DNA from: a virus | Length of the DNA: 50,528 nt | Virus record (IMG/VR): IMGVR_UViG_3300044470_000406 | Coordinates: 1 to 50,528 of that record | Strand: one strand, 5' to 3' | Shown: piece by piece, positions 1 through 50,528 of the stretch | Position numbering within the stretch: position 1 is the stretch's first letter | How the letters are laid out: the number at the start of each line of letters is the position of its first letter | Made by a program: the position numbers and the translations under genes | The notes under the pieces: model-generated | Seen by the model: only the letters and a program-made list of their open reading frames with translations | Told to the model about the DNA's origin: nothing | Database searches by the model: none

Positions 1-1650
1 CGGAATCCCAGTGGTTGCCGTGCAGGTCTTCAGATTGGTTGTCAACACCGGAGTTGTCGCCAGTGCCAAAACCACCATCGGATCGACCCCGGAGTCTCCG
101 GCGTATATCGTGTCAAGTCCCCCTGTACGCCCGAGTACTACGCAATTGCTGCAAGTGCCCGTTGCCGCTGCACCGATGACCGACTGGTAGTTGTACTGCG
201 TGGCTGAGCCCGGCCCGGAATTATAGCCATACCAGCTATTATTTGAGCCGGTCTTGTTGGCATTTGCCGATGTCGCGGTATAACCTGCTTGGACCCCCTG
301 CGCACTGTTGTAGCTGCCTGTGGTGTTGGCGTAGAGGGCGGAGACCCCCTGCGCACTGTTGCTGCCGCCTGTGGTGTTGGCGTAGAGGGCGGAGACCCCC
401 TGCGCACTGTTGTTGCTGCCTGTGGTGTTGGAAAAGAGGGCATTGACCCCCTGGGCGCTGTTGTTGCTGCCTGTGGTGTTGGAAAAGAGGGCATTGACCC
501 CCTGGGCGCTGTTCTGGTATCCGGTGGTGTTGGCGTTGAGGGCGGAGACCCCCTGGGCGCTGTTCTGGTATCCGGTGGTGTTGGCGGCGAGGGCATAGGC
601 CCCCTGGGCGCTGTTGTAGCTGCCCGTGGTGTTGGCGTAGAGGGCGGCATACCCCTGCGCGCTGTTGTAGCTGCCTGTGGTGTTGGAGTAGAGGGCGGCA
701 TACCCCTGCGCGCTGTTGTAGTTGCCTGTGGTGTTGGTGTTGAGGGCGGAGACCCCCTGGGCGCTGTTCTGGTATCCGGTGGTGTTGGAAAAGAGGGCAT
801 AGTACCCCTGCGCGCTGTTGTAGCTGCCCGTGGTGTTGTAAGACCCGCCCCCACCGGAAAACGTGTTATACAGAGACGCTAGCCCTTGATATAGCGCCTG
901 AAACGACACTGCCCCTGTCGAATCCTTCCCCGTGTAGGAGAACATCGAAATCGGCGTAATCAACTTCGCGCTGATGCCGATGGTCCCCGTATACGTCGCC
1001 GCCGGAGTGTACGTCAGCGATGTCCCGTTAGCCTTCAGTCCCGCCGTCACTGTTCCACTCGATCCACTAGCAGTTTGGGCCGTCCCGATCGCAATCGTCA
1101 CCGCACCAGACCCGCCTGCACCAATCGTCGTCACCGTCTGGTAAAAATTCCCGCTGGTAAACCCCGTGCATGTGAGCGGCGCTGTCGTACCAGGCGCAAC
1201 GTAGTTCGGGAACGTGCCTGTCCAACCTGTGCCGCTGCACGTCCCGCTGGTGGTCAACTCAGGGCCAAGAGCGGCGGAATCTGTTGCAGTGGTGCCAAGT
1301 GTAATCTCATTCCCAGGGTTCGTTGCCGTACCCAATGTTAGCTGCGCTGCGAGCGTCGGGCTGGGGTAGTTGCCTGTGAGAGCACCGGATGCGGGACCTG
1401 TAGGGGGAGCGCCGGATGCAGGAGGGATCGCCCAATCGCCCGCTACAGCGCACTTTCCGCCCGTCACGGTCCCGAGGCACACGTAGGGAGTGCCGCTTGC
1501 CAGGCAGATCTGATTAAGCGCACCAGGGGTCGCTCCGGGCGTGCCCACGCAAGGGATACCGACCGGAGGATAGGTTCCGGCATTCGGAAGCTGGCCAAAG
1601 GCTGTGGCGCAAGCGGCCATGGCAATCATCAAGAAGTTTCGTATACGCAT
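1..1650 (-). CDS. Tail-fibre-like surface protein with 17-residue repeats (C-terminus beyond window)
   Basis: Reading leftward from ATG 1650 the frame stays open to the window edge (550 codons), so the C-terminus is missing. Residues 1-19 (MRIRNFLMIAMAACATAFG) look like a Sec signal peptide: basic start, hydrophobic core, small residues before Q20. Residues ~30-75 form a four-cysteine module ending in GDW that is shared with the fibre gene at 1873-3102. From about residue 272 there are ten full and one decayed copy of a 17-residue unit NTTGxxNSAQGxxALxx, encoded by a near-perfect 51-bp tandem repeat. Such repeats are known from phage tail fibres and trimeric adhesin stalks, so a trimeric receptor-binding or surface-adhesion role is inferred. 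The signal peptide is odd for a virion protein. It lies at the distal end of the leftward late operon in view. Confidence 0.8.
   Translation of the reverse strand, partial: MRIRNFLMIAMAACATAFGQLPNAGTYPPVGIPCVGTPGATPGALNQICLASGTPYVCLGTVTGGKCAVAGDWAIPPASGAPPTGPASGALTGNYPSPTLAAQLTLGTATNPGNEITLGTTATDSAALGPELTTSGTCSGTGWTGTFPNYVAPGTTAPLTCTGFTSGNFYQTVTTIGAGGSGAVTIAIGTAQTASGSSGTVTAGLKANGTSLTYTPAATYTGTIGISAKLITPISMFSYTGKDSTGAVSFQALYQGLASLYNTFSGGGGSYNTTGSYNSAQGYYALFSNTTGYQNSAQGVSALNTNTTGNYNSAQGYAALYSNTTGSYNSAQGYAALYANTTGSYNSAQGAYALAANTTGYQNSAQGVSALNANTTGYQNSAQGVNALFSNTTGSNNSAQGVNALFSNTTGSNNSAQGVSALYANTTGGSNSAQGVSALYANTTGSYNSAQGVQAGYTATSANANKTGSNNSWYGYNSGPGSATQYNYQSVIGAAATGTCSNCVVLGRTGGLDTIYAGDSGVDPMVVLALATTPVLTTNLKTCTATTGIP
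280..837 (-). repeat. 51-bp tandem repeat, about 11 copies
   Basis: Eleven tandem 51-bp units (17 codons) inside the fibre gene. Ten are well preserved and the last decays after NSAQGV. Neighbouring copies differ mainly in the two codons after TTG (SY, YQ, NY, SN, GS) and in the ALxx residues, while the NSAQG core is constant. Units 6/7 and 7/8 are nearly identical, as expected from recent unit duplication. Confidence 0.9.
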
Positions 1651-1656
1651 TGTCTT

Positions 1657-1842
1657 TTACTCCGTCACCCAGGCCCGCAAAAGGTTGAAAGCTGTGGTAT
1701 TCCCCGCCACGCTCAACGCCCCGAAATACTCCGAGCCCGCCGCGCAACCCGTGAGGTCCAGCGCCAATGGAGTTGCCGCCGATCTTCCGCTTGCCGCGGC
1801 CGGTGCGACTGTTACGCTCTGCGGGTGCGCGTAACTCTTCAT
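1657..1842 (-). CDS. Small protein of unknown function (61 aa)
   Basis: Fits exactly between two fibre genes on the same strand. ATG 1842 was preferred because GGGAG lies 8 nt upstream; a GTG at 1869 would add nine residues and nearly abut the upstream stop. The protein begins MKSYAHPQSVTVAP, is small and rich in Ala, Gly, Ser and Leu, with no signal peptide or known motif; the spaced hydrophobic pattern suggests beta structure. The position suggests a fibre accessory or structural component, but no family is recognised. Confidence 0.6.
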   Translation of the reverse strand: MKSYAHPQSVTVAPAAASGRSAATPLALDLTGCAAGSEYFGALSVAGNTTAFNLLRAWVTE

Positions 1843-1872
1843 GGCGGTGCTCCCGGACGATATGCACACATG

Positions 1873-3102
1873 CTATATCGTAATCGTCGGAGCAAGCGTG
1901 GCCGTAGTGCTCCAGCCGGTCAGATTGAGCGTAAGCGCGCCTGGCCAGTCCGCCAATATGTCAAACGAAAAGTATGTCGTTGCTCCGCCCGTTCCGAATG
2001 CCCGGTAACCGCTCGTTGCATCGGACTCCGGCGTGTCCATGAAGGTGTTGGACCAGAGGATACGCTTGACGAATCGGGGATCGTTACCGACGGACACTGT
2101 ACTGGATGTCGTCCCTATTGGTATCCAGCCGCTCGCCAGCGTACCGCCGCTGCCCGCTTTTGGAATTGCGTTGGCGGCTGGAGTGGCTGTGGCGATCTCA
2201 TCATTGCCACCGTTTTGGTGAGACGATGCGTGTGCAGTAGGGAACCGTGAGTTGTTATTGCGCGCATCATCTGTCGCCACCGCAACGCTTGACGTTGCGG
2301 TGCTCATGGTGACGCCTCCCTTGACGGAATCGGAGGCTGTAGGTAAGCTATACGTCCCAGCCGGAACCGCGCAGCCCTCTGCCGCGCCGGATGCATCAAC
2401 TCCCGCCGCGAAATTCCCGGCACTACAGTTGGCCCCATTAGCTGCCAAAGCCGTCGCGGTGGCGGCATTCCCTTCCACCGTCCCTGTGACCAGCCCCGTG
2501 GTGTTTACCGCTGGGGAACTACCGCTCGCCGTCAGGCCATCGTCCACGATGCTGGCGTTGCACAACGATCCGATGGTGGAGGTGATAACCCCGGTGGTCG
2601 CGCCGCCCGACATCCTCGCCAACGCGCAACTGGTCGCGCCCGTTTCGCCGGGCAGCACGATGTGATTCGGGTAGGCCGCCAAAGACGCGGGACCGCTTGT
2701 GATCGTGGTCAGTGCCCCAACCTGCGTAGACGATCCATCGGGCAAGTATGCCACTACCCCGTAAGAGTACGTTGTTGCGCATGTCCCCACACAGGTGGAC
2801 GTCACGCTGGGGGCTGCCGGGGTTGCCAGCGGGACTACCGTGATGCTCCCGGTTCGAACGGCGCCGGAAGATGGCTGCAACGTCCAGTCGCCCGGCACGG
2901 AGCACGTGGTGACATTCACCGCTCCGGTGCAAAGATAGATCGCGGGTCCGATGTAGCAAAGCGTCCCGAGTGGCGCCGAAATCTGCGGTGGCGTGCTGAC
3001 GCAAGGGATGGTGCTGAGGTTGACGGTGACACTCCCCGGCTTGGGGACTTGGGCAAATCCTATGCCGCAACACGTCGCAAAGATCAGGAGTGTCCACCGC
3101 AT
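1873..3102 (-). CDS. Tail-fibre protein with signal peptide
   Basis: 409 aa. Residues 1-17 (MRWTLLIFATCCGIGFA) look like a signal peptide with likely cleavage before Q18. A four-cysteine module (IPC, LC, YLC, TC, then GDW) matches the N-terminal module of the gene at 1-1650. The middle and C-terminal parts carry typical fibre signatures: a GNAATATALAANG segment, SDSVKGGV, and HASSHQNGGNDEI, which resembles the HxSxHxxGGxDPI motif common in phage tail fibres. Role: probable receptor-binding fibre. The start lies one base after the stop of the upstream gene, so it is operonic with the two neighbours, which also encode signal-peptide-like N-termini. Confidence 0.85.
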   Translation of the reverse strand: MRWTLLIFATCCGIGFAQVPKPGSVTVNLSTIPCVSTPPQISAPLGTLCYIGPAIYLCTGAVNVTTCSVPGDWTLQPSSGAVRTGSITVVPLATPAAPSVTSTCVGTCATTYSYGVVAYLPDGSSTQVGALTTITSGPASLAAYPNHIVLPGETGATSCALARMSGGATTGVITSTIGSLCNASIVDDGLTASGSSPAVNTTGLVTGTVEGNAATATALAANGANCSAGNFAAGVDASGAAEGCAVPAGTYSLPTASDSVKGGVTMSTATSSVAVATDDARNNNSRFPTAHASSHQNGGNDEIATATPAANAIPKAGSGGTLASGWIPIGTTSSTVSVGNDPRFVKRILWSNTFMDTPESDATSGYRAFGTGGATTYFSFDILADWPGALTLNLTGWSTTATLAPTITI

Positions 3103-3103
3103 G

Positions 3104-3556
3104 TCAGTTCTCCGTGTACTGGATCAGGATAGCGTAGGCCCCAGAGGTCGACGCGATGGAGACATTGAAGTTGTCCGCAACCCCGCGCGCCAGCACAGTG
3201 GATAGGGCGATGCTTTTCCATCCAGTGATCGCGTACGGCTGCCCCAGGTTCGTGCCTGCCCCAACGTTCGATGTCTTGTAGGCTTGCGCCTCGGAGTTGG
3301 CCGTTCCCTTCGACTGCGGCGCCGTCGCCGTGATCGTGGTGCTTGCCGCGGTCCCACTGCGTGAGAGTTGCACCGAGCAAGACGCACACTCGACGTACAC
3401 CCCCACAATGGTGACGTTCTTGACCGATCCGGCCGTGTGCTGCACAGTCAGGGTGGTGGCCTGCGTCGATAGCGTCCCGCTGTCGTAGGCGGTGTAGATG
3501 GCCGGCTGCGCAAGTGCGGTGAACGCCAGCGCCAGGAAAAGCAGGGTGGATCTCAT
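3104..3556 (-). CDS. Small secreted-looking beta-rich protein of unknown function
   Basis: 150 aa. Residues 1-16 (MRSTLLFLALAFTALA) form a very clear signal-peptide-like stretch followed by Q17, as in the two fibre genes downstream. The mature part is Ser/Thr/Ala-rich with alternating hydrophobic residues (e.g. NVTIVGVYVECASCSV), suggesting a beta-sandwich, and has one CxxC-like cysteine pair (CASC). Spacing to neighbours is 1 nt downstream and 15 nt upstream. No family recognised; by context a virion or surface-adhesion accessory protein. Confidence 0.75.
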   Translation of the reverse strand: MRSTLLFLALAFTALAQPAIYTAYDSGTLSTQATTLTVQHTAGSVKNVTIVGVYVECASCSVQLSRSGTAASTTITATAPQSKGTANSEAQAYKTSNVGAGTNLGQPYAITGWKSIALSTVLARGVADNFNVSIASTSGAYAILIQYTEN

Positions 3557-3571
3557 GATGTGACTCCTTCG

Positions 3572-4663
3572 TCAGTCTTCGTCGTCTTCTGCGGGCTCTC
3601 CGGTCAGGCGGTCAACAGACAATGTGCACCAACAGCCAGGGTGGGGAAGATCAGGTACGGCATCCACTGGATAGGGGGAATTTTCCTCAAGTTCAAGACA
3701 CGAACAGTCGGAATTGTCATCGTGATCCTCTGAGCATGTCCAGGAGATGGTTTCCACCCCGCCGGCCTGCCACCCCTGAAGGTTCCCGCGATTTTCCGCC
3801 AGGAGCGCCTCGGTCTTCGCAATCATCATGGCCCGCGACTCGCTGAAGGCGCCAGCCTCCTGGATGGCGGAACTGAGTTCCCGCATCCCGGTATTGCGAC
3901 TGAACGCGTCCTCTATCACGCTACGCAGGCTGTCGCGCGTGCTCTCTGAAATAGCCCACTGAGCATTCGGGTTGTCGACCAGCTTCCCATCGACCCACTT
4001 CTTGCCCACCATCTCCGCCGCGCGCTCATGCGCCCACTTGCCCGCGATGGAATTCACTTCGCTGATAACGTCCGTGTCGCGGATCTCCAGTTGGGCCAGC
4101 GCCTGGTACCCGCCGGCCTCCGCGATGGTGGTGAGCGCCGCTTCCGCCTCGGGAATCAGGTCGTCCCAGTCGATGTGGAGCACCTCATCCGCTTGCAGCG
4201 CCTGCATCGCGGCAATCTGGGCTGGCGTCAGTTTGGGCTTCGCATCGGCCTTCGAAACCTTCTCAGCCGACTCACCGACCAGCAGCACGCGCCTGGCGAT
4301 CTTCGCCGCGGCATCCCGCAGGAACTCCCCCAGCTTTGCCTGGAACTGGCGCCGGGCCCTGTCTACCGTGGGGCCGCCGCGCTGGAGTGGGGGCAGGCTG
4401 GCGGCCTTGCGCAGCCGGCGGCCATGCACATTGATGACTTCGCTTCCAGCCAGCGGGAGCGCCTCTCGCTCCCCGGCCTTGAGCACCTTCCCTTCGTCGC
4501 CGGGGCCCTCGAACTCGCGCGGGTCGAATCCGAGAATCCCCACCACATCGGAAGGCGTGGGGTTCAGCTGCGAATCGTCATCGGGAGACTCATCGGCAAA
4601 CTCTGGGGCGCGCCAGTCCAGTGCGGCCGAAACCTCGCCGAAATGTGCATCCAGTAGGCTCAT
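3572..4663 (-). CDS. Minor head / head morphogenesis protein (SPP1 gp7 / Mu F family)
   Basis: 363 aa. The C-terminal third has the family pattern: AMMIAKTEALLAENRG, then W..G....W.C.ED...SDCSCLELE, ending PHPGCWCTL with clustered Cys and His. Family members bind the portal or capsid and are carried in virions in few copies. The N-terminal ~50 residues are acidic (DAHFGE..DWRAPEF..SPDDDSQLNPTPSD..GILGFDP) and reappear in a short plus-strand fragment at 5595-5810. Position just downstream of the portal gene is the normal order. The start ATG follows AGGAATT. Confidence 0.88.
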   Translation of the reverse strand: MSLLDAHFGEVSAALDWRAPEFADESPDDDSQLNPTPSDVVGILGFDPREFEGPGDEGKVLKAGEREALPLAGSEVINVHGRRLRKAASLPPLQRGGPTVDRARRQFQAKLGEFLRDAAAKIARRVLLVGESAEKVSKADAKPKLTPAQIAAMQALQADEVLHIDWDDLIPEAEAALTTIAEAGGYQALAQLEIRDTDVISEVNSIAGKWAHERAAEMVGKKWVDGKLVDNPNAQWAISESTRDSLRSVIEDAFSRNTGMRELSSAIQEAGAFSESRAMMIAKTEALLAENRGNLQGWQAGGVETISWTCSEDHDDNSDCSCLELEENSPYPVDAVPDLPHPGCWCTLSVDRLTGEPAEDDED

Positions 4664-4737
4664 AATTCCTGTATTTTCAATACTTTACGATTTAACGCTA
4701 CCTTCGCCACACCTTCGCCATTTTCTGCTGGTTCTGG

Positions 4738-4766
4738 TTGCAAAAAGGGGTGGAATTTGCAATAAT
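4738..4766 (+). promoter_or_regulatory. Sigma70-like promoter
   Basis: TTGCAA (4738-4743), 17-bp spacer, AATAAT (4761-4766). Predicted transcription start near 4773, directly in front of the hairpin that precedes the gene at 4806. Confidence 0.6.
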
Positions 4767-4773
4767 ACTATTA

Positions 4774-4793
4774 GGCCAGCACATCAACTGGCC
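4774..4793 (+). repeat. Leader inverted repeat, partly repeated at 27.5 kb
   Basis: GGCCAG, 8-nt loop CACATCAA, CTGGCC. It sits just before the GAGGAG ribosome site of the gene at 4806. A close relative (GCCAGCACATCAACGGGCC) occurs at 27501-27519, also in a leader, so this may be a shared regulatory element. Confidence 0.5.
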
Positions 4794-4805
4794 GAGGAGA
4801 TCAAA

Positions 4806-5180
4806 ATGACACAAAATGAGTTGCTCCGAACGATTACCGCCGCAGTAGCCGACATCCTGCGCACCGGGAACAGCGCACCAAAACTCTATCTCCGCGTGAG
4901 GCCGAATGGCTCCGTGGATGTGGATAAAGAGATATCGTGGTGCTGCTCCCCGGACGAGTATTATAAGCGCATCCCGCACACCCTCAGCCTCGAAGTGCTC
5001 CAGGGTAGCCGTGATTACACCGGCCTGGACGATGGCGAGATCGAACAGTGCGCAAACATGGCCGAAGAGGCTGCCGTGGATATCATCCTCGGATGGGAGC
5101 GTGAGATCGACGAATGGATTGCGGCCGGCAACCTGGAGGGCGTGGCCGAATCGGAACGCCATGTGCTCTATGCGGAGTGA
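4806..5180 (+). CDS. Phage protein of unknown function (124 aa)
   Basis: Starts MTQNELLRTITAAVADILRT with GAGGAG 6 nt upstream of ATG and a good promoter before it. Acidic, mixed alpha/beta composition with a central CC and a C-terminal helical stretch containing ILGWEREIDEWIAAG. No recognised family. It is one of two rightward genes inside the leftward late region, which suggests separate, perhaps early or lysogenic, expression. Confidence 0.75.
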   Translation: MTQNELLRTITAAVADILRTGNSAPKLYLRVRPNGSVDVDKEISWCCSPDEYYKRIPHTLSLEVLQGSRDYTGLDDGEIEQCANMAEEAAVDIILGWEREIDEWIAAGNLEGVAESERHVLYAE

Positions 5181-5382
5181 GCGATTGCCGAAAATCCGCA
5201 TGGCCAATAGTACTTTGCGGGCCAAGGCCACCCGCGCGCGAAGACGAATGGAAGGCCGTTGCATTGATTGTGACCATCGGCTCAAACACTCTCGGCGCTG
5301 GCGGTGTGCAGGATGCGCGCGGAAACAAAATGCTCTGCGGCGCAAATGGAGAATGGAGCGCAAATTGGGTAAACGAATCTGA
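5170..5382 (+). CDS. Small basic zinc-ribbon protein
   Basis: 70 aa, overlapping the upstream gene's end by 11 nt. Very rich in Arg and Lys, with CIDC at residues 31-34 and CAGC at 46-49, a likely four-cysteine zinc site, followed by a basic helix (RKQNALRRKWRMERKLGKR). A nucleic-acid-binding role is inferred. The ATG has no strong ribosome site of its own, so coupling to the upstream gene is likely. Confidence 0.6.
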   Translation: MRSERLPKIRMANSTLRAKATRARRRMEGRCIDCDHRLKHSRRWRCAGCARKQNALRRKWRMERKLGKRI

Positions 5383-5393
5383 TAACGCACTGC

Positions 5394-5418
5394 CGGCGCG
5401 GCATGGAGGACCGCGCCG
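5394..5418. repeat. Hairpin with GGAGGA loop, copy 1
   Basis: 8-bp perfect stem CGGCGCGG/CCGCGCCG with a 9-nt loop CATGGAGGA. A second copy with the same stem and near-identical loop is at 27550-27576. The loop presents a Shine-Dalgarno-like GGAGG in single-stranded form. Confidence 0.7.
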
Positions 5419-5557
5419 CATGGCCGCAGCAGCATAGCCCCGGCAGCGCGGCCTCTCGACATCGATACCCCCGAATTATTACGGTCTTCGTAGTGGCCCA
5501 TCGCCGCCACTCTGGCGGACTCCAGGCCCGCGTAGCCTTTGGGGTGATGCCCATCAA

Positions 5558-5579
5558 GCGGGGGTAGGAAAGCCCCCGC
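5558..5579. repeat. GC-rich hairpin before the gp7-like fragment
   Basis: 7-bp perfect stem GCGGGGG/CCCCCGC with 8-nt loop TAGGAAAG, ending 15 nt before the ATG at 5595. There is no T-run, so a terminator is unlikely; more likely a leader structure. Confidence 0.55.
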
Positions 5580-5594
5580 AACCACGAGGATACA

Positions 5595-5810
5595 ATGCCA
5601 ATACTGCCTGATGCCCATTTCGGAAACGCTCAGGATCCGCCGATTGACTGGCGCGGCCCGAAAGCCGTAGACAGCTCCGCAGACGATGATTCTGAGTTGA
5701 CGCCCACGCCGGCCGATACGGTAGCCCTACTTGGCTTCGATCCGGCGGATGGCACAAACACCGTTCATGCCGCCAGCCGCGCCCGCCATGGAGCGAATAC
5801 GGCGGGATGA
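5595..5810 (+). pseudogene. Fragment resembling the N-terminus of the minor head protein
   Basis: 71 codons from ATG 5595 (GAGGATACA before it). The first ~50 residues follow those of the minor head protein at 3572-4663: DAHFG, DWRxP, a DDDS(Q/E)LxPTP block and LLGFDP are kept in the same order, more than half identical over about 45 residues. After GFDP similarity stops and the frame runs antisense into the 3' end of the portal/topoisomerase gene. It lies on the opposite strand to its relative, so an inverted partial duplication is inferred. It could still be expressed as a short decoy or scaffold peptide. Confidence 0.6.
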
Positions 5811-8800
5811 ATATAGGAAGTTAGGGCCACCGTTGGCGTATTCCCCAGCCGACTGGATACATGCTCCGCCACCGCGCGTACGGCCTTCACGTATTCCTTC
5901 TGTGTGGATGGAGCCCGCATCGATCCCAGTTTGATTGCGGCCTCACGCGTTCCGAGCAACGTCCGAAAATCCTTGGTTTTGAACCCGCCGCCATCGAACT
6001 GGTGGGTGTACTCAAGCAGCGATGTCCCCGACACATGCGGGAATAGTTGACCGTCTGGTCCCGCCGCCGCAGCTCGATCCCTAATCATCCCAGCTATCTT
6101 CGAGTCACTCACCGGAAGATTGATATTTACGCCCTTCTTTCCTGTGAACCGCAGATAGGTCTGCTCGCCTTCCTGTACCACGTGGCGGCCCAATAGCGTG
6201 GTGGCTCCGTAAGCCTGCACCTTGGCCCGCGTATCCTCCTCCGAGCCAGGCCGGATGCCCATCGACATGACCAGGCTCGCGCATTCGGCGTGTTCCGCTG
6301 TCCTCCCATCGGCCGACCTCAGGTTGGCATCATTCTCCGCGCGAATCTTGTCGAACTTACTGTCCAATTCCTGAATACGCGCAAACTTGGCGGCCGATTG
6401 CGAATCCTGAAACTCCTTCGAGTACACGTACTGGTCGCGGCCCTTGGCGTCTTTTCCGATAGCTTGCAGCGCAGCCTTCGGATCGGGGTTGATGCGGACG
6501 CCTGTCCATGCCGGCGGGAGTTTCAACTCCTGAATATGCGCAGGCCAGTCCTTCCGATTTTCGGGTGCCGAGACCAACGCACTGGAGCCACCGCCACTAC
6601 CAAACTCTCCCCCGCCTGGCTGGCCGGCTGGAACCCGCGGCTGATCGTCCGAGTACTTCGCCAGCCACTCCAGCCCCTCTATGGCCTTCAGTAGCGCCAG
6701 CCGGTCAGTAGGTGAGTCGAGTGGTTCGTTTTTTTTTACGTCTTCCAGCCCGGCGATGGCCTTCCGGATCTCAATGGCGGCCGCGCGCGGGGTGAACTGC
6801 CAATCGACGGCCTTCTGCAACCCTTCGATCAACAGTAACGCTTTCGGCTTCGGCGTCTCATCGGCGGCCGGCTTCGTCTCACCCTTGGGCGGTTTCGCGC
6901 CAGGTTCAACGGGTTTCGTCTCAGGAGCGCCGCTTCCCGGCCCGCCTGGGGCGCCAGGCATCGCGCCGCCCTCGGGGGCGTGCTGAGTGATGGCCATCCA
7001 GCCGGCGGGCGTGGGCCAGCCCAGTTTGTCCGCCTCGGGCTCCGGCCGCGGATCGCGACCCAGCGCCTTCAGTTCGTCGTTCGGTGACGACATGAGAGCC
7101 GTTATCCTGATCTGAGCCGCCGTCGCCGCCTGCACCGGATCGGTCTGAGTTTCCATCGAGAAGCCAAACTCGTACCCGTCGAACCCCATCTGCACTTGCA
7201 GGATGTAGTTCATGAATACCCTGAAGAGCCACGTCGCCCAAGGCTTCGTGCCCTCTTCTTGCGCCGCCTCTTGATTGCTCTGGCTACTGTTCCCGTGAAT
7301 GGCGATCTTGCCGTTGCGGCGTGTGACAAACAGCCCCGTAGGTACCTTGAAGCACCACACTGGCCCGTCGTAGTTCTCTCGCCTGATGTTGTGAGTAGTC
7401 CACAGAATGTGCTCTTCTCGCAGGCATAAATTCACCCGATACATGGCATGGTGGATACGGGTCAATCCCGGGTGTTCCCCACGGTTAACAGCGGAAGCAG
7501 CGCAGTACCCCAATTTAAATGCCATCTCCTGAACATCGTCCCGCAAGCGCGGGGAGGATGTAGCGTATGAACCGGTAGCACCTTCCTTTCCTGGCACCCA
7601 GGAACCATCTCCGAGCATCATGGCATCGAATAGAATCCGCACTTGCCGAATCGATAACTTTAGAAATTCACGCGGGATGTGTTTGTCAAAACAATAGCCG
7701 CCCGTATTCCGCATCAGGTATTCGCAGAGCGGCTTCCCATAAACATTCCAGCGGGTCACGCCATCGGATTGCACTGGATACCGACTCCACTTGAACGGCA
7801 GCCGAGACAAGCAAGCTTCAATTTTTGCGACGTTCGCCGCGTCCTTCTGGCATAACGTCAGGAGATAGTGCCGCTTCGAGTGGGACAGGCCGCCCTCAGA
7901 CAGATAATATCCGAGGAATTCAAGCCAGTCATCCATCTTGACCGTGAAGCCTGGGCGCACACAACCGTTCCTGGCGCCTACCCTATTCTGCACCAGACAC
8001 ACTGTTGGGCCAGACACTCCGTACTTTCGGCCGATAGCCTCCTGCGTCATCCCCACTTCGGAGCGAATTGAGTCCATCTGTTCCAGCGTCAACTTGGCTT
8101 GCCCGAGATGAACAGCAGGGATCTCGAAAGTCTCAACTTCCCTTCCGGCGAACACAGCAGACGCCTCGAACTTCACTGGGCGCTTAACTGCCCCGGCACG
8201 CACCTTGCGGAACTCAGACCACGCGCGCTTGCGGCCATTGAATTGCCGCGCCCACATGTTGTGCTCTGGGGTTACGAGAACATCGACATTCTGGCTGGTG
8301 AAATGGACCATTTCGCCAGAATAAGGGTACAGGAACCGCTCCTCGGGGACAACGAACTCCATCCCACCAGTGATGGGATCGAACTGAGCTACCTTCTCCC
8401 CGTCAGCGATATCGCCGAACAGTTTCCAGCCATTCTCGGTGAGCGTTTCTGTATCCGCCGAATGGCAGGCGCGGTTCATCATTTTCAGGAGGCGCTGTGG
8501 TGACGTCCCAAACGCGAAGCAGATCTTCCGGATGTGCAGATCGTCGAATGGGTCTGCCAGTGCCTTCTCTTGGGTCTGAATGAACTGGTCTGCCCCGTTC
8601 TTATTGAACCCCTGCGCCATCTGGAACTGCTGCCGCGCCGCAAGGTCCCCCGCCAACCGCGAGTTCATCCACTTCATCGCGGTCTCAATGTCCTTGATGT
8701 CCGTGCCGGGAGGTACCACTTGCAGCATCCCCGGAATGGCGCCGGCCGTGTAGTTCAACGTCACAAACTCTAGCCGCTTGATGCCGACTTCGATTTCAGG

Positions 8801-9571
8801 GGCGGCCTGCTCTACGGGCCCCGACCCATACAGGTAACTCTGAAGCGTGTTGCGTGGCGCGATGTTCCGCGGCTTGTAGACCAGTTGGGTGGTGTCCATG
8901 TTCACCCGAGGAATCCCTGCCCAGAGCTGCGCATAGGCCGGCGCCGGCGGCTGGGGAGTGTAGCCATTGGCGTCGATGTAGCGGCAAATCACATGGCCAG
9001 GTAATACGTCAAGCCGCGCTACGTCGCCCTTCTTAGTTCTCCGCACCCTGACCGCTGGCGCATCACAAACCAGCATGTCATCCAGCAACGGCCGCACCCA
9101 CTCTGACCAGCAATGCTCGCCATCTGGGCGCTCGAAGAACTTTGTCAGCGTCTCGATGTTCTTGTCACCACGCGCGCGCTCTTCAAGCTGGCCCTTCATC
9201 TCCCCGAACTGTATGCGCGGCTGGATCTGCCACTCCAACCCGGAAACGATATCCTTGACGTTCTCGATACACCACCAGGCGAGCGGATATTTCGCCAGTC
9301 GCTTCAGATCTTCAGCGCTGTACTCTGCGTCCGCGCGCGGCGTGTACGTCAGGTTGGTGGCGTACTGGAATGGAAACGCCAGCGGCTCACTGCCCGCCGG
9401 CGCAATCGGCCGCACCGGCTGCCCTGGATTGGGGAACAGGCTGGTGTCGATCCCTGGAATCACCTCGGATGGCGGGCGATAGATGGCATCGGAAGCAGCT
9501 TGCCCCAGGCGCGTGAGCGCGGCGGAGAGACCGCCGATGTTTCGAATTGTCGCAAGCGGAGATTTGGCCAT
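5765..9571 (-). CDS. Portal protein with intein, fused to DNA topoisomerase IB
   Basis: 1268 codons. Residues 1-368 and 762 to ~860 are the two parts of a phage portal protein (KYPLAWWCIENV, GTSPQRLLKMMNRA, then EEGTKPWATWLFR), the ring through which DNA enters the head. Residues 369-761 are an intein (separate entry). Residues ~870-1000 are a Pro/Gly-rich linker with QPRVPAGQPGGGEFGSGGG. Residues ~1005-1268 match bacterial/poxvirus-type topoisomerase IB: LPPAWTGVRINPDP, a catalytic-Arg region MGIRPGSEEDT (R1107) before YGATTLLGRHV, GKKG (K1145/K1146), KDFRT (R1203), and LGNTPTVALTSYIHP with nucleophile Y1253. ATG 9571 (MAKSPLATIRN) is chosen because it lies just past the upstream stop; no strong ribosome site is visible. 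Either splicing or the full precursor would keep the topoisomerase attached to the portal. Confidence 0.92.
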   Translation of the reverse strand: MAKSPLATIRNIGGLSAALTRLGQAASDAIYRPPSEVIPGIDTSLFPNPGQPVRPIAPAGSEPLAFPFQYATNLTYTPRADAEYSAEDLKRLAKYPLAWWCIENVKDIVSGLEWQIQPRIQFGEMKGQLEERARGDKNIETLTKFFERPDGEHCWSEWVRPLLDDMLVCDAPAVRVRRTKKGDVARLDVLPGHVICRYIDANGYTPQPPAPAYAQLWAGIPRVNMDTTQLVYKPRNIAPRNTLQSYLYGSGPVEQAAPEIEVGIKRLEFVTLNYTAGAIPGMLQVVPPGTDIKDIETAMKWMNSRLAGDLAARQQFQMAQGFNKNGADQFIQTQEKALADPFDDLHIRKICFAFGTSPQRLLKMMNRACHSADTETLTENGWKLFGDIADGEKVAQFDPITGGMEFVVPEERFLYPYSGEMVHFTSQNVDVLVTPEHNMWARQFNGRKRAWSEFRKVRAGAVKRPVKFEASAVFAGREVETFEIPAVHLGQAKLTLEQMDSIRSEVGMTQEAIGRKYGVSGPTVCLVQNRVGARNGCVRPGFTVKMDDWLEFLGYYLSEGGLSHSKRHYLLTLCQKDAANVAKIEACLSRLPFKWSRYPVQSDGVTRWNVYGKPLCEYLMRNTGGYCFDKHIPREFLKLSIRQVRILFDAMMLGDGSWVPGKEGATGSYATSSPRLRDDVQEMAFKLGYCAASAVNRGEHPGLTRIHHAMYRVNLCLREEHILWTTHNIRRENYDGPVWCFKVPTGLFVTRRNGKIAIHGNSSQSNQEAAQEEGTKPWATWLFRVFMNYILQVQMGFDGYEFGFSMETQTDPVQAATAAQIRITALMSSPNDELKALGRDPRPEPEADKLGWPTPAGWMAITQHAPEGGAMPGAPGGPGSGAPETKPVEPGAKPPKGETKPAADETPKPKALLLIEGLQKAVDWQFTPRAAAIEIRKAIAGLEDVKKNEPLDSPTDRLALLKAIEGLEWLAKYSDDQPRVPAGQPGGGEFGSGGGSSALVSAPENRKDWPAHIQELKLPPAWTGVRINPDPKAALQAIGKDAKGRDQYVYSKEFQDSQSAAKFARIQELDSKFDKIRAENDANLRSADGRTAEHAECASLVMSMGIRPGSEEDTRAKVQAYGATTLLGRHVVQEGEQTYLRFTGKKGVNINLPVSDSKIAGMIRDRAAAAGPDGQLFPHVSGTSLLEYTHQFDGGGFKTKDFRTLLGTREAAIKLGSMRAPSTQKEYVKAVRAVAEHVSSRLGNTPTVALTSYIHPAVFAPWRARLAA
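7289..8467 (-). mobile_element. Intein with LAGLIDADG homing endonuclease in the portal gene
   Basis: 393 residues, codons 369-761 of the portal. N-terminal splicing block begins with Cys1 (CHSADTETLTENGW..GD) and block B has VLVTPEHNM. The endonuclease core has two LAGLIDADG-type helices (LEFLGYYLSEGG and LFDAMMLGDGSW). Before it, near intein residues 127-162, is a helix-turn-helix segment (TQEAIGRKYGVSGPTV). The C-terminal block is VWCFKVPTGLFVTRRNG..IHGN, followed by +1 Ser. The penultimate residue is Gly, not the usual His, a known natural variant. The insertion point is the conserved portal motif MNRA|S, a typical intein site choice. Confidence 0.93.
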
Positions 9572-9596
9572 GAGGTGATTCCAGGGTTTAGCGCCG

Positions 9597-9941
9597 TCAG
9601 TATAGGTCTGGCATTTGCTTCGGGATCGCGATTTCAAGTGAAGCGCCTCCCGTGAGCGGATATTGCGCCTGCTCAACGGTTATCGCTATGTGATCTCCGG
9701 TCACCGGGATGGCCCCGCAACCGGGATAAACGGTGATGAACAGGGACACCGGGAAGTGCTGCTCGCCCCACTCTCCAACGGCGCGCACCTCGACAACTTC
9801 GCTCGCTGCTTGCTGCGGGTCAGTCATCGCGCGCGGGTTCGCGTTTTGGTCTACCAGCCTATGCTGATCGTAGTCCCACTTCTTGATTTCCGCCCTGATG
9901 ACGCGGGCCACCAGTTTGATCTTGCTGCTTTCGTTTTGCAT
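9597..9941 (-). CDS. Phage protein of unknown function (114 aa)
   Basis: Starts MQNESSKIKLVARVIRAEIK at ATG 9941, with AAGGAG 6 nt upstream. Predicted beta-rich C-terminal half (FPVSLFITVYPG, ITVEQAQYPLTG). Ends 25 nt before the portal start, so it is co-transcribed with it. No family recognised; a head-assembly or DNA-packaging accessory role is only suggested by position. Confidence 0.75.
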   Translation of the reverse strand: MQNESSKIKLVARVIRAEIKKWDYDQHRLVDQNANPRAMTDPQQAASEVVEVRAVGEWGEQHFPVSLFITVYPGCGAIPVTGDHIAITVEQAQYPLTGGASLEIAIPKQMPDLY

Positions 9942-10041
9942 TGGCTTCTCCTTGTTTGGTCCCGCCTGAATAGGTCGGGCCGATAATGCCATTATGAATT
10001 ACCGAACAGGCCGTGCGGGACTCTGAGCGGCCCCTGGCGGC

Positions 10042-10146
10042 TCAGCGGCTAAGGTCGCTGTGCGCCGCCGGCTCGACCACGGCCTGCTGGGATCGTTGCG
10101 GGGCGGGTACTTCCAACTTATGGGGCGCGCACCTTAGCGCCGTCAT
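10042..10146 (-). CDS. Possible small ORF (34 aa)
   Basis: In the 236-nt gap between two well-supported minus-strand genes there is an ATG-to-TGA frame encoding MTALRCAPHKLEVPAPQRSQ and 14 further residues. The ribosome site is weak (GCGAAG). Nothing else, such as a tRNA fold, could be supported in this gap. Low confidence. Confidence 0.25.
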   Translation of the reverse strand: MTALRCAPHKLEVPAPQRSQQAVVEPAAHSDLSR

Positions 10147-10177
10147 CGGCTTCGCAAGGCTTAGCCGGTTTCCCCGC

Positions 10178-10549
10178 TTATCGCGGATCTTCAATCACGC
10201 ACTGGAGTTCGGTGGCTGCGAAGCGAATCACCTTGTCCAGGTATTCGGAGAAGTCTTCCTTGCTCAATGTGGCGGTGGAGCGCGCGAACTCCCTGCCGTC
10301 CTTCTCCGTTTTCAGGAACATGAAGCGGAAAATCTCGTGTGCCTCTTCGGTCGAATAACCCGTCGCTTCCGCAATCGCGTTCAGCACCGGCCCGCGATAG
10401 AAGCGGCGCTGCGCATCAGTGTGCCGCGCCTTGAATGGCTCAATCTCAATTGCGACTCTCTGGCCTTCCAGCGTCCGGATGAACTCAGCCACCCGCTGCG
10501 GATCGTACCAAAGGGCCTTGCCGTCGCGTATCTCAGCCGAAAATCTCAC
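10178..10549 (-). CDS. Small phage protein, NinB-like in outline
   Basis: 123 aa. The pattern RRFYRGPVLNAIAEATGYSTEEAHEIF, then STATLSKEDFSEYLDKV, then a C-terminal IEDPR resembles phage proteins grouped with NinB-type recombination factors (YxxG..iae..G...ee.H, ST..ls..ef..yi). That would make it a single-strand DNA-associated recombination mediator, but its place among head genes is unusual for such a role. Overlaps the upstream gene's stop by 4 nt. Confidence 0.7.
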   Translation of the reverse strand: MRFSAEIRDGKALWYDPQRVAEFIRTLEGQRVAIEIEPFKARHTDAQRRFYRGPVLNAIAEATGYSTEEAHEIFRFMFLKTEKDGREFARSTATLSKEDFSEYLDKVIRFAATELQCVIEDPR

Positions 10550-10965
10550 TTGTGAATCACACCAAAGTAGAAGGTTATGAGGGCCGACAGGATCGAGACT
10601 GCCAGGGTTAGTAGAAATTGCCCCTGTGATGCTTTCCCTGCAATCTCCGCGCGCCGCCCGTCGAGTTCGGACTTAAACTCCCGCAACGCTCGAAGATCAA
10701 CTTCAACCCTCTTTTGGTATTGCTCGTGTTCGACCCGAGTGAACGCTCCGCCCTGCAAATCCCGCATGGCGTCCCTGAAATTGTTCAGAGTCTCCATCCG
10801 CTTGTCGAGCGCGGCCCCTTCGGTCTCCAGCCGCTTGTCGAGCGCGGCCAGGTTCGCGTGGATCAATTCCTTGAGAGCAAGAACATCCCGGTCCTGTCGC
10901 GCCGTGCGCTCTGCGCAGTGAATTTCGAAATGCTCGCGAAGCGTGACTTCTTCAAGCCGATTCAT
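10546..10965 (-). CDS. Coiled-coil protein with C-terminal membrane anchor
   Basis: 139 aa. Starts at ATG 10965 (MNRLEEVTLREHFE) with AAGGTG 7 nt upstream. Long charged helices with repeated LDKR(L/M)ET units (residues ~40-60), then a single hydrophobic C-terminal helix (FLLTLAVSILSALITFYFGV). The layout resembles small phage membrane proteins near lysis genes, but no endolysin is in the window, so the function is open. Confidence 0.75.
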   Translation of the reverse strand: MNRLEEVTLREHFEIHCAERTARQDRDVLALKELIHANLAALDKRLETEGAALDKRMETLNNFRDAMRDLQGGAFTRVEHEQYQKRVEVDLRALREFKSELDGRRAEIAGKASQGQFLLTLAVSILSALITFYFGVIHK

Positions 10966-10985
10966 GTCGTTCACCTTGTCACCCC

Positions 10986-11417
10986 TTAGCGCGGATTCTC
11001 TAGATTCTCGATCCTGTAGTTGGCCCGCTCTGCGTGCTGGGCGGCCGTGCGCGCAACGCTATCGATACCGTCCAGCCTGCGGTCAACTTCCTTTTCGCGC
11101 TGGGCGCATTGCGCCGTGGGGACAAACGCCTCGCGCGCGGCTTTGCTGCCCCGCTCGTATGACTCGGCTATCTGAAGCGCCGTGTCGGCCGGCAGCGAAC
11201 TGATCTGCTGCGCCAGCGTCGCAAAGCGCCCCTCAACGCTCACGCGAAAATCCGCCGCCATTTTCTCCGAGGCGTCCGACCTTTTCGTGATCGCGGAAAA
11301 CTGTTTCTGCATGTAGATCCAGATTCCGCCGAGTATCCCCGATAGGCCAATGAACGTCAGGTTATAGAACACCTGCTGATTGTCCGCGGTGGCCGCATTG
11401 GCGAGTTGGGCGAGCAT
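10986..11417 (-). CDS. Membrane-anchored coiled-coil protein
   Basis: 143 aa from ATG 11417 (MLAQLANAATADNQQVF), 4 nt after the upstream stop. One transmembrane helix near residues 20-38 (LTFIGLSGILGGIWIYM), then a soluble coiled-coil tail with one Cys near the middle. The topology mirrors the next gene (anchor at the other end), so the two may interact across or along the membrane, as holin/spanin-type pairs do; this is inference. Confidence 0.72.
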   Translation of the reverse strand: MLAQLANAATADNQQVFYNLTFIGLSGILGGIWIYMQKQFSAITKRSDASEKMAADFRVSVEGRFATLAQQISSLPADTALQIAESYERGSKAAREAFVPTAQCAQREKEVDRRLDGIDSVARTAAQHAERANYRIENLENPR

Positions 11418-11421
11418 AGCT

Positions 11422-13413
11422 TTAGAGTCCCTTGCATAACCCGGCGAACTCATCCACCTGCCGGGTGGACTCGGAAATCATCCGCTCAAGACCTTCTCGC
11501 GCCGTCGGCAGTGTTTCCACCGCGCGCGCCCAATCTTCCATTCCCCAGGCAATCCCGTTCAGCGGGCCGCCCTGGTCCGCCTCAACTTGCTCGCGCGTCC
11601 GCACTCCATCCGGCACCACCAGCGTCGGGCAGCCGCACAACGCCGCCAGTGTGCTCAGCATCGTGGCGTGGTCGTAGCAGATGAACCTCTCGTGCCGGTT
11701 GAACACCGAGATCAGGTAATCGTCCTTGCCGCGCCGGTCGTAATCGTCAATACAAAGCGCATCAGCCGGGTGCTGATCCAGAACCTTGCCAGTCCCTTTG
11801 CGCACAGCGTAGCAGGTTCCACGCCGCGGTCCACCCATGTCCTTGAATGCCGAGTAGTCCCGCCAGACCGTCAGCAGGCCGCCTACGCGATGCGCCGGCG
11901 TAACCGGCGTCCGGTACGCCTCCGACCAGAGCATCAGCAGGTCGTCCGCCCCATACACCCCGTCGCCACCCAGTAGCCCGGGGATGTTCAGTATCCACCG
12001 CACCACACGCTGCGCTTGGAAGGGGTTGCCGCAAACGATCTCCGGGTAGATGGCAATCTCATCTTCGTCCACCACAGTGCGCCGGTCTGTTGGCTCGCCC
12101 AGCCAGCCTGGCGCCGTGCGCTTGCAGGTTATCCGCGCCTCATGCCCCAGGGCCGCCAGCCGATCCGCCAGACGGTGCAGCGCCAGGCCGCCGCCGCTTG
12201 CCGTGGAGTAGTCCCAGCCCCAGATCAAGAAACGCAGTGGCTTCGAACCCCCTTCGAATCCCACCGCGCGCCCTACCCGCAGTTGTGCGCTCTCCGCGGC
12301 CGTCCGGTACGCCTCTTCCCAGAGCCCGACGTTGCGCTCCATATTGCGTTCCGCCAGCACCCACTCGCGCTGCCACTTCACCAGCGCCTGCCGGTCGCTA
12401 TCGATCAACGCCACCAGTGCATTCGCCCACGCGCCCCGGTTGTTCTTCGCGGTGACTGGCACTTCTCTATCATACGGCGGAACGCGCGATGCCAGCGTGG
12501 CGGCGCCCACCATGCTGTACTCGTAGTGCTTCAAAACGCTCTTGCATCGGTTGAACTCCGAGTCCAACAGCGGCGCCAGCCCGATGTCCAGGTCCAGCGC
12601 AGCGAGCGCCGCGGCGTGTTCCCGCACGTCCATCACGAACGGGTGAAACTCGATCTTCAAGCCGCACTCGCGAATGCGCTGCAACAGCCACCGGAAGTCC
12701 ATCGCGAACGGCGAATCGACGAACGGCTGCCCGTGTTGCTCTGCCAGCCAGCGGTACTTGTCTTCCAACCCGCCGCCGTCCGGGATTCCCTCAGCGCTGA
12801 GCAAGCCCTGCACCACGAAGGTGAACGGCCGCCGCTTCTGCGCATCTCGCACCGCCGGAATGATCTTCCCCAGGTCGTTCAGGTGGCTCGATCCGCCGGA
12901 CCATCCTACCCGTAGGCCAGGGTCACCAGCGGGGCGTGGCGGCCTCAGCGCCGCGGCCGTGGGCCATTCCTCGGGGTCAACGCTATTCGGCAGCACAAAC
13001 ACGTCGCGCCAGCGCGGCAATCCAGCCTGTTCCCGTTGTTCGAACAGCCGATCCGCCAGGTGCGGGGTGGTGGTGGTCACCACATCCGCCTGCTCTAGCA
13101 GGTAGTCGTAGCGCCCCAACCGGACCTTTGCACTCCAGTATGCCGGGTTGCTGGCAGACACCGCATCCAGCGCATCGTCCGTCTCGAACACGATGCCGAT
13201 TCCGTTGGCCTTGCACCATGGCACCGCGTCTTCCATGTCCTTCGCATCCATCCGGAAGAACACCACCACATCCGGGAGATAATGTTCGGGTGCGCATCCG
13301 CCATCCCCGAAGAACCGCACTTCGTGCCCGCGCCGCGCTAGGTACTTCGCTGGAATGAGCGCCCGCCATTTGGCTGGACCCTCGTTCTGCTGGGTGACGA
13401 AGAAGAGCTTCAT
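11422..13413 (-). CDS. Two-domain GT4-like glycosyltransferase
   Basis: 663 aa from ATG 13413 (MKLFFVTQQNEGPAKWRAL); in-frame upstream starts to 13521 exist but add a non-conserved extension. Two GT-B-like halves are visible, each opening with a Rossmann strand: MKLFFVT near residue 1 and LRFLIWGWD near residue 400 with a Gly-rich loop (SGGGLALHRLADRLAALGHEA). The first half has VGWSGGSSH and a DIGLAPL segment, typical of GT4 sugar-nucleotide sites. It probably transfers sugars to host surface polymer or virion proteins. A glycosyltransferase inside a head-gene operon suggests glycosylation of virion or fibre parts, or surface conversion. Confidence 0.8.
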   Translation of the reverse strand: MKLFFVTQQNEGPAKWRALIPAKYLARRGHEVRFFGDGGCAPEHYLPDVVVFFRMDAKDMEDAVPWCKANGIGIVFETDDALDAVSASNPAYWSAKVRLGRYDYLLEQADVVTTTTPHLADRLFEQREQAGLPRWRDVFVLPNSVDPEEWPTAAALRPPRPAGDPGLRVGWSGGSSHLNDLGKIIPAVRDAQKRRPFTFVVQGLLSAEGIPDGGGLEDKYRWLAEQHGQPFVDSPFAMDFRWLLQRIRECGLKIEFHPFVMDVREHAAALAALDLDIGLAPLLDSEFNRCKSVLKHYEYSMVGAATLASRVPPYDREVPVTAKNNRGAWANALVALIDSDRQALVKWQREWVLAERNMERNVGLWEEAYRTAAESAQLRVGRAVGFEGGSKPLRFLIWGWDYSTASGGGLALHRLADRLAALGHEARITCKRTAPGWLGEPTDRRTVVDEDEIAIYPEIVCGNPFQAQRVVRWILNIPGLLGGDGVYGADDLLMLWSEAYRTPVTPAHRVGGLLTVWRDYSAFKDMGGPRRGTCYAVRKGTGKVLDQHPADALCIDDYDRRGKDDYLISVFNRHERFICYDHATMLSTLAALCGCPTLVVPDGVRTREQVEADQGGPLNGIAWGMEDWARAVETLPTAREGLERMISESTRQVDEFAGLCKGL

Positions 13414-13581
13414 GCTGTTGAAGAAAACCTGCCCTTGGGATGCTTGTCTTTCCATCCCATGCCCGGTGTTCCGGGTAAACTCTAAAGCTGAGAGAGAAGT
13501 CTTGGTTCTGACCGACGCCATCCCAACTTTGCGCCAGTCTCAGGCTCTTTACCCTACGGGATGCCCCCGCAGGAGGCCCCG

Positions 13582-13716
13582 TTAGCGGTTTCCCACCGGG
13601 TTCCCAATTTGTCTCATTCCGACCCTCTCAGCAACTGGTTGCAACGGTGCGCATCTACGCTTGTGTCGAGGACCCGCTGCTCGCGGCGCAAGACTCCCGC
13701 CGCATCCTGAAGTCAC
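13582..13716 (-). CDS. Small protein (44 aa), coupled to upstream gene
   Basis: GTG start overlaps the upstream TGA (GTGA) and has GGAGG 8 nt before it, embedded in the upstream coding sequence. Short basic protein with three Cys (GCGG and RRCAPL). No family recognised. Support comes from coupling and ribosome site only. Confidence 0.45.
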   Translation of the reverse strand: MTSGCGGSLAPRAAGPRHKRRCAPLQPVAERVGMRQIGNPVGNR

Positions 13717-14453
13717 CGGATTACCTCCGGCGATACAGATCTTGCAATTGAAATCAAAAGGTCTCGGAAAGCTATGGGGGTTTCCAGGCGCTCTCGATGA
13801 GACAGCCTCTGGCACACGCCGGTCTTTATCGCGCGGCGGCGCTCTTCTGCAGAATGGTATCCGTCTTCCAGCCTGATCCTACTGGTTCCCTTTCCCCATC
13901 TCAGGGACGGCAGCTCGGCGTGACAGGCATAAAGCCATGTGGCTTTTTGGGCTCGATGCCCGTAGTGTTCTTGATCGACGCAGCAGGTCCATCCGCCTTC
14001 GAAGTCCGCGCTGATCCACCAACCCACTCGGTAGGGACGGTTCAGGCCAAACGCTTCCCATGCTGATGACGCTGCCGGATGCTCAAGTACGCCGCCCCAT
14101 CTTCGTACAGAGGCAAGCGCCGAGGCGAAACACCCTTCGTCGTCTCCCTTGATCCGGCGCACGCGCGCCGATGGTCCCCCGCTCCAGTACCGGCCCCAAC
14201 GCTCACACGGAGGATGGGCCACTACGGGATAAGGGCCTGGATACGTGCGGGCATCACGGGACATGTCCCACAGATCCACACCTGGGACACCGAGGTATGG
14301 GCCTTTCGGCAGAACGAACAAGGCGGCGATTGGTATAAGGTTTTGGTCCACCGTCGTCACACGGTGTCGCGGGGTGGCCGATGGTGACGCACCGGCCAGT
14401 GGCCCCCGCAACGATTCCAAACTCAGTCTACACCGGGTCGGGGAGGATTGCAA
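13713..14453 (-). CDS. Conserved phage protein with HPPCxRWG motif
   Basis: Up to 246 codons. The conserved core runs from VLPKGPY through VVAHPPCERWGRYWSGG, GGVLEHPAASSAW, and YGHRAQKATWLYA to a final TPIAFRDLLISIA. I recall similar hypothetical proteins in many phages; HPPC is reminiscent of the PC motif of C5-cytosine methyltransferases, but no SAM-binding FxGxG loop is seen, so activity is not claimed. The start is uncertain: the frame opens with TTG at 14453 overlapping the upstream gene; later TTG/GTG codons are also possible. Confidence 0.75.
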   Translation of the reverse strand: MQSSPTRCRLSLESLRGPLAGASPSATPRHRVTTVDQNLIPIAALFVLPKGPYLGVPGVDLWDMSRDARTYPGPYPVVAHPPCERWGRYWSGGPSARVRRIKGDDEGCFASALASVRRWGGVLEHPAASSAWEAFGLNRPYRVGWWISADFEGGWTCCVDQEHYGHRAQKATWLYACHAELPSLRWGKGTSRIRLEDGYHSAEERRRAIKTGVCQRLSHRERLETPIAFRDLLISIARSVSPEVIR

Positions 14454-14845
14454 GGGAAAATTGCAACCGCCCCCGCCTTCACATACCGGTAAGCCGCCCA
14501 GCAGCGCGCCGCAATGGCCTTCAGGTCCACATCGTAGAACCGCTCGAATGCCTTGCGCCCCACCTGCCCATTCGGGAGCTTAGCGTGGCCGTCCAGTTCG
14601 TCGTGATGCCGGCGGCATAGCGGCGCCGCCTCATTGTCCGCGCCCTTCGACCCCATGCCGTTCACGGGCCCATGCGCGGGGTCCGACCGCCGGTAGTCCG
14701 AGAACTCCGTCTTCTCCAGCAGATCCACTACGCCGCGAACGCAGATACAGCAGGGCGTCCGGGTGAGCCAGTGGAGGTATGCCGCATCCCGCAGTGGCCC
14801 GCGCCGCGGCTTCGACCGCCGCTTGGGAATCGCCGTGCGCTTCAC
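14423..14845 (-). CDS. HNH-like nuclease (DUF968-like)
   Basis: 140 aa, GTG start at 14845 overlapping the upstream stop. CCIC near residue 32, DPAHG at ~56, NEAAPLCRRHHDELD with H-H metal ligands, then a helical region FERFYDVDLKAIA. This is the phage HNH-like arrangement often annotated as DUF968 or recombination nuclease. Probable metal-dependent nuclease for recombination or packaging. Basic N-terminus (KRTAIPKRRSKPRRG). Confidence 0.8.
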   Translation of the reverse strand: MKRTAIPKRRSKPRRGPLRDAAYLHWLTRTPCCICVRGVVDLLEKTEFSDYRRSDPAHGPVNGMGSKGADNEAAPLCRRHHDELDGHAKLPNGQVGRKAFERFYDVDLKAIAARCWAAYRYVKAGAVAIFPCNPPRPGVD

Positions 14846-14922
14846 TTCACCCCTCGGCTCCGCCGATCCCAGCGGCTCGGCAGTAACGCGATCAGGCGAA
14901 CGATCCGCAGGAAGATCCTCAT
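14842..14922 (-). CDS. Small membrane-like peptide (26 aa)
   Basis: MRIFLRIVRLIALLPSRWD followed by a basic tail. Its ATG overlaps the upstream stop (ATGA) and its own TGA overlaps the GTG of the next gene (GTGA), exactly the coupling used throughout this operon, which is the main reason to call it. Amphipathic or membrane-associated helix inferred. Confidence 0.55.
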   Translation of the reverse strand: MRIFLRIVRLIALLPSRWDRRSRGVK

Positions 14923-15155
14923 ATCACCGTGCCCGCCTTCACGTAGATCCCGCGGCTGCCGTGGTCGCGCGCGCATCCCGGCGCCATCTCCGCGTGCTGC
15001 GCTTCCGTCATCGCCCAACTCATCGGGGAGCCATCCACCAGCCGGAACTCCACAACACCTTCCCGCCGGCAGAACCGGCATTGCCATCCCTGCCGAATCA
15101 TGGACGGGCCAGCAACGGTCTTACTTATCTGGTTTAGCCTTGGGTAATGGGCCAT
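14919..15155 (-). CDS. Small zinc-binding protein
   Basis: 78 aa from ATG 15155, with AGAAGGG 6 nt upstream; an internal ATG at 15101 (MIRQGWQCRFCRREGVVEF) probably marks the original start before the TnpB unit arrived. CRFC and a later C...H pair form a likely zinc site. The first 18 codons from 15155 would then come from the TnpB element. The stop overlaps the next gene (ATGA). Confidence 0.7.
   Translation of the reverse strand: MAHYPRLNQISKTVAGPSMIRQGWQCRFCRREGVVEFRLVDGSPMSWAMTEAQHAEMAPGCARDHGSRGIYVKAGTVI
15093..15103. repeat. 11-bp direct repeat, left copy flanking tnpB
   Basis: CCGAATCATGG, identical to 16250-16260. It contains the start codon of the zinc-binding gene downstream of tnpB (minus-strand reading CCATGATTCGG). 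Confidence 0.75.
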
Positions 15156-15157
15156 AT

Positions 15158-16258
15158 TCACCCTTCTGCCGTAACATCGACAGCGCCCCTACCGGGCGCT
15201 AATTTCAATACGTTCAGCGCGGCGTTTAAGTCACGTCCCATCGATAGTCCGCACTGTGGGCATGTGTGCCAGCGGTCGCGCAATCCCTTCGGGACTACGG
15301 TGTCACACTGGCTGCATCGTTGGGTTGTGCCTTTGGGGTTGACTGCCACAACATAGCGACCGGCGCTTTCAGCCTTGTACGCAAGTTGAAATAGCAATTG
15401 TCCCCATGCCGCATCGAGAATGGACTTGGCGAGGAAACCCCTCACCATACTGCGAATCTTCAGGTTTTCGTGGGCGATCAGATCATACCGGCCCACCAAT
15501 TCTTTCGAGACGTGATGGCAGAAGTTCCGGCGCGCATCCGTCATGCGCTGATACGCCCTCCGCACCCGCTCCTTCGCCCGCAAACGGTTATTGCTCCCTC
15601 GCCCCTTGCGCGCCAGGTTCTTTTGCTCTCGCGCAATTCGCTCGGCGTGCTTACGGATAAAGCGAGGGTTCTGAACTTCGCTCCCGTCCGAGAGTGTGAC
15701 GAACGTAGTCAACCCGAGATCGATTCCAACTGGATTTGATATGGCAGCCTTCTCAGGAGCAGGCCCGATATCGTATATTGCACGGGCGATCCACCTATTG
15801 CCAATCCGCTTCACGATGACCTGCTTCAACGTCCCCTGGGGAGGACGATGTGCATTGAATCGGACGTGCCCAAGGTTCGGAACGAGCAACGCATCCCCGT
15901 GGATTCGTGGAGCGTTCCAGGCGAACGAATTATAGCGGAACGTCGGCCGGAACCGAGGATAGCCAGGATTCTCCCCCGACTTACAGCGTCGGAAAAACGC
16001 CTTAAACGCTCGGTCTACGCGATGTAATGGCTCGCGTTGGATTTTGGATGAGATGACAGAGAGTTGGGGGATTTTCCGAAGTCCCGCAAGCTGATGGCAT
16101 TGATGATTATAGGTGAGTCGTTCCCCGTTGATTCCCCACGCATCTCGCCTGGCCTGGAGCGCCGCATTGTAGGTATTGCAGCTATCCACAAGGATCTCCT
16201 CAAAGGCATCGCGTTGGGCCTTTGTGGGCTTCAATCGCAACTTAAATGACCGAATCAT
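15158..16258 (-). CDS. tnpB: TnpB RNA-guided nuclease (IS200/IS605-type)
   Basis: 366 aa, normal TnpB length. N-terminus MIRSFKLRLKPTKAQ is typical. The RuvC catalytic residues are all present: D180 (GIDLGL), E264 (IAHENLKI) and D343 (GRDLNAALN). The zinc ribbon is C315/C318 and C333/C336. TnpB proteins cut DNA beside a short target motif using an RNA made from the transposon's right end. No TnpA transposase is nearby. The ATG overlaps the stop of a small zinc-finger ORF (ATGA), and the next gene starts 3 nt after its stop, so it is embedded in the late operon. Confidence 0.95.
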   Translation of the reverse strand: MIRSFKLRLKPTKAQRDAFEEILVDSCNTYNAALQARRDAWGINGERLTYNHQCHQLAGLRKIPQLSVISSKIQREPLHRVDRAFKAFFRRCKSGENPGYPRFRPTFRYNSFAWNAPRIHGDALLVPNLGHVRFNAHRPPQGTLKQVIVKRIGNRWIARAIYDIGPAPEKAAISNPVGIDLGLTTFVTLSDGSEVQNPRFIRKHAERIAREQKNLARKGRGSNNRLRAKERVRRAYQRMTDARRNFCHHVSKELVGRYDLIAHENLKIRSMVRGFLAKSILDAAWGQLLFQLAYKAESAGRYVVAVNPKGTTQRCSQCDTVVPKGLRDRWHTCPQCGLSMGRDLNAALNVLKLAPGRGAVDVTAEG

Positions 16259-16260
16259 GG
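16250..16260. repeat. 11-bp direct repeat, right copy flanking tnpB
   Basis: CCGAATCATGG, identical to 15093-15103. In minus-strand reading it spans the overlap between the zinc-finger stop and the tnpB start. Confidence 0.75.
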
Positions 16261-16374
16261 CTTCTTTGGACAGTGGGGTAGGTGTTTCCGGAGTTCCCGC
16301 GACCCCATACTGATTCTGCAGAATGGGCAAGGAAGCACTAATTTCTTTCGCCCCGCTCCGGCCCTTTTCGGCAT
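16255..16374 (-). CDS. Small zinc-finger protein, family copy A
   Basis: 39 aa: basic N-terminus (MPKRAGAGRKK), CPFC, then HLPHC, giving C-x2-C and H/C ligands. It is a paralogue of the ORFs at 31480-31605 and 38280-38405, which share the G/R-rich start, the PCxxC block, RExRxH and HxxHC. The ATG has no ribosome site but a -10 element exactly 6 nt upstream, implying a leaderless message. The stop overlaps the tnpB start. Probable DNA-binding regulator; function not known. Confidence 0.75.
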   Translation of the reverse strand: MPKRAGAGRKKLVLPCPFCRISMGSRELRKHLPHCPKKP

Positions 16375-16380
16375 ACCAAC

Positions 16381-16409
16381 ATTGTGCCACAATTCAAAGA
16401 AGAAAGCAA
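16381..16409 (-). promoter_or_regulatory. Leaderless promoter of zinc-finger copy A
   Basis: Minus-strand TTGCTT (16409-16404), 17-bp spacer, CACAAT (16386-16381), then 6 nt to ATG 16374, placing the predicted +1 on the start codon. The -10 lies in a near-palindrome ATTGTGxCACAAT. Confidence 0.6.
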
Positions 16410-16429
16410 CCGAAGCCGCTCGGAAGTTG

Positions 16430-16654
16430 TCACCGCCGCGCGCTCCTGATCGGCTCGTCGCCAACCGCGTGGGTCACCGTTCTGCCGTCGGCTGCCTGCC
16501 ACTCGAACTGAAACCAGTTCAGGTGCTTCGGCCCTATCTTGGTGGGCGCTGTATCGTAATTGGATCTGGCAGGATGCCCCGGCCCATTCGATGTGGCCGC
16601 AGCCCGGGTTGTGCGCCTTTCGGCCCCTACCTGCTTAGTGCGCCCAGAACTCAC
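16430..16654 (-). CDS. Phage protein of unknown function (74 aa)
   Basis: GTG start overlaps the upstream TGA, with GGAG about 7 nt before. Disordered, polar N-terminus rich in Arg and Thr; C-terminal WFQFEWQAADGRTVTHAVGDEP looks like a small beta hairpin. No family recognised. It ends 55 nt before the leaderless start of zinc-finger copy A, so it is the last gene before that internal promoter. Confidence 0.65.
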   Translation of the reverse strand: MSSGRTKQVGAERRTTRAAATSNGPGHPARSNYDTAPTKIGPKHLNWFQFEWQAADGRTVTHAVGDEPIRSARR

Positions 16655-16824
16655 TGGAGGTCTCCGTACTGCGAAGTGCGCCGGATTGGCAGAGCATCGT
16701 CTTGCCGCATCGGCGGAAGGTTCTGAATCTCGCCATCCTTCACCACCTGGGCGTTGTCTTCTACCAGCTTCTTTCGCCTGGCTTCCAGGTCCGCCAGCAC
16801 CGCATCGTAGTGAACTCGATCCAT
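16651..16824 (-). CDS. Small helical protein (57 aa)
   Basis: ATG 16824 (MDRVHYDAVLADLEARRKKL) follows AAGGA with 3-4 nt spacing and lies 8 nt past the upstream stop. The first 35 residues form a charged helix likely to be coiled-coil; the tail is polar. The stop overlaps the next GTG. No family recognised. Confidence 0.65.
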   Translation of the reverse strand: MDRVHYDAVLADLEARRKKLVEDNAQVVKDGEIQNLPPMRQDDALPIRRTSQYGDLQ

Positions 16825-16832
16825 GATTCCTT

Positions 16833-17204
16833 TCAACATGCCGGCCACCGCGCCACGCTCACCGGCTTCAGGTAGTGCGCAAACTGGCACACCCCGCATA
16901 CGTGCATCACCATCCCGATGGTCTTGTCGGCGTCGATGCTGAACTGCTCACCGCACTGCGCGCACCGCAGGCCCTCGGGAATCGCGCTCACCGCCCGTGC
17001 TGAGCACTTCGGACAGGCGATCTCTCGCACATCCCCACGCTTCGATAGATCCCCAGTGAGCCGCACGAACCGCAGCGTCCCATCTTCGTTGCCGCACGCC
17101 GGGCAGGCCAGGTTTGGCTTGATGCGGCGCCCGAAGTCTGCCGGTGCCGGCCAGATGAACCGGAAGAACGAGAGTAGCGCGATGCCGAGCCAACGCCAGA
17201 TCAT
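16833..17204 (-). CDS. Membrane-anchored multi-zinc-ribbon protein
   Basis: 123 aa. N-terminal membrane helix (MIWRWLGIALLSFFRFIWP), then four CxxC knuckles: CPAC, CPKC, CAQC and CGVC, enough for two zinc ribbons. Such proteins often bind nucleic acid or act as redox or metal scaffolds. ATG overlaps the stop of a 33-codon membrane peptide upstream (ATGA). Confidence 0.75.
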   Translation of the reverse strand: MIWRWLGIALLSFFRFIWPAPADFGRRIKPNLACPACGNEDGTLRFVRLTGDLSKRGDVREIACPKCSARAVSAIPEGLRCAQCGEQFSIDADKTIGMVMHVCGVCQFAHYLKPVSVARWPAC

Positions 17205-17302
17205 GATCGGTCGATTACCTCAAAGTCTTCGCCTATGGTGGCAATAGCCAATGCCACCCCGGCCAGCAGGCAGACAGCCGCAACGATGGCCACGATCAGC
17301 AC
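17201..17302 (-). CDS. Small membrane peptide (33 aa)
   Basis: GTG start 17302 with GGAGGGG 4-5 nt upstream; sequence LIVAIVAAVCLLAGVALAI is a single hydrophobic helix followed by an acidic tail (GEDFEVIDRS). It overlaps the genes on both sides by 4-7 nt. Possible small holin-like or regulatory membrane peptide; support comes from ribosome site and coupling. Confidence 0.6.
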   Translation of the reverse strand: MLIVAIVAAVCLLAGVALAIATIGEDFEVIDRS

Positions 17303-17652
17303 GCTCCCCTCCGCCTCGGGTCGCGCTTCGCCCGCTTCCGGTGGTGCCGCGGCTTATCCGCATCCACTCCCATCCCCATTACCATCCGCGAGTACGATTG
17401 AGGCCGGCGCGTCCCAACGCCCGACGGATCAGGGCGCGCCGGCTGCTGCGGTGGGGTTGGGTTCGCAGCAAGATCGTGAGTAAGCTGAGGAACAAAGCCG
17501 GGCCTCAGCCGGGGATCTCCCGGCTCCGCAGTCCGATCTTCGGGAATCCCGAGTATCTTCGGGCGGTCTTCATCCGCAGATTGACCCATTGCCTGCGGGA
17601 CCAACAGACCCGACTCGGTGGTACGGAAGGCGTCATGGAAACGGAAACTCAT
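17296..17652 (-). CDS. Proline/arginine-rich disordered protein
   Basis: 118 aa from ATG 17652 (MSFRFHDAFRTTESGLLVPQ), overlapping the upstream TGA. The middle is Pro-rich (ANPTPPQQPARPDPSG) and the C-terminus is strongly basic (HHRKRAKRDPRRR), which suggests nucleic-acid contact. No family recognised. Confidence 0.65.
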   Translation of the reverse strand: MSFRFHDAFRTTESGLLVPQAMGQSADEDRPKILGIPEDRTAEPGDPRLRPGFVPQLTHDLAANPTPPQQPARPDPSGVGTRRPQSYSRMVMGMGVDADKPRHHRKRAKRDPRRRGAC

Positions 17653-17912
17653 GCCCGCGCCTCTTCCGGGAACCGCTCGGCCACATCCGGGTGAAGGAAA
17701 CACTGCCATTCTTCCCCTGGAGAAATATTCGCAACACCCCAGGGACAAGGCCATAGATCCGGGTGTGTCACTGTAGGCACGACTTCTCGCACAACGGGCC
17801 ACCCGTACTCTACCAACTTGATGTCTTTCTCAAACGCCGTACTCGCTCGGAGAAACTGAGCTTGAGTAGCTTCGATGAATCCTTCGGGGATTTCAAACCC
17901 CTCCATGCTCAT
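17649..17912 (-). CDS. Phage protein of unknown function (87 aa)
   Basis: Starts at ATG 17912 inside the upstream stop. It begins MSMEGFEIPEGFIEATQAQF, with a central WPVVREVVP segment and CPWG/QCFLHP near the C-terminus. No recognised family; one of the string of coupled small late genes. Confidence 0.65.
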   Translation of the reverse strand: MSMEGFEIPEGFIEATQAQFLRASTAFEKDIKLVEYGWPVVREVVPTVTHPDLWPCPWGVANISPGEEWQCFLHPDVAERFPEEARA

Positions 17913-18259
17913 GCCCGCACCTTCCTACACGCGCTCGCGGTGACGTAGCGTTCGACTACCGATTCAGTCCGCGCAAAGTAGTCACGATCCCCTTGAGATA
18001 GTTCGCCCCATGGCGGAGCCATGCGCTCTGGATGCTGCGTGAGGTAGGTTTCATACGCCCGCTGAGCGTACTCGTAATTCTGTGCCGTGAGCATCGCTTC
18101 CAGCAACCCGCTCATCCGCCGAAGATCCTCAATCACCAGCACGGCGTAGCGATCCTGCTTGGTATCGGCGGGAGGCGGAGGCTGCTGGGGTATGGCGGTC
18201 GCCACGGTGGCCTTCCCTGTAGTCCCGCCGATCACGTCAAGATGTGTGCGCTCGCTCAC
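17909..18259 (-). CDS. Small protein with QDRYAVLVIEDLRRM module
   Basis: 116 aa, GTG start overlapping the upstream TGA. Pro-rich stretch (IPQQPPPPAD) then KQDRYAVLVIEDLRRMSGLLEAML, a helix that recurs, with changes, in the gene at 18738-18968 (RQDRYAVRVIEELRRLSALMEEML). The two are paralogous over ~30 residues with different ends, so the helix is probably a shared interaction module. C-terminal part helical and acidic. Confidence 0.7.
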   Translation of the reverse strand: MSERTHLDVIGGTTGKATVATAIPQQPPPPADTKQDRYAVLVIEDLRRMSGLLEAMLTAQNYEYAQRAYETYLTQHPERMAPPWGELSQGDRDYFARTESVVERYVTASACRKVRA

Positions 18260-18741
18260 GACTGCACCTCGGGCTTAACCAGCGCCCCGCAGGGCCATCG
18301 TGTGGGTTCATGTATCGCCTCCGCGCACGCGCCACATCGCCTACTCCCCGTGTTCAGCGTGCCATACGCGTTCCCGCAACACCCGCAGACATAGACCGCG
18401 CCGGCGAACGCGAATCCGTCTGTTCGCGGCCAGACACCGTGCGGGCACTTCCTGGGCGCGGCGTCGGCGGACAATACAGCCCAATGCCAGATAGCTGAGG
18501 CGTAGACTATCCACTGGGCCGTGTGGACATGGTTGACACTCTGTAACCACCCGTAGAGGGCCTCGAAAGCGTCTCTTCCAACTGGGATCATCGTATCCAG
18601 CGGAGCGGACGGAGGATCATCGGGCGTGATCTCGTAGAAGCCATTCATGAACTCGCCACCCACGTAGTGCACCATCGCGAAGTTCCCGTGGATGTGATAG
18701 GCGTATCTGGTGCCGTCCCGCAGCGTGGCAACCACCTTCAT
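18256..18741 (-). CDS. Phage protein with C-terminal zinc ribbon
   Basis: 161 aa. N-terminal beta-rich half (MKVVATLRDGTRYAYHIHG); C-terminal CPHG, CGCCG, and RRCGACAEAIHEP plus WPCG form a likely zinc-binding region. ATGA overlaps at both ends. Function unknown. Confidence 0.7.
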   Translation of the reverse strand: MKVVATLRDGTRYAYHIHGNFAMVHYVGGEFMNGFYEITPDDPPSAPLDTMIPVGRDAFEALYGWLQSVNHVHTAQWIVYASAIWHWAVLSADAAPRKCPHGVWPRTDGFAFAGAVYVCGCCGNAYGTLNTGSRRCGACAEAIHEPTRWPCGALVKPEVQS

Positions 18742-18968
18742 GGCCGCACCTCCCGAACCCGGTTCACCACAGTGCGCCCGTCCGGCCGCGTCTCAGTCAC
18801 CTTGCGCACTACCTCGCGGCCAGGCGCTGGGGTTGCAGGCGCCGCCAACTTCGCGCCGCGCAGTTCCAGCAGCATCTCTTCCATCAGCGCGCTCAACCGC
18901 CGCAACTCTTCGATCACCCGCACGGCGTAGCGATCTTGCCGGCTCTCGGCTGGAGGGATCGGGGTCAT
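18738..18968 (-). CDS. Small protein, paralogue of the 17.9-kb helix module
   Basis: 76 aa from ATG 18968 (MTPIPPAESRQDRYAVRVIE), which overlaps the upstream stop. Same Pro-rich start and QDRYAVxVIEELRRL helix as the gene at 17909-18259, but a different C-terminus (REVVRKVTETRPDGRTVVN). Tandem duplication with later tail exchange is likely. Confidence 0.7.
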   Translation of the reverse strand: MTPIPPAESRQDRYAVRVIEELRRLSALMEEMLLELRGAKLAAPATPAPGREVVRKVTETRPDGRTVVNRVREVRP

Positions 18969-19159
18969 GCGCGCCGCCCCGCTTCGATAGCAGCCAACTG
19001 CCCCGCCAGCCGCTCCGCCTGCCCAGGCCAGATGAAGTGGCCCGACGGGCCAGCATTCAATCCCACCCCGCTCTTCGCCCACCGCTCCAGCATCCGCTGG
19101 CAGAATCGGCACACGGGGGCGCCGGCATCTTCAGCGACTTCTTTCGATGGCTCGCTCAT
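18965..19159 (-). CDS. Small CxxC protein (64 aa)
   Basis: ATG 19159 (MSEPSKEVAEDAGAPVCRFC) overlaps the upstream stop. One CRFC knuckle near residue 17, then basic and helical sequence ending AIEAGRRA. Too short for a full zinc ribbon on its own; may dimerise. Function unknown. Confidence 0.65.
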   Translation of the reverse strand: MSEPSKEVAEDAGAPVCRFCQRMLERWAKSGVGLNAGPSGHFIWPGQAERLAGQLAAIEAGRRA

Positions 19160-19419
19160 AGCGCATCCATCTCCTGAACGGTGAGGCCGTTGGTGATACG
19201 AGTACGGGCGCGCAGGTCTTCGACGCCGCGATCCGCCCATACTGCCGGCGCTTGCATTAGGCGTGGGCCCCGTCGCCCTTGTGCAGCCGCTGCTTGCGCA
19301 AGAGGGTCGATAGCTGAAGCGGAGCCAGCCGCAATCGCGTACAGGTGCTTCCACCACTCCACCTCGCTCTGCTCCAAGTGCGGCGGGTAAGTGATCGGGT
19401 CCAACTTCCCCGTTATCAT
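19156..19419 (-). CDS. Phage protein of unknown function (87 aa)
   Basis: ATG 19419 (MITGKLDPITYPPHLEQSEV) overlaps the Rrf2-like gene's stop. Helical protein with WWKHLYAIAAGSASAID and an Arg-rich middle. No family recognised; translationally coupled to the regulator upstream. Confidence 0.65.
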   Translation of the reverse strand: MITGKLDPITYPPHLEQSEVEWWKHLYAIAAGSASAIDPLAQAAAAQGRRGPRLMQAPAVWADRGVEDLRARTRITNGLTVQEMDAL

Positions 19420-19772
19420 GCTGCCACTCCCCGGCCCCGCGCCTTCTTCGCCAGGTCCGCCATTGTGGTGTTGCGCCGGTACAACACCGCCGCGCCGAAT
19501 GCTTCCGCCCCGACGTACGGCAGGTCCGCCGGGTCTTCGCCGCACGCCGTCATCACATCCGCGATGGTGGCTGCCGGCCGAATCAGCGAGAACCCGCCCG
19601 CCGGGCCCCGCATAGATCCCAATATTCCGTAGTGCGTCAGATCCTGCAATACTTTGCGGGTGAACGTCGGCGGCATGGCTGCCACCTTACTCAGTTCGTC
19701 TGAGTGCATGGTGCGTTGTTCGCGCGCCATGATCCCCAAACACTTCAATGCTATCAGCGCCTTTTGTCGCAT
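19416..19772 (-). CDS. Rrf2-family transcriptional regulator
   Basis: 118 aa from ATG 19772 (MRQKALIALKCLGIMAREQ). The winged-helix pattern is clear: helix-turn-helix (SDELSKVAAMPPTFTRKVLQDL) and wing GILGSMRGPAGGFSLIRPA, then TIADVM. Classical Rrf2/IscR members hold an Fe-S cluster with three C-terminal Cys; here only one Cys remains (TACGED), so a cluster is doubtful and sensing may differ. It lies directly after terL and at the head of the coupled small-gene string, so it may time late expression. Confidence 0.85.
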   Translation of the reverse strand: MRQKALIALKCLGIMAREQRTMHSDELSKVAAMPPTFTRKVLQDLTHYGILGSMRGPAGGFSLIRPAATIADVMTACGEDPADLPYVGAEAFGAAVLYRRNTTMADLAKKARGRGVAA

Positions 19773-19778
19773 ATCCCG

Positions 19779-19809
19779 GTTATACAAGAGAAAAAAATCA
19801 CTTGAGCAA
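19779..19809 (-). promoter_or_regulatory. Promoter of the Rrf2-like gene
   Basis: Minus-strand TTGCTC (19809-19804), long 19-bp spacer, TATAAC (19784-19779), 6 nt to ATG 19772: predicted leaderless start. It overlaps the 3' end of terL, so the regulator can be made independently of terminase. Confidence 0.45.
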
Positions 19810-21612
19810 ATCGCCCCTGGACGGCATCAGCGGCAGCACCCCGACGCCTTTGTCCTGCACCTGCTCCCCGCAGTTCGGGCAGCGCCGGCCGCCCGGTATC
19901 CTGGTCAGCGGCGCTGTGCTCCCGCACTTGCCACACGTCGGCGTCGGGTTCTTCCCGTCTGCCGGCGTCGTCACCGGCTTCATCAGCGTGCCCGCCTGCG
20001 TCAGTTTCGATACCTTCATGCGGTCCTCATCTGCCAGGCGCTTCAACTCTGCCCGCTGCTCTGCGCGCTTCTGCTCATCTTCCTCGCGCGCCATCGCCGG
20101 ATCGGACGCCCGCTCTATCGCGTGGGCTTCTTGCGATGCCACGTAGTCCAGCAGGCCAAGAGTGATCTCTCGCTTGGCGAAGCAGAGCATCCACGCCTCA
20201 GCACGGTCTGGAGATCGTACGCCGCGTTTGCGCGCATCGTCCTTCGACTCAATGATAATCTGGCCGCGGGGGTTATGCTTATACCGGATGCCCGACAACT
20301 GGCCCTGCGTGCGCTCATCTGTGAGCCCAGCCACGTCGCCCTGCTGGAACCGCAGCCGCAGTCCCCAGTAGACCTCGGCTTTCAGATTGGCGAAGCGCTC
20401 GGCGTCTTGCGGCGCTTCCCCGACGTTCACTGCATGGACAATCTCGGAACCGAAGATGTCCCGCAGGTGCAGGTACATGCCCCAGCCAATGCCGATGGAG
20501 TCCACATTCACCGACTCCAGCTCACCGGCCTTGAAGAACGGCATCAACTCCGCAATTACATCGCCACGTGGATCCGCTTGCCCCCATGCCTTGCTCAGTA
20601 TCACGCGCGAGCTGCGGCGCCCCACCAGCACCGTCTCATCCTCGCCCGGACCTGCCACGTCCAATCCGAAACGAGCCTTCCCTTCGGCCGGCAGTTCCGC
20701 GAGGCGCGCGGCTTCCAGCCAACGGAGCGATAGCAGTGCGTCTTCCGACTGCTCAGGGAACTCGCCAATGACCTTGGAATCCCACAGCGGATGCCCTGGC
20801 CCCCACTCGAAGAACTTCTCTTTCACCCAGCGCCTGGTAGTCAGGTACGGCAGCGGGTTCCTGTCCAGTTCTTCCTCGGAAAGCGTCAGCAGGTCGCGCC
20901 CGTTCGGATCTCCCAGTGTGGTGGTCCCGTGGGTGATCTTCAGGCCCTGGAGGTTCGGCGTGTCGAAGGCCGAAATCGTGAACGTCTTCCAGTTGTCCCG
21001 GTTCTCATGGAACGCCGCATGGAATGGCCCGCTCGCTATGATTGGGTTGCCGATGGCCAAGATGCTGACGTGGCCGCCGGCCGCCGCTCCCTCGATGGCT
21101 TCCCAGATGGCCGTGTCCACGCCGGGTGCCTCATCGAGCACGAACAGAATGTGGGCCGCGTGGAACCCCTGGAACCGCACGCCTTCATTGGTGCTGAGCC
21201 CAAGCGCGTAGTTTCCCTCGCTCAACTTCAGTTCGGTGAAATCGCTACCCATCGGCTTCGGGTACTTCACCTTCGAAGCGATGAGCGACTTCCGAATCTC
21301 CCCCCACAGCAACTTCTTCACCTGAATCCATGTGGGCGCCGTGGTGATGGCGATGCCGTCCGGGTAATGCGTGATCCACCAGAGCGTGATCTCGGCGGCC
21401 GTGAACGTCTTGGCTGAGCTATGGCAACTCTTTACCGCCGTGCGCCGGTTCTTGGCGACGCTGCGCAGTATCTGTGCCGGCAGTCCCCAGACGTCATGCC
21501 CCAGTGCGCCCTTGGCGAATCCTACCGGATCCATCCGCAACGTCGCCTGGTCGGCAAGCGATGGGGCCTCAGCCTTCCTGGTCTGCTTCGTCTGCTTCGC
21601 TCTTGTCGCCAT
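19798..21612 (-). CDS. terL: Terminase large subunit
   Basis: 604 aa. ATPase: a degenerate Walker A (SCHSSAKTF, residues 62-70, lacking the usual GxGxGK glycines), Walker B ILFVLDE with D160/E161, and coupling motif AIGNP. Nuclease: FGLDVAGPGED (D318), VNVDSIGIG (D371) and SPDRAEAW (D468), the usual three acidic ligands. C-terminal extension carries a zinc ribbon (CGKCG..CPNCG), not usual in TerL. It packages DNA through the portal. Overlaps terS by 44 nt. Confidence 0.92.
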   Translation of the reverse strand: MATRAKQTKQTRKAEAPSLADQATLRMDPVGFAKGALGHDVWGLPAQILRSVAKNRRTAVKSCHSSAKTFTAAEITLWWITHYPDGIAITTAPTWIQVKKLLWGEIRKSLIASKVKYPKPMGSDFTELKLSEGNYALGLSTNEGVRFQGFHAAHILFVLDEAPGVDTAIWEAIEGAAAGGHVSILAIGNPIIASGPFHAAFHENRDNWKTFTISAFDTPNLQGLKITHGTTTLGDPNGRDLLTLSEEELDRNPLPYLTTRRWVKEKFFEWGPGHPLWDSKVIGEFPEQSEDALLSLRWLEAARLAELPAEGKARFGLDVAGPGEDETVLVGRRSSRVILSKAWGQADPRGDVIAELMPFFKAGELESVNVDSIGIGWGMYLHLRDIFGSEIVHAVNVGEAPQDAERFANLKAEVYWGLRLRFQQGDVAGLTDERTQGQLSGIRYKHNPRGQIIIESKDDARKRGVRSPDRAEAWMLCFAKREITLGLLDYVASQEAHAIERASDPAMAREEDEQKRAEQRAELKRLADEDRMKVSKLTQAGTLMKPVTTPADGKNPTPTCGKCGSTAPLTRIPGGRRCPNCGEQVQDKGVGVLPLMPSRGDLLK

Positions 21613-22081
21613 GGTCCTTGGCCGCCGACACCGCAGCGTCCGTCATTGCCCGGAATGCCGCTACGTCGAACAGCGGCGTGCCGCCGGCCCCGGAGATCTC
21701 CTGCTTGTCCGCCTGCTTCAGTCGGTTCTTGCCAGCCCAGATCAGCGCGCCCAGGTCACCCTCCAGGACAGCCTTGTGGAACTGCTTCATCCGGATGGCC
21801 GCCTTGCCCCGCTCATCCCCGCGGGTGTACATGTCCCGAAACAGTGGATCGTCGCGCAGCCGATTGTCCACCGTCTTCTCGCTCACATTCAGCTCGGCCG
21901 CAATCTCCGGGATGGTGCAGCCCGCCATCCGCATCCGCACCAGCTTGTCGAGATCGAGTTCCTTCCGCTTCTTGCCCGGCGCCAGCATGTGGCGTACAGC
22001 ATCCCCGATCTGCTCGTTGGTGCGGCCGGCACAGAGGGCCTGGATGTCTTTGCGGGTTAGGTTAAGAGCGCGAACGGCCAT
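21569..22081 (-). CDS. terS: Terminase small subunit
   Basis: 170 aa. Central helix-turn-helix (CTIPEIAAELNVSEKTVDNRL) and a helical C-terminal half (KAAIRMKQFHKAVLEGDLGALIWAGKNRL), typical of small terminase DNA-recognition subunits. Directly upstream of and overlapping terL. Start ATG 22081 follows AGAAG. Confidence 0.85.
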   Translation of the reverse strand: MAVRALNLTRKDIQALCAGRTNEQIGDAVRHMLAPGKKRKELDLDKLVRMRMAGCTIPEIAAELNVSEKTVDNRLRDDPLFRDMYTRGDERGKAAIRMKQFHKAVLEGDLGALIWAGKNRLKQADKQEISGAGGTPLFDVAAFRAMTDAAVSAAKDHGDKSEADEADQEG

Positions 22082-22157
22082 TGTGGACTTCTTTTGTATT
22101 GTTTCGGGGAAGATTGCGCTTTTCTGGTTGCCATTACCATGTTATGTCACCGTGTGC

Positions 22158-22163
22158 CATAAT
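22158..22163 (+). promoter_or_regulatory. -10 element of the HTH gene
   Basis: TGTGCCATAATGAGGC immediately precedes ATG 22169; CATAAT is 5 nt from the start codon. The block resembles those before the zinc-finger genes at 31480 and 38280 (TTGTGCCAYAATAAAG). No convincing -35. Confidence 0.45.
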
Positions 22164-22168
22164 GAGGC

Positions 22169-22372
22169 ATGTCCGACGACGTGAATATCCCGCTAAAGCG
22201 TATTCTCTATACCAAAGCGGAAGTCGCTACGATGACCGGCATCTCGCTTAGCACCATTAACCGGATGCTGAAACGAAAGGAACTGGAGTTCATCCACCCC
22301 GGCGGCACGAAGCTGGTGCGCATCCCCGGCGCGGAGCTGGATCGCTTGTTCGCCGGGAAGGGTGGCAAGTGA
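22169..22372 (+). CDS. MerR/excisionase-type helix-turn-helix protein
   Basis: 67 aa. RILYTKAEVATMTGISLSTINRM is an HTH_17-type motif, followed by a wing (FIHPGGTKLVRIPGAELDRL). Such proteins act as excisionases or small regulators. Divergent from the terminase operon, so it could control it. The stop overlaps the next GTG (GTGA). Confidence 0.85.
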   Translation: MSDDVNIPLKRILYTKAEVATMTGISLSTINRMLKRKELEFIHPGGTKLVRIPGAELDRLFAGKGGK

Positions 22373-22836
22373 AGCAGCCCACTGTCCTGAGTATCGGATA
22401 CGACCATCTCCGCCCGGAGGAACTGGTAGCGATTATGGACAAACTCCAGATCGACCTGCTGGTGGATGTGCGGTCGATACCCAACAGCCGACGACCGGGG
22501 TTCGGCGGGAAGCAATTGGCTGCGCTGCTGGGGTATCGCTATCGCTGGGAAGGCCAGCACCTGGGCGGCCGGGGGGACGGTCCCACCAAAGACGGCTACG
22601 ACTGGTTATTGACTAGGCCATCGCCGATGCGCCTGCTGCTGCTCTGCAAGGAAGAGGCGCCCGGCGACTGCCACCGGCACCGCGCCATTGCTGTGGAACT
22701 ACTCCGCCGCGGCGGCCCGGACGTGCTCCACGTCTACCAGGGCCACATCATCGAGGCTTCCGAGTTGCAGCGGTGCATCGAGGAGCGGGACGCCGGACGG
22801 GGATGGGATATCCGGCCCTACAGCCGGTTGATTTGA
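22369..22836 (+). CDS. DUF488-family protein
   Basis: 155 aa, GTG start. Family marks: VLSIGYDH at the N-terminus, LVDVRSIPNSRRPGF, and LLLLCKEEAPGDCHRHRAIA near residue 90. DUF488 proteins are widespread and biochemically poorly defined; the conserved C..CHR patch looks like an active site. Coupled to the HTH gene. Confidence 0.85.
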   Translation: MKQPTVLSIGYDHLRPEELVAIMDKLQIDLLVDVRSIPNSRRPGFGGKQLAALLGYRYRWEGQHLGGRGDGPTKDGYDWLLTRPSPMRLLLLCKEEAPGDCHRHRAIAVELLRRGGPDVLHVYQGHIIEASELQRCIEERDAGRGWDIRPYSRLI

Positions 22837-23222
22837 CGCCACCCCTGCGAACTGGCGCCGTCGGAACTTCTCGCGTAGTGCGTGCGCCCGCCGGCGCTTG
22901 TTTCGTCCGCTTCCCATCGGGTATATATACCTCGCAATATACTCAGCACTTCCGAAAGGTGGCTACCTGCTTTCAATGGGTTACGGAGGCCCATATACCT
23001 CACAGGTGAAGAAATGGCGGAAAGTGTATGCCGGGCGCGCAACCGCTGGCCGCACTTGAAGTAGCGGCAGTAATCGGAAATTGCGCACCCGGCCTTTTCT
23101 TGACGTCAGGGAGCGGGGCGGAGGTCCCACTCTATACACGCTGAGGCTAAACCAACAGCGCACTCGGGACTCGAACACCCGCTCGCTACGTCAGAACCTG
23201 CAAAACCTGCAAAACCTGCGAA
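22837..23222. other. 386-bp gap without a supported gene
   Basis: AT-richer than its surroundings. Contains a perfect 12-bp palindrome GGTATATATACC (22920-22931), three tandem 9-bp units AACCTGCAA (23195-23221) and, on the minus strand, GGGTGTTCGAGTCCC (23180-23166), which recalls a tRNA T-arm but lacks the rest of a tRNA. A 16-codon frame at 23014-23064 has a fair ribosome site but no other support. A regulatory, replication or attachment role is possible. Confidence 0.4.
23195..23221. repeat. Three tandem 9-bp repeats
   Basis: AACCTGCAA, AACCTGCAA, AACCTGCGA in direct tandem. Iteron-like spacing (9 bp, just under one helical turn), but only three copies. Confidence 0.6.
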
Positions 23223-23510
23223 TCAGAGGCAGAAGGCCCGGCGATGCCGCGGCGCTTCCAGAACCAGCACTTCCTGCTTTTCTCCCTCTATTGCGCCGGC
23301 AAAATCGGAAGTGGGCTCATCCGCCAGGTCCGCTCGGAAGCCGCGATGCCGAAGCTCGGCCAGTAGGCTTTCCCTGAGCCAGTCCCACTTGGAATCCTGG
23401 AGAATCACCGTGGTGGTGAGGAACGACAGGTAATCGTCCGGTACAAGGCGGATGCGCACGCCCTTGTATTTTCCCCACGGAAGCACCGCTCTGCCGTGCC
23501 GGTTGGCCAT
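23223..23510 (-). CDS. DUF3820-like protein
   Basis: 95 aa. LPWGKYKGVRIRLVPDDYLSFL near residue 10 follows the (M/L)P(F/W)GKYKGxxixxiPxxYLxWL pattern of DUF3820 proteins, seen in phages and sometimes fused to exonucleases. Function not established. ATG follows GGAGGT closely. Confidence 0.75.
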   Translation of the reverse strand: MANRHGRAVLPWGKYKGVRIRLVPDDYLSFLTTTVILQDSKWDWLRESLLAELRHRGFRADLADEPTSDFAGAIEGEKQEVLVLEAPRHRRAFCL

Positions 23511-23519
23511 ACCTCCAGT

Positions 23520-23690
23520 CTACCCCTTCGCGGGCTCGATGGCTTCCAGCCGCTCCGCTTCCCGCAGCGCGTCGGTCCACCAGATCAGGAGATTCCCCTC
23601 ATCCGGTGCGCCATCCCGAAGCATACGCTCCGCTTCCGCTGCCTCTGCCCTGTAGCGGGCTATGCGGAGTTGGCGGTCTTCTGGGGTCAC
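23520..23690 (-). CDS. Small helical protein (56 aa)
   Basis: GTG start overlaps the methyltransferase stop (GTGA). The protein (TPEDRQLRIARYRAEAAEAE, then LLIWWTDALREAERLEAIE) is almost entirely charged helix with a WW pair. Ends 9 nt before the next start. No family recognised; coupling supports it. Confidence 0.6.
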   Translation of the reverse strand: MTPEDRQLRIARYRAEAAEAERMLRDGAPDEGNLLIWWTDALREAERLEAIEPAKG

Positions 23691-24682
23691 GCTGCCACTA
23701 TACCTCGCGGCGCCGCTTTCCGCACAGGTTCCATCTCGGTGAACGCCCGGCCGTCGCCCGCCAACCTGAAATTCTGGCTTGACAACTTCTCGATGCGCTT
23801 CACTATCACATCGGTGTAGGCTGGACTGATTTCACAACCGAATGCAGAACGCCCGAGGCCATAGGCGGCCGCAAGCGTGGTACCTGATCCACAGAACGGA
23901 TCGAACACCACGTCGCCGGCGTCGCTGAACGCCAGCAGGAAGAACTCGACGAGCGCGCGTGGGAACGGAGCGGAGTGCGATCCCTGACCGGACTCCGTGC
24001 GGACCTCGATCACGTTGGAAGGCCGCGCGACACCCGCATGGCGTCCTTCGGAATCGTCGGACAGGCTGCTGCGGCTGCGTTGCCATGCGCTCTGGTTCTT
24101 GCCGCCGTCAGCCGCCGCGCCGCGCGGCCCCGTGCCAAGCAGTCCGCTGCCGGAAGTCGATTTCGGGTTGTTCGGATTGTAGCCGAAGCAATCCTCCGAC
24201 TTGTGCCCGACCGCCTTGGGCCGGAACTTAATCTGCTGCTGGCGGCAGAAATGGTAGATGGGTTCGAACGCGTTCTTGAATCGATTTCCCCAACCGCCCG
24301 GCACGCCGTTGTCGGTCTTGCGCCAGCAGAACTCGTCGACGAAGCGCCATCCCCACTGACGCCGGTGCGCCAGCACCAGATCCATCACGTAGAGATTCCG
24401 CTCGCCCTCATCGGCGTGCGCCTTGATGTTCAGGAAGTAGGAACCGTCCGGTGCCAGCACTTGCTCAATGACCGCCGCCACGTCCTTGAACCACGCCACA
24501 TACTGATCCGGCGGGATGGGCTTGAACCCGCTGGTGGCGTCGTACTCGCGCTGCTGGGCGTACGGTGGGCTTGTGATCACCACGTTTGCCTTCCGCCCGC
24601 CCAGGAGCCGCTGGACCGCCGCTATGTCCCGACAGTCGCAGCAGGACACGGCGTGCACCAGGTTGCTGGTGGTTGCGCTCAT
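23687..24682 (-). CDS. DNA adenine/cytosine-N4 methyltransferase
   Basis: 331 aa. Catalytic TSPPY (residues 38-41 core) precedes the SAM-binding DPFCGSGTT (261-269), the order of beta-class amino-methyltransferases. NAFEPIYHF and GCEISPAYTDVIVKRI are further family marks. It methylates A-N6 or C-N4 in a short site, likely shielding phage DNA from restriction or marking packaged DNA. Lies just downstream of a truncated ParB-methyltransferase gene. Confidence 0.92.
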   Translation of the reverse strand: MSATTSNLVHAVSCCDCRDIAAVQRLLGGRKANVVITSPPYAQQREYDATSGFKPIPPDQYVAWFKDVAAVIEQVLAPDGSYFLNIKAHADEGERNLYVMDLVLAHRRQWGWRFVDEFCWRKTDNGVPGGWGNRFKNAFEPIYHFCRQQQIKFRPKAVGHKSEDCFGYNPNNPKSTSGSGLLGTGPRGAAADGGKNQSAWQRSRSSLSDDSEGRHAGVARPSNVIEVRTESGQGSHSAPFPRALVEFFLLAFSDAGDVVFDPFCGSGTTLAAAYGLGRSAFGCEISPAYTDVIVKRIEKLSSQNFRLAGDGRAFTEMEPVRKAAPRGIVAA

Positions 24683-24718
24683 TCACACGTCCGGCCGCGA
24701 CCTTCGCTTAAGCATCGC

Positions 24719-25528
24719 CTAAATTGTTGAAACTGCTGCATTTTGTGCTTGATTACCCGGTGGAACAGAGCAATGATCATGATGCCATGAAAAAGAGCGA
24801 AATCGAACTTGGAGCCATTTGTAATCTGCGTTGTACGGCGGATCAGTGAACACCATATCCGCCTTTTCCCCGCCCATCAGCCGCGCCACGTCATCGGCCT
24901 TCGTGGAGTCGCCGCACAATAACCTGTGGCCCGCGCCGTTGCCGCTCGACATGATCCAGAGATCACCCAGCCGCGACACCGGCTCCGCTGGCGGCTCTGG
25001 AACTGCATCCTCATCCGTGAGCCCCGGCGTATCCAGCCCCTGCGCGTGCATCAGGTCCTGGAAGAAATCGTCATCGAACCCGGTTCCGATCAGGTCGCCG
25101 ACGTCCGTTTTGATTTCCAGCAGCAGGCCCGCCAGGAGGGAGTCGTTGTCCGCGCCGAGCCGGGTGGTTCTGTTGTCGGCCAACATAATCCGCAGCGCAG
25201 CCCGGTCGCTGCATTCGATCCAGATAACCGGGATGTGGGTCAGGCCGCATTCCTTCGCGCCCAGCCACCGATGCTTGCCAGCCAGGATGTAGCCCGTCGA
25301 CCGCTGCACATTGCAGGCGCCGTAGAACTCGTTCTTCCGGATGGACTTGACGATCTCTTCCACATTCCCGACATTCACGTTGCGGGGGTGCGGCTTGATC
25401 GAGTCGATGGGGACCAGCTCGTAGTTCTGAGACGCGAGCGCCGCCGCGGACTGCTGTTCTGCCGGAGGTTGCCCGGTGGCCGGCGCCGCCTTCGACTTCT
25501 TTGCGCCCTTCACCCTCCCGTCCTTCAT
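24719..25528 (-). CDS. ParB-like protein with truncated methyltransferase domain
   Basis: 269 aa. Residues ~36-130 are a ParB/Sulfiredoxin-like domain (LVPIDSIKPHPRN, then GKHRWLGAKECGL, LADNRTTRLG). Residues ~190-235 begin a DNA methyltransferase (HRLLCGDSTKADDVARLM, MVFTDPPYN) as in common phage ParB-MTase fusions, but homology stops right after DPPYNADY; a low-homology tail ends at 24719. The SAM loop is absent, so methylation by this protein is not expected. The ParB part may still bind or nick DNA. Confidence 0.85.
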   Translation of the reverse strand: MKDGRVKGAKKSKAAPATGQPPAEQQSAAALASQNYELVPIDSIKPHPRNVNVGNVEEIVKSIRKNEFYGACNVQRSTGYILAGKHRWLGAKECGLTHIPVIWIECSDRAALRIMLADNRTTRLGADNDSLLAGLLLEIKTDVGDLIGTGFDDDFFQDLMHAQGLDTPGLTDEDAVPEPPAEPVSRLGDLWIMSSGNGAGHRLLCGDSTKADDVARLMGGEKADMVFTDPPYNADYKWLQVRFRSFSWHHDHCSVPPGNQAQNAAVSTI

Positions 25529-25647
25529 TTCGAAGCCCGTCTCCCCACTTCCCGCGCCAGCACGTGGCTCTTGCCTTGGCCGGTTTTCGCCACCACCACG
25601 TACCGGCGCACCGGGGGCGTAGGCTTGATCGGAACCACCTTGGCCAT
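25525..25647 (-). CDS. 40-residue protein with a P-loop
   Basis: Short frame linking two genes: its ATG overlaps the upstream TAA (TAATG) and its TGA overlaps the ParB-like start (ATGA). Sequence YVVVAKTGQGKSHVLAREVG carries a strand-GxxxxGKS-helix Walker A, but the frame ends about 14 residues after it, so no Walker B or nucleotide base pocket. A remnant of a P-loop ATPase start or a nucleotide-binding micro-protein. Confidence 0.6.
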   Translation of the reverse strand: MAKVVPIKPTPPVRRYVVVAKTGQGKSHVLAREVGRRASK

Positions 25648-26150
25648 TACCGCTCCACCACCGCGCCGGCCAGTGGCGCCGTGAGGGCCCTGGTGCGCTG
25701 AAGTTCCGCCATGTGGTTCGACCGTCCGTCTGACCGGCGAAGCAGTGCGAACGCGTACACGTGGCTGATGACGTCCTTGGTTTCGCCGTCGACTACGGGG
25801 TGATCGTCGCCGGAGAAGTCCCGCCGTATGATCGGCTGGCAGACCGCTTCATGGTACACCCGCAGGTTGTCGCGGCAGAAGGCCGTGGAGTGCGACTCGT
25901 AGACCTCTGGCGCCGCCTTGCCTATGCGGAACATGGCATCGTCGACAGTTTTGGCCCGCGCATTCAGATACCGCACGAAGCGAACGGGGCCGCCCGGCCT
26001 GGACACCACGCCTTCAATCAGGCCGTGCCCGGCGAGCGTCCGCGCCTCCGATCCGGAGATGACGGCCACGAAGTCGCCCTGATCGTTCTTGAGCCTGACC
26101 GACTCGCACGCCAGGAGTCTTGACCAGAGCGTTTTCGGCGGTATTGTCAT
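25647..26150 (-). CDS. Phage protein of unknown function (167 aa)
   Basis: Mixed alpha/beta protein beginning MTIPPKTLWSRLLACESVRL, with SGSEARTLAGHGLIEG (possible small winged-helix) and RFVRYL. First gene of the leftward group; upstream lies a 27-bp imperfect palindrome. A regulator is possible from these two facts but is not shown. Confidence 0.65.
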   Translation of the reverse strand: MTIPPKTLWSRLLACESVRLKNDQGDFVAVISGSEARTLAGHGLIEGVVSRPGGPVRFVRYLNARAKTVDDAMFRIGKAAPEVYESHSTAFCRDNLRVYHEAVCQPIIRRDFSGDDHPVVDGETKDVISHVYAFALLRRSDGRSNHMAELQRTRALTAPLAGAVVER

Positions 26151-26183
26151 GGATGTTTGGGGTTGGGCGGCTGGAAGGGAAAG

Positions 26184-26210
26184 CTATAGCGTCGATTGTC
26201 GGCGTTATAG
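26184..26210. promoter_or_regulatory. Operator-like inverted repeat
   Basis: Two 12-bp arms (CTATAGCGTCGA and TCGGCGTTATAG) separated by 3 bp; 10 of 12 positions are symmetric. It sits 34 bp upstream of ATG 26150 and contains TATAGC on the minus strand, a possible -10, so a bound repressor would block it. Confidence 0.5.
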
Positions 26211-26377
26211 TCTGGCGTGCTGCCGGACGGCCAGCGCGTCAGAATGTTGACAGGCTCCACTGATGTGGTGTTTGATCCGACATTCTGGAGATAATCCTAA
26301 CCCGCAGGCGCGCGGCTTGTCAACAAAAAGACGCGGATGCCTGAAAATATCCAATGCGAAAAGGTGCTCGTTTCCGG

Positions 26378-26383
26378 TATTCT
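26378..26383 (+). promoter_or_regulatory. Leaderless promoter -10
   Basis: GGTATTCT with TATTCT 7 nt before ATG 26391, no ribosome site between. A weak TGCGAA lies 17 bp upstream. Confidence 0.5.
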
Positions 26384-26390
26384 GATTACT

Positions 26391-26639
26391 ATGAAGGCGA
26401 AAATGGAATCGGCCGGGTTGCGATGTGCAGAGTGCGGCGCGGTAATCCCAGACCAGGTGGTCTACCAATACGCGACCCGAGAGGCGCGCAGGAAAGCGGA
26501 TCCGACGAAGTTCCGGCAGAGCCCGGGCCGGCCGCGGACGGTGCTGCACGATGAGGCGAACCCGAAATGCACCTGCATGGAGTGCCGCGTCGAGCGGCGC
26601 GCGCGAGCGCAGGAGAGGAGGCGGCAGGCAGGCCGCTAG
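26391..26639 (+). CDS. Small zinc-finger protein (82 aa)
   Basis: ATG 26391, predicted leaderless. CAEC at residues 12-15 and a CTCMEC cluster near 62-67 give two Cys pairs; between them a basic stretch (TREARRKADPTKFRQSPGRP) and a very Arg-rich tail. Likely nucleic-acid-binding zinc ribbon. Converges with the next minus-strand gene (4-nt overlap of ends). Confidence 0.75.
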   Translation: MKAKMESAGLRCAECGAVIPDQVVYQYATREARRKADPTKFRQSPGRPRTVLHDEANPKCTCMECRVERRARAQERRRQAGR

Positions 26640-26815
26640 GCCGCTTCCGGCCACCACTGCACCCGCTCGGGTTCCTGGCGCTGGTCGTCCTCGCACACGG
26701 GGGCGACGGCCTGGTAGGCTTCGGCAAGCTCTTCCAAGTCCAGATCGGCCGCGCGCTTGATATACCAGGCGTCCATCGGGATAACCACCACGGGCTGTGG
26801 GTGACAACCTTGCAT
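26636..26815 (-). CDS. Small acidic protein (59 aa)
   Basis: Start chosen at ATG 26815 because a near-consensus promoter places +1 two bases upstream. It has HPQPVVVIPMDAWYIKRAAD then an acidic helix DLEELAEAYQAVAPVCED. Function unknown; expressed leftward as a single gene facing the zinc-finger gene. Confidence 0.65.
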   Translation of the reverse strand: MQGCHPQPVVVIPMDAWYIKRAADLDLEELAEAYQAVAPVCEDDQRQEPERVQWWPEAA

Positions 26816-26823
26816 CTGCGTTG

Positions 26824-26852
26824 AGAATATCACCACATTACAGCGCTGTCAA
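26824..26852 (-). promoter_or_regulatory. Near-consensus sigma70 promoter
   Basis: Minus-strand TTGACA (26852-26847), 17-bp spacer, TATTCT (26829-26824). Predicted +1 is 2 nt before ATG 26815. The best -35/-10 pair in the window and a reference for the others. Confidence 0.75.
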
Positions 26853-26884
26853 TGGTTTTGGGTGGACACACACACCGCAGCCCC

Positions 26885-27109
26885 TCATGTTGGGTCATTT
26901 GGCACGATAACCGTCTTCCTGGGCCTTCCAGTCGGTCTACCCTGCGTGCAATGACGCTGCGCGGCCCGCCAACTTGGTTGCGGCACGTGGCACTTGGGGC
27001 AGTCCGTGGGGACCGCCGGCCGGCCGCGATACCGGGGCGTGCTCTGGAGTTTGGCCTCACGCTGTTCGATTACTTCCGCGATGCTGCGTAGCGTCTTCGG
27101 AATATCCAT
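26885..27109 (-). CDS. Small basic Cys/His protein (74 aa)
   Basis: ATG 27109 (MDIPKTLRSIAEVIEQREAK), predicted leaderless. After an N-terminal helix come RYRGRPAVPTDCPKCH and a later RHCTQGRP, giving C-x2-C and H/C ligands plus two basic GRP motifs; probably DNA-binding. It points left from a divergent control region, opposite the large early operon, which is a typical place for a repressor. Confidence 0.7.
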   Translation of the reverse strand: MDIPKTLRSIAEVIEQREAKLQSTPRYRGRPAVPTDCPKCHVPQPSWRAAQRHCTQGRPTGRPRKTVIVPNDPT

Positions 27110-27257
27110 GGCATTATTTTGCCATAGTTCGCTATCGTTTTCAATATATTTCGCGGCTCCGCCTTCCGTTGTTAATGAAAACACGCAAGATATAGTGTGT
27201 TAAACGAATCCACGAAAAACTATTGCAAAATACAGTTGGTCATGGTATTCTTTAATT
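27110..27257. promoter_or_regulatory. Divergent early control region
   Basis: 148 bp, AT-rich. Leftward promoter: TTGAAA (27144-27139), 17 bp, CAAAAT (27121-27116), 6 nt to ATG 27109. Rightward promoter: TTGCAA (27223-27228), 17 bp, TATTCT (27246-27251), 6 nt to ATG 27258. Both predicted starts fall on the start codon. This looks like the switch region for the early operon. Confidence 0.7.
27223..27251 (+). promoter_or_regulatory. Early rightward promoter, leaderless
   Basis: TTGCAA-17-TATTCT, then 6 nt to ATG 27258. No ribosome site between the -10 and the ATG. Confidence 0.65.
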
Positions 27258-27354
27258 ATGAGCAAACAAGAAAACGAGCGACACCGCCAGGCCCTACAAG
27301 CCCTGGCGGACGCCAAAGCGGTTCGCGCTTGGGAATCCAAGCGCTCCGAGATGG
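27258..27354 (+). repeat. 97-bp exact duplication, copy 1
   Basis: Identical to 28836-28932, starting exactly at the ATG of both genes and ending just after codon 32. Flanking bases differ on both sides. Confidence 0.95.
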
Positions 27355-27500
27355 AGGCCGCTGGAGGTCATCCGTCTGGCATCGTGCCAGCGGCGAAAGT
27401 GGACCCGGATCGTGAGTGGTGTCGCATTAACGCCATCAACATGCGTTGCTCCACTCCGGTATACCCCCGCCCGCTGGGGCATTGGGGAGAAGGAGATTAA
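27258..27500 (+). CDS. MSKQENER-module protein 1 (80 aa)
   Basis: First gene of the rightward early operon. Residues 1-32 (MSKQENERHRQALQALADAK and on to SKRSEM) are identical, also in DNA over 97 bp, to the start of the gene at 28836. The helix is charged and likely coiled-coil. The C-terminal half (WCRINAINMRCSTPVYPRP) is unrelated to the second copy. Function unknown; a shared N-terminus with swapped tails. Confidence 0.75.
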   Translation: MSKQENERHRQALQALADAKAVRAWESKRSEMEAAGGHPSGIVPAAKVDPDREWCRINAINMRCSTPVYPRPLGHWGEGD

Positions 27501-27549
27501 GCCAGCACATCAACGGGCCATCGGTAATGGTACGCGTAGAATGCAGACG

Positions 27550-27576
27550 ACGGCGCGGAGTGGAGGACCGCGCCGT
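27550..27576. repeat. Hairpin with GGAGGA loop, copy 2
   Basis: 9-bp perfect stem ACGGCGCGG/CCGCGCCGT with loop AGTGGAGGA; same stem and near-identical loop as 5394-5418. Lies in the 126-nt leader between the genes at 27258 and 27627, 23 nt after the partial copy (27501-27519) of the 4774 leader element. Confidence 0.7.
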
Positions 27577-27626
27577 AATGCAGCCCGCACAAGCGGCCCG
27601 TTCGAAGCCGGGAAGAGGAGAAGACA

Positions 27627-27848
27627 ATGTCAGCACATACGTGGTATGAAACCTGCGTAGTCCAGGACGGCGAAGTCCGCGACGTTATCGCGCGAGCCAA
27701 TAAAGAGGGCGCGTCAATGGCGGTTGATGCTTTCGCTGTATCGTGGCCCGCATTCGAGATGATTTTCGTGCGGCATCACTTTGGCGTGGACGGAAAATTC
27801 CGAGTCGAGCACAAGATGACACGAAAGGGGGTGTCCAATGCCGCGTAG
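27627..27848 (+). CDS. Small early protein (73 aa)
   Basis: ATG preceded by AAGAGGAGAAGACA, part of a 17-nt leader (AGCCGGGAAGAGGAGAA) repeated before the gene at 28836. Sequence HTWYETCVVQDGEVRDVIARANKEG suggests a small alpha/beta fold. Function unknown. Confidence 0.75.
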   Translation: MSAHTWYETCVVQDGEVRDVIARANKEGASMAVDAFAVSWPAFEMIFVRHHFGVDGKFRVEHKMTRKGVSNAA

Positions 27849-27875
27849 ACTGACCGAGCGCCGGAGGATGACAAC

Positions 27876-28256
27876 GTGAAGACAATCAGCAGCACACTCA
27901 AGACTCACTTGGAGCGCTGGGACGATCCCGGCGATTACCCCAGCGGGGCCGGCGGGGGGCCACTCGCTTCTCGCTGGTTCGTCGAGGGAGTCTACGGCAA
28001 TATCGTCGTGGAACTCACCCCGGAAGAGCGCGCGGCCATCGGAGACGGGCTGGCTATTGCGCTTGGCTCAGCCTACCGAACCGCGGCGCAGGATTACCTG
28101 GATGACAACTGCGGCGAGGTGAAGCACGAAATTCCTGGCCTCACGGTGCGCAAGTGGGATGTGGAGAAGGCCGAAAACCACATACTCACGCTCGCGGTGG
28201 CAAAGTTCGAGATGGAAGATCCCGGCCCTCCGGAGAGAGAATATGAGCGCGACTAA
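27876..28256 (+). CDS. Early protein of unknown function (126 aa)
   Basis: GTG start with GGAGG 8 nt upstream. It begins MKTISSTLKTHLERWDDPGD and has a VVELTPEERAAIGDGLAIALG helix-rich centre and an acidic C-terminus. No family recognised. Ends overlap the next gene by 14 nt. Confidence 0.72.
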   Translation: MKTISSTLKTHLERWDDPGDYPSGAGGGPLASRWFVEGVYGNIVVELTPEERAAIGDGLAIALGSAYRTAAQDYLDDNCGEVKHEIPGLTVRKWDVEKAENHILTLAVAKFEMEDPGPPEREYERD

Positions 28257-28515
28257 TGGGCGCTGGCCCTATTATCACGTGCGCATTCCGACAACTGTGG
28301 CGCTCGAATGCCCCGAGTGCTACGCGCTGATCGAGTGCGATGTGGACCTGGATCTAGACTCTTACGGAGGCTCCAGGCTGGCGATTGCGACCGCCGAGAT
28401 CGACACGTGGCGGTGCGAGGAATGCGGGACGCACGGTTGCCCCAAGTGCGTGAGTTTCCCGCACCCGGACGATGTGGACCTGAAGATCTGCGGTAAGTGC
28501 AAAAACGGAGGATAA
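28243..28515 (+). CDS. Double zinc-ribbon protein (90 aa)
   Basis: ATG 28243 with GGAGAGAGA upstream. Four CxxC knuckles: CPEC, CEEC, CPKC, CGKC, in the order of two zinc ribbons. Acidic linker between. Possibly an RNA polymerase or nucleic-acid interacting adaptor; no function is proven. Confidence 0.75.
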   Translation: MSATNGRWPYYHVRIPTTVALECPECYALIECDVDLDLDSYGGSRLAIATAEIDTWRCEECGTHGCPKCVSFPHPDDVDLKICGKCKNGG

Positions 28516-28516
28516 T

Positions 28517-28690
28517 GTGGAGAGAATCGAGCGTATTTCCATCAAAATATGCCACCCAGAAATGTGCTCCCAGGTGGACCTGTGGAGTCCGGTCGGGCGC
28601 ATTGAAATCGACAAAAACGTGCTGAAAATCGGCGATCAGGTCATCACCTGCGCTACCTGGGCGGGGAAAATCCGATACGCCGTGTCGTGA
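28517..28690 (+). CDS. Small early protein (57 aa)
   Basis: GTG start 2 nt after the upstream stop with GGAGGATAAT before it. It begins MERIERISIKICHPEMCSQV and continues as short beta strands; three Cys in all. Function unknown. Confidence 0.65.
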   Translation: MERIERISIKICHPEMCSQVDLWSPVGRIEIDKNVLKIGDQVITCATWAGKIRYAVS

Positions 28691-28701
28691 GGAGGTGATC
28701 C

Positions 28702-28839
28702 ATGCAGCGGGCCGGGAAATCCGGCCAATCAAGAGCGCCCCGGCGAGCATACCTCACCGAGGACTGCCCGCTTCCTCACGGTTTGCGGGTCCCGTGGAAG
28801 AAGACCCGGCGTCCAGCCGGGAAGAGGAGAATGATATGA
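28702..28839 (+). CDS. Small basic protein (45 aa)
   Basis: ATG immediately follows GGAGGTGATCC, an 11-nt perfect complement of the 16S rRNA 3' end, with no spacer. The protein is basic (RAPRRAYL, VPWKKTRRPAGKRR). Its stop overlaps the next ATG (ATGA). The abnormal spacing suggests the site may serve another purpose. Confidence 0.5.
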   Translation: MQRAGKSGQSRAPRRAYLTEDCPLPHGLRVPWKKTRRPAGKRRMI

Positions 28840-28932
28840 GCAAACAAGAAAACGAGCGACACCGCCAGGCCCTACAAGCCCTGGCGGACGCCAAAGCGGT
28901 TCGCGCTTGGGAATCCAAGCGCTCCGAGATGG
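28836..28932 (+). repeat. 97-bp exact duplication, copy 2
   Basis: Identical to 27258-27354. The absence of any substitution, even at third codon positions, argues for a very recent event or gene conversion. Confidence 0.95.
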
Positions 28933-28976
28933 CGCGGCCTATCCCCGTGGCTGCCGCCACCAGGCGGGCGCTATGA
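28836..28976 (+). CDS. MSKQENER-module protein 2 (46 aa)
   Basis: Residues 1-32 identical to the gene at 27258; then a 14-residue tail (ARPIPVAAATRRAL) of its own. Stop overlaps the next gene (ATGA). The module is translated here from an internal, coupled site with GAAGAGGAGAA upstream rather than from a leaderless promoter. Confidence 0.7.
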   Translation: MSKQENERHRQALQALADAKAVRAWESKRSEMARPIPVAAATRRAL

Positions 28977-29104
28977 TCCTGCTCGATTGGCTCGCCGACA
29001 TGTTCGTCAACCATCCCCTGCTATCGGCGGTGGTGATTTGGCTGGTGGTCTTTGGCGCCGTCTGGCGGGGCAACGGAAACCAGCCACGGAGGATTGGACG
29101 ATGA
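28973..29104 (+). CDS. Small membrane protein (43 aa)
   Basis: Coupled by ATGA overlaps at both ends. N-terminal LLDWLADMFVNH, then a membrane helix (LLSAVVIWLVVFGAVW) and a basic tail (RGNGNQPRRIGR): type of small inner-membrane phage protein. Function unknown. Confidence 0.65.
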   Translation: MILLDWLADMFVNHPLLSAVVIWLVVFGAVWRGNGNQPRRIGR

Positions 29105-29514
29105 AACTTCTGCTGAACACCTATTCCACAAACGAGTACGCCGACGGATGCGAATACGCCTTCCTGGACCTGACCAAGGAGTTGGCCGAAGAGATCCAGC
29201 GCCGGTGGGAACACTTCGAGACCGTCCAATGGAAAGACCCGTCGCTCACCGAAATGCACTTCTTTGGGGCCGAGGCGATGTTCGTCGACGGGCTCCCCGA
29301 AAACCTCATGGGCGTGCTGGGCGATGGCCCGGACTTCATCGAGGTCGAAGCGGCCCCCGATATCTCCGAAAACCTCATGGCGCGCACCGAGTGCGACCGG
29401 ATGGTAATCACATCCCAGGAGGTCTACTGGCAGGCCATCCCCAAGCACTGCGACTGGCACGTTGAGACGCGCCCGATCCCGCTTGAGACCGTCAGGAAGG
29501 CGCTGGCCCAATGA
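29101..29514 (+). CDS. Early protein of unknown function (137 aa)
   Basis: It begins MKLLLNTYSTNEYADGCEYA and is acidic with Trp/Tyr-rich blocks (RRWEHFETVQWKD, YWQAIPKHCDWHVET) and a FVDGLPENLMGVLGDGPDF loop region. No recognised family. ATGA overlaps on both sides fix the start. Confidence 0.75.
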   Translation: MKLLLNTYSTNEYADGCEYAFLDLTKELAEEIQRRWEHFETVQWKDPSLTEMHFFGAEAMFVDGLPENLMGVLGDGPDFIEVEAAPDISENLMARTECDRMVITSQEVYWQAIPKHCDWHVETRPIPLETVRKALAQ

Positions 29515-29840
29515 GCCCCGTGATCCACAAGCGCCGCTGCTGCAAGGACTGCGGCTGCGGCCAGACCCTGCCGGCTGACCTCCAGACGTGCGTGTGCATC
29601 TGCCACCACGATGACCGCATCGCCAAGCGGTTAAGGGATATGAGTTTGGTCCGCGCCACCACCCCACTGGAGGACGCCGCGCTCCTGATCGAGGGCCACA
29701 TGGCCACGCTCAACCTGACGTCTCGCACCTGCGAATGCTGCCAGCGTGAGACATTCCAATCCTTCCCCGACCGGAACGAACACACCGAGTTGGAAGCAGT
29801 TGTCAAAAAGCTGCGGCGATATGCCGCCAAGAGAGGCTGA
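29511..29840 (+). CDS. Zinc-cluster protein (109 aa)
   Basis: Two Cys/His clusters: CCKDCGCG with CVCICHH in the N-terminal third and CECC near residue 83, separated by a helical linker and followed by a basic helix (VVKKLRRYAAKRG). Probably zinc-dependent nucleic-acid binding. Ends 5 nt before the AAA+ ATPase start, so likely co-translated with it. Confidence 0.75.
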   Translation: MSPVIHKRRCCKDCGCGQTLPADLQTCVCICHHDDRIAKRLRDMSLVRATTPLEDAALLIEGHMATLNLTSRTCECCQRETFQSFPDRNEHTELEAVVKKLRRYAAKRG

Positions 29841-29845
29841 ACGAA

Positions 29846-31438
29846 ATGGCAAACACCCTATTCACCCGGGCGCTGAAGGCCGCACTCCGTTGCGGAAGCC
29901 CCCTGATCGCCGTCAAGACCCCGGACCAAGCCATGACCATCGAGACCATCAAGGGCGCCGTGAGCAACGGCACCGTGCCGCCCATCCTCGTATGGGACTG
30001 CGTGCGCGGCGTCCAGTGGGCCAACGAGCCCGGCCTGGAAGTAGCATGGAAGGTGCTGGCCAAGAAGGCCACCGCGCCGGTCCCCAGGCGCGCCGATGAA
30101 CTCGACCGATTCAAATCCGAGTTGGGCCGCGCCACGATCAACATCGTGAACACGCTCGAAGCCGCCGGCGGCCTGCCGGACAACAGCCTGCTCATTGTCC
30201 AGAATATGCAATGGCAGTGGGACAAGGCCCCCACGGTGCAGGCCGCGTGGAACCTGCGCGACCCGTTCAAGGGCAACTTCCGCACGCTCATCATGCTCAC
30301 CGACATGGGCGCCACTATCCCGGCCGGCCTGCGGGATGCTCTGCCGCTCGCTGAAGAGCTTCCCACCCTCGAAGAGTTGGGCGAAATCGTTGACGAACTC
30401 TTTCAGGCTATGGGCCTTCCCGCTCCGCCACCTGCCATCCGCACCGCCGCCGTGGATGCCGTGTGCGGGCTGCCAGCGTTCAGTGCCGAGCAATCCATCG
30501 CGCTCAGTTTCACCAAGGGGCCCGATGGAGTGTCCCTGGATACGACAGCAACATGGGCCAGAAAGAAGTCATTGATCGAACAGACCAACGGCCTTTCGGT
30601 GTACAGCGGACCCGAAACGTACGCGATGTATGCTGGCAATGCCGTATTGAAGCAGTTCGGCCTGGACATTGCCACCGGAGAAGACCCATTCCGCGCCATT
30701 GTGCTCATCGACGAAATCAACGATGCGCTGGCCGGCAGCGGCGCCGACGGATCCGGCGGCGAATCCAGCGGAACCACACAGAAGATGCACGGTACCCTTC
30801 TCGCACGCATGGAGAACAAGGGGTATTCTGGCATCATCGAGGTAGGCCCGACCGGTACTGGGAAGACGGCTTTCCCAAAGGCGCTGGCCGGGGAAACCAA
30901 GCGCCCGCTGATAATCTTCGACATCAGCAAGATGGAGTCGAAGTTCGTCGGCAGTTCGAATGAAAACCTCAATGCCTGCCTCGATGTGGTTGACGCTATC
31001 AGCCAGGGGCACGCACTGTTCATCGCAACCTGTAACGCCGTCAGCCAACTGACTCCGCAATTGAAGGGTCGCTTCACTTTGGGGACGTTCTATGTCGATC
31101 TCCCTGACGAAACCGAGCGCCCCGGTATCTGGGATGTTTGGTTGCGCCACTTCAAGCTCGACCCCAAACAGAAGCGCCCCGATGACACCGGGTGGAATGG
31201 CCGAGAGATCAAGGCGTGCTGTTCCGCTGCGTGGAGGTTGCGCAAGCCCCTGCTGTATGCCGCGCAGTACATCACCCACGCCATCAGCACCGACGCCGAA
31301 TCCATCGACAAACTACGCAGGGAATCCAGCGGGCGCTTCCTGTCTGCCAGCTACCCTGGATGCTATACCTACGGACGCGGCAATGATAAGCCGCCGGCGA
31401 TTGCCGCCACCAGAAAGCGAAACATCCGCCTAGAGTAG
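29846..31438 (+). CDS. AAA+ ATPase with permuted Walker motifs
   Basis: 530 aa. The Walker B-like IVLIDEIN (residues ~285-292) lies before Walker A GPTGTGKT (334-341). After that come DISKMESKFVGSSNENLNACL, sensor-1 FIATCN, and LKGRFTLGTFYVDLPDETERPGIW. The usual DExx between substrate loop and sensor 1 is absent, so the upstream acidic motif probably supplies Walker B. I recall this layout in a phage AAA+ family related in outline to Ycf46. The first ~200 residues form a distinct domain (Ycf46-like N-terminal fold possible). It heads a cassette with DUF1257, DUF2997, an Fe-S protein and a DUF3150-like protein. Confidence 0.85.
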   Translation: MANTLFTRALKAALRCGSPLIAVKTPDQAMTIETIKGAVSNGTVPPILVWDCVRGVQWANEPGLEVAWKVLAKKATAPVPRRADELDRFKSELGRATINIVNTLEAAGGLPDNSLLIVQNMQWQWDKAPTVQAAWNLRDPFKGNFRTLIMLTDMGATIPAGLRDALPLAEELPTLEELGEIVDELFQAMGLPAPPPAIRTAAVDAVCGLPAFSAEQSIALSFTKGPDGVSLDTTATWARKKSLIEQTNGLSVYSGPETYAMYAGNAVLKQFGLDIATGEDPFRAIVLIDEINDALAGSGADGSGGESSGTTQKMHGTLLARMENKGYSGIIEVGPTGTGKTAFPKALAGETKRPLIIFDISKMESKFVGSSNENLNACLDVVDAISQGHALFIATCNAVSQLTPQLKGRFTLGTFYVDLPDETERPGIWDVWLRHFKLDPKQKRPDDTGWNGREIKACCSAAWRLRKPLLYAAQYITHAISTDAESIDKLRRESSGRFLSASYPGCYTYGRGNDKPPAIAATRKRNIRLE

Positions 31439-31444
31439 AGGCGC

Positions 31445-31473
31445 TTTACATGATTGTGAATTTGTGCCACAAT
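31445..31473 (+). promoter_or_regulatory. Leaderless promoter of zinc-finger copy B
   Basis: TTTACA (31445-31450), 17 bp, CACAAT (31468-31473), 6 nt to ATG 31480. The stretch GTGAATTTGTGCCAYAATAAAG is shared, within one or two changes, with 38256-38277. Confidence 0.65.
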
Positions 31474-31479
31474 AAAGTC

Positions 31480-31605
31480 ATGGCTACTAAATTGAAAGGC
31501 AGGGGCCGGCCGCCATTGCTCGCTCCCTGCCCGTGGTGTCTGAAGAAGTTGTCTGCGCGGGAACGGCGGGCGCATGAACCGCACTGCAAAAAGAGGCCGC
31601 GATGA
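31480..31605 (+). CDS. Small zinc-finger protein, family copy B
   Basis: 41 aa: KGRGRPPLLAPCPWC, then RERRAHEPHCKKRPR. Ligands C17, C20, H32 or H35, C36. About 75% identical to copy C at 38280. Its TGA overlaps the transposase ATG (ATGA), just as copy A overlaps tnpB. AT-hook-like GRGRPP and basic ends suggest DNA binding. Confidence 0.75.
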   Translation: MATKLKGRGRPPLLAPCPWCLKKLSARERRAHEPHCKKRPR

Positions 31606-33368
31606 CTTTACGGCCTGCTACAATATATCGCTTTAAGAACACCGCTACTGTCAACTCCGAATCCCGTTTCTTCCTCGAACCCACTTCCCCAGCCCAGCGC
31701 CAGTATGAGGCCCTCCGGGCCTACTTCGTCGAAGGCCTTTCCTCTGCTGACGTCTCCGGCCGCTTTGGCTATACTGCCGGATCCTTCCGCGTTTTGTGCC
31801 ATCATTTCCGCCGCTCCAAGCCCGACTTCTTCCGTGAACTCAGGCATGGCCCCCACAGCCAGCCCAAGAAAGATGCCGTCCGCCAACTGATTCTGGGGAT
31901 GCGCAAGCAGAACCTCTCCATCTACGACATCGAGAGCGCCCTCAATGCCCAGCAGACTCCCTTGAGTGCCACCGCTATCTGGGAGATCTTGCACGATGAA
32001 GGCTTTGCCCGCTTGCCTCGGCGTCAGGATGGAGAACGGCCGGCGACGCTCCTTCCCACGGCCGCTGCCGTCGCCGATTGCCGTGAGTTTTCTCTTGCCC
32101 CGCGCCGCTTCACGACTCAGCTCGGCGGCCTGTTCTTGTTTCTACCCCTGCTGGTGGATTGCGACTTGCCCGGCCTGGTTTGGCAGGCCGGTTACCCCGG
32201 CAGCAGAATGATCCCGGCCGCTCAGGCATGGCTTTCCATACTGGGACTGAAGCTCTCCAGCACCGAACGCAAAAACCATGTCATGGATCTGGTCTTCGAT
32301 GAAGGACTGGCTCTGTTTGCCGGGTTGAACGTCGTGCCCAAGACGACCTACCTGGAGACCTACTCGCATAGCTTTTCACCCAAAACCAACGAGAAGCTCC
32401 GCAAACTCTGGATCGGCGCTTTGCGGCAGAAGAACTTACTGAAGGGCGAGAGCTTCAATCTGGATTTCCACTCGATTCCGTTCTTCGGCGCCGACGAGTT
32501 TGTGGAGCGGCATTACCTCTCCAAACGCAGCCGCAGCCAAAAGTCGATTCTGGTCTTTCTCGCGCAGGATGCCGAAAGCCATGTGTTCTGTTACTCCAAA
32601 GCCGATTTGCTCAAACAGGATCAAGCCGATGCGGTTCTGGATTTCGTCAAATTCTGGAAGACGGCCTATGGCGAACTGCCGCCCGAGTTGGTCTTTGACT
32701 CCAAGCTGACCACGTACGCCAAGCTGAACCGCCTGAACCAGATGGGCATCACCTTCATGACCCTGCGCCGCCGATCGCCCGCGATCCTGCGCGAAGTGGC
32801 GAATACACCACGGTCAGCCTGGCGTACGGTCCACCTCGATGTGCCGCATCGCATGTACCAGAATCCCAAGGTCGTCGACCAGCAGGTGAGCTTGCGCGAT
32901 TATGATGGCCCGATTCGGCAAATGTTGATCACCGACTTGGGACACGAGGAACCCACGGTGCTGCTCACCAACGATTTGCGCACGTCGGCGGCGAAACGCA
33001 TTACCCGCTACGCGCAACGGATGTTGATCGAGAACGGGCTGGCCGACGCAGTCCAGTTCTTTCATCTGGATGCGTTGAGCTCGGCGGTCCGCCTGAAGAT
33101 CGATTTCGACGTCACTCTGACCGAAGTCGCCAGTGGACTATATCGAATGCTAAGCCGGCGGCTGGCTGGATATGAATCCGCGCAATCCCGCCAACTGTTC
33201 CGCCATTTCCTGAACAGCCCAGCCGAGGTCGAGATCACCGACAAACACGTCGAAGTGACGCTGCCCAAGCGCGCCCATAATCCCCTGTTGCTCGCAGCCG
33301 GCTTCGGTCAGGGGTCCACGCCCATTCCCTGGTGGGACGGTCGACGGCTGGTTCTGAAATTCCGGTAG
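31602..33368 (+). CDS. IS4-superfamily DDE transposase
   Basis: 588 aa. Catalytic pattern: D288 (LDFHSIPFFG), D366 (VFDSKLTTY), and Y470-x2-R473-x3-E477 (YAQRMLIE), the YRE signature of the IS4 superfamily. N-terminal ~130 residues contain a helix-turn-helix (LSSADVSGRFGYTAGSFRVL). Clear terminal inverted repeats were not found; a weak pair (CTGTCAACT near 31651 and the complement of AGCTGACTA near 33393) would place the left end inside the first ~20 codons, which would make those codons part of a disrupted host gene. It splits the AAA+/DUF1257 cassette. Confidence 0.9.
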   Translation: MTLRPATIYRFKNTATVNSESRFFLEPTSPAQRQYEALRAYFVEGLSSADVSGRFGYTAGSFRVLCHHFRRSKPDFFRELRHGPHSQPKKDAVRQLILGMRKQNLSIYDIESALNAQQTPLSATAIWEILHDEGFARLPRRQDGERPATLLPTAAAVADCREFSLAPRRFTTQLGGLFLFLPLLVDCDLPGLVWQAGYPGSRMIPAAQAWLSILGLKLSSTERKNHVMDLVFDEGLALFAGLNVVPKTTYLETYSHSFSPKTNEKLRKLWIGALRQKNLLKGESFNLDFHSIPFFGADEFVERHYLSKRSRSQKSILVFLAQDAESHVFCYSKADLLKQDQADAVLDFVKFWKTAYGELPPELVFDSKLTTYAKLNRLNQMGITFMTLRRRSPAILREVANTPRSAWRTVHLDVPHRMYQNPKVVDQQVSLRDYDGPIRQMLITDLGHEEPTVLLTNDLRTSAAKRITRYAQRMLIENGLADAVQFFHLDALSSAVRLKIDFDVTLTEVASGLYRMLSRRLAGYESAQSRQLFRHFLNSPAEVEITDKHVEVTLPKRAHNPLLLAAGFGQGSTPIPWWDGRRLVLKFR

Positions 33369-33566
33369 ATGGTGCCCAAATGTTAGCTGACTATTTGGCG
33401 CGAAAATTCAGGCTAGCGGAAAAGGTAAGGTTCTCGATTTCCCTTGTAACTTGCGCCCGATTTGTAAACCATGCAATTCCAGGAGAAGCAACCGCTCTAT
33501 CAACTCTGTAATCAAAGGCGCTCGCTTCCTTGAATGGGCGCGAGCGAGAGCCAGGAAAGGAAACGA
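33369..33566. other. Intergenic region after the transposase
   Basis: 198 bp. Probably holds the right end of the insertion element, then a hairpin (CGCTCGC/GCGAGCG, 33519-33525 and 33540-33546) and the AGGAAAGGAAACG ribosome site of the next gene. No target-site duplication could be identified by eye. Confidence 0.45.
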
Positions 33567-34034
33567 ATGTCCCACATAGCTGTTTTTCGATCAACAATAA
33601 CGGACGCTGACTTGCTTGTCAGCTCCCTTCGCTCGATGGGGTACACCGTCGAGCAATACGCCACACCGCAACGCCTGTCGATGTACACGGCGGACCAGGA
33701 CGCCTTCGCGGAGGTTATCATCCGCAAGACGGACCCGCAGTTGGGAACGCTGCCGGGATCTTACCGCCGCCATGACGGCGCGTACAGCTTCGGCGATCTC
33801 GGATTCACCCGGCAACCGGACGGCACGTTCCAAGTCGTATGCGATGGCATGGACATGGACCGGCTGGACCAGTACAAGACCGGGACATGGATGCAATCGG
33901 TGACCCGCGCCTACACCGAGCAGTACGACATGGCCTGGGCGCTTTCGCAGGGCCTTGTTTTTTGTGGGGCCGAGGATGTCCAGCAACCGGACGGAACCAT
34001 CGAGCGCGTCTTGGCGTTCGACGTGAGGGAGTAA
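33567..34034 (+). CDS. DUF1257 (Ycf35-like) protein
   Basis: 155 aa from ATG 33567 (MSHIAVFRSTITDADLLVSS) with AGGAAAGGA upstream. The MSH start, then ...TDxxxLxxxLxxMGYxVE.. pattern and a C-terminal catalytic-looking region follow the DUF1257/Ycf35 family, found in cyanobacteria, plastids and phages. Molecular role unknown. It is followed by DUF2997, its usual neighbour. Confidence 0.8.
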   Translation: MSHIAVFRSTITDADLLVSSLRSMGYTVEQYATPQRLSMYTADQDAFAEVIIRKTDPQLGTLPGSYRRHDGAYSFGDLGFTRQPDGTFQVVCDGMDMDRLDQYKTGTWMQSVTRAYTEQYDMAWALSQGLVFCGAEDVQQPDGTIERVLAFDVRE

Positions 34035-34037
34035 CTA

Positions 34038-34244
34038 ATGCCGATACCGAACGCATTTGGAAAACGCGTCGTCATCACGGTACGTGGCGACGGAAGCCAC
34101 AAAATCGAAACGTTCAACTTCCATGGCCAGGGCTGCAAGGATGTAACCGACTCCTTCGCCCGCGGCGACGTGCTGATCGAAGAGACATCCAAGCCCGAGT
34201 TCTGGGATGAGACCGTGAGCGAGAGGGAGCGCGAGACGCTGTGA
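34038..34244 (+). CDS. DUF2997-like protein
   Basis: 68 aa: RVVITVRGDGSHKIETFNFHG then GCKDVTDSFARGD. The I.v.i..dG.v..e..G..G..C.d.T..l pattern is that of DUF2997, a small family that travels with DUF1257. The single conserved Cys (QGCKD) is kept. Stop overlaps the next GTG. Confidence 0.8.
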   Translation: MPIPNAFGKRVVITVRGDGSHKIETFNFHGQGCKDVTDSFARGDVLIEETSKPEFWDETVSERERETL

Positions 34245-34885
34245 GGCTGTACTCTGTTTTGCACGGCTCGCGCGTCAACGGGCCGAACCTCAGAACGGTG
34301 ATCTACCTGGCCGGATGTGGAATCGGTTGCCGGGGGTGCTTCAATACCGCGCTCTGGCCGTTCAACTCCGGCGAAGAGGTTGACCCGTCCGGCCTGGCGT
34401 CCCGCATCGTCCGCGAGGCGCCATCCGCCACCGAGGGAATCAGCGTGAGTGGGGGTGAGCCGATGTCCCAGGCGGTCTCGCTCTACTGGTTCCTCTGCAT
34501 GATCCACGCCTTGCGGCCGGATTGGACGGCGGGGATTTATACGGGCCACGATGCCGGCCAACTGGTGAACGGCACGTACGACCTGCGTGAGCGTCTGCCG
34601 CTGGACACGCCCGGCACACGGGCCCGCCTCTGGACAGACCAGATTCGCCCGCACCTGGATTTCGCAATCGTGGGTCCGTTCGACCGCACGCGCCCGATGT
34701 CCACGATGAACCCGACGCGCGCCGATGCGCAATGCTCGCTACTGGCGAGCGCCAACCAGCATTTGGAACTCTGCGAACGCACCCGCTTCACCATGGCGGA
34801 CTTCGCCGGGCCGCGCCGCGTGGAGATCCACATCGGCGGCGGAACTTCAACTGTTACCGGCTTCCCCTCGCGGGCAGCCATGTAG
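34241..34885 (+). CDS. 4Fe-4S radical-SAM activase-like protein
   Basis: 214 aa, GTG start. C26-x3-C30-x2-C33 (AGCGIGCRGCFN) is the radical-SAM cluster motif; VSGGEPMSQ near residue 68 is the SAM-binding GGE motif. The size and order match NrdG-like activating enzymes. No anaerobic ribonucleotide reductase or other glycyl radical enzyme is nearby, so the substrate is probably a cassette partner. Expressed with DUF1257/DUF2997. Confidence 0.85.
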   Translation: MRLYSVLHGSRVNGPNLRTVIYLAGCGIGCRGCFNTALWPFNSGEEVDPSGLASRIVREAPSATEGISVSGGEPMSQAVSLYWFLCMIHALRPDWTAGIYTGHDAGQLVNGTYDLRERLPLDTPGTRARLWTDQIRPHLDFAIVGPFDRTRPMSTMNPTRADAQCSLLASANQHLELCERTRFTMADFAGPRRVEIHIGGGTSTVTGFPSRAAM

Positions 34886-34946
34886 AAACGAAAACGGCGG
34901 CCGGAGTGCCACCCCCGACCGCCGCCCCGCTGAAAGGACACCGATT

Positions 34947-36395
34947 ATGATCTATTCTACAGGACTTGGAACTGGCAGGCAAGGGATGCGACTTGGAATC
35001 TTGCGCTCCCTGGTGAAGGCGCTCTCCACCACCGTGATCCTGGACTGGCGCCCGGAGAAGCCCGGCGCGATGCTCACCCCCGAGGTTCTGCGCTCCGCGT
35101 TCGGCGCCTCCTACCGCAACGTCAGCGACCGCTGCAACTCCACGAACATCACCCCGGCGGCACTCAACCGCCTGGCGGGGATGAGCGAGACCGTGATGCT
35201 GCTGTTTGAGGAGGAGATCCCCGGCGGTACCCCACAGCATGAGGATCTGGCCCTGCCCCTCGCCCGCCGCGGCGTGAAGGTAGCGCACATCCTGGACGAT
35301 CAAGTTATTGACGCCCTGGAACTGCAACGCTCCATCGACGCCGACGATGATTACGAGTTCACCGTCTGGACCCCAGGCGAGGACTCCCCGAAAGAGGAAA
35401 TCGCAATGCCCACCGACATCAAAGACATCGAGATACAGGCAAGCGCGCCCATCAGCGAGAAGTGCATCCTGGTGGACGTGACGCTGGGAGGCTTCGGCAA
35501 CCGGCGCAAGGTGAAGACCAGCAAGGCGACGAAGAACGCCGAGGGCGCCATCGAAGACGTGCTCAACGGCGGCGGCGTCATGGTAGCCGATGGCGACCCG
35601 AAGATGATCCGGGCGACGAAATCGCTCATGGAGTCCATCGAGTTGTCGGAGATCAACAGCCACGATGGCCAGACGCGGGAATGGCTGTACGCCCGCTGCC
35701 TGCCGTCCCCCTTCCAGAAGGGCATCTACCTGCTGCCCATCAGGCTGTACGCGCGCGTGGAGGCGTACCTGAAGCAGCGGATGGCCGAACGCACGGCGCT
35801 CGTTGCCGGGTTCGTCGCGGCCATCCCGCAGCGCATCCGCGAAGCCGAGGACCTCCTGGGTGGGAACTTCAACCCGAAGGACTACCCCAGTCCCGAAGAG
35901 ATCGGCGCCCGGTTCGTGTTCACTCGCCAGTATATGGAGTATGCGGCGGCAGGGAACTTGGAGCGCATCAGCCAAGAGGCGTTCGAAGAGTCCAGGGCCA
36001 CCGTCCAGCGGCAGTGGGCGCAAGCTGGAGCCATCGCCACCCAAGCGCTCCGCGCCGGCATGAAGACGGTAGTGGACCACATGGTTGAGGTTCTGACTGA
36101 GCCGTCCGCCACCGGCCGACGCAAGAAAATCTACGACTCGATGCTGCCGAAGTTGAACAACTTCCTGGAACTGTTCCGTGACCGCAATATCGCCAACGAT
36201 GCCGAACTGGAGCAACTGGTCGCGCGCGCCCGGCAGGTAGTCGCCGGGGTGGATGTGGATTCCCTCCGCGACAACGACCGCACGCGCCAGTATGTGGGCC
36301 AGCAGTTCGCGGCCATCAAGGCGACCGTCGACACGATGGTCCAGGCCGCGCCGCGGCGCGCATTCAACCTGAGCGCATTCAGCGAGGACGACTGA
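34947..36395 (+). CDS. DUF3150-like protein with N-terminal extension
   Basis: 482 aa from ATG 34947 (AAAGGA upstream). Residues ~160-480 look like DUF3150: early beta part, then RCLPSPFQKGIYLLPIRLYARVE, long helices and a C-terminal FNLSAF. Residues 1-150 are a separate domain (SYRNVSDRCNSTNITPAALN...VMLLFEEEIPGG). An internal ATG at 35406 with AAGAGGAAATCGCA before it could give the DUF3150 part alone. DUF3150 usually accompanies phage AAA+ ATPases, fitting the cassette. Confidence 0.75.
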   Translation: MIYSTGLGTGRQGMRLGILRSLVKALSTTVILDWRPEKPGAMLTPEVLRSAFGASYRNVSDRCNSTNITPAALNRLAGMSETVMLLFEEEIPGGTPQHEDLALPLARRGVKVAHILDDQVIDALELQRSIDADDDYEFTVWTPGEDSPKEEIAMPTDIKDIEIQASAPISEKCILVDVTLGGFGNRRKVKTSKATKNAEGAIEDVLNGGGVMVADGDPKMIRATKSLMESIELSEINSHDGQTREWLYARCLPSPFQKGIYLLPIRLYARVEAYLKQRMAERTALVAGFVAAIPQRIREAEDLLGGNFNPKDYPSPEEIGARFVFTRQYMEYAAAGNLERISQEAFEESRATVQRQWAQAGAIATQALRAGMKTVVDHMVEVLTEPSATGRRKKIYDSMLPKLNNFLELFRDRNIANDAELEQLVARARQVVAGVDVDSLRDNDRTRQYVGQQFAAIKATVDTMVQAAPRRAFNLSAFSEDD

Positions 36396-36760
36396 TGCCC
36401 CTCCGCTGCGATATATGCAGTGCCCCGCGCCCCGCATGGCGCTACCCGGCGCGCACATTCACCACGCACCTGTCCACCCCCACGTTCGACCAGCAGAGCG
36501 TGGGGGATTGGGCACTTTGTGGCCTCTGCGCTCACCTTTTGGAGGCCGGCGACATCGCCGGTCTCACCACCCGCTCCCTCAACGCGCTCATCATGGACAA
36601 TCCGGAGTTGATCTGCGTGCTCGACATTCTCAAGGCCCAGATGGAAGACCTGCACCGGCAGTTCGTCCGCCACCGAACCGGGGAGCCGACGTTGATCGAC
36701 CCCGGAGAACATGCGATAACGGACACCGCTGTCGTTATCATGTATGAAGGAGTCGCGTGA
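36395..36760 (+). CDS. Zinc-binding early protein (121 aa)
   Basis: ATG overlaps the upstream stop (TGATG). CDIC at residues 5-8 and CGLC near 42-45 form a zinc site around WRYPARTFTTHL; the C-terminal half is helical and acidic. Function unknown. Confidence 0.72.
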   Translation: MPLRCDICSAPRPAWRYPARTFTTHLSTPTFDQQSVGDWALCGLCAHLLEAGDIAGLTTRSLNALIMDNPELICVLDILKAQMEDLHRQFVRHRTGEPTLIDPGEHAITDTAVVIMYEGVA

Positions 36761-36945
36761 TGGTGATTCAGTTCGTCCGCGAGAACTGGCCGGCGCTGTT
36801 GTTGATGGTGGGCTTACTGCTGGCCATCTTTGGGTGGCTGGTGGAGCAGGCCATCCGGGCGGCGCGGGAGCGGCATGAGCGGCGCCTCCGCGCGCTGCGT
36901 AAGTTTCTGGCTTGCCAGAATTTTAGTCTCAGGAGGAAACTATGA
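36760..36945 (+). CDS. Small membrane protein (61 aa)
   Basis: ATG 36760 overlaps the upstream TGA. One membrane helix (ALLLMVGLLLAIFGWLVEQA) followed by a basic helix rich in Arg (RAARERHERRLRALRKF). Function unknown; adjacent to another membrane peptide. Confidence 0.65.
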   Translation: MVIQFVRENWPALLLMVGLLLAIFGWLVEQAIRAARERHERRLRALRKFLACQNFSLRRKL

Positions 36946-37100
36946 AAGAGTTGTTCGCACTTATCGCCATGGGCGCCGCCTTCGCAACCGGCGGGTACGT
37001 GCTTCTCGAAGACGCGCCCGACCCTCAATACGTGCTCGTTGGATGCACGTTCGCCGTTGTGTTCGCGCTGTTTACGAGCGCCGCCAGGAGATCCCGCTAA
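36942..37100 (+). CDS. Small two-helix membrane protein (52 aa)
   Basis: AGGAGG six nt before ATG 36942, which overlaps the upstream stop. Two hydrophobic segments: LFALIAMGAAFATGGYVLL and YVLVGCTFAVVFALFTSA, linked by an acidic turn. Holin-like in size and topology, though in an early region. Stop overlaps the next start (TAATG). Confidence 0.65.
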   Translation: MKELFALIAMGAAFATGGYVLLEDAPDPQYVLVGCTFAVVFALFTSAARRSR

Positions 37101-37321
37101 TGGACCGTATCGAAGAAGCCATGGGCGAGCTTGGGGCCGCGCTGGTCCAGGTCCTGCCGACCGACGATCAGATTATCGTCGAGCACATGCGCCGGGCGCA
37201 TAAACTCATTAGCGCCGAATGGAGGGAACGCCGCTCCGCGACGCAAGCCGCCGCTGATACCGCGACCGCTCTACGCGCACAGGCAGACCTGAGCCGGGTG
37301 CTGAGGAGTTTCGGATTATGA
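37100..37321 (+). CDS. Small helical protein (73 aa)
   Basis: TAATG start. Nearly all-helical acidic/basic pattern (IVEHMRRAHKLISAEWRERR, then Ala-rich helix ATQAAADTATALRAQADLSR). No family recognised. Stop overlaps the next ATG. Confidence 0.68.
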   Translation: MDRIEEAMGELGAALVQVLPTDDQIIVEHMRRAHKLISAEWRERRSATQAAADTATALRAQADLSRVLRSFGL

Positions 37322-37569
37322 GCCGCGACTCACTGATCCGGGAGCCCCGCCGCGGGCTCCTTACCCAAGTGCTGATAGCCGTCGGGCTATGCCCGCACCA
37401 GAACATCAGCTTTCCCCAGTCGCCCCGCCGCTCCGGCGGCCAGAACGCGACCGTGCAGTGCCACGATTGTCATCGGGTGCTGCCGTACTCATGGGATGCC
37501 ATGTGTATCCAGAAAGGGACACCATGCCCGCAGCCGCCACCAGAGATTTCAACCCCAGTGCGTCCGTAG
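37318..37569 (+). CDS. Small zinc-finger protein (83 aa)
   Basis: Basic N-terminus, then CPHQNISF and CHDCHRVLPYSW with a further Cys near residue 63. This Cys/His arrangement resembles a zinc ribbon common in small phage proteins. It overlaps the next gene by 46 nt in another frame. Confidence 0.65.
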   Translation: MSRDSLIREPRRGLLTQVLIAVGLCPHQNISFPQSPRRSGGQNATVQCHDCHRVLPYSWDAMCIQKGTPCPQPPPEISTPVRP

Positions 37570-37862
37570 TGATCGCGCTCAAGGGAAGCGGAAGCCGCGC
37601 CGGCGAGCACCGCCCCATCCAGGCCGAAGTCTATGGCGCTTGGGCGGTGCACGCCTCTTGCGGCGCCACCATACTGCGCGACCCGTTCAGCGTCACGCAC
37701 ATTCCCACGGGAGATGCCGTGCTCACCGACCACAAACTTGAAGCCGCGCGCTGGCTCGCTGAACAGCTTCACGCGCGCGTCCCTGCATTCGATGCGACGG
37801 AGGGCCCCCAGTGGCTCTCCGCCGCCCCAATCATCAAGGAGATCGCCGCCTTATGCCCATGA
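37524..37862 (+). CDS. Early protein of unknown function (112 aa)
   Basis: ATG 37524 (MPAAATRDFNPSASVVIALK) with AAAGGG upstream. Alpha/beta pattern with WAVHASCGATI and a C-terminal helix (EAARWLAEQLHARV). No recognised family; coupled to the following gene. Confidence 0.68.
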   Translation: MPAAATRDFNPSASVVIALKGSGSRAGEHRPIQAEVYGAWAVHASCGATILRDPFSVTHIPTGDAVLTDHKLEAARWLAEQLHARVPAFDATEGPQWLSAAPIIKEIAALCP

Positions 37863-38251
37863 CCCGCGAGGAAATCGAGCGTCGCGTGCTCGACGACTAC
37901 CGGCTGATCGCCGGCTGCTACATCCGCGTCACGTTCCTGAAGGGGTTCGCGGAGAGCGGCGACACTCACGAATTGGAGTTCGACTCGCCCGGCATCCTGG
38001 TGCGCGTGGATCGCGGCGCTAGTAGATCCGGGGACTTGCTCCGGTGGATGGACGGCGAGTTCATCGACCCGTGCTGGCCTGTTACGCCAGAAGAGCCAAT
38101 CCCCGGCCTGAGTGAATACCCCGCGCTCCACGGGTGGGAGATGTACGGCCACTCTTACCGCTTCCCGAGCGGCCAGAAAGAGCCGACGTCTTTCCTCTGT
38201 GTGCCGGCGTGGAAGGCCATGATCTTGAAAGCCAAGAGGGCAATCGCATGA
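37859..38251 (+). CDS. Early protein of unknown function (130 aa)
   Basis: ATG overlaps the upstream TGA. It begins MTREEIERRVLDDYRLIAGC, with an FDSPGILVRVDRG centre and a Trp-rich C-terminal half (PALHGWEMYGHSYRFPSGQ). Function unknown. Last gene before the internal promoter at 38268. Confidence 0.7.
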   Translation: MTREEIERRVLDDYRLIAGCYIRVTFLKGFAESGDTHELEFDSPGILVRVDRGASRSGDLLRWMDGEFIDPCWPVTPEEPIPGLSEYPALHGWEMYGHSYRFPSGQKEPTSFLCVPAWKAMILKAKRAIA

Positions 38252-38267
38252 ATATGTGAATTTGTGC

Positions 38268-38273
38268 CATAAT
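38268..38273 (+). promoter_or_regulatory. Leaderless promoter -10 of zinc-finger copy C
   Basis: CATAAT, 6 nt before ATG 38280, inside the GTGAATTTGTGCCATAAT block shared with copy B. The -35 is poor, so the upstream conserved block may bind an activator or repressor. Confidence 0.5.
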
Positions 38274-38279
38274 AAAGAC

Positions 38280-38405
38280 ATGAAGACACAACCGAAAGGC
38301 AGGGGGCGCCCACCGTTGCTCGCCCCCTGCGCGTGGTGCAAGAAACCAATGCCAGCGCGGGAACGCCGCGCCCATGAACCCCACTGCAAGCGGAGGCCAC
38401 GGTAA
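38280..38405 (+). CDS. Small zinc-finger protein, family copy C
   Basis: 41 aa: KGRGRPPLLAPCAWC, then RERRAHEPHCKRRPR. Same ligands as copy B. Stop overlaps the next ATG (TAATG). Here the partner gene is a small helical protein rather than a transposon-type gene, which may be the ancestral arrangement. Confidence 0.75.
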   Translation: MKTQPKGRGRPPLLAPCAWCKKPMPARERRAHEPHCKRRPR

Positions 38406-38626
38406 TGCCCCGCAGCGCCGACCGTGCCAGCGATGCCGTGGATCGCATGGCAAACTTGGTAGCGTTCGTCGACCAGTTAGCCCGCACGAAGACCGAAGAG
38501 GAAACCGAGAACGGTATGGCCGGCGAAGACGCCATCGCCACTGTCAATGACTTGATCGAGACCGCCCGGATGTACACGGGCGTCAACCCTGGACACCCCA
38601 AGGTGTTCTTTGTGGAGGTTGCATGA
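38405..38626 (+). CDS. Small helical protein (73 aa)
   Basis: MPRSADRASDAVDRMANLVA then FVDQLARTKTEEETENGMAG: helical and acidic, ending in a short beta stretch KVFFVEVA. Translationally coupled to zinc-finger copy C. Function unknown. Confidence 0.68.
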   Translation: MPRSADRASDAVDRMANLVAFVDQLARTKTEEETENGMAGEDAIATVNDLIETARMYTGVNPGHPKVFFVEVA

Positions 38627-38832
38627 GCGGGGTCACTGGATTGCGCATCAGACTCTTTCGCTCCGGTTCGGACTGGTGCGTTGACCTGCAACACCACAAG
38701 GGTTTCATCACGGCCGCATACGTGGGCCACCTGCCCACTGCGAAGGCTATCCGCCACAGAGTATTTGAGAACATTCGGTTTCACCGAAGCCTGATGAGCG
38801 GCGTGGGGCAGATTGTGGGGGACGAACCATGA
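38623..38832 (+). CDS. Small basic protein (69 aa)
   Basis: ATGA-coupled at both ends. Pattern LRIRLFRSGSDWCVDLQHHKGF suggests a small beta fold; His/Arg-rich second half. Function unknown; directly before the methylase-like gene. Confidence 0.68.
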   Translation: MSGVTGLRIRLFRSGSDWCVDLQHHKGFITAAYVGHLPTAKAIRHRVFENIRFHRSLMSGVGQIVGDEP

Positions 38833-39782
38833 GCAAGCCATCCTCCGAGACCATGGCTTCGCTCATCAAAAAGCTCGCCTACAGCCATGGCGTCCATGAA
38901 GTCTTCTGCGACTTCATCGAAGCCGCGGCCATCTCGATCAGCAACGCCGTGGACATCCCGCGCCGCGAAGCGCGCGAAGCCCGCTACATGCAGATCGTCA
39001 AGCGGTACACTCCGGAGGAAGTGAACTGCTTTCCCGAACTGCTGGGTATGCTGACGATGCAGCTCGAAGAGGGAGGGCCCGCCGATGTTCTCGGCCGGCT
39101 CTTCCATGAACTCGAACTCCACAACAAGTACGCCGGCCAGTTCTTCACGCCATACGAAATCTGCCGCATGATGGCGAAGATGACCATGGGGGACAAGGCC
39201 ACCCTCGAAGCGCAGATTGCCGCCACCAAGTTCATCACCGTGTCGGAACCCGCCTGCGGATCCGGCGCCATGGTGATCGCGTTCGCCCAGGCCATGAAAG
39301 ACGAAGGCATCAACTACCAGCAGCACCTGCACGTCACCGCCGTCGACTGCGATTTGAAAGTATGCCACATGTGCTACCTGCAACTCTCGCTGCTCCACGT
39401 ACCTGCGGTCGTAATTAGGGCGAACACCCTGAGCGCATTCCCGTTTGGTGAGAAACCCGAAGACCGATGGTACACCCCGGCGCACGTCTGGGGGAATTGG
39501 GATTGGAGATTGAAGATGCGATTCGACACCGAAGGCTACCGCAGTTATCTGGATGAGTGCCGCAAGACCAACTCCGTGGGGCTCAACTGCAACGACTGGG
39601 AGAAGGCCAACCGGCCGCCAATCCCCGGCGCGGCCGACTTGGAGTACCAGACGCGCCTTGCGGCCGATCAGGTGACCACTGAATTCGCCACCAAGTCCGC
39701 CCGGCGCCTCGACGCTGGGAAACGTCCGATCGCGGAATCGCCCCTCTTTGGCGGCGATGCCCAGTTCCCGCTTTTCGAATAA
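38829..39782 (+). CDS. N6-adenine methylase-like protein lacking NPPY
   Basis: 317 aa. Residues ~95-160 match HsdM-type N6 methylases: GQFFTPYEICRMMAKM and the SAM-binding EPACGSGAMVIA. The next expected motif, catalytic (N/D)PP(Y/F), is absent; instead VIRANTLSAFPF..RWYTPAHVWGNW follows. I recall similar short phage proteins with this arrangement. It may bind SAM without methylating, for instance as an anti-restriction protein, or use a divergent motif. Last gene of the early operon, followed by a terminator. Confidence 0.82.
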   Translation: MSKPSSETMASLIKKLAYSHGVHEVFCDFIEAAAISISNAVDIPRREAREARYMQIVKRYTPEEVNCFPELLGMLTMQLEEGGPADVLGRLFHELELHNKYAGQFFTPYEICRMMAKMTMGDKATLEAQIAATKFITVSEPACGSGAMVIAFAQAMKDEGINYQQHLHVTAVDCDLKVCHMCYLQLSLLHVPAVVIRANTLSAFPFGEKPEDRWYTPAHVWGNWDWRLKMRFDTEGYRSYLDECRKTNSVGLNCNDWEKANRPPIPGAADLEYQTRLAADQVTTEFATKSARRLDAGKRPIAESPLFGGDAQFPLFE

Positions 39783-39798
39783 GCCGAAAGGCTCCTAC

Positions 39799-39831
39799 CC
39801 CTTGTCGCTCACGCGGCAAGGGGCTTTTTTG
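39799..39831 (+). terminator. Rho-independent terminator
   Basis: Stem CCCCTTG/CAAGGGG (39799-39805 and 39818-39824) with an inner CGC/GCG pair and a 4-nt loop, followed by CTTTTTT. It ends the rightward early operon; the leftward gene's coding 3' end overlaps it. Confidence 0.9.
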
Positions 39832-40258
39832 TGCCCGGACGATGCTTCACGTAGCACGGCGCGCACACGTCGAATCCCGCCCACTCACCTGGCCAGTCGT
39901 CGGGGACCACTTCGCCCTCATACATCGGCAACCCGAGTTTGCAGCCCCATAGATGCTCGCCACATAACACGCACTCGCTCTCGCGCGGCCATAGGTCGAT
40001 TATCTGGATTGGCGCGCTCATCGCTTTGCTAGCCTCTTCCGTTGAGTTTCCATTCATGGACGCACCCGAAGAACAGAATGTGCGGCGCCCGGCTGGCACT
40101 TCGGTGCTGCAATGCCTGCAAAGTGGCACCGCGTTGCGGCGCCGCGCATCGCCGGCCGCCAACTCTTTGCCGCGGGCGCAATCGCAGCGCCGTAACCCCG
40201 TGGGGGTTTCCTGCCACGCTCCGTCTTGAGGCGCACACTTGGGGCAGGGATCAGTCAA
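39809..40258 (-). CDS. Multi-zinc-ribbon protein (149 aa)
   Basis: TTG start at 40258, overlapping the upstream TGA, with GGAGG 5 nt before it; an ATG at 40021 would give a shorter form. Cys clusters: CPKC..CDC, CRHC..FC, CVLC..C and CAPC, enough for two or three zinc sites; the CPKC/RRCDC start resembles DnaC-associated zinc ribbons. Function unknown. Converges on the early-operon terminator. Confidence 0.65.
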   Translation of the reverse strand: MTDPCPKCAPQDGAWQETPTGLRRCDCARGKELAAGDARRRNAVPLCRHCSTEVPAGRRTFCSSGASMNGNSTEEASKAMSAPIQIIDLWPRESECVLCGEHLWGCKLGLPMYEGEVVPDDWPGEWAGFDVCAPCYVKHRPGTKKPLAA

Positions 40259-40893
40259 GCGACCTCCGAAGCGAAGTTGAACACCGCCTGCTGCAACCGA
40301 TCCGTAATCAGCCCGCAGTATTCCGGGTTCAGTTCGATGCCGATTGCACCGCATTGCGATTCTTTAGCCACTTGGAGCGTGGTCCCGCTCCCGGCGAAGC
40401 AATCCAGTACCACGCCGCCATGCGGGCATCCTGCGAGAATGCAGGGCCGAATCAGGTCTGGAGGAAACGTGGCGAAGTGGGCGCCTGGGAATGGCTCGGT
40501 AGCGATGGTCCAGACTGAGCGCCGGTTTCGGCCGGCGTGATCGTATCGCGGGCCCTGGCCAATGTTGCTCCAGCTTGCGGCGGTCTTTCCGGTCTGGAAT
40601 GAGCTTCCCCTGTACGACGGGGGGAACCCGCCCGACGAGTCGCGTTGCGGGGCGCCAGGAACCACGTACACTCGCTGCTCGTCTGTTAAATCGCGCCGTA
40701 GTCGCATAAGCCCATGCGCCCCACAATTCGGCGTCTTCTCAAGGCCAAGCTGCCCCTCCACGCCGTAGTCTCGAAGTCCTCATCACCAGTACGGTGGGGA
40801 GGTTACGCAGCAAGAAACGCTCTCGCTTGGCAACGTCCGCAGGACCGTCAAGGCGTCCCCTTGATAGATGGTTATGCCGGATTCGTCATACAT
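40255..40893 (-). pseudogene. DNA methyltransferase broken by two in-frame TGA codons
   Basis: The N-terminal piece from ATG 40893 (DESGITIYQGDALTVLRTLP, then TSPPYW) ends at TGA TGA (40785-40780). The same frame then continues GLRDYGVEGQLGLEKTP, the normal continuation of this methyltransferase family, to VLDCFAGSGTTL (SAM motif) and GIELNPEY. So a 6-nt insertion of two stops splits an otherwise contiguous frame. The central part is also short, suggesting a deletion after LGLEKTP. Unless TGA is read through, no active enzyme is made; the 3' part could start at GTG 40761. Confidence 0.8.
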
Positions 40894-40925
40894 CGGCTGA
40901 ATTTGATGGTCACTCACCGTACCAA

Positions 40926-41483
40926 TTACCCCCTTTCTCCGATCAACCGGAACAATCTCTTCTTCCACCTGTTTTCCTTTCCACGCATCTTGCGGTGACA
41001 GGCACCGCAAAGCAAAATCATGTTACCCACATCCATGACCAATAAGGGAGCCTGCGAAAACGGGTCGATGTGGTGGATCTCCGTATCTTTACAACATCCG
41101 CATAGGCGGCACGCCTTGTCCCTTTTCCTGACAGCGCGGGCAGCGGACTTCCAATCGGAACTTGCATAAATTGCCTGACGCGCCGGAGTGAGCCCGCCCT
41201 TCCATCTCGGGTTAAGTATTCCGACCTTTCCGTACATCGGATTGGCCGCGCCGGCCAATCCCCAATGTTTACGCTCCCGTATCTCGGAGATAGAACGGCG
41301 GGGAATCCCGTGCTTCCCAAGCCAAAAAAGAATGCTGTTTTCCGTGATAGCAAACTGTGCTGCAATATCGGAGGCGCTGCGTCTTTCGGCTGTGTATTCA
41401 TGGTCAAGCCACGCGCGATCCCAGTATGGTTGCGGTGTCCTCCAATGTTCTCCGCGTTGAAACTGGCCCTTCGCATTCGGCAT
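40926..41483 (-). CDS. HNH homing endonuclease with HTH and NUMOD-like region
   Basis: 185 aa. Residues ~35-60 form an HTH (SASDIAAQFAITENSILFWL); NPMYGKVG and NPRWKGG are NUMOD-like; the HNH core is CRLCGCCKDTEIHHIDPF with a later LLCGACHRK. A free-standing homing endonuclease, inserted just before the broken methyltransferase. Predicted leaderless: TATTCT 6 nt before ATG 41483. Confidence 0.88.
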   Translation of the reverse strand: MPNAKGQFQRGEHWRTPQPYWDRAWLDHEYTAERRSASDIAAQFAITENSILFWLGKHGIPRRSISEIRERKHWGLAGAANPMYGKVGILNPRWKGGLTPARQAIYASSDWKSAARAVRKRDKACRLCGCCKDTEIHHIDPFSQAPLLVMDVGNMILLCGACHRKMRGKENRWKKRLFRLIGERG

Positions 41484-41489
41484 GATCCC

Positions 41490-41495
41490 AGAATA
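41490..41495 (-). promoter_or_regulatory. Leaderless promoter -10 of the HNH gene
   Basis: Minus-strand TGGTATTCT (extended -10), 6 nt to ATG 41483; no clear -35. Confidence 0.5.
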
Positions 41496-41525
41496 CCACA
41501 GTATGGGAGCAACCCCAGTAGGGTA

Positions 41526-41786
41526 TCACAACTCCCCCCGCGCCCGCCGCTCGCGCAGCGCCTGCTTCTCCGCTTGCAACGCCAGCAGCCGCTTCTCAAG
41601 CCGCTCGGCGTGGCGCAACCGGGCATCGAGCGAATCTCGCACCCGGCAGATCGTGGCCGCTAGAGCGTCCATACGTTTGCGATATTCACCACCGCGTGCC
41701 CGGCCGCGACGGTTGGATTCCAGGATAGCGGCGCGGTACTCCGGGTCCGTGCGGTACCGGCGGCGCCGGGCGATGGCTGGGCTCAT
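41526..41786 (-). CDS. Small basic coiled-coil protein, duplicate B
   Basis: 86 aa: MSPAIARRRRYRTDPEYRAA then a long Arg/Leu-rich helix (RHAERLEKRLLALQAEKQAL). About 80% identical to the gene at 43451-43711. ATG overlaps the upstream stop. Likely nucleic-acid-binding or structural helix; part of a duplicated block. Confidence 0.75.
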   Translation of the reverse strand: MSPAIARRRRYRTDPEYRAAILESNRRGRARGGEYRKRMDALAATICRVRDSLDARLRHAERLEKRLLALQAEKQALRERRARGEL

Positions 41787-42064
41787 AAGCAATTGCACCT
41801 CACGTAGTCGTTCCACGCCTGTAGCACATCGGCCGCCAGGTCACGGTCGGGCAATAAAATCAGGTCTTCGTAGTCCGCCGAGCCCTCCCACGCCGAGTCC
41901 GCCTCCCGCGCGCACCACTCCCGTTGCTCCTGGGTCATCGGCCCGTACGGCCACTGTCGCGCGGCAATTCGCCGCAGGGCGCGCTCATCGTCTCCACAGG
42001 CGCAACCCTCCGGCCCACACGCGATGCACTCGCAGTCTTGGAATCTTGCCACTGTGTCAGCCAC
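41783..42064 (-). CDS. Cys-rich early protein (93 aa)
   Basis: GTG 42064 is chosen for the AAGGAGG 7 nt upstream. CECIACGPEGCACGDDE near the N-terminus is a Cys cluster (C-x-C-x2-C-x4-C-x-C), then REWCAREAD and acidic helices. Occupies the place that the 109-aa gene holds in the other copy of the block. Confidence 0.68.
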   Translation of the reverse strand: MADTVARFQDCECIACGPEGCACGDDERALRRIAARQWPYGPMTQEQREWCAREADSAWEGSADYEDLILLPDRDLAADVLQAWNDYVRCNCL

Positions 42065-42116
42065 CCAATTCCTCCTTCGCGCGCCGCTCATGCAGTTCTT
42101 CCACCGCCCGGTTCAT
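42057..42116 (-). pseudogene. 19-codon remnant of the MSLLERIAEERRAEL gene
   Basis: NRAVEELHERRAKEELGG aligns with the first 17 residues of the gene at 43708-44037 and stands in the same place, immediately after a GHRRHTEERMEKA(Y/H)R ending. The frame stops after 19 codons. Probably decayed copy; its 3' part still provides the AAGGAGG for the next gene. Confidence 0.5.
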
Positions 42117-42223
42117 CGGTACGCCTTCTCCATGCGCTCTTCCGTGTGACGCCGGTGGCCGGCTATACCCTTGAAGGACTTCGAGCCTTGCGGCGCCGGA
42201 GTCCCGAATACTGTGATCGTCAT
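42113..42223 (-). CDS. Chimeric ORF: RusA start joined to another gene's end
   Basis: 36 aa. Residues 1-19 (MTITVFGTPAPQGSKSFKG) equal the start of RusA at 48137. The rest, AGHRRHTEERMEKAYR, equals the end of the gene at 44034-44486 (AGHRRHTEERMEKAHR). The DNA is identical to RusA over 34 bp (42198-42231 and 48112-48145) and to the second gene over 35 bp (42129-42163 and 44050-44084). Made by recombination; no RusA catalytic residues remain. Confidence 0.8.
   Translation of the reverse strand: MTITVFGTPAPQGSKSFKGIAGHRRHTEERMEKAYR
42129..42163. repeat. 35-bp repeat shared with 44050-44084
   Basis: Exact 35-bp identity between the two duplicated blocks, coding for GHRRHTEERME. The two blocks keep the same gene order around it. 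Confidence 0.9.
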
Positions 42224-42231
42224 CGCTTCCC
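42198..42231. repeat. 34-bp repeat shared with the rusA start (48112-48145)
   Basis: Exact identity covering the RusA ribosome site (GGGAAGCG), ATG and first nine codons; similarity fades over the following ~30 bp. Confidence 0.9.
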
Positions 42232-42474
42232 ATCCTCTTTCTTGGCCAGCGCGGCGTGCGAAGGGCAAAGGTCAATATCGTGCGGCGCGGAGTGAACGGC
42301 GCACTTTGAGCACAGTGGCCGATCACACGTCTTCCCAGACTTTTCGCCGCGCAGGGGATAATCGCACAACTTCCCTCCGGCGCGGCCGCAGATGCAGCAC
42401 TGCTTCGGGCGCTCGCCGCGGCCACACACGATGGCGTATCCCCCGCCAGGTAGGTTCACAGATCTACAGGGCAC
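42220..42474 (-). CDS. Zinc-finger protein (84 aa)
   Basis: GTG start with GGAGGTGA upstream inside the preceding gene. CCICGRAGGKLCDYP, CDRPLCSKCAVH and DLCPSHAAL: eight Cys/His ligands for two zinc sites, in the style of phage DksA-less ribbons. Ends EDGKR just before the chimeric RusA ORF, as the 12-codon ORF before real rusA ends EGGKR. Overlaps at both ends. Function unknown. Confidence 0.72.
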   Translation of the reverse strand: MPCRSVNLPGGGYAIVCGRGERPKQCCICGRAGGKLCDYPLRGEKSGKTCDRPLCSKCAVHSAPHDIDLCPSHAALAKKEDGKR

Positions 42475-42709
42475 GCTTCACCTCCGGCATCCTATCTCCT
42501 ACTCTCAGCCCGGCTTCTCCTGGAGACAATAATTCACCATGAGAAAGTACAGAGCCAAATGGCAACCACCAGCCACCCCTGTGCCCACGCATAGACCTAC
42601 GTAGGACAACTCTTCCGTCCTGTATTTCTCGAACGTAAAGATCAACACCACGGCGTCCAGGAAGTACGATTCTAACCAATGCACCCACGCTGACGTCGCG
42701 AGTTTTCAT
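42464..42709 (-). CDS. Small beta-rich protein (81 aa)
   Basis: MKTRDVSVGALVRIVLPGRR then DLYVREIQDGRVVLRRSMRG: SH3-like short strands. The C-terminus RMPEVKRAL contains the embedded GGAGGTGA ribosome site of the next gene. ATG follows GGAGGTGAAGTT. Function unknown. Confidence 0.7.
   Translation of the reverse strand: MKTRDVSVGALVRIVLPGRRGVDLYVREIQDGRVVLRRSMRGHRGGWWLPFGSVLSHGELLSPGEAGLRVGDRMPEVKRAL
42476..42490 (-). repeat. 15-bp MPEVK/ribosome-site repeat (three copies)
   Basis: Minus-strand ATGCCGGAGGTGAAG, also at 42712-42726 and 43020-43034. Each copy encodes MPEVK at the end of one gene and supplies GGAGGTGA to the next gene a few bases later. Confidence 0.85.
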
Positions 42710-43014
42710 AACTTCACCTCCGGCATCTGCCTCTGCAACCGGTCAATTTCAGCAGCAATTAGTGCTCCTGCCTTGACGAGGTTGCAAATGGGATTTGGGG
42801 ACGGCTTCCACCATTTTTCGTCCCAGGGCCAGAGGTAAGGCACGTCGCGCGCAAGATTGCGATAGCCATGCAGTTGCAGGTTCGCCGTGTGAGCGTACCC
42901 GGCAGCCGCCTCTGACATCTCCGCTCCGCAATGTATGTCATCATGTTCTGGCGTCCAGCCTTCCACATCTATCTGCCGCCGTCGTTCCGTAGCAATCAGT
43001 TCAACCCCATTCAT
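42706..43014 (-). CDS. Phage protein of unknown function (102 aa)
   Basis: ATG 43014 (MNGVELIATERRRQIDVEGW) overlaps the upstream stop with GGAGGTGA before it. The pattern ERRRQIDVEGWTPEHDD..H..GEM..AA..Y.. and LVKAGALIAAEIDRLQR is one I recall from many small phage proteins of unknown role, often near recombination genes. Ends MPEVKL. Confidence 0.78.
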   Translation of the reverse strand: MNGVELIATERRRQIDVEGWTPEHDDIHCGAEMSEAAAGYAHTANLQLHGYRNLARDVPYLWPWDEKWWKPSPNPICNLVKAGALIAAEIDRLQRQMPEVKL

Positions 43015-43454
43015 ACCCGCTTCACCTCCGGCATTTGCCGCACGCGCACCTCCGCCGGCCACTCATCCCAGTTAGCGCCACGCCGGTCGGTGACGATTAG
43101 ATCAACGAACGGGCCGCCCTCCCTGTCGATGGCCTTGATGGCTGGGTCATTGTGCCAGCGATCCCGAGAGATTATCGGGTGCGACCCCAATTGCTTGATT
43201 TTGATCGGAACTCCAGACCGCGCGCCCCACGCAATCGCATCCCGCGCCCACTGCAAGTCGAACGGAGCATCACCGGCGCTCTGGCCTCCAACCACGAGCC
43301 AAGACAGGAACTCCCACCCGCGCCAGTCCACCGGGCCGATGGCGGGCTCGTGCCAGCAGTGGACGGAGTTGGCGGGAAGCGCCCGCAGGACGGTAATGGA
43401 GTCGCCCTGGTAAAGCGAGATATTGGACTGTCCGTCCTGATAGTAGGGCGTCAC
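43011..43454 (-). CDS. Chimera: methyltransferase start joined to DUF5131 C-terminal half
   Basis: 147 aa. Residues 1-~33 (GQSNISLYQGDSITVLRALP and ANSVHC) are the start of a phage DNA methyltransferase like the one at 40893. From WHEPAIGPVDWRGWEFLSWLV on, the sequence is the C-terminal half of a DUF5131 (phage Gp37/Gp68) protein: VVGGQSAGDAPFDLQWARDA, SGVPIKIKQLGS, then WDEWPAEVRVRQMP. Neither parent is complete: no TSPPY, and no DUF5131 N-terminal radical-SAM-like half. Confidence 0.8.
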   Translation of the reverse strand: MTPYYQDGQSNISLYQGDSITVLRALPANSVHCWHEPAIGPVDWRGWEFLSWLVVGGQSAGDAPFDLQWARDAIAWGARSGVPIKIKQLGSHPIISRDRWHNDPAIKAIDREGGPFVDLIVTDRRGANWDEWPAEVRVRQMPEVKRV

Positions 43455-43711
43455 ACTTCCCCCCGCGCCCGCCGCTCGCGCAGCGCCTCTTTCTCTGCCT
43501 GCAACGCCAGCAACCGCTTCTCCAGCCGCTCAGCGTGCCGCAACCGGGCATCGAGGGAATCTCGCACACGGCAGATCTTTGAGCACAGGGCGTTCATCTT
43601 GCGGTAGTACTCGCCACCCCGCGCCGTGCTTCTCCGGTTCGATGCTTGGATGGCGGCGCGGTACTCCGGGTCTGTGCGGTACCGGCGGCGCCGGGCGACG
43701 GCTGGGCTCAT
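43451..43711 (-). CDS. Small basic coiled-coil protein, duplicate A
   Basis: 86 aa: MSPAVARRRRYRTDPEYRAA, later SLDARLRHAERLEKRLLALQ. Close paralogue of 41526-41786. ATGA overlaps at both ends. Part of the duplicated block. Confidence 0.75.
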   Translation of the reverse strand: MSPAVARRRRYRTDPEYRAAIQASNRRSTARGGEYYRKMNALCSKICRVRDSLDARLRHAERLEKRLLALQAEKEALRERRARGEV

Positions 43712-44037
43712 CGAAGTTTGCCCTCCAAGATCGCCCGTACGCGCGCCACATCACAGATCGCGCCGTCGTTCCGGTCGCACCATTCCCCCATCCGGTCATA
43801 GGTCGCAGCGAGGTCAACTAGGGTGGACATCCAGTGGTCAAGCGGCGTAAAGCGGTGGAAGGCGTTTGGCTTATTGTGGCCGCCCCATCGTTGCGCCCGC
43901 AAACAGAAGCGCCCCCGCTCCTCCAAGTAGAAACACGGCGGGCCGCCGTTCAGGATGACCTGCTGCCAGTCAACGTGGGCAGCCGCCGATTTCAATTCCG
44001 CGCGCCGCTCTTCGGCTATCCGCTCAAGCAAACTCAT
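43708..44037 (-). CDS. Phage protein of unknown function (109 aa)
   Basis: ATG 44037 overlaps the upstream stop. It begins MSLLERIAEERRAELKSAAA, then VILNGGPPCFYLEERGRFCL and FHRFTPLDHWMSTL; I recall the last pattern (H.F..L..LL) from other small phage proteins. A decayed copy of its start is at 42057-42116. Function unknown. Confidence 0.72.
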   Translation of the reverse strand: MSLLERIAEERRAELKSAAAHVDWQQVILNGGPPCFYLEERGRFCLRAQRWGGHNKPNAFHRFTPLDHWMSTLVDLAATYDRMGEWCDRNDGAICDVARVRAILEGKLR

Positions 44038-44486
44038 CGGTGTGCCTTTTCCATGCGCTCTTCCGTGTGACGCCGGTGGCCGGCGCGCAGAAATTCCCCA
44101 AGCGCGCATTCGCAGTAGTCCGCGAACGGGTACCTCGCCGCTTCTAGCCCGCCGATCTTCATCATGCGCTCTAATTGGATGAACCCTCCCGCGCACTTCC
44201 CGCAACTAGATGGCGCCTTTGCATGCTCCGGTGGACACACCTGAGACATTGCGGCGTGGACGTCGGCCGGCGCCGGAACTCGCGCGATTTCCCCGCCGCG
44301 GCCGTCGTTCTGCCGTGTTCGCACCAGGGAGTCCACCACCGCCACCAGATGCGCGTCCGAGGAACAATTCACCAGCACCGACCGGAACTCCCCACGCAGT
44401 TCCTTGGCATCGCGGGCTTCGCTGGGAGCGTACGGCAACCTCAGCAGCCGGCTGATTTGATCCTCAAGCGCCTTTTTATTGACCAC
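44034..44486 (-). CDS. Zinc-binding protein next to the replication initiator (150 aa)
   Basis: GTG 44486 with GGAGG 7 nt upstream, overlapping the initiator's end by 11 nt. Helical N-terminal half (KKALEDQISRLLRLPYAP); C-terminal CPPEHAKAPSSCGKC and DYCECALG form a zinc site, ending GHRRHTEERMEKAHR. The same zinc pattern is known from phage helicase-loader-associated proteins, and the position fits a replication role. Confidence 0.72.
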   Translation of the reverse strand: MVNKKALEDQISRLLRLPYAPSEARDAKELRGEFRSVLVNCSSDAHLVAVVDSLVRTRQNDGRGGEIARVPAPADVHAAMSQVCPPEHAKAPSSCGKCAGGFIQLERMMKIGGLEAARYPFADYCECALGEFLRAGHRRHTEERMEKAHR

Positions 44487-45333
44487 CGATTTCCTCCAAC
44501 GCTTCCATGGCCTGGCGGTCCAGCATCTCGGATCTGGACTCTTTACGGGGCATAGGGACAACAACTGGGCGCTTCCACTCCGATAGCAGGAACTTCTTCG
44601 GACGCGGAACCATCTGCGGGTTATTAAAGTATCCCCGCGTCAGTTTTTCGATGAGTGCCTTGTGCCGTTCCATCCTTTGCTCAAAATCGAGCGGCTTCCA
44701 TGCAAACTGAAACGCCTCCCGGAAGTCATCATCGATAAGCGCGGCCCCGGTCCTCCGATAATCCGATGCGAAAGCCTGAAAGGCGGCGTCGGATTCCCAT
44801 TCTGGACGGCTACGAATAACCACAGCATCTCCTTTTCCATTCAGCGGAGGTGAGACGGGATGCTGGGATACCGTCTCCGCATCCGCATCCGCATCCGCAT
44901 CCGCCTTCGTCTCCGCATACGACTCCGACTCCGCATACGTGCGCATCTGTACCACATCTGACCCACACGTGACCAACATCTGCTGGTCAGTCGGCCCAGG
45001 ATACCTCGATGGAGACCTTGTTTTCTGTCGGAAGTTATAGATTTGTATGTACTTCTTGGTTTGACCATCACTTGCGTAGCAACTGACCAGCAAATGGCCA
45101 TCATCTGTGGGGCATCTGCAAACTTCCGCCAGCATCTGCTCCACGCGTGATAGCGGCCAGCGGTCCAAGGCAAGAGGGAAAAGGCGTGCCCTGAGTATTT
45201 CGGGATCAGCCTGAAAACGCCCGTAGTCATCAACCACAGACATCAGGCGCCGGTAGAAAATCTCTCCAGCATCGGAAAGGGAATTGATCGGGCGGCTATC
45301 AAGAATGCCATCCCGCAGGATTCGATTCGGCAC
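44476..45333 (-). CDS. Phage replication initiation protein
   Basis: 285 aa. RILRDGILDSRPINSLSDAG then EIFYRRLMSVVDDYGRFQAD and LRARLFPL is the conserved N-terminal winged-helix region of phage replication initiators/helicase-loader organisers. A linker near residue 150 has an Asp-Ala repeat (ADADADADAE) from a GGATGC hexamer repeat. C-terminal part resembles DnaD/DnaT-like helical domain. Start GTG 45333 is preferred (GGAG at 6-nt spacing); TTG 45345 is possible. The ribosome site is buried in a hairpin. Confidence 0.82.
   Translation of the reverse strand: MPNRILRDGILDSRPINSLSDAGEIFYRRLMSVVDDYGRFQADPEILRARLFPLALDRWPLSRVEQMLAEVCRCPTDDGHLLVSCYASDGQTKKYIQIYNFRQKTRSPSRYPGPTDQQMLVTCGSDVVQMRTYAESESYAETKADADADADAETVSQHPVSPPLNGKGDAVVIRSRPEWESDAAFQAFASDYRRTGAALIDDDFREAFQFAWKPLDFEQRMERHKALIEKLTRGYFNNPQMVPRPKKFLLSEWKRPVVVPMPRKESRSEMLDRQAMEALEEIGGQ
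44877..44908 (-). repeat. GGATGC hexanucleotide repeat
   Basis: About four tandem GCATCC units on the plus strand (GGATGC in the message) plus decayed neighbours, coding an Asp-Ala stretch in the initiator linker. In-frame length changes would alter only linker length. Confidence 0.75.
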
Positions 45334-45338
45334 TTTTA

Positions 45339-45384
45339 ACTCCAAGCCCTCAGATTGCCGAGGGTCCGGTAGGCGGCTTGGAGT
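45339..45384 (-). promoter_or_regulatory. Ribosome-site-sequestering hairpin
   Basis: Perfect 10-bp arms ACTCCAAGCC (45384-45375) and GGCTTGGAGT (45348-45339) in the message; the second arm contains the GGAG ribosome site of the initiator. An inner CCCTC/GAGGG stem fits in the loop. Closed, it should block translation start at GTG 45333. Confidence 0.65.
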
Positions 45385-45423
45385 GACCTCCGAACCCCCG
45401 CCGGCAATTCACAACGGCCGCCG

Positions 45424-45437
45424 CGCCTGGCCAGGCG
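45424..45437. repeat. 14-bp perfect palindrome in the initiator leader
   Basis: CGCCTGGCCAGGCG, about 10-20 nt after the predicted transcription start (near 45446). A possible repressor site or RNA stem. Confidence 0.6.
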
Positions 45438-45452
45438 ACAACGGTCAAATCC

Positions 45453-45482
45453 AGAATACGCCCACCAGTCGCCCCGCGTCAA
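45453..45482 (-). promoter_or_regulatory. Promoter of the replication initiator
   Basis: Minus-strand TTGACG (45482-45477), 18-bp spacer, TATTCT (45458-45453). It overlaps the stop of the upstream gene and is followed by a ~110-nt structured leader, unlike the leaderless promoters elsewhere. Confidence 0.6.
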
Positions 45483-46021
45483 GAGGTTTTTCCTCCGAAC
45501 ACCGGCGGCCCCAGCTCGGCAAAGTGGGCCACAGAGTAGTGCTCACCCCAAGCCGCCCGGCTCGGGAACGCCAGGCCGCATACATGGCAGGTGCGCGGCT
45601 TTGGACTCATATCCGGTCGTTTCGAGCATTTTGGGCGGTGTCGCTCCATTGCATTGAGACTCAGGAACTTCAGGCCGCAATAAGGGCAGAGGCTTACGAC
45701 CGGCGCATTAACCCTCTTTGGGGCAGGTACCGCCGCCCCGGCCGCCCGCCAGACCCGCACGCTCCCCTCGGCAGAGGCACGCTTGCGCGGCGCGCGCGCG
45801 GCCGGCTTGTCCTTGCGCGCATTCTCCCGGTGGAGATCCGTCGCCTTGAACTGCCGCGGTGCCGTCATCACCGCCTTGATCCCAGGGGCCTCCATGTGGA
45901 CGCCCTTTCCGCCGACGGTGGCCGCCCTGCTCTGCGGTATGCGCACGGCCCGCGCCGTCACCTTCTCGGGCCGGTTGCCCCGGTTGATCCAGGCGGTTTG
46001 GTCGATTACCGGGAGCTTCAC
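45479..46021 (-). CDS. Protein with two zinc fingers (180 aa)
   Basis: Residues ~110-132: CPYCGLKFLSLNAMERHRPKC; residues ~143-165: CHVCGLAFPSRAAWGEHYSV followed by AH, both C2H2/C2HC fingers. The N-terminal half is basic and probably disordered (RENARKDKPAARAPRKR). Likely DNA- or RNA-binding regulator just before the initiator promoter. GTG start overlaps the upstream stop. Confidence 0.75.
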   Translation of the reverse strand: MKLPVIDQTAWINRGNRPEKVTARAVRIPQSRAATVGGKGVHMEAPGIKAVMTAPRQFKATDLHRENARKDKPAARAPRKRASAEGSVRVWRAAGAAVPAPKRVNAPVVSLCPYCGLKFLSLNAMERHRPKCSKRPDMSPKPRTCHVCGLAFPSRAAWGEHYSVAHFAELGPPVFGGKTS

Positions 46022-46077
46022 TTCAGGTCACGTTGGGTAGGGGCATCCAACACAGCGGGGGTTAGGTCATTCGGCAT
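46018..46077 (-). CDS. Possible 19-codon coupling ORF
   Basis: MPNDLTPAVLDAPTQRDLK between two genes, overlapping the first by 11 nt and the second by 4 nt (GTGA). No function suggested; it may only relay ribosomes. Confidence 0.35.
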   Translation of the reverse strand: MPNDLTPAVLDAPTQRDLK

Positions 46078-46303
46078 CAGCGTCCTCCTTCTTGGCCAGC
46101 GCGGCGCGAATCTCCTGCTGCGCATCGAGCGCCCACGTGTGATTAGCGCAGATATTTGCCGCTTCCTCAAGCGCCTCACGGCGCACGGCGCGGAACTCAG
46201 CCTCAATCATGTGAATCGCACACGGACCTTCATGAGCCAAGTGCGGACGCAGTTTATTCCCGTAGAACTTCCGCGCCCGCTTCAGCATGTTGTCTTCAGG
46301 CAT
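46067..46303 (-). CDS. Small helical protein (78 aa)
   Basis: MPEDNMLKRARKFYGNKLRP then AEFRAVRREALEEAANICAN and ALDAQQEIRAALAKKED. The EALEEAAxICxN..........IRAL.... pattern is common in small phage/bacterial proteins of unknown role. Overlaps the upstream gene's end by 8 nt. Confidence 0.7.
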   Translation of the reverse strand: MPEDNMLKRARKFYGNKLRPHLAHEGPCAIHMIEAEFRAVRREALEEAANICANHTWALDAQQEIRAALAKKEDADAE

Positions 46304-47324
46304 TAGGATTCTCCTTCACGGCAGGTTCTTCCCCGCGCATGGCGGCATCAATGCCCTCTCGCCATGCCCTCCGAAGTTCCTTCGTTTCGTCGGCGTCCAT
46401 GGCATCGGCGTCCCAGTAATCCATAGCTGTAGCTCCGTTGATTTCCTCATCTCCGTCGAAGGAATCTAGGATGTGGTCGAGTCGGCGCGCTTCGAGCGCC
46501 AGATCCGCTTCCCGCTGATTGAGCAGGTCCTCTGCCACGCGGTTGGATTGCTCCACGGCGGCCAGTTGGCGTTGGAGTTCGTCGCGCTCGGCGGCCATCC
46601 GCACGCGTTCTTCCCAGTTTGCTTTGACCCCGGAATCGCTCAGCTTCCTGTGCTCCAAGTTTTCGAAATAACGAACCAGCCTGCGCGTATTGTATAGCGC
46701 GGAATGCACGATCTCTTCGGTAAGCGGCGGGCGATCCCCAAAGCGATGCACGCCGCCTTCACATCCGCCGCTACACCAAACGTAGTGCAGCGCGTCCAAT
46801 GCGACATTGCGCTCATGGTTATTGCGATTCGCCCGAGTAAGCTCTTCCGCCAGCCTCTCGATCTCGGCATCCTTAGCGGCACGCTCCTCTGCGGCGCGGA
46901 TCAGGGAATCGGCGTTTTCCGCCAATAAAATCCTAAACTCGCGTTCCGCCGTCGCTTCATTGAAGCAGTTATGGATCGACCTGGCTTCCGCGCTCAGCCT
47001 CTTCAACTCCGCCAACACGGGGCCGGTGGGTGGCAACTCATTCCTGGCGCATTCCGGACAGTATCCGCGATGGATATGCGTGTGGGCGCAGGTAGCGGGG
47101 TCTGTCTTGGCCAGCGCAGCGCGCAATTGCCATAGCACTCGCGTGAGGAGTGCGGCGTAATCACCTTCTGCCAACTCCGCCCGCTTGCGCTGCTCTTCTA
47201 ACCTATCGACCGCGATTTTTCGGATTCGCGCTATCTCAGAGCGGAGAGCGGAGCAATCGGGACACTTCCTCTGCTCCACCATCGCAGCGATTTTTCGAGC
47301 GTCTTCGCCATTCGGATCTAACAC
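46296..47324 (-). CDS. Long coiled-coil protein with zinc knuckles (342 aa)
   Basis: GTG 47324 is chosen: GGAGGAAGC directly upstream and a short overlap with the previous stop. CPDC near residue 21 and CAHTHIHRGYCPECA near 80-94 form zinc sites; much of the rest is charged coiled-coil (AEERAAKDAEIERLAEELTR and others). C-terminal acidic region with DGDEEINGA. A structural or DNA-organising role is possible; no family recognised. Confidence 0.72.
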   Translation of the reverse strand: MLDPNGEDARKIAAMVEQRKCPDCSALRSEIARIRKIAVDRLEEQRKRAELAEGDYAALLTRVLWQLRAALAKTDPATCAHTHIHRGYCPECARNELPPTGPVLAELKRLSAEARSIHNCFNEATAEREFRILLAENADSLIRAAEERAAKDAEIERLAEELTRANRNNHERNVALDALHYVWCSGGCEGGVHRFGDRPPLTEEIVHSALYNTRRLVRYFENLEHRKLSDSGVKANWEERVRMAAERDELQRQLAAVEQSNRVAEDLLNQREADLALEARRLDHILDSFDGDEEINGATAMDYWDADAMDADETKELRRAWREGIDAAMRGEEPAVKENPNA

Positions 47325-47707
47325 GCTTCCTCCAATTCCTTCAGCGCGGCGCGAATGGCGTCCCACTCAGCTTGCCAGACTATCGGGCAGACGCATCCGG
47401 TCGCATTACGATCAAGCGAACTGTTTCCCAGCACGATATCCTTTGCCGCCTCTGCGACCTCGCGCAGTTGGGCGTAATCCACCGGAAGCCCTTCGGCGGA
47501 AAGGGGAAGATAGCGGCCTTGTTTCAGAAAGCAGGGGGATGCTTCGATTCTCCCGTCGTTTATTCGGGCAAGGATTCTAATACCGCCAGAGTTTCCATCC
47601 TGCCAATATCCCCACGCACCTCCGTGCAATTCAACTGCCGGGTATTTCCGCGCCTGCTCCACCACTTGCTCCGGCGTCGGCGGTCCGATGATCCAGTTGG
47701 TCCACAT
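47318..47707 (-). CDS. Phage protein of unknown function (129 aa)
   Basis: MWTNWIIGPPTPEQVVEQAR then HGGAWGYWQDGNSGGIRILA and a C-terminal helix with WQAEWDAIRAALKELEEAC. Two Cys near CVCP. No recognised family. Begins 1 nt after the RusA stop, so co-translated with it. Confidence 0.68.
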   Translation of the reverse strand: MWTNWIIGPPTPEQVVEQARKYPAVELHGGAWGYWQDGNSGGIRILARINDGRIEASPCFLKQGRYLPLSAEGLPVDYAQLREVAEAAKDIVLGNSSLDRNATGCVCPIVWQAEWDAIRAALKELEEAC

Positions 47708-47708
47708 T

Positions 47709-48137
47709 TTAATCCTTAACCTCCTCGATGGTAATCACAGCCCCGGGCACGGCCAGCGAATCGTATCCCTCGGAGGGGAACACTTTGTAGGCGTGCATGT
47801 GAACCACCCGCGCGTCGTCCTCGATCGCTCCTGCCTGCACCAGTGCATCGAGCGTGCTCCGGCAGAGCTTGTCGAGGTCAGGCTTGCGGTCAGGCCATAT
47901 TTTTCGGCGCTTGGGGGCGCTCTTAGGCTTCGGCATGGTGAACGTCATGGCGATTCGCACGGGGCCCGCCAGCCCCTTGCCAGCTCCGCCCATGGCCTCG
48001 ATAGCCGCGGCTCTGACATCCTGCCTCCAGGGCTTGACGGACCGGCATGATTCCGCCAGAATCGCGTGTCCACCGGCCATGCCCTTGAAGGACTTGCTGC
48101 CCTGGGGCGCTGGAGTCCCGAATACTGTGATCGTCAT
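47709..48137 (-). CDS. rusA: RusA Holliday-junction resolvase
   Basis: 142 aa, start MTITVFGTPAPQGSKSFKG at ATG 48137. Catalytic aspartates: D87 and D89 in RKPDLDKL, and D107/D108 in AIEDDARV, with nearby Lys residues (KPKSAPKRRK). RusA cuts four-way junctions during phage recombination and before packaging. GGAGGGAAGCG lies just upstream. Confidence 0.92.
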   Translation of the reverse strand: MTITVFGTPAPQGSKSFKGMAGGHAILAESCRSVKPWRQDVRAAAIEAMGGAGKGLAGPVRIAMTFTMPKPKSAPKRRKIWPDRKPDLDKLCRSTLDALVQAGAIEDDARVVHMHAYKVFPSEGYDSLAVPGAVITIEEVKD

Positions 48138-48172
48138 CGCTTCCCTCCCTCTGCGGACTCGTCGGTAGTCAT
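48134..48172 (-). CDS. 12-codon coupling ORF before rusA
   Basis: MTTDESAEGGKR, with ATGA overlaps at both ends. Its last codons carry the GGAGGGAAG ribosome site of rusA. Probably only translational coupling. Confidence 0.4.
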   Translation of the reverse strand: MTTDESAEGGKR

Positions 48173-48348
48173 GCGTTATCCTTCGCAACTGCTTCCGAAA
48201 TTGTCCCCAACTTATCCCATGCGGAACGGTTGTTTAACTGCCGCTGCTTCCACTCGGGATCGTGCCGCGAACGCTCCTCCCATCGCTTCCGGCGCTGCCG
48301 GTTGTAGCGGTCCCTCTGATCTTGGGTGATTGCGCCAGGTCGCGGCAT
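48169..48348 (-). CDS. Small basic helical protein (59 aa)
   Basis: ATG 48348 with GGGAG upstream. QDQRDRYNRQRRKRWEERSR then NNRSAWDKLGTISEAVAKDNA: very basic helix resembling N-terminal parts of HNH-type phage proteins, here without an HNH core. Nucleic-acid binding inferred. Confidence 0.65.
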   Translation of the reverse strand: MPRPGAITQDQRDRYNRQRRKRWEERSRHDPEWKQRQLNNRSAWDKLGTISEAVAKDNA

Positions 48349-48371
48349 AACTCCCGCCTTTCCGGAAAAGA

Positions 48372-48411
48372 TGCTGGCGGCTGTACTCGCATGGTCGCCG
48401 CGCCGCCAGCA
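48372..48411 (-). terminator. Hairpin with weak T-tract, possible terminator
   Basis: Perfect 10-bp arms TGCTGGCGGC/GCCGCCAGCA with 20-nt loop, followed on the minus strand by ATCTTTTCC. Lies between two genes; may attenuate rather than end transcription. Confidence 0.5.
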
Positions 48412-48417
48412 AGCCCG

Positions 48418-49107
48418 TCAGTTCACCTGCTCCGGAACCACGTCAATCACCTTCCCGCGGCCGCCGCGCTTCTTGCCGCGCTGGTGAGACCCGCCCATCA
48501 GAACCGCACTGGCGAGCGCCGGGCCGCCGGTATCGCCCTCGTACGCCGAGCACGGCTGCCCGCTGGCGTGCATCGTGGGGTCGCCGTCCAGCATGGGCAC
48601 CCCATTGTTGCAGTCAACGCAAGGCCCGGCCTCTTCCTTTTCGTCGTCCGCACCGTCCCCCTTGTCCTCCAACTTCATCTGCACTTCATAGTTGATCCGA
48701 AGTTGCCCGATGGACTTTTCCGACGTCCCCACTGTCCGCATGTACTGCTCGACCAAGCCGGCAGCGCCGTTGTCCGCCGTTGTGATGATGAACCGCAGTT
48801 CTTCACTGGTCGTCTCGTTCCCGCGGTCTTTGACTTCGAAGTACTGGAAGTCGTCGACAGTCACGGCGCCCATCTGCAATTCGTGCTGCCGCAATTCCTT
48901 TTGGTTGGGCGTGAGGATGAATCGCGTGGCGTTCAACTCCCCACCCATCTTGCCTGAAATCACGCCAGGCTCTTTCCACCCCATCGCCTCCCGAATCGGA
49001 TCCGAGAAGTCGGTGGTCACGTAAATGAGCGTCGAGACGCCCGCCTTGGAGTCGCGCACGTCGAAGTACCGCACGCGCGCCCCGCGAAAGATCAGTTTGT
49101 TGCTCAA
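48418..49107 (-). CDS. Recombination-region protein of unknown function (229 aa)
   Basis: N-terminal beta-rich part (LIFRGARVRYFDVRDSKAGV, TLIYVTTDFSDPIREAMGW), acidic linker (EDKGDGADDEKEEAG), then CVDCNNGVPMLDG and a basic Gly-rich tail (GSHQRGKKRGGRGK). It follows the RecF/SMC-like ATPase gene, so a single-strand-binding or recombination accessory role is plausible but unproven. Confidence 0.75.
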   Translation of the reverse strand: MSNKLIFRGARVRYFDVRDSKAGVSTLIYVTTDFSDPIREAMGWKEPGVISGKMGGELNATRFILTPNQKELRQHELQMGAVTVDDFQYFEVKDRGNETTSEELRFIITTADNGAAGLVEQYMRTVGTSEKSIGQLRINYEVQMKLEDKGDGADDEKEEAGPCVDCNNGVPMLDGDPTMHASGQPCSAYEGDTGGPALASAVLMGGSHQRGKKRGGRGKVIDVVPEQVN

Positions 49108-49151
49108 TCCGTTTCCTCCCTTTCCTTACCGGGCGCCGTATGCCTCGGCAT

Positions 49152-50450
49152 CTAAAGAACGGTTACCTCAAGCGGTCCTGGGGTTACTTTCGATACGAAC
49201 ACCTGCCGGCCGGAGTTCACGGCCGCTTCCTTGAACATCTCCCAATTCTCCTGCCCCAGGATTTCCGCGCGGTCGGCTATCAGGAGCCCAAGTTGCCCGG
49301 GCATGAGATCGGCCACTTGGAACGACAGCAGGTACTTCGCGCCGTCATTCAGCGCGTCGAAGGGCAGGCCGTCGACGTAGAGGTCCACGCCGCGGAAGTC
49401 AATCCCCGGCAACGGAAGACTTTCCAGTTTTGCCGTCTTCATGGCGTCCAGTGCCTTCAGCACGTCCGTCATGCCGGCGGAGATCTCCTTGTGGGAGTCG
49501 CTGGACATCCGTGCCGCCTCAATCTCCTGGCGGAAGACGCCGTTCTGCGCCGCGCGCCGGGCCCGCTCCTGGGCGGTGGCGAGTTGCGCGGTCAGGGCAT
49601 CGAGCGTCGGCCGAACTTCGGCGTCAATCTCATCGCTCGCGGCCTGCTCCGCTGTAGCGATAGCGCCAAGTTGGCGCTCCCGCTCCACCTCCAACGCCTT
49701 GATCTGCGCGTCGATGTCGCGGTGGATGCCGAGCCTGGCGGTCCCGGCCTCGGAGGATACCGCCAACTTCCGATCCGCGACGGACTTTTGTACGGCGTCC
49801 CGCGTTGCCTGAACCTCGGAAACCTGGGAGGCCCAGTCGGTCCCCTCATCTTCGGCCATGGCGCCGCTCAGCCGCTCTGCCGTGGCCGCGGCCTGTTTGT
49901 CGAGCGTGTTCTCGCGGGTTCGCGAATCGTAAATTTGCCGCCGGATGGCTTCGAGCCCATCGAGGTCCACCGGCTTAGCCGGCGACAACCCGTAACTGGC
50001 CGTAACCGCCGCCACTTCCTCCGGCGCGAAAGAGAGGTTCATGGCCTTTTGAAGATAAGCCAACCTCTCCTTCGGGCGGGCGGCTACGAAGGCTAAGGGA
50101 TCGAACGCGAACGACGTGGCCAGCTTCTCCACAAACGCCTGTGGTTGCTTGACTTCGATTCCGTCCGGCTGGGTAATGGTGAGCGTTGAGCGGGTCTCGG
50201 TGATGTCCCGCTGGATGGTTGTGCCATCGTCCAGCGTGAGCTTCACGGACCCCTTCTTGACGTACTGGCCGCTCGGGAGTTGGCGCCGGAGGCAGGGTGA
50301 GTGCCCCCCCTCGAAGACGCTCTGGATCGCCATCAGGACGCTGGTCTTCCCGACGCCGTTATCTCCCGAAAGGATCACCAGCGCCTTCGGCTCCAGAACC
50401 ATCGAGGCGATGGAGCGGATGTCGGTCACTTCTACGCGCGCGATTCTCAC
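49152..50450 (-). CDS. RecF/SMC-like AAA ATPase
   Basis: 432 aa. N-terminal RIARVEVTDIRSIASMVLE then Walker A SGDNGVGKTS (residues 28-37); central coiled-coil (ERERQLGAIATAEQAASDEI and neighbours); C-terminal domain with LLSFQVADLMPGQLGLLIAD as likely signature/Walker B region. Resembles phage SbcC/RecF-like proteins that tether DNA ends with a nuclease partner; none is in view. GTG start overlaps the upstream stop. Confidence 0.85.
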   Translation of the reverse strand: MRIARVEVTDIRSIASMVLEPKALVILSGDNGVGKTSVLMAIQSVFEGGHSPCLRRQLPSGQYVKKGSVKLTLDDGTTIQRDITETRSTLTITQPDGIEVKQPQAFVEKLATSFAFDPLAFVAARPKERLAYLQKAMNLSFAPEEVAAVTASYGLSPAKPVDLDGLEAIRRQIYDSRTRENTLDKQAAATAERLSGAMAEDEGTDWASQVSEVQATRDAVQKSVADRKLAVSSEAGTARLGIHRDIDAQIKALEVERERQLGAIATAEQAASDEIDAEVRPTLDALTAQLATAQERARRAAQNGVFRQEIEAARMSSDSHKEISAGMTDVLKALDAMKTAKLESLPLPGIDFRGVDLYVDGLPFDALNDGAKYLLSFQVADLMPGQLGLLIADRAEILGQENWEMFKEAAVNSGRQVFVSKVTPGPLEVTVL

Positions 50451-50528
50451 TTCCCACCGCCCTTCCGGAAGTCGAACCCGCGGGCCTTGCCGGTTTGCTT
50501 CGCCTCCGCCGGCGGAACCGCCTGCGGG
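50447..50528 (-). CDS. C-terminal end of a gene that starts beyond the window
   Basis: Frame PQAVPPAEAKQTGKARGFDF ends in a basic RKGGGK tail and TGA overlapping the ATPase start (GTGA). The 26 residues are too few to name; a basic Gly/Lys tail is common in single-strand-binding or recombination proteins. Confidence 0.55.
   Translation of the reverse strand, partial: PQAVPPAEAKQTGKARGFDFRKGGGK

Follow-up and report, generated by a model that had tools for sequence, protein, structure and literature searches.

A phage portal protein with a C-terminal topoisomerase IB domain and a conserved A-tract, a putative slippage site, at the portal–cargo junction

Introduction

Effector domains fused to portal and MuF proteins of phages are already established (PMC5512222, PMC9503650). 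The study of polyvalent effectors (Iyer et al. 2017, PMC5512222) proposes that 2H, PBECR and InPase domains fused to portal proteins are injected effectors, and describes enzymes on portal or MuF proteins, encoded in the portal–terminase cluster, as proposed to be packaged and injected; NUDIX and ART fusions to head proteins were likewise proposed to be injected effectors (PMC9503650). In the MuF polymorphic toxins described by Jamet et al. 2017 (PMC5576092), a head protein encoded beside the portal ends in a variable domain. In SPP1 the portal targets few copies of MuF (gp7) into the procapsid, and this protein supports infection (PMC6316719). Slippage of the dnaX type, in E. coli and T. thermophilus, yields two products at a set ratio from one gene, using an A-rich slip site with close stops in the other frames (reviewed in PMC5009743).

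The locus described here resembles the polyvalent effectors in having an effector domain fused to the portal in the packaging gene cluster. It differs from them in its cargo, topoisomerase IB (TopIB), which is absent from the main text of PMC5512222, and in a slip site at the portal–cargo junction, of which the available text of that article gives no description. As in the MuF toxins, it is the C-terminal domain of a head protein that varies; the carrier, however, is the portal itself, which is not joined to a MuF carrier domain, no immunity gene was found at this locus, and Jamet et al. 2017 (PMC5576092) do not use the word 'topoisomerase'. Literature searches returned no paper on topoisomerase IB together with a portal and no relevant paper on transcriptional slippage together with a portal protein; most subscription journals and all of bioRxiv lay outside the search, so this is a weak statement, within which two features appear to be new: TopIB as head cargo, and a slip tract that is conserved where portal and cargo join.

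Results

Domain layout of the portal–TopIB gene

The window, i.e. the whole stretch of 50,528 nucleotides that was analysed, is a complete IMG/VR virus record, from a phage of soil type. The portal–TopIB open reading frame lies on its minus strand (9571..5765) and comprises 1268 codons with no internal stop; an alternative TTG start is present at 9676. The original prediction of a portal and a TopIB in a single frame is borne out by the uninterrupted frame and by profile matches to both domains; its position (5765-9571) was right, and the strand, which is minus, had been omitted.

The portal half matches PHROG 2662 'portal protein' (E 1.5e-27) and is split by an intein into an N-extein (residues 1-368; 8468..9571, minus strand; PHROG 2662, E 3e-24) and a C-extein (residues 762 to about 863; 6983..7288, minus strand), the latter delimited by alignment with the portal core of a relative, L002. 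The L002 portal is intein-free and 98% identical to that of the window, and its model, of modest overall confidence (pLDDT 60, pTM 0.46), resembles the portals of phage 812, HK97 and GTA (E down to 8e-13). Profile and predicted fold are both those of a portal protein.

The intein (residues 369-761, 393 aa; 7289..8467, minus strand) starts with Cys369 and ends with His759-Gly-Asn761 before Ser762. Both of its ends match intein-containing PHROGs, LAGLIDADG motifs are present (the LAGLIDADG_3 match is weak, below Pfam's cut-off), and the empty site is seen in L002 as MMNRA/SSQSNQ, the slash marking the position of insertion. Cys1, His-Gly-Asn, Ser at +1, the empty site and LAGLIDADG together correspond to a class 1 LAGLIDADG homing intein. 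It would be expected to splice out of the portal–TopIB product, and the mature fusion would therefore have ~875 aa. Inteins or other inserts, judged by alignment gaps, are located elsewhere in the portals of L030, L038, L041 and L042.

The portal core is connected to TopIB by a Pro/Gly-rich linker (6587..6982, minus strand), recognized in the translation and of low confidence or disordered in the models. It contains an A9 tract (GTA AAA AAA AAC; 6729..6737, minus strand), a putative slippage site, and the cargo junction motif KYSDDQPRVPAGQPGGGEFGSGGG (6587..6658, minus strand). A MuF-like minor head protein is encoded by a separate downstream ORF (3572..4663, minus strand), which matches the C-terminal half of PHROG 2662 (E 1e-12) and head morphogenesis families, with a weak match to PF04233. 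Between TopIB and MuF sit two plus-strand genes (4806-5180 and 5200-5382) with no function assigned. An active invertible element in this interval was considered because a MuF-like fragment is inverted, and was rejected, as no DNA-level inverted repeat is found there.

The TopIB domain (5765..6559, minus strand) matches PF01028 of Pfam (residues 1053-1250, E 7e-20), and PF21338 Top1B_N_bact also matches the C-terminal part of the protein (E 4e-9). The nearest sequence of solved structure is D. radiodurans TopIB (2f4q, E 5e-26). The structure prediction that had been proposed as a check was run, for the portal half through the L002 model described above and for the C-terminal 311 aa with AlphaFold2 (pLDDT 87, pTM 0.81). 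The latter model has the TopIB fold: Foldseek returns 2f4q (E 1e-14) and variola topoisomerase 2h7f (TM 0.70), and every one of the 22 PDB matches with E<=0.001 is a topoisomerase IB. Residues R1107, K1145, R1203, N1244 and Y1253 are invariant in an alignment of 23 sequences and follow the TopIB catalytic order; R1107, K1145/K1146, R1203 and Y1253 had been predicted at exactly these positions (1268-aa numbering), and of the lysine pair K1145 is the invariant one, while K1146 is not. Given the TopIB fold of the model and the invariance of these residues in the alignment, Y1253 and the Arg/Lys residues probably share one active site. When very divergent members were included, the alignment showed no usable pattern.

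In fold, N-terminal domain and catalytic R-K-R-N-Y the window domain is like D. radiodurans TopIB (2f4q/3m4a). Unlike the bacterial enzymes, it is at most 37% identical to the plasmid-borne examples compared, has no C-terminal extension of the kind present in the aligned chromosomal TopIBs, and falls with the other phage-type TopIBs into a group separate from the chromosomal ones (support 90/92).

A cargo slot behind the portal

The window and L002 share portal, linker and most of MuF at 92-96% DNA identity. Homology ends at the codons KYS(E/D)DQ, in the junction motif, and restarts inside MuF, and behind the same portal and linker L002 has an unrelated domain in place of TopIB. This alternative cargo, also that of the relative L008, has no match in Pfam, PHROG or sequences of solved structures; by eye it shows an EVK motif and looks nuclease-like. 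A portal-alignment scan of IMG/VR revealed 2H/Acb1-like, zeta-toxin or papain-fold domains or MuF in the slot, and a NUDIX domain occupies it in a cultured Arthrobacter phage. Single-protein searches for close TopIB and portal relatives found L002 alone. Among the junctions inspected, most TopIB domains and several of the other cargo domains have a motif like KYSDDQPRVPAGQPGGGEFGSGGG in front of them, and an HPRDxxGRFGSGSG-like motif is located ahead of most phage-type TopIB domains; these statements rest on inspection because the loose HPRDxxGRF regular expression was unspecific (it matched 191 of 2281 long frames) and was dropped. As judged from these sequence comparisons, TopIB is a swappable C-terminal cargo on the portal.

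The A9 tract in the linker

The A9 tract is the sole A/T run of at least 8 nucleotides in the window, and is identical in L002. Past it, the -1 frame of the window stops at 7 codons and the +1 frame at 12, and frame 0 runs for 320 codons; slippage is thus dispensable for reading the window's fusion, because A9 is in frame with the long product. In L008, with a portal 71% identical to that of the window, frame 0 ends 9 codons past A9, and it is the -1 frame, of 188 codons, that reaches the junction motif and a cargo of the L002 kind.

Runs of at least nine A are concentrated in the linker. In the first scan, of 73 non-redundant loci, the 350 nt of linker that follow the portal core contained 15 such runs, against 0 in the remaining 606 kb; the second, based on another alignment and 58 additional non-redundant loci, gave 20 in the linker and 1 elsewhere (471 kb). 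Taken together, 35 of 131 non-redundant relatives have such a run in the linker, as compared with 1 in 1.08 Mb elsewhere, and about 73% are without one. These loci are mostly metagenome assemblies, and moderate relatedness among some of them makes the counts less than fully independent. A bacterial-genome search added L233, whose linker has an A9 that is the sole run of at least nine in the locus (L232 of the same search is the Trinickia locus already in the counts). Thermoanaerobacterium phage THSA-485A and the Trinickia prophage are culturable relatives that possess the A-tract. Among 56 linker cases of Lys-Lys-Lys, 31 are encoded by A9, versus 2 of 58 elsewhere, and the tract is therefore not merely a lysine-rich linker. 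Where TopIB is fused to a portal of another family, the fusion ORF has no run of at least nine A. RNA structure around A9 is no stronger than in shuffled sequences, and no stimulatory structure is predicted.

In 14 of the 35 loci frame 0 ends 1–23 codons past the run, and the long frame is always -1, encoding MuF (13 loci) or the L002-type cargo (1 locus). Loci with a long frame 0 meet a stop in either of the other frames after at most 22 codons. Both configurations match those of the known slippage genes dnaX and spa13 (PMC5009743), with a conserved slip tract and a short alternative frame. Unlike in the dnaX type, the tract is positioned at a portal–MuF/cargo junction, and the word 'portal' does not appear in the accessible text of that article. 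Since only the -1 frame encodes cargo or MuF at 14 of the 35 loci, programmed slippage, either -1 ribosomal or transcriptional, giving portal-only and portal–cargo products is indicated, with the A9–A10 tract as its putative site; here also one gene would give two products at a set ratio.

Homopolymers of this length mutate, and in-frame and out-of-frame loci both exist, as they would if A9–A10 were a phase-variation (contingency) tract, at which replication errors toggle the cargo between genomes. Random indels would, however, yield both registers, and the out-of-frame loci with at least nine A are all in -1 (14 of 14, 0 in +1), which makes this explanation unlikely. A lone +1 register is seen beside these 14, in L010, where the tract is A7.

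TopIB on other carriers

A TopIB-alignment scan gave 34 loci, about 19 of them phage-type. The proposed search for other portal–TopIB fusions succeeded in so far as TopIB was found, among loci with a complete frame, on three other portal families: Phage_portal_3 (L115, L123 and L124), Phage_portal_2 (L116) and Portal_Mu (L141, a divergent member at 32% identity). It is also joined to MuF (L117, L120), to an ADP-ribosyltransferase (ART; L118, L142) and to InPase (pyrophosphatase; L122), and some phage-type TopIBs are part of small proteins or stand alone. These carriers make TopIB a recurrent head cargo. Apart from L141, the phage-type domains are ~36–67% identical; their loci mostly adjoin portal or MuF genes, and their partners are scattered in the tree, which fits repeated fusions. 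The exact portal and TopIB pair is complete at one locus only. The contig with the closest TopIB, L110, ends before its N-terminal partner, and the product of the gene behind this TopIB has a MuF-like peptide at its N terminus.

In 50,697 GenBank phage records there is no TopIB–portal fusion and only two distant TopIB genes, neither seen fused (one is annotated as a stand-alone gene, the other is in an unannotated record). A search of 15 genomes carrying portal relatives yielded no TopIB. Of 289 alphaproteobacterial genomes, 25 gave a TopIB match; two of these matches, in long frames, were inspected and are of the chromosomal type and unfused.

The original prediction had offered relief of packaging torsion, action at ejection and injection as possible roles. 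A TopIB tethered to the portal ring could strip torsion from DNA during its translocation into the head; relaxation of torsion is the normal chemistry of the enzyme, which requires neither ATP nor metal, and the location at the portal fits. Nevertheless, the 98% identical portal of L002 is without TopIB but has another cargo, and related TopIBs sit on unrelated portals as well as on MuF, ART, InPase and small proteins. On both grounds this role is disfavoured and, in our estimate, quite improbable; as far as the compared sequences tell, TopIB is not a part of the packaging motor of this phage. Injection or action at ejection fits best.

Discussion

We regard it as rather probable that the portal of this phage bears swappable cargo, and that its TopIB is metered by slippage at A9, injected, and used for relaxing DNA early in infection. 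The intein would remove itself from the portal–TopIB precursor. Slippage at A9 would meet the nearby stop and so give plain portal of about 560 aa as one share of the product; the remainder would be portal–TopIB of about 875 aa. TopIB on every portal subunit is unlikely, since slippage at A9, if real, loads only part of the subunits; a fused portal–MuF/cargo gene would benefit from unfused portal, as the MuF of SPP1 is present in few copies. The portal–TopIB chains, built into the portal or bound to it, would bring TopIB inside the capsid, to the place that the minor head protein MuF occupies in relatives. From there TopIB would enter the host along with the genome and may act as an ATP-independent DNA-relaxing effector in early infection, its target being the incoming phage DNA, the host DNA or both.

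Alternatively, TopIB could be a host-directed toxin of the polymorphic type which collapses host supercoiling and is accompanied by a nearby immunity gene, although relaxation by a TopIB is not known to be toxic in itself. Zeta, papain-fold and ART domains do occur in related slots and TopIB proteins, and MuF toxins have been described (PMC5576092), but no immunity gene was identified, the two neighboring plus-strand genes having no assigned function, and we give this explanation a small chance. An assembly chimera or a decayed, functionless gene is very improbable: this portal and TopIB pair is complete only once, but 1268 codons are open, the catalytic residues are invariant, the same domain order recurs with other portals in independent contigs, and behind the L110 TopIB lies a gene whose N-terminal peptide is MuF-like.

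Returning to metered cargo, the tail genes of SPP1 and lambda use frameshifts, and a portal with metered cargo, if true, would be the head-protein counterpart of the tail-chaperone frameshift. The conserved A-tract would be a simple answer to the question of how a 12-mer portal carries few copies of cargo or MuF from one fused gene. It also sets a trap for annotation, as many relatives have a cargo or MuF frame that appears unlinked to the portal. It seems reasonably likely that a widespread portal family meters its cargo-bearing subunits (MuF, topoisomerase, a possible anti-defence enzyme) by A9–A10 slippage, and that here a topoisomerase enters with the DNA; DNA topology would thereby join the things that phages may alter by virion-carried enzymes.

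Gene neighborhood of the portal–TopIB fusion

The end of the TopIB domain is abutted by a plus-strand fragment (MPILPDAHFG...LGFDP, 5595-5757), which shares 55% identity with the N-terminus of the minor head protein MuF (3572-4663, minus strand) and is, judging by this match, an inverted remnant of it. A similar MuF-like peptide opens the gene downstream of TopIB in L110, the locus with the closest TopIB. Between TopIB and MuF lie two small plus-strand ORFs, oriented opposite to the head genes (4806-5180 and 5200-5382, the latter encoding a Cys-rich, zinc-ribbon-like protein), which are possibly moron or immunity genes.

The portal contains an intein of 393 aa with a LAGLIDADG-type endonuclease (7289-8467, minus strand), absent from the portal of the relative locus L002. 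Other relatives carry portal inserts at different positions, and MuF is split by an intein in L014, L048, and L117. A glycosyltransferase-like gene (11422-13521, minus strand; 699 aa, two GT4-like regions) sits between the terminase and portal genes and is kept in L002. An IS605 OrfB/TnpB-like protein (OrfB_IS605 and Cas12f1-like_TNB) is encoded at 15158-16390, minus strand.

Portal cargo in other loci

The alternative cargos of the relatives L002 (6039-6626) and L008 (2312-2827) are 45% identical, share a conserved D...VEVKT, and look nuclease-like by eye; no matches were found in Pfam, solved-structure sequences, or, for L002 only, PHROGs. In L115 (5078-7783), a single polypeptide comprises the portal, a rubrerythrin/ferritin-like segment (PF02915, E 2.7e-8), and TopIB, in this order. 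In L015 (411-3251), the portal is fused to a 2H phosphoesterase matching anti-CBASS Acb1 (PF23474, E 3.7e-5); tails judged similar by eye occur in L016, L020, L023, L038, L041, and L042. The L015 phosphoesterase may be a virion-carried anti-defence enzyme.
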